A stretch of DNA of 41,305 bases, taken from NCBI GenBank assembly GCA_902779845.1, contig CACZCZ010000021.1:1-41305 (forward strand), in the 5' to 3' direction. The notes beneath the pieces are model-generated. The model had not been told where the DNA came from, ran no database searches, and saw only the letters and a program-made list of their open reading frames with translations. The position numbers and the translations under genes were made by a program. Below, piece by piece: positions 1 through 41,305 of this stretch; the stretch's first letter is position 1; each line of letters begins with the position of its first letter. Origin of the DNA: an uncultured Bacteroidales bacterium. Its GTDB lineage: Bacteria; Bacteroidota; Bacteroidia; Bacteroidales; Bacteroidaceae.

Positions 1-256
1 CCGTGGGCACGTTCACCAGCGGCGTCTTGCCCTCGTAGGTGTAGCGCAGCACCTGCGCAATCGGGTAGCTGATGCTCACCTTCTTGGTCGAGAGCATCAG
101 CATCCCGTTGTTGAACCGCGTCTCCGGTTCATCAGTCAATTCATGTGTCACCTTCGTGCCGTTGGTGAACCACACCACCAGCCGCTGTGTCTCGTCGTCA
201 GCGCTTGCCACCATCGGCAGCACCAGCGCCATCATTATAAAAAGAATCTTTCTCAT
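1..256 (-). CDS. Secreted protein, N-terminal part only (cut by window edge)
   Basis: The frame opens at the ATG at 256-254 and runs off the left edge after 85 codons. It begins with a short signal peptide (MRKILFIMMALVLPMVASA, cleavage probably before DDE). The following segment contains VVWFTNGTKVTHEL and a predicted beta-rich stretch. Similar short openings (a 'use this text as property name' type motif followed by a strand) are common in small secreted Prevotella proteins, but I cannot name a family. A TATCTTTG element lies about 40 nt upstream on the same strand. Function is unknown. The rest of the gene lies outside the window. Confidence 0.6.
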   Translation of the reverse strand, partial: MRKILFIMMALVLPMVASADDETQRLVVWFTNGTKVTHELTDEPETRFNNGMLMLSTKKVSISYPIAQVLRYTYEGKTPLVNVPT

Positions 257-293
257 AGGGCTTTATTCGTTAGGTTTATTAATAATCTGCTTG

Positions 294-301
294 CAAAGAT
301 A
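294..301 (-). promoter_or_regulatory. Bacteroidetes -7 box for the leftmost gene
   Basis: On the minus strand this reads TATCTTTG, an exact TAnnTTTG match, 37 nt upstream of the ATG at 256. No clear TTTG was found at the expected -33 position, so the call rests on the -7 box and its position alone. Confidence 0.45.
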
Positions 302-397
302 GGCGTGTTTATCGTGTATAAGGAGTGCATAATTGCAAAAGATTGTCCCAAAATTGCAAAAAAAATACTCCTATAATGGTAAAACATGGACTAATGC

Positions 398-428
398 TTG
401 GCTTATATCTGTTTATTGCATATCTTTG
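398..428 (+). promoter_or_regulatory. Bacteroidetes promoter for the AraC-type regulator
   Basis: TTGG at 398-401 and TATCTTTG at 421-428 are separated by 19 nt, matching the TTTG/TAnnTTTG architecture. The ATG at 437 starts only 9 nt after the -7 box, so the transcript would have almost no leader. The promoter also argues against the more upstream TTG at 398 as translation start. Confidence 0.55.
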
Positions 429-436
429 CAGGTAAT

Positions 437-1603
437 ATGATATACTTATTGTTCACTTCTCTGCCACTAATGGTCTGTGTGGTGATGGTCATCCAATTGG
501 CCCTCACCTACCGGCAGCGTATGAACAAGACGATCGGCTGGCTCTTGCAATGGGCCATAGCCACACTGCTGCTATACTGCTGCCATTTCATCTATTTCAA
601 CCATTTCATCGGCATTTTGCCATTCAGTGACACTCTCTACGTGACGCTGAACTTGATGGTGTATCCCTTATTCCTATTATATATAAGTGAGATTACAGAC
701 CGTGTACCCCTGTCGCATCAGAAGAAATACCTCTGCTGGGTGTTCATTCCTCCGGTCATCATCGGGGTGGTTGTGGGTAGCCTTTATGTACTCATGGGTG
801 CAGGCGAAACACAATCATTCATCACCAACTACCTATACCATGCTCGTGGCTCGTTCCCCAGCGGGCTGTCGCTCGTTCAGGTGTTGGTGCACCTCGTTTG
901 TCACATCATCTTCGCCGCGCAAGTTGTCATTGTCATTGTAAAAGGATTCCGTCGCATCAGCCGATTCAACATTACCGTGCAACAGCTGTATGCCGATACG
1001 GAGCGCAGGGAAATCAAGGCCATCCCCACTATTCTCATCCTTTTCATCGTGACATCGCTGTTCTCCACCATCGCCAATGTCATCGGCAGACAGATGTTTG
1101 TTGACAGCACCATCTTAGCGCTGCCTTCAGTCGTATTCTCTGCACTCATCTTTGCCTTGTCGTGGGTCGGAATGCAGCAGAACTTTACCATGCGGGACAT
1201 TCCTGAAGAGCACGTGAAAGAGACCGTTGACAACGAGAAGATAGCTGCTGACCTCAGTAACACCAGCATCCTCATATATGAGAAGTTGGAGGCCATGATG
1301 GATGAACAGCAGATCTTTCTCCAGAACGACCTGCTGCTCAATGATGTTGCCCAGCTGTTAGCTACGAACCGCACCTATCTGCTTCAAGCGCTCAGTAGTT
1401 GTGCACACATGACCTTCAAGGAGTACATCAATCGTAAACGTATCTCCTACGCCGAACAGCTGATACAAAAGGACCCGTCCGTTCCCAAAACCGTGATTGC
1501 AATACGCTCAGGCTACAACAGCATGTCCTCCTTTTACCGCAATTTCAATCTCTACAAGTCAGCCGCCCCTTCCGACGGACTCCCCTCGCACGACCGTTCA
1601 TGA
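437..1603 (+). CDS. Membrane-anchored AraC/XylS-type transcriptional regulator
   Basis: The protein of 388 residues has about seven hydrophobic segments in its first 240 residues (for example IYLLFTSLPLMVCVVMVIQL and IFALSWVGM near the end of the sensor part). A C-terminal AraC-type DNA-binding domain follows: DVAQLLATNRTYLLQALSS is the first helix-turn-helix and the stretch IAIRSGYNSMSSFYRNF the second. This 7TM-plus-HTH_18 layout is common in Prevotella and is thought to sense a signal at the inner membrane. The last residues after FYRNFNLYK diverge from the usual family ending. An in-frame TTG at 398 would add 13 residues but overlaps the promoter, so the ATG at 437 is chosen. It converges on manC with 13 nt between stop codons. 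The target genes are unknown. Confidence 0.8.
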   Translation: MIYLLFTSLPLMVCVVMVIQLALTYRQRMNKTIGWLLQWAIATLLLYCCHFIYFNHFIGILPFSDTLYVTLNLMVYPLFLLYISEITDRVPLSHQKKYLCWVFIPPVIIGVVVGSLYVLMGAGETQSFITNYLYHARGSFPSGLSLVQVLVHLVCHIIFAAQVVIVIVKGFRRISRFNITVQQLYADTERREIKAIPTILILFIVTSLFSTIANVIGRQMFVDSTILALPSVVFSALIFALSWVGMQQNFTMRDIPEEHVKETVDNEKIAADLSNTSILIYEKLEAMMDEQQIFLQNDLLLNDVAQLLATNRTYLLQALSSCAHMTFKEYINRKRISYAEQLIQKDPSVPKTVIAIRSGYNSMSSFYRNFNLYKSAAPSDGLPSHDRS

Positions 1604-1616
1604 AATCGCGCAGAGG

Positions 1617-2708
1617 TCATTCATCCAGCTCATCGATGTGTGCGAGGGTTTGGAGGCGTCGCATGGCGGCGGCATCGTCCTTGGGGCAGATCATGAGGAC
1701 TCCGCCTTCTTCGGTCACGACGAAGTCCTTGAGGCCGCTGATGGCAGCGAGGTGGCCCGAGGGCAGGCGCACGATGTTGCCCTCGGCGTTGTCGAAGAGG
1801 GCTTCGCTGTGGACGGTGACGTTGCTGCGGCCGTCGGCCTTCACGTCGGTGGGAGGGTGCGGGGTGTTGACCTGCGGCGTGTTGAGGGCGTCGGTGGCGA
1901 TGCCTTGCCATGTGCCTAGGTCGGCCCACCCGAAGCGGCATTTCTGCACGTAGCTGTGGCCGGTGTGCTCCAGCACGGCGTGTTCCATCGCGAGGTTGGG
2001 GAGCACGGCGTAGGTGGCCAATGAGGGATAGACGTCCTGGTACTCCGGCACATGCTTGATGATGTTGTGCAGCATGTAGTGTGCACCGAAAACGAAGAGG
2101 CCGGTGTTCCACAGGAACTCGCCGCTGTCCATGAAGAGCTGTGCGAAGTCGGGACCGGGCTTCTCGGTGAAGGTCTTGACATGGTAGATGCGCTGTTCTG
2201 CATCAAGCGCACCGCCCATCTGCACGTAGCCGTAGCCTGTCTCGGGTCGGGTAGGGGACACGCCCATATTGACGACGCCGGGGTTCTGTGCCACGAAGCT
2301 GAGGGCGTGGAGGATGTCGTCGTCAAAGAGCTGGTCGCCGTAGATGACCTGGTCGGCGGGTGTCACGACGATGCAGGCCTCGGCATCGCGCTGTGTGATG
2401 AGGGTGGTGGCCCAAGTGATGGGTGCCAGGGTGCCTCGGCGCACGGGTTCGGAGAGGATTTGCTCGCGTGGCAGCTGTGGCAGCTGTGTTTGCAGCAGGG
2501 GTACATAGGACTCCAGCGTGCTCACGTAGATGTTTTCGGGGAGGATGAAGCGGGCAAAACGGTCGTACGTCTGCTGTATCAGTGTGCGCCCGGCGCCCTC
2601 GAAGTCCATGAACTGTTTGGGATGATTTTCACGGCTTGCTGGCCATAGACGTGAGCCTGAACCGCCAGCGAGTATCAGGCAAAAAGAATGTTCTGAAAGA
2701 GGTTTCAT
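1617..2708 (-). CDS. manC: Mannose-1-phosphate guanylyltransferase (GDP-mannose pyrophosphorylase)
   Basis: This enzyme makes GDP-mannose from mannose-1-phosphate and GTP in the cytosol, feeding GDP-mannose and GDP-fucose into capsule and glycoprotein synthesis. The nucleotidyltransferase signature LAGGSGSRLWPASRENHPKQ is at residues 13-32. The uridylyl/guanylyl motif FTEKPG and the sugar-binding WNTGLFVFG follow in the expected order. At 363 residues it matches the single-domain form without the C-terminal phosphomannose isomerase domain. It is transcribed alone from a promoter at 2746-2777 and converges with the AraC-type gene. Family assignment is secure; which glycan it serves is not visible here, although polysaccharide export genes lie far downstream. 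Confidence 0.93.
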   Translation of the reverse strand: MKPLSEHSFCLILAGGSGSRLWPASRENHPKQFMDFEGAGRTLIQQTYDRFARFILPENIYVSTLESYVPLLQTQLPQLPREQILSEPVRRGTLAPITWATTLITQRDAEACIVVTPADQVIYGDQLFDDDILHALSFVAQNPGVVNMGVSPTRPETGYGYVQMGGALDAEQRIYHVKTFTEKPGPDFAQLFMDSGEFLWNTGLFVFGAHYMLHNIIKHVPEYQDVYPSLATYAVLPNLAMEHAVLEHTGHSYVQKCRFGWADLGTWQGIATDALNTPQVNTPHPPTDVKADGRSNVTVHSEALFDNAEGNIVRLPSGHLAAISGLKDFVVTEEGGVLMICPKDDAAAMRRLQTLAHIDELDE

Positions 2709-2745
2709 GTAAGGTAGTTAGCTTTGTTTATTGTTTTTTGCTCTG

Positions 2746-2777
2746 CTAAGGTACGGCGTTTTTCAATATCTCCCAAA
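2746..2777 (-). promoter_or_regulatory. Probable manC promoter
   Basis: On the minus strand TTTG (2774-2777) is followed after 20 nt by TACCTTAG (2746-2753), a seven-of-eight match to TAnnTTTG. It lies 37 nt upstream of the manC ATG. Confidence 0.5.
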
Positions 2778-2839
2778 TTTATGGGGCATAATTGTACTTT
2801 TTTTAACGTTCTGGCTTATAATGTGCTAAAAAGCGTGCG

Positions 2840-2875
2840 TTTTTTCACGTCTTTCAATAAAAAGTACTACCTTTG
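2840..2875 (+). promoter_or_regulatory. Promoter of the GNAT-like gene
   Basis: TACCTTTG at 2868-2875 exactly matches TAnnTTTG. A T-run at 2840-2845 lies 22 nt upstream as a degenerate -33 element. The ATG follows at 2899, giving a leader of about 20 nt. Confidence 0.55.
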
Positions 2876-2898
2876 CCTCATTATTAGGCTTAAAGACT

Positions 2899-4053
2899 AT
2901 GATTTCTATTAAGAAAGTAGAAGGACGTAGGGATTTATACGCCTTCATCCGATTCAACTATCATCTCTACAAGGGCAACGCTTATGCCGTGCCGGATTTC
3001 CTGGAGGATATGCAGGACACGTTCAACCGCAGGAAGAATGCTGCCTTTGAGTTCTGCGAGGCCGACCTCTTCCTGGCGTACAAGGACAAGAAACTGGTGG
3101 GGCGCGTGGCCGCCATCATCAACCACAAGGCTAACAAGACGTGGCAGACGAAGAATGTGCGCTTCGGATGGATTGACTTCATCGACGACATTGAGGTGCT
3201 CAAGGCGCTGCTGGACACCGTGGAGCAGTGGGGCCGCGAGCGTGGTATGAAAAAGATTGTGGGTCCGCTGGGCTTCACCGATATGGACCCCGAAGGGATG
3301 CTCATCGACGGCTTCGACCAACTCTCTACCATGAGTACCATCTATAACTACCCGTACTATCCCCGCCTCATCGAGCAACTGGGCTTCGAGAAGGAGATTG
3401 ACTGGGTGGAGCGTAAGGTGATGGTCCCCACGGCCGACGAGCATCAGGCCGATATGCAGAAGTACTTCCGTGTGGCGGAGATGAGCATGAAGCGCTACAA
3501 CCTGCACATGCGCCACTTCAAGTCGGCCAAGGAAATCCTTGCCGAGGATGGCGGCAAGTACGTGCAGAAGTGCTTCAACATCATCAACAAGGCTTATGCC
3601 GGCCTCTACGGCTACTCGGAGATGAACGAGCGCCAAATCAATCAGTATGCCACCACCTACCTGCAGTTCCTGGACATGCGCCTGTTGGCCATCGTGGAGA
3701 ACGAGGAGAACGAACCCATCGCCATGGGCGTGGGCATGGGCTCACTGTCCTATGCGCTGCAGAAGGCTCACGGCAAGCTCTTCCCCTTCGGATGGTGGCA
3801 TCTGGCCAAGGCTATCTTCTTCAAGCCGGCACCCGTCATCGACCTGCTGCTGGTGGGTGTGTTGCCCGAGTACCAGAACAAGGGTGTCAACGCTCCCCTC
3901 TTCGCACAGATTATCAAGGTGGCGCAGAAGATGGGCTTCGTGTGGGCTGAGACACACCCGCAGCTGGAGGACAACGAGAAGAGCCAGGGACAGTGGGCAC
4001 ACCTCGACTGCAGCATCCACAAGAGAAGAAGGTGCTATCACAAGGACCTGTAA
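2899..4053 (+). CDS. GNAT-like N-acyltransferase, conserved in Bacteroidetes
   Basis: The protein has 384 residues. Its C-terminal half carries an acyl-CoA-binding GNAT pattern: the strand LLLVGVLPEYQNKGVNAPLF (about residues 314-333) resembles motif A with the R/Q-x-x-G-x-G/A loop, followed by a helix and the strand MGFVWAETHP. The N-terminal half contains a second GNAT-like strand set (LFLAYKDKKLVGRVAAI). The protein ends in RRRCYHKDL. Close relatives are widespread in Bacteroidales and usually labelled only N-acetyltransferase or hypothetical; no substrate is known to me. It has its own promoter, and a GTGAAAA array separates it from parE. A role in modification of an amino compound is inferred from the fold only. 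Confidence 0.7.
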   Translation: MISIKKVEGRRDLYAFIRFNYHLYKGNAYAVPDFLEDMQDTFNRRKNAAFEFCEADLFLAYKDKKLVGRVAAIINHKANKTWQTKNVRFGWIDFIDDIEVLKALLDTVEQWGRERGMKKIVGPLGFTDMDPEGMLIDGFDQLSTMSTIYNYPYYPRLIEQLGFEKEIDWVERKVMVPTADEHQADMQKYFRVAEMSMKRYNLHMRHFKSAKEILAEDGGKYVQKCFNIINKAYAGLYGYSEMNERQINQYATTYLQFLDMRLLAIVENEENEPIAMGVGMGSLSYALQKAHGKLFPFGWWHLAKAIFFKPAPVIDLLLVGVLPEYQNKGVNAPLFAQIIKVAQKMGFVWAETHPQLEDNEKSQGQWAHLDCSIHKRRRCYHKDL

Positions 4054-4066
4054 AGGCCTGGAGGTG

Positions 4067-4122
4067 GAAAGTGAAAAATGAAAGAGTGAAAAGTGAAAAG
4101 TGAAAAGTGAAAAGTGAAAAAT
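4067..4122 (+). repeat. GTGAAAA heptamer array before parE
   Basis: The spacer between the GNAT-like stop codon and parE is a run of GTGAAAA/GTGAAAAAT/GAGTGAAAAG units. It includes five consecutive close matches to the seven-base unit. It fills almost the whole gap, leaving about 13 nt before the GTG start of parE. The same word recurs at several other gene borders in the window. Confidence 0.85.
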
Positions 4123-4135
4123 AAATCGTACTGAA

Positions 4136-6094
4136 GTGGCAGAGGAGATAGAAGAAGTCGGCGCACTTGCGCCTGTCAATTACGACGAAGATAACATCAA
4201 GCACCTGACGGATGTGGAGCATATCCGCACGCGCCCCGGAATGTATATCGGTCGCCTCGACGACGGCTCACACCCCGAGGATGGCATCTATGTGCTGTTG
4301 AAGGAGACCATCGACAACTCCATCGACGAGTTCCGGATGAATGCCGGCAAGCGCATAGAGATTGATATCGATGAACATCTGCGTGTGAGTGTTCGCGACT
4401 ACGGCCGCGGCATCCCCCAGGGTAAGATCATCGAAGCTGTGAGCCAGCTGAACACCGGCGGCAAGTATGACTCCAAGGCCTTCAAGAAGTCCGTGGGCAT
4501 GAATGGTGTCGGCATCAAGGCTGTCAACTTTCTGAGTTCCCATTTCGAGGCACGCAGCTATCGCGACGGGCAGGTGCGCAGGGTGGTCTTCGAGCGTGGC
4601 ATCCTGCAAAGCGATGTCACGGAACCCTCGCAGGACGAGAACGGCACCTATATCTTCTTTGAGCCCGACGTGGAGCTGTTCAAGAACTACTCGTTCCACG
4701 ACGACATTGTGGAGACGATGCTCCGCAACTACACCTACCTGAACTCGGGCCTCGCCATCATGTACAACGGCCGCCGCATCTTCTCGCGCAACGGCTTGGA
4801 AGACTTGCTTAACGACCGCATGACCAAGGACAGCCTCTACCCGATCATCCACCTGAAGGGCGAGGACATCGAGGTGGCCTTCACCCATGCCAACCAGTAC
4901 GGCGAGGAATACTATTCCTTCGTCAACGGCCAGCACACCATCCAGGGCGGCACCCATCAGAGCGCCTTCAAGGAACATATCGCACGCACCATCAAGGAGT
5001 TCTTCGGCAAGTATGAGTACGGCGACATCCGCACGGGTATCGTCGGTGCCATCGCTATCAATGTGGAGGAACCCATCTTCGAGAGTCAGACCAAGATCAA
5101 GCTGGGCTCTACGCAGATGGCGCCCGACGGCGTGAGCATCAACAAATACATCGGCGACTTCATCAAGCAGGAGGTCGATAACTACCTGCACATCCACACC
5201 GACGTGGCTGAGGTCATCGAGAACAAGATCAAGGAAAGCGAGCGCGAGCGCAAGGCGATGGCCGGCATCACCAAGCTGGCCCGGGAGCGTGCCAAGAAGG
5301 CCAACCTGCACAACCGCAAGCTGCGCGACTGCAAGATACATTACAACGACGTGAAGAACGACCGCAAGGAGGACTCCAGCATCTTCATCACCGAGGGTGA
5401 CAGCGCCAGCGGCAGCATCACCAAGAGCCGCGACGTGCTCACACAGGCCGTGTTCAGTCTGCGCGGTAAGCCGCTGAACTGCTACGGTCTGACGAAGAAA
5501 ATCGTCTATGAGAACGAGGAGTTCAACCTTCTGCAAGCCGCCCTCAACATCGAAGAAGGCCTCGACGGGCTGCGCTACAATAAAGTCATCGTAGCTACCG
5601 ATGCTGATGTCGATGGGATGCACATCCGTCTGCTCATGATCACCTTCTTCCTGCAGTTCTTCCCGGAACTCATCAAGAAAGGCCATGTCTATATCCTGCA
5701 GACGCCCCTCTTCCGCGTGCGCCAGCGCCGCAAACGCATCGGCAAGGAGCGCCTGAAGGCCCTTGGCGAGGAGGATACGAAGGGCGACTTCATCACGCGC
5801 TATTGCTACAGCGAGGAGGAGCGCCAGCAGAACATAGAGCTCTTAGGGCCGGAACCAGAAATCACCCGCTTCAAAGGTCTCGGTGAAATCAGCCCTGATG
5901 AGTTCCGTGGCTTCATCGGCGAGAACATCCGTCTGGAACAGGTCAGTCTCCACAAGAGCGATCAGGTGGCAGAACTTCTGGAATACTACATGGGCAAGAA
6001 CACCATGGAACGCCAGAACTTCATCATTGACAACCTTGTCATCGAAGAGGATAGGGCCGAGGAAGAAGAGGAAGAACATGAATATAGGGAATAG
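4136..6094 (+). CDS. parE: DNA topoisomerase IV subunit B (GyrB/ParE family ATPase)
   Basis: This is the ATPase subunit of a type IIA topoisomerase that decatenates daughter chromosomes. GHKL ATPase motifs are present: DNSIDEF near residue 61, GRGIP near 93, and [11 protein letters not shown] near 122. The TOPRIM domain has EGDSASGS near residue 420 and [10 protein letters not shown] near 487. The 652-residue length and the sequence after TOPRIM ([13 protein letters not shown]) fit ParE-type proteins better than GyrB. The start is GTG at 4136, immediately after a heptamer array; no better ATG exists. The order parE, coaD, S41 protease agrees with my memory of other Bacteroidales genomes. The acidic Glu-rich C terminus ends right at a palindromic repeat. 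Confidence 0.92.
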
Positions 6095-6274
6095 AAGACC
6101 CACCCCCCGACCCCTCCCGTTAGGGAGGGGGGCGCCTGCGGAGTGATAGTGAAAATAATGAATGACGAATTGTCGAAATAACGAAATAACGGAATAACGG
6201 AATGTCGAATCATCCTTCAACTACGTCGCGCCAGTCCCTCCCCTCCCTAACGGGAGGGGCCGGGGGTGGGTCTT
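6095..6274. repeat. Inverted pair of GC-rich palindromic elements between parE and coaD
   Basis: The left copy (6095-6130) and right copy (6240-6274) are reverse complements apart from one substitution and one missing G. Each consists of a palindromic core (CTCCCTAACGGGAG) plus a G-rich tail ending GGGTGGGTCTT, with tails facing outward. The 109-nt interior holds an octamer-like run (CGAAATAA, CGGAATAA) and the coaD start codon at 6202. It has the same geometry as the pair around the DUF559 gene at 19536-20024 but carries no gene, so it may be a deleted or non-autonomous form. The right copy is translated as part of CoaD. Confidence 0.85.
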
Positions 6275-6747
6275 GTGAGAGAGTCTTGCTCTTCCCCGGC
6301 TCCTTCAACCCGTTCACCCGCGGGCACGCCAATCTCGTTGAGCGTGCTCTGCAGCTCTTCGATGAAGTGGTGATTGCCGTTGGCATCAACGAGGAGAAAG
6401 CCGACAGCCATTCCGTGGAGGCGCGTGTGGCGAGCATTCAGAATATATATAAGGATAACGTGCGCGTGCGCGTAGAGAGCTACACAGGCCTGACGGCAGA
6501 TTTCGCCTGTTCCATCGGAGCCCAGGCCATCCTGCGCGGCGTGCGAACGATGAAGGATTTCGAGTATGAGATGCAGATGGCTGACGTCAACCGCCAGCTC
6601 ACAGGCATCGACACGGTGTGCCTCTTTGCTGAACCGACACTCGCTGCCATCTCCAGTTCCCTCGTCCGCGAACTCGCCCACTTCGGCAAGGATGTCAGTG
6701 AGTTCTTACCTATTAGAGATAATAAATTATTTAGAGATAATAAATGA
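6202..6747 (+). CDS. coaD: Phosphopantetheine adenylyltransferase with repeat-encoded N terminus
   Basis: CoaD transfers AMP from ATP to 4'-phosphopantetheine, the penultimate step of coenzyme A synthesis. The core starts at FPGSFNPFTRGH (nucleotidyltransferase T/HxGH motif), and the ISSSLVREL signature near the C terminus is intact. The family normally begins two to four residues before FPGSF. Here no ATG or GTG exists there, and the first usable start is the ATG at 6202, which adds about 27 residues encoded by the palindromic element (LPSLTGGAGGGS). A TTG four codons upstream of PGSF would remove part of the motif region and is less likely. The C-terminal tail RDNKLFRDNK is likewise encoded by the AAATGATAAATAAT array. 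The core is complete, so activity is expected. Confidence 0.88.
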   Translation: MSNHPSTTSRQSLPSLTGGAGGGSCERVLLFPGSFNPFTRGHANLVERALQLFDEVVIAVGINEEKADSHSVEARVASIQNIYKDNVRVRVESYTGLTADFACSIGAQAILRGVRTMKDFEYEMQMADVNRQLTGIDTVCLFAEPTLAAISSSLVRELAHFGKDVSEFLPIRDNKLFRDNK

Positions 6748-6901
6748 TAAATAATAAATGATAAATAATAAATGATAAATATTAATTCCCATAAGTCCTA
6801 TATGCCTAATATACCTAACATGCCCAATAAGCTCAATAAGGCCCATAAGCCCTATTGGCTTAAATTATCATTTATTATTTATCATTTATTATTTATCATT
6901 T
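6742..6901. repeat. 36-bp perfect inverted repeat made of a 14-nt unit
   Basis: Arms 6742-6777 and 6866-6901 are exact reverse complements, separated by 88 nt. Each arm is about 2.6 copies of the 14-nt unit AAATGATAAATAAT (two heptamers). The left arm overlaps the end of coaD and holds the ATG at 6772. The right arm encodes the hydrophobic core of the S41 protease signal peptide. In RNA the arms could form a long A/U stem across the start region. Confidence 0.9.
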
Positions 6902-8436
6902 CAATGCCCGCATGGGCGCAGGAATCCGACCCACGTGAGTTGGCGATGCGCAAGCTCATCCAGTCCACGGTGATGATCAACCAACTGTATGTCGATACCG
7001 TGAACATCGACCGCCAGGTGGAGGATGCCATCACGGGGATGCTTTCGAAGCTCGACCCACACTCCACCTACACCAATGCCAAGGACACCAAGCAGTTGAC
7101 CGAGCCGCTGCAAGGAAACTTCGAAGGTATCGGTGTGCAGTTCAACATGCTGGAGGACACGCTGGTGGTCATTCAGCCCGTGGCGAAAGGCCCGTCGGAG
7201 AAGGTGGGCATTCTTGCCGGCGACCGCATCATCAGCGTCAATGACACCGCCATCGCTGGCGTGAAGATGAGCCGTGAGAAAATTATGGCACGTCTGCGTG
7301 GTCCTCGTGACACGAAAGTCAAGTTGGGTGTGGTACGCCGTGGCATCAGCGACGTCCTCACCTTCATCGTCACGCGCGACGTGATCCCCGTCACCTCCTT
7401 GGATGCCGCCTACATGGCAGCCCCCGGCATCGGTCTCATCCGCTTCAGCAACTTCTCGGCTACGACGCATGATGAGGTCGTCAAGGCGCTCAAGGATCTT
7501 CGCAAGCAGGGGATGCAGTCGCTCATCATCGACCTGCAGGGCAACGGTGGCGGCTATCTGGGCGCTGCCGCAGAGATTGCCAGCGAGTTCTTGCAGAGGG
7601 ATGATCTTATCGTCTATACACGCGGCCGCGGCAATGTCAGCTTGGGCGACTACCGCGCTCGTGGTGGCGGCCTCTTCACCGAAGGACGCCTGGTGGTGCT
7701 CGTGGACGAGTACTCCGCCTCGGCCTCGGAGATTCTCTCCGGTGCCATTCAGGACCATGACCGCGGCACCATCATCGGCCGTCGCACCTTCGGCAAGGGC
7801 CTCGTGCAGCGTCCTATTGAGCTAAACGACGGCAGCATGATCCGCCTGACCATCGCTCGCTACTATACGCCCTCCGGCCGCTGCATCCAGCGTCCCTACG
7901 AGAAGGGTGATGCCAAGACCTATGCCCGCGATGTCATCGACCGCTACAACCGTGGTGAGCTCACCAACGCCGACAGCATCCACTTCCCCGACTCCCTGCG
8001 CTACAAGACCTTGAAGGAAGGGCGTACTGTCTATGGCGGTGGCGGCATTATGCCAGACATCTTTGTGCCTTTGGACACCACGCGCTACGCGCGTCTCTAT
8101 CGTGAACTCAGCGCCCGCAGCTACATCAACAACGCCAACCTGCGCTATATGGACAAGAACCGCAAGGCGCTGAAGAAGGAGTACCCCGACTTCGAAACCT
8201 TCCGTGCGAAGTTCCAGGTTCCGCAGAAGGTAATCGACGAGGTGCTGGCTGAGGCTGCCAAGAAGGACAGCCTGAAGGCCCGCGACGATGCGGAACTTGA
8301 AAAGACGATGGAGAATATGCGCCTCATCCTGAAGGGGCTGGTGGCGCGCGATCTGTGGGACTTCAGCGAGTACTTCCAGATCATCTATGCCGACGACCCC
8401 GTGGTGCTGAAGGCGCTGGAAGTGCTGCAGCAGTAG
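6772..8436 (+). CDS. S41-family C-terminal processing peptidase (Ctp/Tsp type)
   Basis: This periplasmic serine protease cleaves proteins near their C termini. A PDZ domain spans about residues 120-210 (GIGVQFNMLEDTLVV, then GILAGDRIISVND). The catalytic domain has the Ser motif SASASEILSGA and the Lys motif GRRTFGKGLVQ, the Ser-Lys dyad. Two start regions are possible: the ATG at 6772 or later Met codons at 6802 or 6820. All give an n-region with lysines, the hydrophobic stretch LSFIIYHLLFIIS and the cleavage site AWA|QES. That hydrophobic stretch is encoded entirely by a repeat arm. The gene follows coaD by 24 nt and converges with rnr, the stop codons being one base apart. The 554-residue length is normal for the family. 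Confidence 0.9.
   Translation: MININSHKSYMPNIPNMPNKLNKAHKPYWLKLSFIIYHLLFIISMPAWAQESDPRELAMRKLIQSTVMINQLYVDTVNIDRQVEDAITGMLSKLDPHSTYTNAKDTKQLTEPLQGNFEGIGVQFNMLEDTLVVIQPVAKGPSEKVGILAGDRIISVNDTAIAGVKMSREKIMARLRGPRDTKVKLGVVRRGISDVLTFIVTRDVIPVTSLDAAYMAAPGIGLIRFSNFSATTHDEVVKALKDLRKQGMQSLIIDLQGNGGGYLGAAAEIASEFLQRDDLIVYTRGRGNVSLGDYRARGGGLFTEGRLVVLVDEYSASASEILSGAIQDHDRGTIIGRRTFGKGLVQRPIELNDGSMIRLTIARYYTPSGRCIQRPYEKGDAKTYARDVIDRYNRGELTNADSIHFPDSLRYKTLKEGRTVYGGGGIMPDIFVPLDTTRYARLYRELSARSYINNANLRYMDKNRKALKKEYPDFETFRAKFQVPQKVIDEVLAEAAKKDSLKARDDAELEKTMENMRLILKGLVARDLWDFSEYFQIIYADDPVVLKALEVLQQ
6786..6855 (+). repeat. Nonamer array (CCCAATAAG / CCCATAAGG type)
   Basis: Between the arms of the 36-bp inverted repeat lies a run of nine-base words such as CCTAATATA, CCTAACATG, CCCAATAAG, CTCAATAAG and GCCCATAAG. 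Translated, it gives a three-residue rhythm (MPN IPN MPN KLN KAH). The 18-mer AATAAGGCCCATAAGCCC at 6835-6852 recurs inside the epimerase gene at 11220-11237. Confidence 0.8.
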
Positions 8437-8437
8437 T

Positions 8438-10699
8438 TTACACGAGGGCGAAGTCCAACTGTTTCTTGTCGAGATTGGCTCGTGACACCATCACACGCAC
8501 CGGGTCGCCCAGTGTGTAGCGGTGGTGGGTGCGACGGCCTACCAGCGTGTAGTTGCGCTCGTCGAAGTCGTAGTAGTCATCGTCGAGATCACGCAGCGGC
8601 ACCATGCCTTCGCACTTGGAGTCGTTGAGCTCCACGTAGAGGCCGAATTCTGTGATGCCCGAGATGACACCGTCGAACTCCTGTCCGATCTTATCGGCCA
8701 TGAACTCCACTTGCTTGTATTTGATGCTGGCACGCTCGGCGAGGGCTGCCGTCTGCTCCATGTCGCTGCTCTGCTCGCACAGCGCCTCGTACTTCTCCTG
8801 ATTGGCCGAGCGCCCGCCCTCGGCATAGCGTGTGAGCAGGCGGTGTACCATCAGGTCCGGATAGCGGCGTATGGGCGAGGTGAAATGGGTGTAGTAGTTG
8901 AAGGCGAGGCCGTAGTGGCCGATGTTGACGGTGGAGTAGCGCGCTTTCATCATCGCCCGCAGCGCCACCATCTCCACGAGGTTGGCCTCCCGCTGCCCTT
9001 GCACCTCGTGCAGGAGCTTGTTCAGGTTCTTGCTGATTTCCTGCTTCGAACCTGTGGTCTTCAGCTTATGTCCGAACTTGGTCACGAACTGCGAGAGGTT
9101 CATGAGTTTATCCTGGTCGGGTTCCTCGTGGATGCGGTAGGGCAGCACCTTGGCTTTCTTGCCCTTGGGCACGCGCCCTACGCTCTCGGCCACCGTGCGG
9201 TTGGCCAGCAGCATGAATTCCTCGATGAGCTTGTTGGCATCTTTCGCCACCTTGTAGTATGTGCCGATGGGATGGCCTTTTTCGTCGATGTCAAAGCGCA
9301 CCTCGGGGCGCTCGAAGTCCACGGCCCCTGCTGCAAAGCGTCGCTGTCGCAGAATCTTCGCCAGGCGGTTCAGCGTGATGAGCTCGTTGGCGAAGTCTGC
9401 CGTGGGACGCAGGCCATGGGCCTTGTCGCCCTCGAATTCGGCACCGGGTTGCGGCGCGTGGTCGCCCGGCAGCTTGTAGTCCTCTTCGCTGGCCTCGCCG
9501 CGCTCTTCCAGGAGCGCCTGCACCTCCTCGTAGGTGAAGCGGCGGTCGCTCTTGATGACGGTGTGTGCCAGGTGCCATTTCTTCACCTCCGCCTTCTCGT
9601 TGATCTGGAAGATGACGCTGTAGCACAGCTTCTCCTCGTCGGGGCGCAGGGAGCAGATGAAGTTGCAGAGGCGCTCGGGCAGCATCGGAATTGTGCGATC
9701 CACGAGATAGACGCTGGTGCCTCGCTTGACAGCTTCCTTGTCGATGAGGCTGCCTTCAGTGACGTAGTGCGAGACATCGGCGATGTGTACGCCAACCTCG
9801 TACATTTTACAATTTGACGATTTACAATTTACGATTTCTTTAAACGAGAGGGCATCGTCGAAGTCCTTGGCATCGCGGGGGTCAATGGTGAAGGTCACGC
9901 GGTTGCGGAAGTCCTCGCGCTCGGCATAGTCCTTTGGCGTGATGGTGGCGTCGATCTGCTTGGCAGCATCCTCCACGGCCTTGGGGTAGGTGTAGGGAAG
10001 TCCGAACTCCGCCAGGATGGCGTGCATCTCCGTCTCGTTCTCGCCCGACTTGCCCAGTACCTCCACGACTTTGCCGATGGGATTCTTCGAGCCTTCGGGC
10101 CACTCCATGATTTTCACGATGACCTTGTCGCCGTCTTTGCCACCCTTGAGTTGGTTCTTGGGGATGAAGATGTCGTTGGAGAGTGTGCGGTCCTCGGTGA
10201 GCAGGAAGGCGAAGTCCTTGCGCACGCTCAGCTTGCCCACGAAGCTCTTGTCGGCGCGCTTGAGGATGGCTGTCACCTGCGCCTCGCGAACGTGGCCGCG
10301 CCGGCGTGCCATCATCTGAATCTTCACGCGGTCGCCGTCCATGGCGTGCAGCGAGTTGCGCTCGGCCACCAGGATGGGTTCGCCGCCGTCGTCAGGCAGG
10401 AAGGTGTTCTTGCCGTTGTGCTTGCGCTTGAAGGTGCCTTCCATGACCGTGGATTTCGAGGCCAGCGTGTAGCGCATCTGGGCCTGTTCGATGATGTAAT
10501 CGTCCATGAGGAGGTCGTCCAGCACATCCATGCACAGCAGCTTGGCCGGATGTGTGTTCAGGTGCAGCTCGCGGAATATGGTCTTGATGTCTATCACTTC
10601 TCCGGCACGGCTCTGGAAGAGGTTCATGACCAGGTCGGTGAGTTGTGCTTTGTTCAGACGGTGGGGGCGTCCACCCTGTTTGTTCTTGCCTTTTGCCAT
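8438..10699 (-). CDS. rnr: Ribonuclease R
   Basis: RNase R is a processive 3'-5' exoribonuclease that degrades structured RNA. Domains in order: an N-terminal winged helix (residues 10-80), cold-shock-like OB folds (about 85-230), the RNB catalytic domain beginning DPRDAKDFDDAL near residue 273 with its Asp cluster, and a C-terminal S1 domain (EFDGVISGITEFGLYVELND). At 753 residues it is typical. Between DDAL and the conserved GVHIADVSHYV there is an unusual Cys/Asn/Ser-rich segment (IVNCKSSNCKM) encoded by an AAATTGT/AAATCGT heptamer array. It appears to be an insertion of about five to six residues compared with the family as I know it. The reading frame is intact and the gene is likely functional. 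Confidence 0.93.
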   Translation of the reverse strand: MAKGKNKQGGRPHRLNKAQLTDLVMNLFQSRAGEVIDIKTIFRELHLNTHPAKLLCMDVLDDLLMDDYIIEQAQMRYTLASKSTVMEGTFKRKHNGKNTFLPDDGGEPILVAERNSLHAMDGDRVKIQMMARRRGHVREAQVTAILKRADKSFVGKLSVRKDFAFLLTEDRTLSNDIFIPKNQLKGGKDGDKVIVKIMEWPEGSKNPIGKVVEVLGKSGENETEMHAILAEFGLPYTYPKAVEDAAKQIDATITPKDYAEREDFRNRVTFTIDPRDAKDFDDALSFKEIVNCKSSNCKMYEVGVHIADVSHYVTEGSLIDKEAVKRGTSVYLVDRTIPMLPERLCNFICSLRPDEEKLCYSVIFQINEKAEVKKWHLAHTVIKSDRRFTYEEVQALLEERGEASEEDYKLPGDHAPQPGAEFEGDKAHGLRPTADFANELITLNRLAKILRQRRFAAGAVDFERPEVRFDIDEKGHPIGTYYKVAKDANKLIEEFMLLANRTVAESVGRVPKGKKAKVLPYRIHEEPDQDKLMNLSQFVTKFGHKLKTTGSKQEISKNLNKLLHEVQGQREANLVEMVALRAMMKARYSTVNIGHYGLAFNYYTHFTSPIRRYPDLMVHRLLTRYAEGGRSANQEKYEALCEQSSDMEQTAALAERASIKYKQVEFMADKIGQEFDGVISGITEFGLYVELNDSKCEGMVPLRDLDDDYYDFDERNYTLVGRRTHHRYTLGDPVRVMVSRANLDKKQLDFALV
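9803..9838 (-). repeat. AAATTGT/AAATCGT array in frame inside rnr
   Basis: On the minus strand the words AAATCGT, AAATTGT, AAATCGTC, AAATTGT, AAAATGT follow each other. The 18-mer CGTAAATTGTAAATCGTC (9816-9833) is identical to 31603-31620 downstream of tdk. The frame stays open through it. Confidence 0.85.
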
Positions 10700-10770
10700 G
10701 GTGAAAATCGATTAGTTTGTTGCAAATTAACGCAAAAAAAACGAGAGAGTGTGCATCTGCGCTTGATTTT

Positions 10771-10802
10771 TTTGCCCATTTAACCAATTTAACGTACTTT
10801 TG
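10771..10802 (+). promoter_or_regulatory. Promoter of the epimerase gene
   Basis: TTTG at 10771-10774 and TACTTTTG at 10795-10802 are 20 nt apart, a full match to the Bacteroidetes consensus. The ATG follows at 10824. It favours this start over the TTG at 10800, which lies within the promoter. Confidence 0.75.
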
Positions 10803-10823
10803 CGACCAAATACATCATCCATT

Positions 10824-11870
10824 ATGAAAATTCTTGTGACAGGAGCCTCGGGCTTCATCGGCAGCTTCATGATCAGCGAAGGTCTTGAGCGAGGCCACGA
10901 GATGTGGGCCGGCATGCGCCACAGCAGCAGCAAACAATACCTGACGGACGAGCGCATCCGCTTTGCCGAACTCGACTTGGGCAACCCCGAGCGGTTGCAG
11001 GAGCAACTCAAGGCCTACAAGGCAGAGATGGGTGGCACGTGGGATTATGTCATCCACGCTGCCGGTGCCACGAAATCGCTGAAGCGCGAGGGCTTCTTCC
11101 GCACGAACACCGAGGGCACAAAGAACCTTGTCAGTGCCCTGCGCGCTTGCGACATGATGCCGCAGCGCTTCGTCTTCGTGAGCTCGCTGAGCATTTTCGG
11201 GGCTATCAAAGAGGAACCTAATAAGGCCCATAAGCCCCATGAGACCCAGTACCCGGCCATCACCGCCCAGGACACGCCACGCCCCAACACCGCCTATGGC
11301 GAGAGCAAGCTGGCGGCAGAGAACTGGCTGCGCACGCAGACCGATGTGCCCTGGGTCATCCTGCGTCCCACGGGCGTCTATGGTCCGCGTGAGCGCGATT
11401 ACTTCCTGATGGCGCAGAGCATCCAGCAGCATGTGGACTTCGCCGTGGGCTACCAGCCTCAGGAAATCACCTTCGTCTATATGATGGATGTCGTGCAGGC
11501 CGCCTTCCTGGCTTGCGAGCGCCCCGAGGCCGATGTCCTGCACCACGCCTATTTCCTCTCCGATGGCAACAGCTACAACAGCCGCGCTTTCAGCGACTTG
11601 CTGCAGAAGGAGATTGGTACGCGCTTCGTGCTGCATATCAAGGCTCCCCTCTGGTTCCTGCGCCTCATCTGCACCGTCAACGGCACCGTCTGCCGCTGGA
11701 TGGGCAAGCTCACGACGCTGAACATGGACAAATATCACATCCTGGCACAGCGCAACTGGAACTGTGACATTGAGCCTGCCCGTCGCGAGTTGGGTTATGA
11801 ACCCCGTTGGAACCTCGAAGACGGCGTGCGCGAGAGTGTGAAATGGTACAAAGAAGCTGGATGGCTGTAA
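10824..11870 (+). CDS. NAD-dependent epimerase/dehydratase (extended SDR family)
   Basis: The 348-residue protein begins with the Rossmann nucleotide-binding motif TGASGFIGSF (GxxGxxG) and has the catalytic YGESK (YxxxK) near residue 156, preceded by a VSSLS serine motif. This defines an extended short-chain dehydrogenase, often acting on nucleotide sugars or steroid-like substrates; the exact substrate cannot be told. The stretch EEPNKAHKPHETQ (about residues 130-142) between the Ser and Tyr motifs looks like an insertion, and its codons contain an 18-mer shared with the S41 leader. The gene has its own promoter, is divergent from rnr, and is followed by a GTGAAAA array and the PAP2 gene. 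Confidence 0.85.
   Translation: MKILVTGASGFIGSFMISEGLERGHEMWAGMRHSSSKQYLTDERIRFAELDLGNPERLQEQLKAYKAEMGGTWDYVIHAAGATKSLKREGFFRTNTEGTKNLVSALRACDMMPQRFVFVSSLSIFGAIKEEPNKAHKPHETQYPAITAQDTPRPNTAYGESKLAAENWLRTQTDVPWVILRPTGVYGPRERDYFLMAQSIQQHVDFAVGYQPQEITFVYMMDVVQAAFLACERPEADVLHHAYFLSDGNSYNSRAFSDLLQKEIGTRFVLHIKAPLWFLRLICTVNGTVCRWMGKLTTLNMDKYHILAQRNWNCDIEPARRELGYEPRWNLEDGVRESVKWYKEAGWL
11220..11237 (+). repeat. 18-mer nonamer-array fragment inside the epimerase gene
   Basis: AATAAGGCCCATAAGCCC is identical to 6835-6852 and lies in the same codon phase in both genes, giving NKAHKP in two unrelated proteins. Confidence 0.85.
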
Positions 11871-11875
11871 GAGGG

Positions 11876-11966
11876 GAAAGTGAAAAATGAAAAGTGAAAA
11901 ATGAAAAGTGAAAAATGAAAAGTGAAAAGTGAATGAGTGAAAAGTTAAGAGTTAAAAGTGAAAAAT
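11876..11966 (+). repeat. GTGAAAA array between epimerase and PAP2 genes
   Basis: About 90 nt are built of GTGAAAA, ATGAAAA and a few degenerate words (GAGTTAAAA). It fills the whole intergenic space. The first in-frame GTG of the next gene (11958) is itself part of the array. Confidence 0.85.
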
Positions 11967-13004
11967 AAGGTGATGTTTTTTTTGCCTGTTGAGAAGGTGG
12001 CGGCGGTCTATTGTGCACTGACCTGCGTGCTGATGCTCATCATGATGCCGCGACTGGTAGATCCCGTCGGCATGGCGGTGATGCGCGTCGAGTGGCTCGC
12101 CATGACCTTGTTCCTTGCCTTCGCCCAGCGCTTCACGGCAAGATTTTTCGCCTCCCCTGACAGGGAGAGGGTGGGAGTGGGCCTTCACTCATCCATCTTC
12201 ACCTTCATCCGTGTTTCAGCGCAGATGGCGTGGCTGGCGGTGTGGTACCCCGACACCTACGAGTTCAACCGCTCGTTCAACAACCTGGACCATCTCTTCG
12301 CTGCCGCCGACCAGTCGCTGTTTGGCTGCCAACCCTCCTTGGAGTTCTCTCAGGCCTTGCCCAGTGCCTTTTGGAGCGAGGCTTTCAATCTGGGCTACTG
12401 GAGCTATTTCCCCATGATAGGTCTCCTACTCGTCACCATCTTCATCCTCGAATCCCGCAAACCTTCCACCATAAACCCTCAACCCTCAACTCTCAACCGT
12501 CCCCCTTGGGGGACCACAGGGGGCTCCTCCCCCTTCCTCTCCGTCGCTGCCACCATCCTCGCGGCTTTCTTCCTCTATTATGTCATTTACATCTTCCTGC
12601 CGGTGGTAGGTCCTCAGTTCTACTTCCAAGCTGTGGGCATCGCTGAGATTCAGCAGGGTCATTTTCCCGTCCTCGGCACCTATTTCAGCAGCCATACCGA
12701 GATGTTGCCGCCTCCGGGCTGGGCCGATGGCCTCTTCAGTCGCTTGGTGGCGATGGCTCATGAGGCGGGCGAGCGTCCCACAGCCGCTTTCCCCAGCAGC
12801 CACATTGGTATCTCCACGCTGTTGCTGCTCTTGGCACGCCGCCATGCGCCCAAGCTCCTCTTCGTGCTCGTACCCTTGTGGACGCTGCTCTGCTGCGCCA
12901 CGGTCTATATCCAGGCCCACTACGTTGTGGATGCCATCGCAGGCCTCATCAGCGCCCCCCTCGCCCTGTGGGCTGCCTCGCGCTTGGTGAAGAGACTTCA
13001 TTAG
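11958..13004 (+). CDS. PAP2-superfamily membrane phosphatase/phosphotransferase
   Basis: This is a 348-residue polytopic membrane protein with a PAP2 active site: TAAFPSSHIG (motif 2, His) and QAHYVVDAIAG (motif 3, His/Asp) near the C terminus. The N-terminal half has four hydrophobic helices. Related Bacteroidetes proteins are described as PAP2 or inositolphosphotransferase-like and may act in phospholipid or glycolipid synthesis. Starts available are GTG 11958, GTG 11970 or ATG 11973; the first two fall in or next to a repeat array, so the ATG may be the real one. Two hydrophilic segments look inserted: SPDRERVGVGL (about residues 65-75) and the stretch from KPSTINPQPSTLN to GGSSPFL (about 170-194). 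Both are repeat-encoded and both lie between membrane helices. Confidence 0.8.
   Translation: MKNKVMFFLPVEKVAAVYCALTCVLMLIMMPRLVDPVGMAVMRVEWLAMTLFLAFAQRFTARFFASPDRERVGVGLHSSIFTFIRVSAQMAWLAVWYPDTYEFNRSFNNLDHLFAAADQSLFGCQPSLEFSQALPSAFWSEAFNLGYWSYFPMIGLLLVTIFILESRKPSTINPQPSTLNRPPWGTTGGSSPFLSVAATILAAFFLYYVIYIFLPVVGPQFYFQAVGIAEIQQGHFPVLGTYFSSHTEMLPPPGWADGLFSRLVAMAHEAGERPTAAFPSSHIGISTLLLLLARRHAPKLLFVLVPLWTLLCCATVYIQAHYVVDAIAGLISAPLALWAASRLVKRLH
12151..12185 (+). repeat. Palindromic GC-rich element in frame in the PAP2 gene, copy 1
   Basis: A core CTCCCCTGACAGGGAG is followed by a G-rich tail ending GTGGGCCTT. The order of core and tail and the ending match the element family. It encodes a hydrophilic segment after the second membrane helix. 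Confidence 0.75.
12471..12535 (+). repeat. CTCAACC array plus palindromic element in frame in the PAP2 gene, copy 2
   Basis: Three to four CTCAACC/CTCAACT heptamers (12475-12498) run directly into a palindrome CCCCCTTGGGGG with a second G-run (12499-12535). Together they encode a Pro/Ser/Gly-rich loop between membrane helices. The same CTCAACC words make up the speA-aroK spacer. Confidence 0.75.
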
Positions 13005-13109
13005 GGCCTAAACAGCAATACCGTTTTTGCAAACATCGAAAGAGGCGACCTCACGGCCGCCTCAAATCTTTGCACTAACTGTTTTATAGAATAGAAAAAG
13101 CAAAAATGA

Positions 13110-13568
13110 TCATTGTAGTTTCAGCGTGTCGGTGTCCATCAGCTCGGCCGAGCGGATGTCCAGCGGTGTAGCCTCGTCGGCGTTCAGCTCGTCCTGCTCC
13201 TGTACAGCCACCTGCCCGGCAGGCGCTTCCATCGATGGATTCGTGGAATATTCCACTGCTGTGCCGATGACGATGGCAAAAGCCAGGAAGGCAGCCACGC
13301 GGAAGAGCGGGCGCAGTCGCACGCGCAGTGGAATGGGCTGAGCCTTCACATGGTACTCACCTGTGAGGGCCAGGATGCGCTCGTCGAACGATGCATCGAG
13401 ATGTGCTTCCGACAAGGCATACTGTTCACGGAACAGCGGCTGCCACTGACGCAAATGCTCGGGCAGTTCCTCTTGTGCGAAGAACTTGCGCAGAATCTGC
13501 TCCTCTTCGAGCGTCGTCTCACCCTCGAAATAGCAGTCAACGAGCTGTTCTATGTACTTATAATCCAT
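13110..13568 (-). CDS. Anti-sigma-factor-like single-pass membrane protein
   Basis: The 152-residue protein has a cytoplasmic N-terminal part (MDYKYIEQLVDCYFEGETTL, then EEEQILRKFFAQEELPEHL), one membrane helix at about residues 88-106 (LFRVAAFLAFAIVIGTAVEY), and a short acidic periplasmic tail. The N-terminal pattern is typical of small Bacteroidetes proteins encoded next to ECF sigma factors and is usually read as an anti-sigma domain; no zinc-binding His-Cys motif is seen. The nearest ECF sigma gene is on the same strand about 4.5 kb upstream in transcription direction (18550-18053), with three oppositely oriented genes in between. Its control of that sigma factor is inferred. A weak hairpin (13042-13063, arms GAGGCG) follows the stop codon. 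Confidence 0.65.
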   Translation of the reverse strand: MDYKYIEQLVDCYFEGETTLEEEQILRKFFAQEELPEHLRQWQPLFREQYALSEAHLDASFDERILALTGEYHVKAQPIPLRVRLRPLFRVAAFLAFAIVIGTAVEYSTNPSMEAPAGQVAVQEQDELNADEATPLDIRSAELMDTDTLKLQ

Positions 13569-13673
13569 ATTGTTTGCTATGTGATTCTAAGTGTAAGACG
13601 TTTCATCAGCCCAAAAGTTACAGTGTTAACGTTTATTAACTATGCAAAAGGGTGTTTCATAGCGATTAAGTAG

Positions 13674-13681
13674 TACTTTTG
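13674..13681 (+). promoter_or_regulatory. -7 box of the outer-membrane operon
   Basis: TACTTTTG matches TAnnTTTG exactly and lies 55 nt upstream of the ATG at 13736. The -33 position is not consensus, which would fit use of an alternative or weak promoter. Confidence 0.5.
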
Positions 13682-13735
13682 TCCCGAATAAGATTCACAA
13701 ACATCAACTCTTAACACATTAAAATTTACGAAACT

Positions 13736-15103
13736 ATGAAAACTTTGAAATGGCTGGCCATGCCCCTGCTGGCATTGGCTCTCACAAGTACATTTTCCGC
13801 CTGCTCAGATTCCAAGGGCGATGAAGAGGATGGCGGTGACGACGGCGGCTTACCTGCTGGCGCCCTGACACCCGAAGAGAACAAAGCGCGTCTGAGCCAG
13901 ATCGGCAAGGACTTCATCAACGCCATTCCGGCCTCTGACTTCAATGAGCTGGATCAGCTGGCTACTCACATCAAGAATACCTATTGTGACGAGGACTACA
14001 AGGTTGAAGACGTGGAGGACTGGGCAGACCGCTGCTTCAAATCGCTGATTGCATCAACATGGACTGGGAATGCCACGGACTATGCCACCTACAAGTACAC
14101 CCGTCGCATCTATGAGCTGAGCCAGTTCCGTGGGCATCTGACCTACAATGGGAGCAAATGGGTGGTGGAAGAAGCTAATGACCTGCAGGCCACCTGCACG
14201 GATCAGAACGGACAGCAGGTCATTGCCCGACTGACCACCAGCGGAGCCGTCAAGAAGGTCTATATCGGTGAAATCGAGATGGACGAGGACTACAGGGGGG
14301 TCGACGGCGGCATTTCTAAGTATTTCTACGAGATGGATGAGGCTTATGCCGTGATTCCCGAGAACATCACCATCACGCTCACGCGCGGCAACCAGGCCCT
14401 CGTCACCGTCACCGTCACCACCGACCTCAGGTCCGTATCTGGCGAGAACTTCGACCTCAGCAAGGATGGCGCTGTCGTCGCCGTGAGAGCTCAGCTCGCA
14501 GGCTATGACATCAATTGCCAGCGCATTGCGGCCAAGGCCAACACTGCTGGAGGTCTCTATGCCAAGTTCACCGTCTCCAAGGGCGGCCGCTCGTTGCTCA
14601 ACTTCGAGACCCAGGGCAATGCGAATTACTCCGGCTCTAATCTGGTATGGAGTGAGGACACGGATATGGATGCGTTTGAGGAGAATGTCCAGAAGTTCGG
14701 CGGCAAGGTCACTGGTGTCTCTTGCGACATCATGGGCCGTCTGCAGGTGAAGGGCTACTGCACGGATGCCCGTGCGCTCGCCGATGCCTTTGAGAATGCA
14801 GAGGACAACAAGCGCAATGCCGAGGCCGTCAGGAACTATGCCAAGACAGCCAACGACTGCTTCGCAGCTGCGTTCTACTACGACGGCACCGACGTTCCGC
14901 AGGGCGCTATGGAGTTCGAGGCTGTGGCCAACAGCAAGGGCGAAAAGTACTACATCGAGCCCGTCATCGTCTTTGCCGACGGTTCACGCTATAACATGAC
15001 TAACGACTCTTACTTCAGCGAAGAAAACTTCAAGAGCCTCGTTGACCTCTTCGACAGCCTCGCCAATGGCTACGAAGATATGGTCGAGAAATACGATGAA
15101 TAG
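13736..15103 (+). CDS. Surface-exposed lipoprotein of unknown function, first gene of a TonB-receptor operon
   Basis: The 455-residue protein has a lipoprotein signal peptide (lysines at positions 3 and 6, hydrophobic LAMPLLALALTS, lipobox FSAC with Cys23). Immediately after the Cys comes an acidic run (SDSKGDEEDGGDDGG) of the kind that acts as a surface export signal for Bacteroidetes lipoproteins. The mature part is rich in acidic residues and beta-like segments, with no family I recognise. Its stop codon overlaps the start of the TonB-dependent receptor gene by 8 nt, so the two are translationally coupled. By analogy with other receptor/lipoprotein pairs it may capture a ligand at the cell surface; the ligand is unknown. 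Confidence 0.7.
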   Translation: MKTLKWLAMPLLALALTSTFSACSDSKGDEEDGGDDGGLPAGALTPEENKARLSQIGKDFINAIPASDFNELDQLATHIKNTYCDEDYKVEDVEDWADRCFKSLIASTWTGNATDYATYKYTRRIYELSQFRGHLTYNGSKWVVEEANDLQATCTDQNGQQVIARLTTSGAVKKVYIGEIEMDEDYRGVDGGISKYFYEMDEAYAVIPENITITLTRGNQALVTVTVTTDLRSVSGENFDLSKDGAVVAVRAQLAGYDINCQRIAAKANTAGGLYAKFTVSKGGRSLLNFETQGNANYSGSNLVWSEDTDMDAFEENVQKFGGKVTGVSCDIMGRLQVKGYCTDARALADAFENAEDNKRNAEAVRNYAKTANDCFAAAFYYDGTDVPQGAMEFEAVANSKGEKYYIEPVIVFADGSRYNMTNDSYFSEENFKSLVDLFDSLANGYEDMVEKYDE

Positions 15104-17123
15104 GATCATCACGATCATTATTCTTCTTCTACCCTGCCGTGTGTTTGCCGAGGCCTCAGAGGCCGCCAGCGACAGCACACGGCAGTTGCGTAGTGTCGAG
15201 GTGGCTGTACAGCGCTACACCTCGCCGTTGCGCCTGCGTGCCGACGGTACCCGCACGTGGCAGCTGAGCGCCCTGCAGGGGATGCCCAAGATCATGGGCA
15301 ACACCGACCCGCTGCATGTGGCCGAGCTGCTGCCGGGTGTGCAGACCTCCTCGGAGTTCGATGCCGGCCTGCACATCCTGGGTTGCGACAATGCCCACAA
15401 CGAGGTGTCGCTGGATGGCACACCGCTCTATGGCGTGCAGCACCTGCTGGGCTTCTTCTCGGTCTTCAACGCCGCCCACTTCCAGACGATGACCTACGCC
15501 CCTGTGGCCTCGCTGGAGTCCTCGTCGAACCGCCTGGGAGGCTTGCTGCGCATGAACACCATGGACGCCGTCCCAGAGCGCACCACGGGCGAGATTGCCG
15601 TGGGGCCCATGTCGTCGCAGGCCACGCTGCGCCTGCCGCTGGGACGGCGCACGCTCCTCGTGGCTTCGGCGCGCGAGGCCTACATGAACCTCCTCTACAG
15701 CCAGTGGATGAAGTACGACGACGAGCAGCTACGCTACAGCTTCGGCGACTACAACCTGACGCTCCTGCATCAGGCCACCTCGCGCGACCGCCTGTGTTTC
15801 AACTTCTACGGCGGCCATGACAACGCGCACTACGACATCGGACTCTACCAGGCCGCGGCCCACGTGCGATGGGGCAACCAGTTGCTAAGTCTCGACCACC
15901 ACCATGTCTTCCGCGACGATGCCGACCTGCGGCACACCCTCTCCTTTGTCCGCTACGGCAACAACTTCCGCATCGAGCAGCAGGATGTCAACCTGCGGAT
16001 TCCCTCCTACATCGCCGACCTCAGCTACCGCAGCCTTCTGCGCTGGGGCCAATGGCGTGCGGGTGCCAACGTCTCAGCCTATTTCATCCAACCTCAGAGC
16101 CCCGAGCTGCAGCGCGATATCCATGTCGATTACCAGCCCGTGGCGCAGCAGCGTGCGCAGGAGTACACGCTGCATGGCGAGTACGTCTGGGAATTGCCCA
16201 AGGACGTCACCCTGCGCCCCCAGCTCAAAGGCACGCTCTATGTTGACGACCGCCGGCACGTCAGCCTGCTGCCCTCGCCAGCCCTCACCGCCGAGTGGCG
16301 CAGCGGTCGGGCAGGCACCTTCAGCTTCCACTACGCCTGGCAGCACCAGCCCCTCTTCCAGACCGGCATCACCTCCATCGGTCTCCCCGTGGAGTTCTGG
16401 CTGGCAGCGGGGCAGTACGCCAAGCCGCAGCAGGCGCAGCACGTGTCCCTCTCCCATGACATTATTTTCGGCCGAGGTCGCTGGAGCCTGTCCACCAGCA
16501 TCTACTACAAGTACCTCAGCCATCAGATTGAGTACGGCGGCAACTTCCTCGACTTCCTCTACACCAACTACGACCTCAACAAAGCCCTCCTGCACGGCGA
16601 CGGCTACAACTACGGTGCCAGCATCACCCTCACACGCCGCACGGGCCCCGTCACCGGCTGGCTCACCTACTCCTTCGGGCGCTCCATGCGCCGCTTCACC
16701 GATGCCCGCTACCCCGGCACCTACCCCTCCAACCACGACCGTCCCCACGAAGTCAACGCCGTTGTCAGCTGGCGCATCAACAACCACTGGAACGTCGCTG
16801 CCACCTATGTCTTCTGTTCTGGCACACCCTTCACGGCACCCGAGTACCTCTTCATGGTCAACCACACCCTCCTCGTGCAGAACGGGCAGCGCAACGCCCA
16901 CCGCCTCAAACCCTATCAGCGTCTGGACCTCTCCGTCAACTACGACATCCGTCGCACCGCCCGCTTCGAGCACGGCATCAACCTCTCCATCTACAACGCC
17001 ACCGTCTCCGACAACCAGCTCTTCTACCAGCTCGAAGTCAAGGACGGCCACTTCGCCTACAAGCCCAAGGGCTTCTTCGTCAACGTCCTACCCTCCATCA
17101 ACTACTACATCAAATGGAAATGA
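15096..17123 (+). CDS. TonB-dependent receptor-like outer-membrane protein
   Basis: The 675-residue protein begins with a signal peptide (MNRIITIIILLLPCRVFA). A plug-like region follows: ALQGMPKIMGNTDPLHVAEL, then LPGVQTSSEFDAGLHI, NEVSLDGTPLY and LGGLLRMNT. A long barrel region of alternating aromatic strands completes it, ending NYYIKWK. The N-terminal carboxypeptidase-like domain found in many Bacteroidetes receptors is absent, and I see no clear TonB box. It is much shorter than SusC proteins. The ATG at 15096 overlaps the upstream stop codon; a longer in-frame start at 15042 would destroy the signal peptide. The receptor, lipoprotein and DUF4249 gene form one tightly overlapped operon. 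The transported or assembled substrate is unknown. Confidence 0.85.
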   Translation: MNRIITIIILLLPCRVFAEASEAASDSTRQLRSVEVAVQRYTSPLRLRADGTRTWQLSALQGMPKIMGNTDPLHVAELLPGVQTSSEFDAGLHILGCDNAHNEVSLDGTPLYGVQHLLGFFSVFNAAHFQTMTYAPVASLESSSNRLGGLLRMNTMDAVPERTTGEIAVGPMSSQATLRLPLGRRTLLVASAREAYMNLLYSQWMKYDDEQLRYSFGDYNLTLLHQATSRDRLCFNFYGGHDNAHYDIGLYQAAAHVRWGNQLLSLDHHHVFRDDADLRHTLSFVRYGNNFRIEQQDVNLRIPSYIADLSYRSLLRWGQWRAGANVSAYFIQPQSPELQRDIHVDYQPVAQQRAQEYTLHGEYVWELPKDVTLRPQLKGTLYVDDRRHVSLLPSPALTAEWRSGRAGTFSFHYAWQHQPLFQTGITSIGLPVEFWLAAGQYAKPQQAQHVSLSHDIIFGRGRWSLSTSIYYKYLSHQIEYGGNFLDFLYTNYDLNKALLHGDGYNYGASITLTRRTGPVTGWLTYSFGRSMRRFTDARYPGTYPSNHDRPHEVNAVVSWRINNHWNVAATYVFCSGTPFTAPEYLFMVNHTLLVQNGQRNAHRLKPYQRLDLSVNYDIRRTARFEHGINLSIYNATVSDNQLFYQLEVKDGHFAYKPKGFFVNVLPSINYYIKWK

Positions 17124-18001
17124 CCACCCACAGGAACACCACCCCCGTGGCCGCCAACCTTCTGGCGGTGTTCTGCAGCCTCGTCGCGCTCTGTCTGTCG
17201 GGCTGCAGCGGCCCTGACATCGAAGTGAGCCGCGAGGAGGTCGTTGTCGAGGGTTGGATTGCCGAGGGGCACCATCCCATCGTCTTCGTCACCAGCACGC
17301 TGCCCATCTCCGAGAACGAAGCCCAGCTCGACGACCTCAGCCAGTACGTGGCACAGTGGGCGCGCGTCGGCATCACCACGGAGGACGGCACGACGACCTA
17401 CCTCACCGGCACCTACAACAAGAACAGCTTCCCGCCCTACTACTTCACCACCACCGCCATCCGCGGCGAGGCCGGGCAACGTTACCACCTCACCGTCGAT
17501 TGGCGCAGCCACCACGCCGAGGGCACCACCACCGTTCCCGCCTCCGTGCCGCTGGACGACATCTGGTGCGGCCCCTGTTCCGACAGCGACACCTTGCGGC
17601 AGGTCTTCGTCCGCTTCCGCGACCAACCCGAGCGCCACGACCACTACCTCCTCTTCTCGCGCAGGGAGGGCGAGCCCCTCAACCCCCAACTCTGCATGTT
17701 CGGCCTCGTCGATGACGCCACGCTGCCCAAGTCCGAGGTGACCATGTCCGTCCGTCGCGGCGGCCTCATCAACGAATCCGAGACCTACACCCCCTACTAC
17801 GCCGTCGGCAACCAGGTGGAGGTCTCCCTGCTCCACGTCGATAGCGTCACCTACAACTACTGGCGCGGCTTCGCCGACTCCAAGGAACTCGGCTTCTCGC
17901 TCCTCTTCAACGTCACCACGCCGCTCGACGGCAACATCACTGGCGGCCACGGCATCTGGTACGGCTGCGGCCTCGGTCGGCAACACATCAAAGTGCAATA
18001 A
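17114..18001 (+). CDS. DUF4249-type lipoprotein
   Basis: The 295-residue protein has a lipoprotein signal (LLAVFCSLVALCLSGC, Cys31) and begins its mature part with SGPDIEVSREEVVVEGWI, the typical DUF4249 opening in which a first beta strand is followed by 'VVEGWI'. DUF4249 proteins are restricted largely to Bacteroidetes and are commonly encoded directly after a TonB-dependent receptor; their role is not known. The start may instead be the ATG at 17120, which gives the classic ATGA overlap with the receptor stop codon. It is the last gene of the operon and is followed by a hairpin terminator. Confidence 0.8.
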   Translation: MEMTTHRNTTPVAANLLAVFCSLVALCLSGCSGPDIEVSREEVVVEGWIAEGHHPIVFVTSTLPISENEAQLDDLSQYVAQWARVGITTEDGTTTYLTGTYNKNSFPPYYFTTTAIRGEAGQRYHLTVDWRSHHAEGTTTVPASVPLDDIWCGPCSDSDTLRQVFVRFRDQPERHDHYLLFSRREGEPLNPQLCMFGLVDDATLPKSEVTMSVRRGGLINESETYTPYYAVGNQVEVSLLHVDSVTYNYWRGFADSKELGFSLLFNVTTPLDGNITGGHGIWYGCGLGRQHIKVQ

Positions 18002-18015
18002 TACCCTCACAAAGT

Positions 18016-18042
18016 GCCCCGCCACTCAATCAGTGACGGGGC
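18016..18042. terminator. Hairpin between convergent DUF4249 and sigma genes
   Basis: GCCCCG pairs with CGGGGC, with an inner ACT/AGT pairing and a small loop. There is no long T-run, so termination efficiency is uncertain. It sits between two converging stop codons and could serve both. Confidence 0.55.
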
Positions 18043-18052
18043 GCGTATGGGG

Positions 18053-18550
18053 TTATGAGAGCCCGAAGTGGTTAAGCTTCATGTATCTTTCTTTGATGCG
18101 GTTGCGGGCGCGGTGGAGATATACGCGGACTTGGTCCTCGGAGAGGTGGAGGTGCTGTGAGATCTCGCGATAACTCATGCCCTCGATGTCGCGCAGACGC
18201 ACGAGGTCGTCCATGGGTGGGGGCAGCTCGGCGATGAGGCGCTGGAGGAGGCTGAGGCCATCGGCGGCCTGCGGCGATGCTACGAGGTTGGGGTGTTGCC
18301 ACAGCGGGCTGCCCTCTTGGGGCAGCGGGTCTGCATGTGTCTTGCGCAGCTTATCCAGCGCCTGGTTCTTGGTCATCTGCGAGAGCCATGCCAGCGGGCG
18401 CTCTATGGTGTGCCATTCCTCGCGGCGCTCCCATGCCTTCAGCATGACATCCTGTACGACGTCCTCGGCCTCTGCGCTGTCTCCTAACAGGCTGAGGGCA
18501 AGGCGATAGAGGCGGTCGCGATGGGATAGTATGTCGGTGCGGAAGTCCAA
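18053..18550 (-). CDS. ECF-type RNA polymerase sigma factor
   Basis: The 165-residue protein has sigma region 2 (YRLALSLLGDSAEAEDVVQD followed by VMLKAWERR) and region 4 with its helix-turn-helix (EGMSYREISQHLHLSEDQVR, then VYLHRARNRIKE). It lacks regions 1 and 3, as expected for group 4 (ECF) factors. The start is TTG at 18550; no in-frame ATG lies close. The stop faces the three-gene outer-membrane operon. A minus-strand anti-sigma-like gene lies beyond that operon at 13110-13568. It may control the operon or a wider regulon, which is inference from position only. Confidence 0.88.
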   Translation of the reverse strand: MDFRTDILSHRDRLYRLALSLLGDSAEAEDVVQDVMLKAWERREEWHTIERPLAWLSQMTKNQALDKLRKTHADPLPQEGSPLWQHPNLVASPQAADGLSLLQRLIAELPPPMDDLVRLRDIEGMSYREISQHLHLSEDQVRVYLHRARNRIKERYMKLNHFGLS

Positions 18551-18560
18551 ATTTGTGATT

Positions 18561-18746
18561 AAAAGAATGAAAAGTGAAAAATGAAAGAATGAAAAATAAA
18601 AATATGATTTGCTTTTAAGTTTTTTGGGGACGATTCAAGCTGCAAAGCCGTGCGCAAGAGTTCAAGGGTTCAAGGTACTTTTTATTTTTCACTTTTCACT
18701 CTTTCATTTTTCACTCTTTCATTTTTCACTCTTTTACTTTTCACTT
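18561..18746. repeat. Oppositely oriented GTGAAAA arrays between argB and the sigma gene
   Basis: A GTGAAAA/ATGAAAG array in plus orientation (18561-18602) is mirrored by a TTTTCAC array (18679-18746). About 75 nt lie between, including GTTCAAGG words. The arms are largely complementary and could form an imperfect stem. The right arm contains the last codons (SSEK) and the stop of argB. Confidence 0.75.
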
Positions 18747-19603
18747 GAAATAACTGTGCCGCCTTGGAGGTTGGAGATGTGGGTGATGCGGACGCTGGTG
18801 ACGCCGGCGTGGATGGCGGCGAAGGCATTCTCGAGTTTGGGGATCATGCCGCCCGAGATGGTGCCGTCGGCGACGAGCTGCCGGAAAGAGGTCTCGGTGA
18901 TGTGGGGGATGAGGCTGTCGGGTTCGGCGGGGTCGCGCATGACGCCGGGGAGCTCGAAGCAGTAGGTCAGAGTGACATCGCGCAGCAACTTCTCTCCCTC
19001 ATGGGAGGGGGTGGGGCTTGCCAACGCGACGGCAACGGTCTGTGCCATGGTGTCGGCATTGATGTTGAGCATGTGGCCTTGGCCGTCGTGTGTCAGGGGT
19101 GCTATGATGGGTGTGATGCCGAGTTGCAGCAGTCGCAGGAGCTGTGCGCCGTCGGCGCTATCGACGTCGCCCACGAAGCCGAAGTCGATGCCCTCGGGGG
19201 TGATGGGGCGGCGATGGGCGCGGACAAGGTTGAGGTCGGCACCGGTGAGGCCGAGGGCGTTGATGCCACGGGCCTGCAGCTGTGCCACGATGTTCTTGTT
19301 GACGAGACCGCCATAGACCATGGTCACCACCTTCAGCATCTCGGCATCGGTGATGCGGCGACCGCCCACCATCTGGCTCTCGATGCCCAGCTGTGCTGCC
19401 AGCTTCGTGGCGGAGCGTCCGCCACCGTGCACGAGCACCTTCGGGCCTTCAATTTTGCCGAATTCATCGAGGAGTATGGCCAACTGCTCCGGGTCTTCAA
19501 CGACGGCGCCGCCGACCTTGATAATAGAAAGACCGGACTCTCCCCCCGCCCTCCCTGTTAGGGAGGGAGCAGTATGTATTTGAGCAGATGAAAACTTATT
19601 CAT
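18734..19603 (-). CDS. argB: Acetylglutamate kinase carrying two repeat-encoded segments
   Basis: ArgB phosphorylates N-acetylglutamate in arginine biosynthesis. The amino-acid kinase core is complete: IIKVGG, then VLVHGGGRSATKLAAQLG, LTGADLN, NINADTMAQ and GGMIPKLENA. At 289 residues it is about 30 longer than Bacteroides relatives as I remember them. The excess is in two places. The N-terminal extension MNKFSSAQIHTAPSLTGRAG (plus GES) is encoded by the right half of a DUF559-bearing element. An internal block SPTPSHEGEK (about residues 195-204) sits before the strand DVTLTYCFE and is encoded by a solo palindrome. The start ATG overlaps the DUF559 stop (ATGA). The C-terminal SSEK is encoded by a heptamer array. 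The intact core suggests a working enzyme. Confidence 0.92.
   Translation of the reverse strand: MNKFSSAQIHTAPSLTGRAGGESGLSIIKVGGAVVEDPEQLAILLDEFGKIEGPKVLVHGGGRSATKLAAQLGIESQMVGGRRITDAEMLKVVTMVYGGLVNKNIVAQLQARGINALGLTGADLNLVRAHRRPITPEGIDFGFVGDVDSADGAQLLRLLQLGITPIIAPLTHDGQGHMLNINADTMAQTVAVALASPTPSHEGEKLLRDVTLTYCFELPGVMRDPAEPDSLIPHITETSFRQLVADGTISGGMIPKLENAFAAIHAGVTSVRITHISNLQGGTVISSEK
18991..19019. repeat. Solo palindromic element in frame inside argB
   Basis: The core CTCCCTCATGGGAG is followed by the G-rich tail GGGGTGGGGCTT, the same order as the other family members. Its removal would close a ten-residue gap relative to the family. Confidence 0.8.
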
Positions 19604-20024
19604 TGGAAATATGATTCAATTTGCGAAATGACATTATCTGTATCGTATAAGACTTCTTCATTTGTAAAACGAATTACATGAAAGCCCATTTTTTCTAATG
19701 CTTGTTCTCGAATGGCATCATCTTCTTGTTGTTGTCGTTCTGCATGATATGCGCCATCTACTTCTATGACTAACCCTTCTCTTTGAGAAACAAAATCAAC
19801 AATATAATCACCTATCACATGTTGCCTGTTAAATCTTGTTCCAACATCTAATGTGCGTAAATGTTCCCATAGGACGGACTCTGCAAGTGTCGGATTTCGC
19901 CGATTCTCCCTCGCAAATTCTTTCAGAAGAGCATACCTGTCAGGAGAGGCCGTACGATAATCCATGTTGACAATTCTTGAAAGGTGACCGCTCCCTCCCT
20001 AACAGGGAGGGCGGGGGGAGAGTC
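19536..20024. mobile_element. Candidate element: 35-bp perfect inverted repeats around a DUF559 nuclease gene
   Basis: The left repeat (19536-19570) and right repeat (19990-20024) are exact reverse complements over 35 bp. Each is a palindromic core (CTCCCTAACAGGGAG) with an outward-facing tail ending GGGGGGAGAGTC. Between them lies a conspicuously AT-rich segment containing only the DUF559 gene. The left repeat is translated as the N terminus of ArgB; the right repeat ends 3 nt from the speA stop codon. No flanking target duplication is obvious. The unit looks like an insertion into an ancestral speA-argB junction. A mobile nature is inferred from structure and composition; no transposase is present. 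Confidence 0.7.
19600..19965 (-). CDS. DUF559 (Vsr-like PD-(D/E)XK) endonuclease-domain protein
   Basis: The 121-residue protein has the DUF559 pattern: an N-terminal helix ARENRRNPTLAESVLWEHLR, then RFNRQHVIGDYIVDFV, the strand GLVIEVDGAYH and RFTNEEVLYD. Asp57, Glu68 and Asp70 are candidate metal ligands of a PD-(D/E)XK/Vsr-type nuclease fold, with Gln48 and His74 also conserved in the family. Base composition is far more AT-rich than all neighbours, suggesting separate origin. Its stop codon overlaps the argB start (ATGA). It lies inside a pair of 35-bp perfect inverted repeats. A role in moving or maintaining that repeat family is hypothesised; nuclease activity itself is inferred from the fold. 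Confidence 0.85.
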   Translation of the reverse strand: MDYRTASPDRYALLKEFARENRRNPTLAESVLWEHLRTLDVGTRFNRQHVIGDYIVDFVSQREGLVIEVDGAYHAERQQQEDDAIREQALEKMGFHVIRFTNEEVLYDTDNVISQIESYFQ

Positions 20025-20027
20025 TTT

Positions 20028-21920
20028 TTACTCCAGATACGTATATCCGTACAGCCCAGCCCTGTAGTTGCTGATGAACTCTTTTCCCTCGGCTTCGGTG
20101 ATCTTGCCGTCCTTGACGGCGCGGCTGACCCATATCTCCAGGCGGCGCACAAGCTTCTTGGGGTCGTACTGCACGTACTCGAGCACGTCGGCAACGGTCT
20201 CACCATCGATGATCTGTTCGAGCTCGTAGCCCTCCTTGGACACGGAGATGTGCACGGCGTTGGTGTCGCCGAAGAGGTTGTGCATGTTGCCGAGGATTTC
20301 CTGGTAGGCGCCTACGAGGAAGACACCGATGTAGTAGTGTTCACCGCTCTTGAGGGGGTGCAGGGGGATGTAGTTGGTCTGGTGGCCGCCGTTGACGTAG
20401 GTGGTGATTTTGCCGTCGGAGTCGCAGGTGATGTCCTGTAGCGTGGCGCTGCGTGTGGGCTGCTCGGCGAGGCGGTCGATGGGCATGATGGGGAAGAGCT
20501 GGTCGAGGGCCCAGGAGTCGGGCATCGACTGGAAGAGCGAGAAGTTGCAGAAGTACTTGTCGGCCATCTGCTTGTCCAGGGCGCGCAGCTCGTCGGGGGC
20601 GTGCTTCTGGTGGTGTGCCAGCTCGGCAACCTCGTGGCTGATGGCCCAGTAGATGGACTCGATTTGTGCGCGTGTCTTCAGGTCGATGATACCGTGGCGG
20701 AACAGGTCGAGGGCTTCCTCGCGGATGTCCTCGGCGTCGTGCCAGTCCTCGAGCAGTGAGCGGCTGGAGAGTTTGTCCCAGATCTCGGTGAGGTCGTGAA
20801 CGAGCTTGTGGTCGCCCTCGCCGGGCTCGAAGTCCTCGGGCATCTGCGGCGCGCAGACGCTCTCCATGACGTCCACGACGAGGACGCTGTGGTGGGCGGT
20901 CAGCGAGCGGCCGCCCTCGGTGATGATGTTGGGGTGGGGGATGCCGTTCTTGTTGGCAGCTTCCACGAGGTTATAGACGCAGTCGTTGACATACTCCTGG
21001 ATGGAGTAGTTGACACTGGATTCGCTGTTGCTGGAGCGTGTGCCGTCGTAATCTACGCCGAGGCCGCCGCCGCAGTCGATGAACTCGATGCCGAAGCCCA
21101 TGGCGTGGAGCTGCACGTAGAACTGTGCGGCCTCGCGCAGGGCGGTGCTGATGCGACGTATCTTGGTGATCTGGCTGCCGATGTGGAAATGCAGGAGCTT
21201 GAGGCAGTCGCGCAGCCCCATTTCATCGAGCATCTGCAGGGCCATGAGCAGCTCGGAGCTGTTGAGCCCGAACTTCGAGGCATCGCCGCCGCTCTCGCTC
21301 CACTTGCCGCTGCCGTTGGCAGCCAGCTTGATGCGGATGCCCAGGTTGGGGCGCACGCCCAGCCGCTGCGCCGTCTCGGCGATGATCTGCAGTTCGGGCA
21401 GTTTCTCGATGACGAGGAACACGCGCTTGCCCATCTTCTGTGCCAGCAGTGCCAGCTCGATGAAGTTCTGGTCCTTGTGGCCGTTGCAGATGATGAGGCT
21501 GTCGCTGTCCATGTTGGTAGCCAGCACAGCGTGGAGCTCGGGCTTGGAGCCGGCTTCCAGTCCCAGGTTGTAGCGCTTGCCGTGGCTGATGATTTCCTCC
21601 ACGACAGGGCGCATCTGGTTCACCTTCACAGGGAAGATGATGAAATGCTCGGCCTGGTAGTCGTACTCCTTGGCAGCCTTGCGGAAGCACTCGTCGGTCT
21701 TCTCGATGCGGTTGTCAAGGATGTCCGGAAAGCGTAAGAGGACGGGGGCCGTGACGTGGCGCGTAGCCAGTTCATCGACCACCTCCTTGAGATCGACTTG
21801 TACTCCGTTCTTCTTGGGGGTCACATAGACGTGTCCCTTCTCGTTGATACCGAAATAGTTGACGCCCCACCCACGGATGTTGTAGAGCTCCTCGGAATCT
21901 TCAATGCGCCACTTCTTCAT
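20028..21920 (-). CDS. speA: Biosynthetic arginine decarboxylase
   Basis: This PLP-dependent enzyme converts arginine to agmatine for polyamine synthesis. The 630-residue length and fold-III barrel motifs fit SpeA. The PLP lysine lies in FPVKVNQMRPVVEEI (near residue 97). HFHIGSQ and DCGGGLGVDYDGT bind cofactor phosphate, and the specificity region near VVDVMESVCAP is intact. The start MKKWRIEDSEELYNIRGWGV matches the usual beginning. It precedes the DUF559-bearing element and argB, pairing arginine use with arginine synthesis. A heptamer array separates it from aroK upstream. Confidence 0.95.
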   Translation of the reverse strand: MKKWRIEDSEELYNIRGWGVNYFGINEKGHVYVTPKKNGVQVDLKEVVDELATRHVTAPVLLRFPDILDNRIEKTDECFRKAAKEYDYQAEHFIIFPVKVNQMRPVVEEIISHGKRYNLGLEAGSKPELHAVLATNMDSDSLIICNGHKDQNFIELALLAQKMGKRVFLVIEKLPELQIIAETAQRLGVRPNLGIRIKLAANGSGKWSESGGDASKFGLNSSELLMALQMLDEMGLRDCLKLLHFHIGSQITKIRRISTALREAAQFYVQLHAMGFGIEFIDCGGGLGVDYDGTRSSNSESSVNYSIQEYVNDCVYNLVEAANKNGIPHPNIITEGGRSLTAHHSVLVVDVMESVCAPQMPEDFEPGEGDHKLVHDLTEIWDKLSSRSLLEDWHDAEDIREEALDLFRHGIIDLKTRAQIESIYWAISHEVAELAHHQKHAPDELRALDKQMADKYFCNFSLFQSMPDSWALDQLFPIMPIDRLAEQPTRSATLQDITCDSDGKITTYVNGGHQTNYIPLHPLKSGEHYYIGVFLVGAYQEILGNMHNLFGDTNAVHISVSKEGYELEQIIDGETVADVLEYVQYDPKKLVRRLEIWVSRAVKDGKITEAEGKEFISNYRAGLYGYTYLE

Positions 21921-21923
21921 ATA

Positions 21924-22002
<79 letters not shown>

Positions 22003-22023
22003 CATCCCCCCCTCTGCCTTCCG

Positions 22024-22551
22024 CTACACTCCCACCATTTCCCGGATGATTCTCACACACTCATCAATCTTGGTGAAGGTGTCAAGCACGGAGATATCTA
22101 TGGTGTATTTGGCTTGGGAGTAGAAGGGCTCGCGGGCTTGCAGGGACTCCTGGATGTAGGTCTCCAGTTCCTCGGGTGTCTTGCCCTCGATGAGGGGTCG
22201 TTTGCCCTTGCCCATCTTCAGATGTTGGGCCAGCACCTCGGGGTCGGCTTTCAGATAGACGGTGTCGGCGAGAGAGTTCATGTACTCCATGTTGTCATAG
22301 AAGCAGGGGGTGCCGCCGCCGCAGCTGACGACGACATTCTCGAACTCGGCCACCTCGTGCAGCATGCGGCGTTCCAAGTCGCGGAAGCCCTCTTCGCCGC
22401 GTTCGGCAAAGATCTCGGGGACGCTGCGGTGGTAGCGCATCGTGATGTACCAGTCGAGGTCGTAGAAGGTGAGCCCCAGGTCGGCGGCCAGAGCCTTGCC
22501 GACAGTGGTCTTGCCGGCGCCCATGTATCCGATGAGAATAACGCGGACCAT
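22024..22551 (-). CDS. aroK: Shikimate kinase
   Basis: AroK phosphorylates shikimate in chorismate synthesis. The P-loop GYMGAGKTTVG is at residues 8-18, followed by the substrate-binding DLDWYI and SCGGGTP motifs and the lid region MGKGKRPLI. The 175-residue length is typical. It lies 24 nt downstream of topA and is probably cotranscribed with it, with speA following after a repeat array. All key residues are visible. Confidence 0.94.
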   Translation of the reverse strand: MVRVILIGYMGAGKTTVGKALAADLGLTFYDLDWYITMRYHRSVPEIFAERGEEGFRDLERRMLHEVAEFENVVVSCGGGTPCFYDNMEYMNSLADTVYLKADPEVLAQHLKMGKGKRPLIEGKTPEELETYIQESLQAREPFYSQAKYTIDISVLDTFTKIDECVRIIREMVGV

Positions 22552-22575
22552 TATCGTTTAGCGTTGTTGAGGGGA

Positions 22576-24945
22576 TTACTTGCGCTTGGCAAAGCGACGC
22601 TTGGCGGACGCGCTCTTGGGCTTCTCGTCCTGCTCTTTCACGATGGCCATACATTCCTCGTAGGTGAGGTCCTTGGCTCGCTCCTGCACGGCCTTGGTGA
22701 GACGATAGTTGGTGCCCTTGTAGATGAGGTAGGAACCGTAGCGCCCGTTCCGCAGCTCCAGCTCAGGGTCTTCCTTGAAGCTCTTGAGATGGCGCTCGGC
22801 CTCAATCTGCTGTTTCTCGCAGATGAGCTGCACGGCCTCCTCGAGCGTGATGGTCAGCGGGTCGAGGGTGGCGGGGATGGTCACAAACTTCTTGTCGTAG
22901 AGGACGTAGTTGCCATAGCGGCCGGTGCCCACGGTGACCTCCTTGCCCTCATGCTTTCCAAGCGTGCGGGGCAGGCGGAAGAGCTCCAGGGCGTCCTCCA
23001 GAGTCAGCGTTTCAATGCTCTGTCCCTTCTTGAGTTGTGCAAAGCGTGGTTTGTCCTTGTCGTCGGCGCTGCCAATCTGTGCAACAGGACCGAAGCGCCC
23101 GATTTTCACGCTGACGGGGCGTCCGCTGGCGGGGTCGGTGCCGAGGAGACGTTCGCCCACGCGCAGCTCTGTCTTGGTGCTCATGGACTGCTCCACCAAG
23201 GGCTCGAACTCGCTCCAGAAGTGGTGGATCATGCCTGTCCACTCCTCCTTGCCATCGGCGATGCTGTCGAATTCCTTCTCCACGTCGGCCGTGAAGTTGT
23301 AGTCCATGATGGTGGGGAAGTTCTGCATCAGGAAGTCGTTGACCACGATGCCGATGTCTGTGGGCAGCAGACGGCCGCGTTCGGCACCGATGACGGCCGT
23401 GCGCTGGTCCTCGTGGATGCCGCGCTGGTCCAGCGTGAGGATGGTGTAGGATTGCTCATCACCTGCCTTATCGCCTTTCACGACGTATTCGCGTTGTTGG
23501 ATGGTGGAGATGGTGGGGGCATAGGTAGAGGGGCGCCCGATGCCCAGCTCCTCGAGCTTTCGCACGAGGCTGGCTTCGTTGTAACGGGCGGGGTGCTGGG
23601 TGAAGCGCTCTATGGCTTGCACCTCGATGCGCTGCAGGCGGTCGCCTACGGTGAGCGGGGGCAGGATGGACGTAGCTTCGCCGTTCTCGCCGTTCTCGCT
23701 GTTCTCCAGGTCGCCGTTTTCAGCGTTCTCGGAGTGCTCACGATAGACCTTCAGGAAGCCGTCGAACTTTACCACCTCGCCCGTGGCCACGAACTGCTCG
23801 GGGCGCCCGCTGATGCTGATGGTGGCAGTGGTCTTCTCCATCTCGGCATCGGCCATCTGGCTGGCGATGGTGCGCTTCCAGATGAGGTCGTAGAGGCGGC
23901 GTTCCTGATTGCTGACACCCGTGAGCTCCGTGCGATCCATGTAGGTCGGGCGGATGGCCTCGTGGGCCTCCTGGGCACCCTTGGCCGAGGTGTGGTATTG
24001 GCGAATCTTCACGTACTCCTTGCCCATCAGCGAGGTGATGACTTCGCGGCTGCTGCCGAGGGCGAGTTTGGAGAGGTTCACGCTGTCAGTACGCATATAG
24101 GTGATGAGACCGCTTTCATAGAGATGCTGTGCCACCAACATCGTTTGTGCTACGGGCAGGCCCAGTTTGTGAGCGGCCTCCTGCTGCAGGGTACTGGTGG
24201 TGAAAGGCGGTGCGGGGGTGCGGCGCACGGGGCGCGTCTGGATGTCGTCGATGGTGAGCGTGGCATCCTTGACGGCCTCGAGGAAGGCCTTGGCCTCCTG
24301 GCGCGTCTGGAAACGGCGGTTCAACTCGGCTTTGAGCTGGTTGCCGTCGGGCAGTGCCAACAGGGCGCTCACGCGGAAGGATGCTTCGCTTTGGAAGGCT
24401 TGCACCTCGCGCTCGCGCTCCACAATCAGGCGTACGGCCACGCTCTGAACACGGCCGGCGCTGAGGCTGGGCTTCACCTTGCGCCACAGCACAGGGGAGA
24501 GCTTGAAGCCCACGATGCGGTCGAGCACACGGCGGGCCTGCTGGGCGTTGACCAGCGACATATCCACCTGGCGGGGATGCTCAATGGCTTCGAGGATAGC
24601 GGGCTTCGTGATTTCGTGGAATACGATGCGGCGCGTGGTCGCAGGATTCAATTTCAGGACCTCCTGCAGGTGCCATGAGATGGCTTCTCCCTCGCGGTCT
24701 TCATCGGATGCGAGCCACACCATGTCGGCTTTCTTGGCGCTTTGTTTCAGCTGGCTGACAATATGTGCCTTGTCGGCAGGCACTTCGTATTGGGGAAGAA
24801 ACGAACGGGTGTTGATGCTGAAGTCTTTCTTCTTCAGGTCACGGATGTGGCCATAGGAGGACATCACCTTATAGTCCTTGCCAAGGAACTTCTCGATGGT
24901 CTTTGCCTTGGCTGGGGACTCTACAATCACTAAATTCTGTGGCAT
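22576..24945 (-). CDS. topA: DNA topoisomerase I (type IA)
   Basis: TopA relaxes negative supercoils. The TOPRIM start ESPAKAKTIEKFLGKDY is at residues 8-24, and SDEDREGEAISWHL carries the acidic DxDxE cluster. The catalytic Tyr is in GLITYMRTDS near residue 281. The C-terminal third carries TOPRIM-C-type repeats (GRFGPVAQIG, GRYGNYVLYD, GRYGSYLIYK) in place of zinc fingers, as is usual in Bacteroidetes. The basic tail ends AKRRFAKRK. The 789-residue length is normal. A low-complexity Glu/Asn/Gly loop (near residues 405-422) is encoded by a nonamer-like run. It leads an apparent topA-aroK-speA-DUF559-argB transcription unit. Confidence 0.95.
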   Translation of the reverse strand: MPQNLVIVESPAKAKTIEKFLGKDYKVMSSYGHIRDLKKKDFSINTRSFLPQYEVPADKAHIVSQLKQSAKKADMVWLASDEDREGEAISWHLQEVLKLNPATTRRIVFHEITKPAILEAIEHPRQVDMSLVNAQQARRVLDRIVGFKLSPVLWRKVKPSLSAGRVQSVAVRLIVEREREVQAFQSEASFRVSALLALPDGNQLKAELNRRFQTRQEAKAFLEAVKDATLTIDDIQTRPVRRTPAPPFTTSTLQQEAAHKLGLPVAQTMLVAQHLYESGLITYMRTDSVNLSKLALGSSREVITSLMGKEYVKIRQYHTSAKGAQEAHEAIRPTYMDRTELTGVSNQERRLYDLIWKRTIASQMADAEMEKTTATISISGRPEQFVATGEVVKFDGFLKVYREHSENAENGDLENSENGENGEATSILPPLTVGDRLQRIEVQAIERFTQHPARYNEASLVRKLEELGIGRPSTYAPTISTIQQREYVVKGDKAGDEQSYTILTLDQRGIHEDQRTAVIGAERGRLLPTDIGIVVNDFLMQNFPTIMDYNFTADVEKEFDSIADGKEEWTGMIHHFWSEFEPLVEQSMSTKTELRVGERLLGTDPASGRPVSVKIGRFGPVAQIGSADDKDKPRFAQLKKGQSIETLTLEDALELFRLPRTLGKHEGKEVTVGTGRYGNYVLYDKKFVTIPATLDPLTITLEEAVQLICEKQQIEAERHLKSFKEDPELELRNGRYGSYLIYKGTNYRLTKAVQERAKDLTYEECMAIVKEQDEKPKSASAKRRFAKRK
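23677..23735 (-). repeat. GAGAACGGC nonamer run inside topA
   Basis: Imperfect nine-base units (GAGAACGGC, GAAAACGGC) encode a repeated E-N-G pattern in a loop between conserved blocks. It resembles the other word arrays but occurs where the family is already variable. Confidence 0.55.
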
Positions 24946-24973
24946 AGTTCTTACGCTTTTTGAAATTTGGGCG

Positions 24974-24981
24974 CAAAACTA
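24974..24981 (-). promoter_or_regulatory. -7 box of topA
   Basis: On the minus strand TAGTTTTG matches TAnnTTTG and lies 28 nt upstream of the topA ATG. The -33 region is not consensus. Confidence 0.5.
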
Positions 24982-25060
24982 CACAAAATTTCACGAACTA
25001 CACCTTATTATATGGAAAAAACGCTTTTTTTGATGTAAAACATGTCTGCGCGACTTGTTT

Positions 25061-25846
25061 TTACATCTCTTTCTGGTGCTCTTCGGCTCTGATTTGTCTG
25101 AAGAGGAGAACCAGTGCGAAGATGCTTACGGCCGCTGCAATCGTGGCTCCCTCGCTGCCTCCGAGAAAGCCGATCAGGCTGTCATCGTCGGGCGAGAGGT
25201 AGGCCAACAGACAGGCGAAGGAGTTGTTGAAGACATGGATGCACACGGGCGCGGCCAGCGAACCGGTCCACCAATAGGCAAAACCAAGGAGCAGACCTAA
25301 GATGAAGGCGGCGGGCATCTGCGCAGGGTTCAAGTGGATGAGCGCGAAGAGTATGGCGCTGAAGGCGATGGCTGAGGCGGGACCTTGCGAGGCATACTTC
25401 TGGTGGATGCTGGTCAGTACGCCGCCCCGAAACAGCAGTTCCTCGCTGAGAGGGCCTATGACGGCTATGGTGATGAGGCCCAGCGGGTGGTACATGAGAT
25501 CCTTGAAGGTCTCTTCGCCGACGAGGTTGGGGATATCCGGGAAGAAAGCTTCCTGAATGAGGTTCACCAGCAAGCAAGTGGGAATGGCCAGCAGGAACAC
25601 AAGCATCGTGCGCCGCAGGTTGTGTCCGCGGAGGCCACTGAGCGTGGCCGGCCATGTCACCTCGGCCGGACGATAGAGAAGGAAAAAAACAATTGCCAGC
25701 AGGTTAGCCATCAGCAGTGCTACGGACAAGAACGTGCTGCCGGAGATCCCAATGCCCACTGCCTTCAAGCCAAAAGGCAACGCGACAGCGGCGAACTGGC
25801 TAACAAAGAATATCAGGATATATACCCACCATTTCCTATTTCCCAT
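25061..25846 (-). CDS. CPBP-family intramembrane protease
   Basis: The 261-residue protein has about eight hydrophobic helices. It carries the CPBP (ABI/CAAX protease) motifs PLSEELLFRGG (EExxxR, near residue 135), FALIHLNPAQ (FxxxH) and CIHVFNNS (HxxxN), the presumed glutamic-protease active site in the membrane. Substrates of bacterial CPBP proteins are mostly unknown; some relate to bacteriocin self-immunity or protein maturation. It lies between the repeat-filled spacer after ribF and topA, on the same strand as both. No dedicated promoter was recognised. Confidence 0.88.
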   Translation of the reverse strand: MGNRKWWVYILIFFVSQFAAVALPFGLKAVGIGISGSTFLSVALLMANLLAIVFFLLYRPAEVTWPATLSGLRGHNLRRTMLVFLLAIPTCLLVNLIQEAFFPDIPNLVGEETFKDLMYHPLGLITIAVIGPLSEELLFRGGVLTSIHQKYASQGPASAIAFSAILFALIHLNPAQMPAAFILGLLLGFAYWWTGSLAAPVCIHVFNNSFACLLAYLSPDDDSLIGFLGGSEGATIAAAVSIFALVLLFRQIRAEEHQKEM

Positions 25847-25861
25847 GCTCTTTGAACTTTA

Positions 25862-26039
25862 AAATATGAAATATGAAATATCAAATATGAAATATGAAAT
25901 ATAAAATATAAAGGCCCCTTAAACCCTTAAACTCCTTAACCCTTAAACTCCTTAAACTTCTTAACCCTTAACCCTTAACCCTTAACCCTTAACCCTTAAC
26001 CCTTAACCCTTAACCCTTAACCATAACCCCTTAACCATA
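25862..26039 (+). repeat. AATATGA and TTAACCC heptamer arrays between ribF and the CPBP gene
   Basis: Seven AATATGA-like units (25862-25912) are followed by mixed CCTTAAA words. Then come eight perfect consecutive TTAACCC heptamers (25961-26016) and degenerate copies up to 26039. The whole intergenic region of about 200 nt is tandem repeat. The TTAACCC run resembles eukaryotic telomere repeats only by chance. Confidence 0.9.
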
Positions 26040-26056
26040 AACCGCACGAAAGTGCC

Positions 26057-26986
26057 TTAGGCGCGCGGCAGCGCAAGCTCCAAGCATTTCTCCTTATCCC
26101 GTTTCAGCTGTTCTGTCAGTTCCGCTTCGCTGTCGAAACGTCGCTCTTCGCGTAGGCGCGCAATAAAAGATAAGGTGAGGAGCTGTCCATACAAATTTCC
26201 TTGAAAGTCAAAAAGGTGAACTTCTATGGAGGTGTCTGTGCCGTTGTCGAGGGTAGGACGCTGCCCGATATTCAGCATCCCCGCAGCCCATTCTTCACCA
26301 TCCCATTCTTCACTTTTCACTTTTTCTTTTTTCACTCTCACTGCGTAGGCACCGCACGCTGGCAGCATTTTCCCAGCATCCGCGGTTGTGAGGTTTGCCG
26401 TGGGGAAACCGAGCTGATGCCCTATTCCATGACCGTGAACCACACGGCCCGTCCATGTATAGGGGCGTCCCAGCAGCTGCGTAGCCCACTGCACATCGCC
26501 GGCTTCCAACGCTCGGCGAATGACGGAACTGCTCACATGCTCGCCCTCCAGCTCCTGCGCCAGCACCACCTCGATGCCTATTTCCCGGCCATAGCCCTGG
26601 TACTCGAGGAATCCCTCCTCCCCATGGGGGGAGCCGGAGAGGGGCTTCCCGAACCTGTGGTCATACCCGATGACCAGCACCTTCACGCCCAGTTGCTCCT
26701 TCAGCACCTGCTGCATGAACTCGCGGGCCGTCAGCGCCGCCATCGTCTTGTCGAAGGGCAGGACATAGATGTCATCGATGCCCGTGGCCTTGAGCAGTGC
26801 CATCTTCTCCTCGGCCGTCGTCAGCAGCGGCGGCACAGCATCTGGCGCGAACACCGCCCGCGGGTGGCGGTCGAAGGTGATGATGAGCGACCGCATACCA
26901 CGCTGCAGTGCCTCATCCTGCACTTGCCGGATGAGGCACTGATGGCCGCGATGCACGCCATCGAAGAAGCCGATGGTAGCAACCAT
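26057..26986 (-). CDS. ribF: Bifunctional riboflavin kinase/FAD synthetase with two inserted repeat segments
   Basis: RibF phosphorylates riboflavin to FMN and adenylylates FMN to FAD. The N-terminal nucleotidyltransferase part has GFFDGVHRGH (HxGH) and YDHRFG (near residue 110). The C-terminal flavokinase part has GRPYTWTGRVVHGHGIG, GFPTANLT and NIGQRPTLD. Two segments look inserted. KPLSGSPHGE directly follows YDHRFG, where relatives read a short NR-type link before EGF; it is encoded by a palindromic element. KKEKVKSEEWDGEEW (about residues 217-231) precedes AAGMLNIG and is encoded by a GTGAAAA array. Length is 309 residues. It follows ddh by 4 nt. Both active sites are otherwise intact. 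Confidence 0.92.
   Translation of the reverse strand: MVATIGFFDGVHRGHQCLIRQVQDEALQRGMRSLIITFDRHPRAVFAPDAVPPLLTTAEEKMALLKATGIDDIYVLPFDKTMAALTAREFMQQVLKEQLGVKVLVIGYDHRFGKPLSGSPHGEEGFLEYQGYGREIGIEVVLAQELEGEHVSSSVIRRALEAGDVQWATQLLGRPYTWTGRVVHGHGIGHQLGFPTANLTTADAGKMLPACGAYAVRVKKEKVKSEEWDGEEWAAGMLNIGQRPTLDNGTDTSIEVHLFDFQGNLYGQLLTLSFIARLREERRFDSEAELTEQLKRDKEKCLELALPRA
26306..26340 (-). repeat. GTGAAAA array in frame inside ribF
   Basis: On the minus strand the words GTGAGAGTGAAAAAAG, AAAAAGTGAAAAGTG and AAGAATGG follow one another, the same words as in intergenic arrays. They encode a Lys/Glu-rich segment in the flavokinase domain. Confidence 0.8.
26612..26649. repeat. Palindromic element in frame inside ribF
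   Basis: A core TCCTCCCCATGGGGGGAG is followed by the tail CCGGAGAGGGGCTTCC, with the same core-then-tail order and CTT ending as other copies. It interrupts the conserved stretch after YDHRFG. Confidence 0.75.
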
Positions 26987-26990
26987 TATA

Positions 26991-27890
26991 TTACACCAGA
27001 TGCTTGATGATATCCTCCTTCTCGCCTGGCAACAGGTCGATGACGGGAATCTCGATCATCGTATAGCAGCCAGGCTGCTGACGCATTGAGGCGCGCGCCA
27101 CGTTGACCAGCACCTGAGCCGTCAGGGCGGGGTTGTTGATCTTCATGTTGAACTCGAAGAGCTGGTTGTGTGTCTGGCCGCTGACGCCCTTGCGCACCAG
27201 GTTCACGCCATGGCCCACGTCGTTCAGCGCATCCACGCTGTCAACCTGGAACACGTGTGTCTCGTCCGATGCGAAGTAGGGGTCAGCCTTGATGGCTGCC
27301 GTGACCTCGTCGAGGTTGGCACCATCCTCCAGCTCCACATACACCATGCGGCGATGAATGCCCTGACCCACAGGGATGGTCATCGACAGCGCATCCTTGA
27401 CACCCGCCTTGGAGCGCACGCAAACGCTGTGTCCCATCGAGCGGCCAGGGCCGAAGTTGGTGTAGGAGATGCCCTTCGGGGCCAGGCTCTCCATGAGTGT
27501 GCGCACCACGCTGTCAGAACCCGGGTCCCAGCCGGCGCTGATGATGCTCACGGCGTTGCCGGCCTTGGCGGCGGCATCTAAGGAGCGGCGCAGCTCCACA
27601 ATCTTCGTGTGGATGTCGAAGGAATCAACGGTGTTGATGCCCAGTGCCAAGATGTCCTTGGCGTAGGCCTCTACGCTGCGTGTCGGCGTAGCCAGGATGG
27701 CGACATCCACAGCCTCCAGCTCGCGGATGTCCTTCACCACCTTGTAGCCTTCCAGCTCCTTGGGGCAGTCCTCGGCACCGCGACGGCGTACGATGCCTGC
27801 AATCTCCATGTCTGGAGCCTCCATGAGAGCCTCCAGAGTGTACTTACCAATGTTGCCGTAACCAACGACGGCTGCACGAATCTTTTTCAT
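26991..27890 (-). CDS. ddh: meso-Diaminopimelate dehydrogenase
   Basis: Ddh makes meso-diaminopimelate from tetrahydrodipicolinate with NADPH and ammonia, the one-step branch of lysine and peptidoglycan precursor synthesis. The Rossmann motif VVGYGNIGKYTLEAL is at residues 8-22. The substrate-binding stretches SAGWDPGSDSVVR and NFGPGRSMGHSV are intact, and the protein ends in the family-typical region LPGEKEDIIKHLV. The 299-residue length is normal. It lies 18 nt after hflX and 4 nt before ribF in one apparent transcription unit. Confidence 0.94.
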   Translation of the reverse strand: MKKIRAAVVGYGNIGKYTLEALMEAPDMEIAGIVRRRGAEDCPKELEGYKVVKDIRELEAVDVAILATPTRSVEAYAKDILALGINTVDSFDIHTKIVELRRSLDAAAKAGNAVSIISAGWDPGSDSVVRTLMESLAPKGISYTNFGPGRSMGHSVCVRSKAGVKDALSMTIPVGQGIHRRMVYVELEDGANLDEVTAAIKADPYFASDETHVFQVDSVDALNDVGHGVNLVRKGVSGQTHNQLFEFNMKINNPALTAQVLVNVARASMRQQPGCYTMIEIPVIDLLPGEKEDIIKHLV

Positions 27891-27908
27891 TGTGCTTGAA
27901 TTGAATGT

Positions 27909-29174
27909 TTATGTTTGTGGATTTTCCTCGTCGTAGTGTTGGAAGAGGAAGTCGTTATAGGGGTATTTCTGTACGTGTAGCTCGCGCACACGCTGGTAGA
28001 GCGTGGTCTTCAACGCGTCGATGTTCACACGCTGGGCTGCACTGATGAAGAGGCAGTCGCCGCCAAGTTTGGCCATCCACGTGCGCTGCAGTTCTTCTAA
28101 AGAGAGGTTCTCGCGCGTCGCGGGCGTGAGGTCGTCAGCGTCCTTGGGCGTGAAGGTGTAGGCGTCGATCTTGTTGAAGAGAATCATGGAGGGCTTGTCG
28201 GCACAGCCGAGATCGCTGAGCGTCTTCTCCACGACCTTAATCTGTTCCTCGAAGTCGGGATGTGAGATGTCCACCACGTGTACGAGCAGGTCGGCTTCGC
28301 GCACCTCGTCCAGCGTGCTCTTGAAGGATTCGATGAGGTCTGTCGGCAGCTTGCGGATGAAGCCTACCGTGTCGGACAGCAGGAACGGGAGGTTGTCGAT
28401 GATGACCTTGCGCACTGTGGTGTCGAGGGTGGCGAAGAGCTTGTTCTCGGCAAACACCTCGCTCTTGGACAGCAGGTTCATGAGTGTGCTCTTGCCGACA
28501 TTGGTGTAGCCCACCAATGCCACACGGATCATGCGTCCTCGGTTGCTGCGCTGGGTGCTTTTCTGGCGGTCGATGTCGGCCAGACGCTGTTTGAGCAGGC
28601 TCATGCGGTTCAGGATGATACGCCGGTCCATCTCCAGCTGTGTCTCACCGGGACCGCGCAGGCCCACGCTGCCTTTTCCGCCGCCGCTGCCGGAGCCGCC
28701 GCCCTGGCGTTCCAGGTGCGTCCACAGACGTTGCAGACGAGGCAGCATATAGCGGTATTGTGCCAGCTCCACCTGTGTCTTGGCGTTGGCGGTCTGTGCG
28801 CGCATGGCAAAGATGTCAAGGATGAGGCTGGTGCGGTCCAGTATCTTGACCTTCAGCGCCTGCTCGATATTGCGGAGCTGCTTGGCGCTGAGTTCGTCAT
28901 CGAAGATGACCATTCCCACCTCGCGCTCGGCATCCTCTTCTGCAACGATATAGGCGCGGATTTCATCGAGCTTGCCCGAGCCTACATAGGTGACACTGGA
29001 CGGACCGTTCACGCGTTGAGTGAAGCGCTTGACGGTCACGGCACCTGCCGTCGTCGCCAAGAACTCCAACTCATCGAGATATTCTGTCGTCTTCCGCTCA
29101 TCCTGCTGTGGGGTTATCAGCCCCACCAGCACCGCAGTCTCTGCCTGCGCCTCTGTGATGACAAACTCTTTCAT
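27909..29174 (-). CDS. hflX: GTPase HflX
   Basis: HflX is a ribosome-associated GTPase that splits stalled or heat-damaged 70S ribosomes. An N-terminal HflX domain and glycine-rich linker (GGGSGSGGGKGSVGLRGPGE, near residues 163-182) precede the G domain. That domain has G1 GYTNVGKS (near 222), G3 DTVGF and G4 NKID. The 421-residue length matches the family. It starts at MKEFVITEAQAETAVLVGLI. A pair of oppositely oriented heptamer arrays separates it from the upstream lipoprotein gene. Confidence 0.94.
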   Translation of the reverse strand: MKEFVITEAQAETAVLVGLITPQQDERKTTEYLDELEFLATTAGAVTVKRFTQRVNGPSSVTYVGSGKLDEIRAYIVAEEDAEREVGMVIFDDELSAKQLRNIEQALKVKILDRTSLILDIFAMRAQTANAKTQVELAQYRYMLPRLQRLWTHLERQGGGSGSGGGKGSVGLRGPGETQLEMDRRIILNRMSLLKQRLADIDRQKSTQRSNRGRMIRVALVGYTNVGKSTLMNLLSKSEVFAENKLFATLDTTVRKVIIDNLPFLLSDTVGFIRKLPTDLIESFKSTLDEVREADLLVHVVDISHPDFEEQIKVVEKTLSDLGCADKPSMILFNKIDAYTFTPKDADDLTPATRENLSLEELQRTWMAKLGGDCLFISAAQRVNIDALKTTLYQRVRELHVQKYPYNDFLFQHYDEENPQT

Positions 29175-29180
29175 TTATAA

Positions 29181-29278
29181 GTGAAGAGTGAAAGAATGAA
29201 AAATGAAAAATAGGAGTTACCTTCTCTTGCACCATGGAAATATTTATTTTTCACTTTTCACTTTTTCATTTTTCATTT
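29181..29278. repeat. Oppositely oriented GTGAAAA arrays between lipoprotein gene and hflX
   Basis: A GTGAAGA/GTGAAAG/ATGAAAA array (29181-29211) faces a TTTTCAC array (29245-29278), separated by about 33 nt. The right arm contains the stop codon of the upstream lipoprotein gene. The arms are partly complementary. Confidence 0.75.
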
Positions 29279-30124
29279 AACTTGAATGACAAGGTACTTG
29301 CTGGTGCTCCAGAACCTCGTGGGATCCGTGATTTTCAGGACATACTGTCCTTTGGCATCCTTTGCCAGCGTGTAGGAACCGCCCGGGTGGTTGGTGAGGA
29401 TCTCGGCGCTCTTGCTGTAGAGCTTGATCTCCTTGTCGATGCGGATGTCAATCTTCGTGAAGTAATCTTTGTTGAAGTCGCTGGTCTTCAGCACGTCGCC
29501 CTTCTGCAGGATGCGCTGTTCCTTGAGTTCGGCTTTGGTGCCGAACACGAACCATGCTGAGTGCAGGTCTTTGTCCTGTGCCTGGATGGTCTCCTGCTTC
29601 TGCTGGTTGTCAGCCTGTAGCTCGTTGACATTCTCGTTGAGGGCATTGATCTGTTCGCCCTGCTCGGCAATCGTCACGTCGCGCTCTGCCAGCTGTGCTG
29701 TGAGTTCCTGCACGCGCTGGTTTTGTTCTTCGAGCTGTTTTGTCAGGTTCTCGATTGTCTTGGTGAGCTTCTCCACGTTGACGGTGGTGGTCTTCAGCTT
29801 CTCGCGCAGCTGCTGAATCTTGTCGCGATTCTGCTGCATGGTTTCACGGATGAAGGAGAGGTTCTCACGAATCACCTCGCGCGACGAGGCCGCTTCGGGA
29901 TTACCGTTGGCCACGGTGATGCGGCCTTCAGCCTCGTTGATGAGGCGGAATCCTTCTTGTACTTCGTTGATAGAACCCATGATTTCGTTGAGCTCTGTTT
30001 CTTTCTCGTCGATTACTTGCATCAGGGAGTCACGCTCCTGTTGTGCGCGCTCCTCAGCCTTCTTGGCATCATTGCAAGCCACAAGTGCCATCAGGCACAG
30101 GGGCAAAAGAACTAATTTTTTCAT
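29273..30124 (-). CDS. Coiled-coil lipoprotein, Cbp1-like
   Basis: The 283-residue protein has a lipoprotein signal (MKKLVLLPLCLMALVAC, Cys17). Almost 170 residues of heptad-rich coiled coil follow (for example EEQNQRVQELTAQLAERDVT). The C-terminal globular part contains AWFVFGTKAELKEQRIL, FNKDYFTKIDIR and YTLAKDAKGQYVLKITDP. I remember this C-terminal domain from a conserved Bacteroidales family that databases label as Cbp1-type collagen-binding adhesin; the label is from memory and the function in this organism is unproven. The ATG at 30124 is preferred to one 13 codons upstream because it gives a clean signal peptide. The stop lies in a heptamer array. Confidence 0.78.
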   Translation of the reverse strand: MKKLVLLPLCLMALVACNDAKKAEERAQQERDSLMQVIDEKETELNEIMGSINEVQEGFRLINEAEGRITVANGNPEAASSREVIRENLSFIRETMQQNRDKIQQLREKLKTTTVNVEKLTKTIENLTKQLEEQNQRVQELTAQLAERDVTIAEQGEQINALNENVNELQADNQQKQETIQAQDKDLHSAWFVFGTKAELKEQRILQKGDVLKTSDFNKDYFTKIDIRIDKEIKLYSKSAEILTNHPGGSYTLAKDAKGQYVLKITDPTRFWSTSKYLVIQVK

Positions 30125-30138
30125 ATTCTCTTTTTTAT

Positions 30139-30157
30139 ATGGGGACCTAGTCCCTAT
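30139..30157 (-). other. Palindrome in the leader of the coiled-coil lipoprotein gene
   Basis: GGGAC-CTA-GTCCC (30142-30154) with A/T flanks sits about 15 nt upstream of the ATG, just after an imperfect -7-like TATAATTTG. A similar GGAC-N3-GTCC palindrome lies in the pckA leader. It could be an operator or a short RNA hairpin. Confidence 0.4.
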
Positions 30158-30178
30158 GAACAAATTATATAATCAATC

Positions 30179-30217
30179 TTTCACTTTTCACTTTTCATTT
30201 TTCATTTTTCACTCTTC
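30179..30217 (-). repeat. GTGAAAA array after rsmI
   Basis: TTTTCAC/TTTTCAT words fill the region after rsmI and overlap its last codons (SEK and stop). Confidence 0.8.
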
Positions 30218-30882
30218 ATCTCCCCACCGCCCACAATGATCACGAACTCCCCTCGGGGTTCATGCGCTGTGAAATGGGCGAGGGCTTCGGTGAGTGTGCC
30301 GCGCACGACTTCTTCGTGTACCTTGGAGATCTCGCGGCAGACAGCCACAGGCCGCTCGGCGCCAAAGACTTCGATGAACTGCTGCAGGGCTTTCACCACG
30401 CGGTGCGGTGACTCATAGAACACCATCGTCCGCGTCTCACTGGCCAACTGCTGCAGACGTGTCTGCCGTCCTTTCTTCTGGGGCAGGAAGCCCTCGAAGC
30501 AGAACTTGTCGCAGGGCAGACCCGACGCCACCAATGCCGGCACAAAAGCCGTGGCTCCAGGCAGGCAGCTGACCTCCACTCCTGCGCGGATGGCTTCGCG
30601 TGCCACCAAGAACCCCGGATCGCTGATGCCTGGTGTCCCGGCATCGCTCACCACGGCCACCGTTTCGCCGGCCAGCAGGCGCTGCACGATGCCTGCCACC
30701 GTCTGGTGCTCGTTGAACTTATGGTAAGAGAGCATGGGACGGTGGATCTCGAAATGCTTCAGCAGAAGACCGCTTGTGCGCGTGTCCTCTGCAAGAATCA
30801 AGTCGGCCTCTTTGAGCACACGGAGAGCACGCATAGTGATGTCCTCCAAATTGCCCACGGGCGTAGGTACGAGGTATAACAC
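30202..30882 (-). CDS. rsmI: 16S rRNA (cytidine-1402-2'-O)-methyltransferase
   Basis: RsmI methylates the 2'-O of C1402 in 16S rRNA, tuning decoding at the P site. The start LYLVPTPVGNLEDITMRAL and AEDTRTSGLLL are the family signature, followed by SDAGTPGISDPGF (SAM binding), LPGATAFVPALVASGLP and YESPHRV. The 226-residue length is normal. The start is GTG at 30882. A perfect -7 box ends only 5 nt upstream, so the mRNA may be leaderless. The C-terminal MKSEK is encoded by a GTGAAAA array rather than by family sequence. Confidence 0.94.
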   Translation of the reverse strand: MLYLVPTPVGNLEDITMRALRVLKEADLILAEDTRTSGLLLKHFEIHRPMLSYHKFNEHQTVAGIVQRLLAGETVAVVSDAGTPGISDPGFLVAREAIRAGVEVSCLPGATAFVPALVASGLPCDKFCFEGFLPQKKGRQTRLQQLASETRTMVFYESPHRVVKALQQFIEVFGAERPVAVCREISKVHEEVVRGTLTEALAHFTAHEPRGEFVIIVGGGEMKSEK

Positions 30883-30886
30883 GCGG

Positions 30887-30894
30887 CAAAGGTA
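30887..30894 (-). promoter_or_regulatory. -7 box immediately before rsmI
   Basis: On the minus strand TACCTTTG matches TAnnTTTG. The GTG start codon lies 4 nt downstream, which would place transcription initiation at or inside the start codon. No TTTG is seen 20 nt further upstream, where a GTAAATC heptamer run lies (30907-30927). Confidence 0.45.
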
Positions 30895-30906
30895 GATATA
30901 TTTTGC

Positions 30907-30927
30907 GATTTACGATTTACGATTTAT
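30907..30927 (-). repeat. GATTTAC heptamers between rsmI and tdk
   Basis: GATTTAC, GATTTAC, GATTTAT occur in tandem. On the minus strand this is GTAAATC, the same word family as the array after tdk (31603-31711) and inside rnr, so tdk is bracketed by oppositely oriented copies. Confidence 0.8.
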
Positions 30928-30965
30928 GTTTTATTTGCATTTCTTGCAGTTTTTCTCCTTTTTTC

Positions 30966-30997
30966 TTTGGCTATCATTTAAGAATGTACTACTTTTG
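30966..30997 (+). promoter_or_regulatory. Promoter of tdk
   Basis: TTTG at 30966-30969 and TACTTTTG at 30990-30997 are 20 nt apart, a full Bacteroidetes consensus. The ATG of tdk is at 31026. Confidence 0.75.
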
Positions 30998-31025
30998 AAG
31001 CCAAAATGAGACCTATTCAACTAAA

Positions 31026-31607
31026 ATGGGCAACGAAAAAGACTATCATGGCGAGATGATGCGGCGTGGACGCGTAGAAGTCATCTGTGGTTCCATGTTC
31101 TCGGGAAAGACCGAGGAACTCATTCGACGAATGAAGCGCGCCAAGTTCGCTAAGCAGAAGGTGGAAATCTTCAAGCCTGCGATTGACGTGCGATATAGCG
31201 AAGAGGATGTCGTCAGCCACGAAGGCAAGGCCATCCCTTCGACACCCGTGGAGAGTGCTGCCAGCATCCTCCTGATGGGCTCCGACTGCGATGTTCTGGG
31301 CATTGACGAGGCGCAGTTCTTCGACGATCAGATTGTGCCTGTGTGCAACGAGCTGGCAGAGCGCGGCATCCGTGTCATCATTGCCGGCCTTGACCTTGAT
31401 TTCAAGGGGAATCCTTTTGGCCCTATGCCGCAGCTCTGTGCTATCGCTGATGATGTCACGAAGGTCCATGCCATCTGCGTTCGCTGCGGCGCCCTGGCCT
31501 ATGTCAGCCATCGCATCGTGGCAGGCGACCGTCAGGTCATGCTCGGCGAGACTCATGAATACGAGCCCCTGTGCCGCCAGTGCTACGCAGAGGCTATCAA
31601 ACCGTAA
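31026..31607 (+). CDS. tdk: Thymidine kinase (type II)
   Basis: Tdk phosphorylates thymidine in the pyrimidine salvage pathway. The P-loop [14 protein letters not shown] lies near residues 22-35, DEAQFFDD is the Walker B-like carboxylate region, and [12 protein letters not shown] and the lasso segment follow. Four cysteines (CVRCG and CRQC) form the structural zinc site. The 193-residue length is normal. The TAA stop codon is part of the 18-mer repeat CGTAAATTGTAAATCGTC. It has its own consensus promoter and is divergent from rsmI. Confidence 0.95.
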
Positions 31608-31711
31608 ATTGTAAATCGTCCAATTATAAATTCTTCAAGCCCGAGGCGTCGCAAAGCGCTGAGCAGTCCAATTGTAAATTGTCCAATTGTGAAATTACCT
31701 GGTTGTAAATG
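31603..31711 (+). repeat. AATTGTAAAT word array between tdk and the AI-2E gene
   Basis: AAATTGT, AAATCGT, CCAATTAT and CCAATTGT words surround a short GC-rich piece (31638-31665). The array includes the tdk stop codon at its left end and TTGTAAATG, with the next start codon, at its right end. The first 18 nt are identical to the insert in rnr. Confidence 0.8.
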
Positions 31712-32797
31712 TTCAAATCTCCCATCACCTTCGACAGCTTTATCCGCAGTGCAATCGTAGTTGCAATCCTTGTGGTCATAGGCTTCCTCGTCAATCGTCT
31801 GAGCAGCGTGTTGCTGCCTTTCTTCATCGCCTGGCTTCTGGCCTATCTGATGTATCCGCTGGTGCGTTTCCTGCAGTACAAGTGTAAGTTGCGCAACCGC
31901 ACACTCAGCATCATCGTGGCAGCCATTCTTGTGCTGGCCGCGCTGACGGGCTTCTTTATGCTGGTCATCCCCCCGACCATCCATGAGTTCTCCAAGCTCA
32001 GCAGCCTTATCCAGCAGTTCTCTGACAAGTATCTCAACGGCTCGCAGTTCGCGCCCTACATCAAGGAGTTTATGGAGCAGAATCTCCCTCAGTACCAAGG
32101 AAAAATCATTGACTTCATGCAGAGCCAGAGCTTCCTCGACAGCGTGCAGACCTTGCTCACGCAACTGTGGAATTTCATCTATTCGACAGTCGATTTCGCC
32201 GTGGGGCTGGTGGGTTCTCTCATCGTCCTCCTTTATATGTTCTTCATCCTTCAGGATTATGAATCCATCTCCGAAGGCTGGGTGCAGATGGTGCCGCAGT
32301 CCAGCAGAGCTTTCGCCAAGCAGCTGGCTGACGATGTGGAACGCGGCATGAACAGCTATTTCCGTGGTCAGGGCACGGTAGCCTTTATCGTGGGTGTCCT
32401 CTTCTCCATCGGCTTCCTCATCGTGGGGATGCCTATGGCTATCGGTCTGGGCATGTTCATGGGCTTCCTGAATCTGGTGCCTTATCTGCAGACCCTCGGC
32501 TTCCTGCCCATGGCGCTGCTGGCATTGCTGAAGGCAGCCGACACGGGTGAGAACTTCTGGTGGATATTCCTGTTGGGCGCTATCGTGGTTGGCGTTGTAC
32601 AGCTCATTCAGGACACCTTCCTGGTGCCTAAGATTATGGGCTCAGCCATGGGCTTGAACCCTGCCGTCATCCTGCTGTCCCTCTCTGTTTGGGGCTCCCT
32701 GCTCGGGTTCATCGGCCTCATCATCGCCCTCCCCCTCACCACACTCCTGATCTCGTATTACAAACGTTTTGTCCTTGAAGAAAAAGAAACGATATGA
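31709..32797 (+). CDS. AI-2E family (PerM-like) transporter
   Basis: The 362-residue protein has eight predicted membrane helices in the order typical of the AI-2E/PerM family: two at the N terminus, a soluble loop (about residues 85-160) and a C-terminal block with NLVPYLQTLGFLPMALLALL and the QDTFLVPKIMGSAMGLNP signature. Members export autoinducer-2 in a few bacteria or act as Na+/H+ antiporters; the substrate here is unknown. The start codon lies in a repeat array. Its TGA stop overlaps the ATG of the phosphatase gene (ATGA), implying coupled translation. Confidence 0.9.
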   Translation: MFKSPITFDSFIRSAIVVAILVVIGFLVNRLSSVLLPFFIAWLLAYLMYPLVRFLQYKCKLRNRTLSIIVAAILVLAALTGFFMLVIPPTIHEFSKLSSLIQQFSDKYLNGSQFAPYIKEFMEQNLPQYQGKIIDFMQSQSFLDSVQTLLTQLWNFIYSTVDFAVGLVGSLIVLLYMFFILQDYESISEGWVQMVPQSSRAFAKQLADDVERGMNSYFRGQGTVAFIVGVLFSIGFLIVGMPMAIGLGMFMGFLNLVPYLQTLGFLPMALLALLKAADTGENFWWIFLLGAIVVGVVQLIQDTFLVPKIMGSAMGLNPAVILLSLSVWGSLLGFIGLIIALPLTTLLISYYKRFVLEEKETI

Positions 32798-34299
32798 AGA
32801 AATCACTCCTCTCCCTTCTCCTCTGTCTCGCTGCCATCTCGGCTTTCGCACAGGCTTCTTTCCACCAACGTCCCAAGCTGGTCGTGGGCATTGTTGTCGA
32901 TCAGATGCGATGGGAGTATCTCGACCGCTACTACGACCAGTTCTGCGAAACCGGTTTCCGCAGGATGATAGACAACGGCTATTCGTGCAACAACTGTCTG
33001 ATTAACTACGTCCCCACAATCACCGCCATCGGCCATGCCTCGGTCTATACCGGTGCTACGCCGGCTTTCCATGGAATCTGCGGCAACAACTTCCTCATCG
33101 ATGGCCGCAAAGTCTATTGTTGTGAGGACTCCACCGTGCAGACCGTAGGCAGCAAGAGCAAGAAGGGTAAAATGTCACCCCACTACATGCTGGGCACCAC
33201 CATTGGCGACCAGCTGCGCCTGCACACCGACTTCCGTTCGCGTGTCATCGGAATCAGCTACAAGGACCGTGCAGCCATCCTGCCTGCTGGCCATGCAGCC
33301 AATGCAGCCTACTGGCTGGACACAGACAACAACTGCTTCGTCAGCAGCACCTACTACATGGAAGAACTGCCCTTCTGGGCATTCGAGCACAACAACCTGA
33401 TGGCCGAGAACGAAGCCGTCCGCAAGGCTGGCAAGGACATCGGACTCACCACCCTCTGCGGCACCGTTATCACTGATATGGCCATTGCTGCTATCCAGGG
33501 TGAACTCTTGGGACAGGGCGCAGAAACGGATATGTTGTGCGTCAGCTATTCACAGACCGATGTGATTGGACACCGCTGGGGCACACGCGGCGAGCACACC
33601 GATGAGGCCTACCTCGCTTTGGACAGCGAACTCAGCCGCCTTTTCGAAGCGCTGGACGAGAATGTGGGTCGTGGCAACTACCTGGCCTTCCTCACCGCCG
33701 ATCATGGCGCAGCGCACAACAAGCAGTTCCTGCGCGACCACCATCTGCCTACAGGCGAGTGGAACGAGCCGGGGATGCGCGACCAGGCGGAGGCTTTCGT
33801 GCGCGGTCGCTTCGGCAATGCCAAGCCCGTCATTCAGGCTGAACACAGCTATCGCTTCTACCTCGATCGTGATGCTATTGCGGCACAGAGCCTCGACTAT
33901 CATCAGGTGAAGGCCTCTCTCATGGAGTTCTTCCGCACGGCACCCCATGTCAGCTTCGTCGTCGATTTCGAGAACGCAGCCACTCAGCCCCTGCCCGCCC
34001 TCCTGCGCGACCGTGCGCTCATGGGTTATCATCCTCGTCGCTCAGGTGACATCCTTGTTATCTGTGATCCGGATTGCTACTCCCAGTCCTCGTGGCTCGC
34101 GAAAGAGGGCACCACACACGGCCAGTGGAACCCCTACGACGCCCACATCCCGCTCCTCTTCTACGGATGGAAGATTCCGCAGGGCGCCACCTCGCGTGAG
34201 GTTCACATCACCGACATAGCTCCCACCGTATGTCAGCTGCTGCACATCCAGCAACCTACAGCCTGTGTGGGCGAAGCCATCACGGAAATCACAAAGTAA
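32794..34299 (+). CDS. PafA-like alkaline phosphatase/phosphodiesterase superfamily enzyme
   Basis: The 501-residue secreted protein begins with the signal peptide MKKSLLSLLLCLAAISAFAQ. All active-site blocks of PafA-type phosphatases are visible. They are VDQMRWEY (metal Asp), PTITAIGHASVYTG (Thr nucleophile), GICGNNF (Asn), SYKDRAAI (Lys and Arg), SYSQTDVIGHRWG (Asp, His), LTADHG (Asp, His) and THGQWNPYDAHIPL (His). Such periplasmic enzymes release phosphate from monoesters and lack the Ser nucleophile of classical PhoA. It is coupled to the AI-2E family gene by an ATGA overlap and followed by two hairpins before pckA. No Pho box was recognised. Confidence 0.9.
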   Translation: MKKSLLSLLLCLAAISAFAQASFHQRPKLVVGIVVDQMRWEYLDRYYDQFCETGFRRMIDNGYSCNNCLINYVPTITAIGHASVYTGATPAFHGICGNNFLIDGRKVYCCEDSTVQTVGSKSKKGKMSPHYMLGTTIGDQLRLHTDFRSRVIGISYKDRAAILPAGHAANAAYWLDTDNNCFVSSTYYMEELPFWAFEHNNLMAENEAVRKAGKDIGLTTLCGTVITDMAIAAIQGELLGQGAETDMLCVSYSQTDVIGHRWGTRGEHTDEAYLALDSELSRLFEALDENVGRGNYLAFLTADHGAAHNKQFLRDHHLPTGEWNEPGMRDQAEAFVRGRFGNAKPVIQAEHSYRFYLDRDAIAAQSLDYHQVKASLMEFFRTAPHVSFVVDFENAATQPLPALLRDRALMGYHPRRSGDILVICDPDCYSQSSWLAKEGTTHGQWNPYDAHIPLLFYGWKIPQGATSREVHITDIAPTVCQLLHIQQPTACVGEAITEITK

Positions 34300-34312
34300 G
34301 AGAATCGCCGCT

Positions 34313-34336
34313 TTTTGCCACGTGAAATTGGCAAAA
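34313..34336 (+). terminator. Hairpin after the phosphatase gene
   Basis: TTTTGCCA (34313-34320) pairs perfectly with TGGCAAAA (34329-34336) around an 8-nt loop, 14 nt after the stop codon. No T-run follows. Confidence 0.5.
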
Positions 34337-34363
34337 GTGCAAATGAAAGATAAAAGTTAAGGG

Positions 34364-34392
34364 GGCGCAAAGAAATTTTGCGCCTTTCTTTT
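34364..34392 (+). terminator. Rho-independent terminator upstream of pckA
   Basis: GGCGCAAA (34364-34371) pairs with TTTGCGCC (34377-34384) around a 5-nt loop, followed by TTTCTTTT. This is a canonical terminator separating the phosphatase unit from pckA. Confidence 0.75.
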
Positions 34393-34413
34393 CGTTACGT
34401 CAAAAGAAAGAAC

Positions 34414-34421
34414 TACTTTTG
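34414..34421 (+). promoter_or_regulatory. -7 box of pckA
   Basis: TACTTTTG matches TAnnTTTG. TTTC about 20 nt upstream is a weak -33 element overlapping the terminator T-run. The leader to the ATG is about 75 nt. Confidence 0.6.
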
Positions 34422-34426
34422 CAACG

Positions 34427-34453
34427 CCGTAGGGTAGGACTATGTCCTAACGG
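34427..34453 (+). other. Leader hairpin of pckA
   Basis: CCGT and ACGG enclose TAGGAC-TAT-GTCCTA, giving a bulged stem directly downstream of the inferred transcription start. The GGAC-N3-GTCC core resembles the palindrome before the coiled-coil lipoprotein gene. The role is unknown; a regulator site or an mRNA-stabilising hairpin are options. Confidence 0.5.
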
Positions 34454-34503
34454 CATTTGTTTATCGTTCATTTTCATTATTAATTCTTAAAACTTATACG
34501 CCC

Positions 34504-36126
34504 ATGGCAAAGTTTGACAGCTCCGTTCTGGAGCAGTATGGCATCAAAGGTTCTACCGTGATTGCCTACAACCCCTCTTACGAGACTCTCTTCGAGGAGG
34601 AGACAAAAGCTGGTTTGGAAGGTTTCGAGGTTGGTCAGCAGACCGAGCTCGGTGCCGTGAATGTGATGACCGGTATCTTCACCGGCCGTTCGCCCAAGGA
34701 CAAGTACATCGTTGATGACGCTCAGAGCCACGACAAGGTGTGGTGGACATCTGAGGCCTACAAGAACGACAACCACCCCATGAGCGAAGAGGTCTGGGCA
34801 CAGGTCAAGGACATCGCCACGAAGGAGCTCTCCGGCAAGAAGCTCTATGTTGTGGATGCCTTCTGTGGTGCCAACGAGGCTACTCACCTCGCCGTCCGCT
34901 TCATCCTCGAGGTGGCTTGGCAGGCTCACTTCATCAAGAACATGTTCATCCAGCCCACCGAGGCTGAGCTGGCTAACTTCAAGCCCAACTTCGTCATCTA
35001 CAACGCTTCCAAGGCTAAGGTTGAGAACTACAAGGAGCTCGGCCTCAACAGCGAGACTTGCGTGGCCTTCAACACCACCAGCCGCGAGCAGGTCATCATC
35101 AACACATGGTACGGCGGCGAGATGAAGAAGGGTATGTTCTCCATGCAGAACTACTACCTGCCCCTCCAGGGTATCGCCAGCATGCACTGCTCTGCTAACA
35201 CCGACATGGAAGGCAAGAACACCGCTATCTTCTTCGGTCTCTCCGGCACAGGTAAGACCACCCTCTCCACCGACCCGAAGCGCTTGCTCATCGGCGACGA
35301 CGAGCACGGATGGGACGACGAGGGCGTCTTCAACCTCGAAGGCGGCTGCTACGCTAAGGTCATCAACCTCAGCAAGGAGAACGAGCCCGACATCTACGGC
35401 GCCATCAAGCGCAACGCTCTCCTCGAGAACGTCACCGTGGATAAGGACGGCAAGATCGACTTCGCCGACAAGAGCGTGACTGAGAACACCCGCGTCAGCT
35501 ATCCCATCGAGCACATCGAGAAGATTGTGAAGAAGGTCAACGGCAAGAGCGCCGGTCCCGATGCCAAGAACGTCATCTTCCTCAGCGCCGACGCTTTCGG
35601 CGTGCTGCCCCCCGTGAGCATCCTCACCCCCGAGCAGACGAAGTACTACTTCCTCAGCGGCTTCACCGCTAAGCTCGCCGGCACAGAGCGCGGCATCACA
35701 GAGCCCACGCCCACCTTCAGCGCTTGCTTCGGCCAGGCATTCCTGGAGCTGCATCCCACGAAGTACGCCGAGGAGCTCGTGAAGAAGATGGAGAAGAGCG
35801 GCGCCAAGGCTTATCTGGTCAACACTGGCTGGAACGGCACTGGCAAGCGCATCAGCATCCCCGACACCCGCGGTATCATCGACGCTATCCTCGATGGCAG
35901 CATCCTGAAGGCTCCCACCAAGAAGATTCCTTACTTCGACTTCGAGGTGCCCACAGCTCTGCCCAACGTGAACCCCGCCATCCTCGATCCTCGCGACACG
36001 TATGCCAGCGCCAGCGAGTGGGAAGAGAAGGCTAAGGACCTTGCCGCACGCTTCATCAAGAACTTCGGCAAGTACACCACCAACGATGCCGGTAAGGCTC
36101 TCGTGGCTGCCGGTCCGAAGCTCTAA
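34504..36126 (+). CDS. pckA: Phosphoenolpyruvate carboxykinase (ATP)
   Basis: PckA interconverts oxaloacetate and phosphoenolpyruvate with ATP/ADP. In Bacteroidales it works mainly as a CO2-fixing, ATP-producing step towards succinate. The P-loop [11 protein letters not shown] is near residue 247, and substrate residues in TGRSPKDKY and the metal-binding region [13 protein letters not shown] are intact. [12 protein letters not shown] and ISIPDTR are near the C terminus. The 540-residue length is normal. Codon use is strongly biased to a few codons (AAG, AAC, GCT), typical of a highly expressed gene. It is flanked by strong terminators on both sides, so it is monocistronic. Confidence 0.96.
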
Positions 36127-36161
36127 TCAGCATTCGCATTACCGCGTTATAACGCTTAATG

Positions 36162-36198
36162 AGGGCTGTGTCATTCGCTTGACACAGCCCTTTCTTTT
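36162..36198 (+). terminator. Strong rho-independent terminator of pckA
   Basis: AGGGCTGTGTCA (36162-36173) pairs perfectly over 12 bp with TGACACAGCCCT (36180-36191) around the loop TTCGCT, followed by TTCTTTT. Confidence 0.9.
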
Positions 36199-36400
36199 CC
36201 TCCTTCACCGCACCCTCCTCCTTCGCCCCTTCATTCTCTTTTGCCGCTCCTTCCTTCTTGCCACTCCCTCCTCCTTTGCTTCTCTTTCCTTCTTGCCACC
36301 CCCTCCTCCTTCGCCCCTTCATTCTCTTTTGCTGCTCCATTCTTCTTTGTCACCTCATCCTCCTCTTTTTCCGCATTACTCCTGCTTCTCCTTTGCCTCG
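36199..36400. repeat. Pyrimidine-rich tract with a 38-nt direct repeat
   Basis: About 200 nt of the plus strand are almost purely C and T. Positions 36213-36250 and 36301-36338 are direct repeats differing at one inner base and the last base, 88 nt apart. The open frame on the opposite strand (Lys/Glu/Gly-rich) is an artefact of this composition. No gene is seen. Confidence 0.75.
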
Positions 36401-36439
36401 TCATAGGCCCTTTCGCGTGTGACCTATATTGAAATAGAT

Positions 36440-36502
36440 TTTCTCATGTATGAGAAACGTTTTTCTCACAGGTGAGAAAATGTTTTCTCACAGGTGAGAA
36501 AA
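36440..36502. promoter_or_regulatory. Three phased TTTCTCAC/GTGAGAAA palindromes
   Basis: Two identical 20-bp palindromes TTTTCTCACAGGTGAGAAAA lie at 36461-36480 and 36483-36502. A related 18-bp palindrome TTTCTCATGTATGAGAAA lies at 36440-36457. The three centres are exactly 22 bp apart, about two helical turns. That phasing suggests cooperative binding of a dimeric protein, although a repeat origin is possible because the half-site resembles GTGAAAA. It lies between two converging genes, not in an obvious promoter. Confidence 0.5.
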
Positions 36503-36526
36503 ACGGATGCACCATAGGGATAAAGC

Positions 36527-36568
36527 AAATCCCGCGTGTGGAAATCGGCTTTACCACACGCGGGATTT
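36527..36568. terminator. 15-bp perfect hairpin after the polysaccharide kinase gene
   Basis: AAATCCCGCGTGTGG (36527-36541) pairs perfectly with CCACACGCGGGATTT (36554-36568) around a 12-nt loop. It lies 18 nt after the stop codon of the minus-strand kinase gene. A/T ends on both sides allow bidirectional termination. Confidence 0.8.
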
Positions 36569-36586
36569 GATGAATGATGATAATCT

Positions 36587-39022
36587 TTAGGATTTCTTCT
36601 TGTTGCGTTTCTTGTCGGCTTCGCTGTCGTTGTAGCCGTAGCCATAGCCATAACCGTAGCCATAACCATAGCCGTAGCCGTAACCATAGCGGCCATAACC
36701 GTAGCCGTAGCCGTAGTGCTTCTTCTCCAACTTGGTGTCGTTGATGATGATGCAGAGGCGGTTGAACTTGTTCTCCTTGTGGAGGCGTTCCAGCTCGGGC
36801 AGGTAGCGACGGTCGATCTTACCCTGACGGATGACATAGAGGGTCACATCGGCTATGCGGTTGACGATACCGGCATCGGCAACAACCTGAGCAGGCACAT
36901 TGTCAACGACGATGTAGTCGTAGATCTTCTTCAGTTCTTCTATCAGGAGATCCAGACGGTCGCTCATCAGCAACTCTGAGGGGTTCGGAGGTGTGATGCC
37001 GGCCGGCAACATATCTACGTTGTACTCGGGGCACTCGGGGTAGCAGATGCGTGTGACATCGTCAATGGCGCCGCTGAGGAATGAGGTCAAGCCATCGCGG
37101 TGAGTAGAACCGGAGAGCTTACTGGTTGTACGCTTACGGATGTCGGTATCGACGAGGACAACCTTCTTACCTGCCATACCCAGTGTCACTGCGAAGTTAC
37201 GTGAGATGAACGTCTTACCCTCACCAGGCATCGTGGAGGTGAACATCATGACGCGGGCATCCTTCTGGATGAAGTTCAGGCTGAAGCGGAGCATACGGAA
37301 GGCTTCGTTCAGGGTGTCGGTCTTTTGGTCGCCCACGAGAATCTCGGAGTCGCTGATGCCTTCCTTGCGGTGAGGAATCTCGCCCAGCACGGGAATCGTG
37401 GTGGCGGCCTCGACGTCCTTACGTCCGCGGATGCTCATGTTGAGCAGGTTGCGGATGTGGAAGTAGGCGAAGGGTAAGGCGATACCTATCAACAGCGCTA
37501 CAAGCAGGATAATCCTGCTCTTCGGTGAAATGGGGGCATTGGAGCCGAAGGGCTGTTCCACGATGCGGATGTTGGCCTCGGTGACAGCCAGCTGAAGGGC
37601 GGTCTCCTCGCGCTTGTTGAGCAGGTAGGTGTAGAGGGTTTCCTTGATGGCCTGCTGGCGTGTGATGTCCAACGCCTGCTTCTCCTTGGAAGGCACGGAG
37701 GTGATGCGCTGGTTGATGCGGTTCTCTTCCTGCTGTGCTCGACGCAACTGTACATTCAGCGAGGTGAGATAAGCCTGAGTCGAGGAGATGATGGTCTGGC
37801 GCATCTGGTGCAGGTTCGTATTGATCTGGGTGAACTTGGGGCTGTTCTCGCCCGTGTTGGCAGCCAGACGGTTGCGCTCCAGCATCAGTGTGTTGTATGC
37901 CTGGATTTGTGACTGGATAGCGCCATCGGTGAGACCTACAAGTGTGGGGATGAGGTCGTTGCCCTTGGATTTGTCCTTCAATTCCGTCAGCAGGTACTGT
38001 ACCACACCAATCTGCGACTCCAGCTGGATGCTGCGTTGCAGGGCCTGGTTACTCTGCTGCAGGTAGATGTTGGCATCACCCTGCACATCCACAATCTTAT
38101 TGCTCTGCTTGAAGCTTGCCATCCGGCTCTCTACATCGTTCAGGTCTTTGCTGATGAGTTGGATGCGCTCGTTGATGAAGGCCGCAGTGCTCTCGGCGAT
38201 GATGTTCTTATCGTCAATAATGCTCTGCTTGTACGCTTCGAGTACAGCGCTCAGGATGTCCTCGGCGCGGCGGATGTTCGTGTCCGTGCAGGTGAGGGCC
38301 ACAAGTGTGCTCTGCTTGCTTAGGGTGCTGGTCTTGAGTGAACCACCATAGGCTCCTGCGGCAGCTGTAATCGTGTAACGGGTGAGCTGAATCTCCTTGC
38401 CGTCGAACTGCTTCAGGTAGAGCTCGTTGGGAATCAGCACCACGGTGCCGCAGTAGGGCACGGCCACGGAGTCGCCGAAGTTCACCGTCTTGTCGAAGTC
38501 GATTTCTGTCTTCACATCTGCGTGCTGAACCTCATATATACGCGCTTTATTGCCATTGATGGCTACGCGGAAGGTGAAGGGACGTGAGGTCTCAATGGAG
38601 TCGAACTCGGCTGTGAAGGGCTTCACGTCGTAGAGGTTGAGTGTCTTCAGGTTGTTGTGATAACCATAGTTGATATCCAGCTTCAGCTTGCGCACCACTT
38701 CCTTCATGAGCTGGTGGCTCTGCAGGATATACACCTCATTCTCCACGCTCGTTCCCATCATGACACCGTTGAGCTGCATCAATGCGTCGTTGCCAGTGGC
38801 ACGACGACCGCGGCCATCGTCGTCCTTCACCAACATCACAGCCTGACGCTGGTAGATCTTGGGCTGCGTAGCCAAATAGAGTCGGCCTAAAGCCACACAA
38901 ATGATGGCCGAGACCACAAACCATTTCCAGTTATAGACAAAGATGTCGAGGATATCGCGCAAGGACAGCATGCTCTCTGTCTCTTGCTGTTGTTCGGTCT
39001 GAATCGTTGTTGTATTATCCAT
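36587..39022 (-). CDS. Polysaccharide co-polymerase/tyrosine autokinase (Wzc type)
   Basis: The 811-residue inner-membrane protein has a Wzz domain bounded by two membrane helices: WFVVSAIICVALGRLYLAT near the N terminus and IILLVALLIGIALPFAYFHI before the kinase. The periplasmic coiled coil carries ERNRLAANTGENSPKF. The BY-kinase domain has Walker A STMPGEGKTF (near residue 602), Walker A' VVLVDTDIRK (near 622) and Walker B YIVVDNVPA (near 707). The usual C-terminal tyrosine cluster is replaced by an extraordinary YG repeat with 14 tyrosines (about residues 769-798), broken by one Arg, then a basic end. It controls chain length and export of capsule or exopolysaccharide together with the adjacent export protein, 2 nt upstream. 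Confidence 0.92.
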   Translation of the reverse strand: MDNTTTIQTEQQQETESMLSLRDILDIFVYNWKWFVVSAIICVALGRLYLATQPKIYQRQAVMLVKDDDGRGRRATGNDALMQLNGVMMGTSVENEVYILQSHQLMKEVVRKLKLDINYGYHNNLKTLNLYDVKPFTAEFDSIETSRPFTFRVAINGNKARIYEVQHADVKTEIDFDKTVNFGDSVAVPYCGTVVLIPNELYLKQFDGKEIQLTRYTITAAAGAYGGSLKTSTLSKQSTLVALTCTDTNIRRAEDILSAVLEAYKQSIIDDKNIIAESTAAFINERIQLISKDLNDVESRMASFKQSNKIVDVQGDANIYLQQSNQALQRSIQLESQIGVVQYLLTELKDKSKGNDLIPTLVGLTDGAIQSQIQAYNTLMLERNRLAANTGENSPKFTQINTNLHQMRQTIISSTQAYLTSLNVQLRRAQQEENRINQRITSVPSKEKQALDITRQQAIKETLYTYLLNKREETALQLAVTEANIRIVEQPFGSNAPISPKSRIILLVALLIGIALPFAYFHIRNLLNMSIRGRKDVEAATTIPVLGEIPHRKEGISDSEILVGDQKTDTLNEAFRMLRFSLNFIQKDARVMMFTSTMPGEGKTFISRNFAVTLGMAGKKVVLVDTDIRKRTTSKLSGSTHRDGLTSFLSGAIDDVTRICYPECPEYNVDMLPAGITPPNPSELLMSDRLDLLIEELKKIYDYIVVDNVPAQVVADAGIVNRIADVTLYVIRQGKIDRRYLPELERLHKENKFNRLCIIINDTKLEKKHYGYGYGYGRYGYGYGYGYGYGYGYGYGYNDSEADKKRNKKKS

Positions 39023-39024
39023 AG

Positions 39025-39861
39025 TTATTTCCGTGATAGCGAGAGAACAAATGATGTTAAGCTTATTACTAAACTGAGCACTGTAGATCCTACGCCAAGG
39101 AATGTGTAGGCTGTACTTCCTTTCACGCGCACAGCTTTGTTTGGTGAAACGTAAATGACATCATTCTGCTGTAGATAGTATGCAGGTGAATTGAAGACAC
39201 TGGCTTGGTTTCGCAAATCAACCTCAAACGTTTGACGTTTACCGTTTTCCTCACGCACGATGAGAACTGGCGCACGTTTGCCGGTGTTGTGAAGATCGCC
39301 GGCACGGCCAATTGCCTCTAACAATGTTAATCGCTCACCTGTGAAAGTCTGCACACCAGGATTTGCCACATCGCCCAGAACAGTGACCTTGAAGCTCATG
39401 ATCTTGGTGCTCACGATAGCGTCCTTGATGCTGGCATCGTGAGTGGGCGTGCCGTTTCGGAGCATATCCTGAATCATGAGACTCACTTCGCGCGTAGTCT
39501 TACCCTGAACCTTCAACTGTCCGAAGACGGGGAATGAAATCTCGCCGTTCTGGTTTACGGTGAAATAGACGACACCAGATCTTGTGACTGCAGTTGATGA
39601 TGTACCGCGCTCACCAGTACCGCTACCGATCAGGGTATTGTTATTGAACGGGGCAATCAACTCGGGATCCTGTGAAGTCACAGAGATGGCTAACTCGTCG
39701 TCGGGCTGAATCTTCAGTTCGAAAGCCTGCTGGATTTCCTGCGGCACGACGTACACGGTGTCTGCGCCCTGCAGGTAGATGATGTGCTTGTCTGAGATGC
39801 AGCCCGTGAACATCACGGTGGCCATGAGCATCGCAAGCACCAGGGTCATGGATTTCTTCAT
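39025..39861 (-). CDS. Polysaccharide export outer-membrane lipoprotein (Wza type)
   Basis: The 278-residue protein has a lipoprotein signal (MKKSMTLVLAMLMATVMFTGC, Cys21) and a poly-export domain (YLQGADTVYVVPQEIQQAFE, then IQPDDELAISV). An SLBB domain (VTVLGDVANPGVQTFTGERL) and a C-terminal hydrophobic helix (GVGSTVLSLVISLTSFVLSL) follow. This matches short Bacteroidetes Wza homologues that form the outer-membrane exit channel. The frame is open for a further 79 codons upstream, but those run through the promoter; the ATG at 39861 gives the proper signal peptide. It is cotranscribed with the tyrosine kinase. Further glycan genes are not within the window. Confidence 0.9.
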   Translation of the reverse strand: MKKSMTLVLAMLMATVMFTGCISDKHIIYLQGADTVYVVPQEIQQAFELKIQPDDELAISVTSQDPELIAPFNNNTLIGSGTGERGTSSTAVTRSGVVYFTVNQNGEISFPVFGQLKVQGKTTREVSLMIQDMLRNGTPTHDASIKDAIVSTKIMSFKVTVLGDVANPGVQTFTGERLTLLEAIGRAGDLHNTGKRAPVLIVREENGKRQTFEVDLRNQASVFNSPAYYLQQNDVIYVSPNKAVRVKGSTAYTFLGVGSTVLSLVISLTSFVLSLSRK

Positions 39862-39905
39862 GATTCTATTTTGTCTTTTTAGGATTTTACACTCCATTTG
39901 GGCGG

Positions 39906-39913
39906 CAAAGTTA
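39906..39913 (-). promoter_or_regulatory. -7 box of the polysaccharide export operon
   Basis: On the minus strand TAACTTTG matches TAnnTTTG, 45 nt upstream of the ATG at 39861. A T-run about 23 nt upstream may act as the -33 element. Confidence 0.6.
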
Positions 39914-39922
39914 CGCAAAAAT

Positions 39923-40549
39923 ATGCAATCCGGCATAAAAAAAGTGAAAAAATGTTGGCTGGTTGCCGCAAAATGGCTACCTTGCGGCCCGAAAACCAAA
40001 AAAACGAACATTTTGAGACGTCTTTTCATCTCTATATCATTCTTTTTGTGTGTCCTATCGCAGGGCTCCTCACAACCAGCTACACGACAACGAGGCAACG
40101 CCTCTTATTATGCTGATCGCTTCCATGGTCGCCTCATGAGCAATGGAAAACCTTATCATCGCGACAGCATGACTTGCGCCCATCTGCGCTACCCCTTGGG
40201 CACATGGCTGCATGTCCGTAATCTTTCCAATGGCCGCGAGGTGAATGTGCAGGTCACAGACCGTGGCCCATACTCCCGTAAGTTCGTCATCGACCTCTCG
40301 CGAGCAGCAGCCCGGGAACTGGATATCATCACTTATGGCTTCCGTCAGGTGGAGATTACTCCGTTCATTCCCGCGCGCGTTCCTTATTTAATAGAGCCCT
40401 CCCGTGAGCGCCCGGAGTTGAGCCTGGGCTTCAGTGATGACGAGGATTTCTTCAAGCCCTACAAGATTGAGGACTCGCTGCGCGTGGTGCTGCATAACGA
40501 CACGACGCTGCTGCATCGGGTGAAGCGGATCAAGAAATTAGCTAAATAA
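39923..40549 (+). CDS. RlpA-like double-psi beta-barrel protein
   Basis: The secreted protein has a DPBB domain: GNASYYADRFHGRLMSNGK, then LGTWLHVRNLSNGREV, VTDRGPYS and FVIDLSRAAARELDII. This is the RlpA signature of septal-ring proteins and lytic transglycosylases acting on peptidoglycan. No SPOR domain follows; the C-terminal 70 residues are unassigned. The start is uncertain. The ATG at 39923 gives 208 residues with a long basic n-region. The TTG at 40013 gives a compact signal peptide (RRLFISISFFLCVLSQGSSQ), and a near-consensus -7 element (TACCTTG, 39978-39984) lies between the two. It is divergent from the polysaccharide export operon and ends at a strong terminator. Confidence 0.82.
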   Translation: MQSGIKKVKKCWLVAAKWLPCGPKTKKTNILRRLFISISFFLCVLSQGSSQPATRQRGNASYYADRFHGRLMSNGKPYHRDSMTCAHLRYPLGTWLHVRNLSNGREVNVQVTDRGPYSRKFVIDLSRAAARELDIITYGFRQVEITPFIPARVPYLIEPSRERPELSLGFSDDEDFFKPYKIEDSLRVVLHNDTTLLHRVKRIKKLAK

Positions 40550-40550
40550 C

Positions 40551-40584
40551 AAGAAAGGCGAGCCTGCTGGCTCGCCTTTCTTTT
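40551..40584. terminator. Strong hairpin terminator after the RlpA-like gene
   Basis: AAGAAAGGCGAGCC (40551-40564) pairs perfectly over 14 bp with GGCTCGCCTTTCTT (40569-40582) around TGCT, with T's following. It can act in both directions, also serving the minus-strand gene at the right edge. Confidence 0.85.
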
Positions 40585-40666
40585 CTATGATAGTTTCAGT
40601 TTATTTGACAGAAACCTTAGATACGTTTCTCACGTTCGGCCATTTGAAAGTAAACTTTCATGGCGC

Positions 40667-41305
40667 TTACTTCATCGAAACCTTTTTGCCGTTGATGATA
40701 TAGATGCCACCACGCTGTACCTTCTCCACCTTGCGGCCGGAGAGGTCGTAGATGTCAGCCTTCTCACCTTCAGTAGCGATAGCCTTGATACCGACGGGCT
40801 TGCCGTTCTCATAGACCTCGATGAAGCGGATGGCAATCAGCTCGTTGATCGCTGCAATCTGCTCTTCACCCTTCATCAGGCTAATGCCTCTGAGGGTGAT
40901 GCTCTGGATGAACGGATAGTCTGTACCGAAGATGGAGGATTCTCGCTTGTACCCATTGCAAAGCCCTTGTCGCTCCAGCGACTTGCAAAGATCGTGGCGA
41001 TGTTCAGGGTGATATCCTCGGGATTGTAGCCATTAGCTTCCAGGTTCTCCGTGCTGACGGTGAGCTTGAGGGCTGTACCGGCTTCAACAGTGGTGAACTC
41101 TGCCTGTGTGCCACTTGCGATGTTGGGGGTCACAGTGAATGCCACAGGAGGAACAGGAGCCAGCTTCTCGATCTTGAAGCTCTGCCATACTGTCCAGTGG
41201 TCACCAGTGGTGTTGTCAGTGATGAGACCGATTTCGATCTCACCGGCCTCTGCCATGGTGAACTTAACCTCATTCACGCCATTGCCTGCGTTGAACCAAG
41301 CGGCA
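40667..41305 (-). pseudogene. Secreted protein C terminus, frameshifted and cut by window edge
   Basis: Two overlapping minus-strand frames form one protein if joined. The first enters from the right edge (AAWFNAGNGVNEVKFTMAEA) and encodes beta-sandwich-like sequence with DHWTVWQSFKIEKL. Near 40948 the reading shifts by one base into the second frame, which continues SIFGTDYPFIQSITLRGISL, then the Prevotella-type C-terminal domain YDLSGRKVEKVQRGGIYIIN, ending GKKVSMK at 40667. Without the shift the first frame stops at 40876. Such C-terminal domains are common on secreted carbohydrate-active or surface proteins of this group. Whether the shift is a true mutation or a sequence error cannot be decided here. 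Confidence 0.65.

Follow-up and report, generated by a model that had tools for sequence, protein, structure and literature searches.

The stretch of DNA considered here (the window; 41,305 nucleotides of genome G000, a 2.92 Mb assembly in 47 contigs that is 86% complete) raises the question of how a small nuclease gene, enclosed by exact inverted repeats, came to lie between the two genes that we take, from reading the translations of their open reading frames (ORFs), to be speA and argB. An earlier reading of the window (the sequence-only reading) had proposed that gene and repeats form a mobile unit, comparable in logic to REP sequences and their RAYT protein but with an unrelated enzyme. 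The anatomy is as had been described: the 35-bp arms are exact reverse complements in the window sequence, their match extends to 19573/19987 at 97%, and the single ORF between them matches PF04480 (DUF559) with an E-value of 1.9e-33 in a Pfam scan. The features of the window are as follows.

6096..6273 (about), no strand assigned: gene-less unit, an inverted-repeat pair of two tagged palindromes of the AGACCCACCCC type with tags outward
18734..19603, minus strand: argB, from the ORF list and the speA/argB junction in relatives
19536..19570, plus strand: left arm, one triplex motif, with the C-rich tag GACTCTCCCCCCG outward and the palindrome CCCTCCCTGTTAGGGAGGG
19600..19965, minus strand: DUF559 nuclease gene, 121 aa
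19990..20024, minus strand: right arm, an inverted copy of the left arm, tag outward
20028..21920, minus strand: speA, from the ORF list; the right arm ends 3 bases beyond its stop codon

The argB frame continues through the left arm, and its first listed in-frame start codon (19603) falls within the unit and is presumably the one used. Each arm reads as a pyrimidine arm, a loop, a purine arm and a G-rich third block, a pattern met in the window and in relatives. By this pattern each arm, a palindrome with a C-rich tag, is an intrastrand triplex motif (TM, TMECO or PIT), and triplex formation is predicted from its sequence. The core CTCCCTAACRGGGAGG, allowing up to 3 mismatches, has six matches in the window versus 0.56 expected, a number reached in 0 of 100 shuffles; the six are the two arms counted on both strands and a pair at 6112/6243. 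This pair belongs to the gene-less unit, in which 105 bases separate the palindromes. The claim that the repeats are dispersed through the window is thus borne out in part: beyond the two arms there are one further clear unit and, at 12152 and 26618, weaker matches that resemble the palindrome. An artefact of GC-rich sequence was rejected, as shuffles, neighbouring windows and backward-read controls all gave low values.

Across G000 as a whole, 199 palindromes were counted versus 5 in the backward-read control. DUF559 is matched in full three times in the genome and once as a fragment (C7); all three full-length genes lie between inverted repeats, and the fragment also lies within an outward-tagged pair. 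The repeats are of two sequence types, CCTCACCCCCCAACCCCCTCTCC... at L001 and AGACTCTCCCCCCGCCCTCCC... at L002 and in the window. A 441-kb sample of the genome, made up of 400 kb and the window, contains 42 palindromes, 41 of them tagged, and the backward-read control has none. Adjacent palindromes form 14 outward-tagged pairs in this sample. Two of these hold DUF559 (425 and 470 bases apart), and the other 12 hold no intact gene and are 37-206 bases apart, one of them retaining a DUF559 fragment. DUF559 is therefore the sole gene found inside outward-tagged pairs of the 441-kb sample; six further close pairs have other orientations and enclose other sequence. Arms within a unit are more alike than arms across units, the observed mean being reached in 10 of 10000 permutations for 14 units and in 97 of 10000 within the window's subfamily (7 units).

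Close relatives of the window's gene (81-87% protein identity) were found at four other loci, one of them common to L002 and L057 and the other three being L049, L052 and L066. Sequence similarity is maintained between the GACTCTCC ends and is lost outside them, except in the L002/L057 pair; at L066 one end is out of register, further out. The tag and palindrome type of the left arm recurs at L002, L049, L052 and L057. No target duplication was visible by eye in six copies. Over all non-orthologous pairs, the similarity of the ends increases slightly with protein identity (rho 0.15, a small effect reached by 18 of 2000 permutations; two pairs at identity 1.00 are alignment artefacts).

The speA-argB junction was then compared in the best 29 of the 131 genus genomes with a speA match, besides G000. 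Far from being present at this locus in all relatives without repeats, DUF559 was found at none of these 29 speA matches (tblastn, E<=1e-3). In 18 of them argB could be read downstream of speA; in the remaining 11 it was not found next door, and some of these are contig ends. Eleven of the 18 readable junctions measure -1 to 57 bases and lack a TM-type repeat (L091 among them has a different hairpin), and so the empty junctions expected under the sequence-only reading do occur in relatives. One further junction has 87 bases without a TM-type repeat, one has 977 unrelated bases, and five (L086, L087, L090, L095 and L102) retain repeats or remnants but no intact gene, the tail of L086 resembling by eye the 3' end of DUF559. 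A different DUF559 gene (45% identity) with different ends lies in the speA-argB junction at L067. At a locus that we read as acyl-CoA-dehydrogenase-like, the flanks of L043 are closest to those of L007, L009 and L028 (78-87%) and its gene is closest to those of L041, L050 and L051 (dN 0.19-0.20 versus at least 0.28 for others).

The association between DUF559 and inverted repeats was scored as the best inverted match, without gaps, that the left flank makes with the right, and scores of at least 13 were counted. In the genus, 64 of 71 loci have inverted TM-type arms versus 2 of 135 stretches from the neighbourhood of those loci (2 of 73 loci were dropped for short flanks), and among named loci from many phyla the count is 42 of 75 versus 1 of 138 controls (5 of 80 dropped); DUF559 genes are thus repeatedly flanked in this way, as the sequence-only reading had anticipated. 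Comparable counts were obtained in the order of Dyella (19/29 versus 4/58; 1 of 30 loci dropped), in Cyanobacteria (17/25 versus 1/50; 5 of 30 dropped) and on viral contigs (15/66 versus 0/127; 14 of 80 left out). Among plasmid-collection records, four of ten loci reach the threshold and six fall below it, which weighs against a mobiliser role. Apart from Synechocystis, these six were checked for a TM-like motif beside the gene, which was found in E. coli, Azospirillum, Neisseria and Photobacterium and was absent beside the Sinorhizobium gene.

A second measure, the presence of a tagged palindrome within 350 bp of a solo DUF559 gene, gave 52/54 in the genus, 25/42 among named loci and 19/19 in the Dyella order, with control windows at 10/102, 0/79 and 3/38, respectively. 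Inverted repeat and TM are both absent from 11 of the 42 named solo loci, which count against a mobiliser. A control that joined hybrid flanks was unusable in the genus (28/146 at 13 or more, maximum 292) because orthologous loci lie there in opposite orientation, and the neighbour control was used instead; in the named set the hybrid control gave 6/150.

If the repeats were distributed independently of DUF559 genes, then their numbers would not be expected to vary together. The pattern CCCTCYN{2,10}RGAGGG was counted in 121 genomes of the genus, with G000 entered as having three DUF559 genes and its fragment left out. Median palindrome numbers are 10, 30, 49, 81, 131 and 122 for genomes with 0, 1, 2, 3, 4 and at least 5 DUF559 matches, and the Spearman correlation is 0.69, uncorrected for relatedness. 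Among 151 genomes from the order of Dyella, five or more CCCTCTCC palindromes are present in 24 of 39 genomes with DUF559 versus 2 of 112 without (relatedness uncorrected; DUF559 called below 1e-20, a cut of our choice). Independence is contradicted by both sets. The backward-read control, with medians of 4-9, also correlates weakly with DUF559 number (0.31), and composition or genome size therefore contributes to the relation. Two observations run against the mobiliser reading: G018 and G027 lack a DUF559 match yet have 189 and 95 palindromes, respectively (assemblies 80 and 84% complete), and 15 of the 39 DUF559 genomes in the Dyella order have fewer than five of the palindromes searched. 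In Cyanobacteria a single pattern is only weakly related to DUF559 (at least five copies in 31/68 versus 16/77, relatedness uncorrected), and the backward control is not valid for this count because the motif is a mirror repeat. TM number shows no relation to RAYT-type Y1 transposases (p 0.56; present in 26 of 139 genomes at E below 1e-15, our choice of cut), and G000 has no convincing Y1 match; RAYT was therefore rejected as the TM mobiliser.

The unit also occurs inside host genes. Eight of the 26 named loci with long frames were scanned, and at several of them the long frame proved to be a unit inside a host gene, not a fusion at a protein end. LeuRS is the host in Gillisia marina, G. mitskevichiae, Cellulophaga baltica and a Bacteroidales MAG and again, with the unit at a different site, in Ilyomonas limi. 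The other hosts are a Winogradskyella class I synthetase that reads as IleRS, a MetH-like protein of a Cytophagales MAG and a type ISP restriction enzyme of an Anaerolineae MAG. The G. marina insert falls where its LeuRS aligns between residues 236 and 243 of the T. thermophilus enzyme (chain 1h3n). A LeuRS match was present in 118 Flavobacteriaceae genomes, and the best 30 loci were examined. The spacer measures 23 residues in 16 of them and is longer by 2-15 residues in 10, one is unreadable and three, including the query genome G. mitskevichiae, carry the whole unit in-frame; the inserted LeuRS genes thus have uninserted relatives. The unit ends are translated as peptides such as LPSGEGQGG. 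An intein was rejected for the LeuRS copies, in which the Pfam scan (E<=1e-5) found DUF559 and host domains only and no Hint splicing domain. Arms alone are found in-frame as well: the right arm of L001 and L027 lies in-frame within a gene that we take to be asnS. At the acyl-CoA-dehydrogenase-like locus a TM precedes the start codon in some genomes and is in-frame within the gene in others, L011 having both, from which single TMs also seem to be mobile. Neither the identity of the repeat with a described motif (TM/PIT) nor the in-frame presence of the unit in essential genes had been anticipated by the sequence-only reading.

The protein itself belongs with nucleases of the Vsr/EDxHD fold. 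Thirteen columns are invariant in 71 sequences, including E29, D57, E68, D70 and H74, which in our reading correspond to the letters of EDxHD, a name taken from the excerpted text of PMC3943268. An AlphaFold2 model has a mean pLDDT of 88.6, and the closest solved structures are 3hrl (NGO0050, uncharacterised) and 3r3p, the catalytic domain of the homing endonuclease I-Bth0305I (profile E 1e-5; fold E 9e-5; TM-score 0.78 by target length). The Pfam families above cut-off are DUF559, MTES_1575 and DUF2726, and no Y1 domain was found in the same scan. With its Vsr/EDxHD fold the enzyme is unrelated to RAYT, as had been proposed. YcjD had been assigned to the PD-(D/E)XK superfamily, close to Vsr, in a 2005 survey (PMC1189080, excerpted text). 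Identity with the Vsr mismatch repair endonuclease was rejected, since the Vsr structure 1vsr is a weak Foldseek match (E 0.09) and no Vsr family appears in the Pfam scan. A dN/dS ratio was obtained for 9 of 51 pairs, with values of 0.02-0.14 and some at dS above 1.5; most pairs were saturated. DUF559 is presumably a catalytically active nuclease.

The arms connect this locus to a motif described in E. coli. In the excerpted text of Holder et al. 2015 (PMC4666352), 23 TM copies are counted in E. coli K-12 and TMs are recorded in more than 260 genomes; they are linked to genome instability, with a suggested connection to replication, and earlier work cited there found the motif without promoter or terminator activity. 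The same text reports no mobility genes found around the E. coli TMs and no enzyme associated with the motif. The E. coli DUF559 gene is ycjD, matched in 3365 of 5426 complete genomes. In MG1655 a TM starting at 1351205 (no. 9 of Holder et al.) lies about 167 bp beyond the end of ycjD, and a degenerate TM overlaps that end. One strain without ycjD has efflux genes after sapF, consistent with the excerpted text of PMC12817139, and is uninformative as an empty site. At the alx-sstT TM pair, one strain has a shorter junction, which looks like an internal deletion rather than an insertion, and another has unrelated sequence; no strain-level jump of a unit was seen in the comparisons made, which, like the lack of a visible target duplication, counts against the mobiliser reading. 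Among the literature matches listed, no title or abstract opening ties DUF559 to TM-type repeats or mobility, and a report may have been overlooked.

Comparison among genomes brings out the anatomy of the unit, its copies at unrelated loci, its gene-less derivatives, the unoccupied junctions, the dose relation, the in-frame copies and the conserved acidic and histidine positions. The gene and the hairpins appear to be moved and multiplied jointly, and DUF559 is therefore a candidate for the spreader of the hairpins. The proposal of a mobile unit is supported by these comparisons, and we give roughly two chances in three to the reading that 19536-20024 is one such unit, with the DUF559 nuclease as the dedicated mobiliser of its TM family. 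In cis the nuclease would move the unit that encodes it, and in trans gene-less TMs, whether single or paired. Single-stranded TM DNA may fold into a hairpin or triplex; the nuclease would recognise palindrome and tag and nick beside them, probably on the folded DNA, and repair or template switching could then copy the unit elsewhere. Fold-back of the two arms on each other may keep them alike within a unit.

Other explanations account for parts of this pattern. DUF559 could be a free-standing homing endonuclease that cuts an unoccupied copy of its site, with recombination bringing in the unit and the TMs serving as borders of a cassette, not as substrate. That a homing endonuclease, I-Bth0305I, is the closest characterised structure fits this account, as does the repeated use of particular places (speA-argB by two DUF559 lineages, one LeuRS loop in several genera), and the flanks and gene of L043 look as if the unit had been swapped. 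However, homing into homologous sites does not place the same gene and ends at unrelated loci, and it leaves the gene-less TM numbers and the dose relation unexplained. As a full account homing is unlikely; for part of the behaviour (L043, the reused LeuRS loop) it is a serious rival, and homing and TM mobilisation could both be true. Alternatively, TMs might be spread by errors of host replication or recombination, or by another enzyme, with DUF559 carried along between them. Palindrome-rich genomes without a DUF559 match (G018 and G027) and the replication-linked instability suggested in the excerpted text of PMC4666352 agree with such a passenger, but the gene is the only one found inside outward-tagged pairs in the 441-kb sample, the association is seen again in several phyla as well as on viral contigs, and among the families compared the numbers track DUF559, not Y1/RAYT. 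We regard a mere passenger as quite improbable.

Selection could also have set the position of the gene, if DUF559 trims or resolves folded TMs for the host and TM-rich genomes keep more of it. Purifying selection (in pairs with a ratio) and the dose relation would fit host maintenance equally well, and the excerpted text of Holder et al. (PMC4666352) links TMs to instability. A maintenance gene, however, need not sit between inverted TMs at many loci, decay to gene-less units or enter LeuRS, and this role appears very improbable. GC-rich stem-loops near gene ends could be transcription terminators or attenuators around an ordinary gene. This is scarcely credible and was rejected because the motif is tagged, dispersed and also present inside reading frames, with matched copies numbering about 200; the absence of promoter or terminator activity in the work cited by Holder et al. 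(PMC4666352, excerpted text) points the same way.

The mobiliser reading places the unit beside several known systems. Similar to REP/REPIN sequences with RAYT (TnpA-REP), the palindromes are short and tagged, occur singly or as inverted pairs with copy numbers that can reach the hundreds, and flank a gene as inverted copies of a high-copy palindrome, and their numbers here depend on that gene. The REP/RAYT-like logic that had been proposed thus fits the anatomy of outward-tagged inverted pairs, many of them gene-less. In contrast to the HUH/Y1 enzyme and the GTAG (or CGTC) tag of REP, DUF559 has the Vsr/EDxHD fold and the tags are C-rich (GACTCTCCCC, CCTCACCCC, AGACCCACCCC and similar); the REP/RAYT features compared (HUH enzyme, GTAG tag) are those in the excerpted text of PMC3733652. 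With neither an HUH enzyme nor a GTAG tag, the unit was not assigned to REP/RAYT. Its arms are the TM of Holder et al. (excerpted text of PMC4666352), but in the present case the motifs enclose or adjoin a DUF559 gene. I-Bth0305I shares the nuclease fold and conserved residues, whereas DUF559 is a bare 121-aa domain with palindromic ends and copies at unrelated loci. No intron was found at the window locus, and an EDxHD homing element confined to homologous sites was rejected, as the same subfamily occurs at unrelated loci. MITEs and DDE insertion sequences likewise have terminal inverted repeats and non-autonomous derivatives, but in the DUF559 unit the ends are themselves palindromes; this class was rejected, with no DDE gene in the unit and no target duplication seen by eye in the six copies. 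Rickettsia palindromic elements (RPE) are palindromic inserts kept in-frame in protein genes, as here, but some of the present inserts carry a whole nuclease gene.

To our knowledge, no mobile unit has such a nuclease as its only protein; under a definition of REP-like that takes in any palindrome-plus-gene unit, the DUF559 unit would be a further variety of REP-like element. It is reasonably probable that DUF559 units, found in Bacteroidota, Pseudomonadota, Cyanobacteriota, Chloroflexota and viral contigs, form a new class of mobile element, in which a lone nuclease of the Vsr/EDxHD fold replicates triplex-forming palindromes in cis and in trans, supplies the missing agent behind dispersed TMs, including those of E. 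coli (ycjD), and has units that can be open in-frame and can settle in essential genes such as leuS. TMs are widespread without a known agent, and the link to DUF559 offers both an agent and a testable mechanism, for which E. coli K-12, with ycjD and 23 TMs, is an experimental system. If true, this would be a second system living as REP/RAYT does, unrelated to it and based on a nuclease fold in place of an HUH transposase; it would give a role to DUF559, a family of unknown function, and would explain why LeuRS and other essential proteins have in-frame inserts that could otherwise be taken for domain fusions. Any mechanism must also accommodate the orientation of the tags, which by eye is mostly outward in the genus, whereas in the order of Dyella most tags point inward.

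At one acyl-CoA-dehydrogenase-like locus (L043; the gene name is our reading), comparison with its counterparts in other genomes (L007, L009, L028, L041, L050 and L051) shows that the flanks belong to one clade and the DUF559 unit, the nuclease gene with its inverted palindromic ends, to another. From these sequences, the unit at L043 looks as if it had been swapped in place.

Palindromes are numerous in two genomes of the window's genus, G018 (189) and G027 (95), and no DUF559 match was found in either. Missing sequence, loss of the gene or another agent perhaps accounts for palindromes without the nuclease in these genomes.

At two loci, palindromes follow the DUF559 gene in rows. On a plasmid of Photobacterium sp. 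GJ3 (L082, 1898-3163), the gene is followed by nine tagged palindromes in one common direction, mostly spaced by about 145-195 bases. In Neisseria gonorrhoeae (L079, 2097-2682), the species whose DUF559 protein has a solved structure (3hrl), it is followed by three palindromes resembling the triplex motif (TM), with a spacing of 281 bases. In E. coli MG1655 (L256, about 3250-3330), a long hairpin, CACCTCATTCTGACAA ... TTGTCAGAATGAGGTG, lies on the 5' side of the DUF559 gene ycjD, where a TM could be anticipated.

The leucyl-tRNA synthetase loop that accepts DUF559 units carries a different short insert, VIASETKQS, in two Flavobacteriaceae genomes (L272 and L276).

Other repeats occur in the window as follows.

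4050-4138, 11844-11982, 18545-18750, 29179-29275 and 30170-30226: multiple sites with A-rich heptad-type repeats (GTGAAAA/ATGAAAA and complement)
6742-6778 and 6865-6901: perfect AT-rich inverted repeat of 37 nt, built from AAATGATAAATAAT units, spacing 86 bases
21923-22024 and 25915-26043: runs of telomere-like appearance, with AACCCTCAACTCTCAACC and CCCTTAA-like repeats
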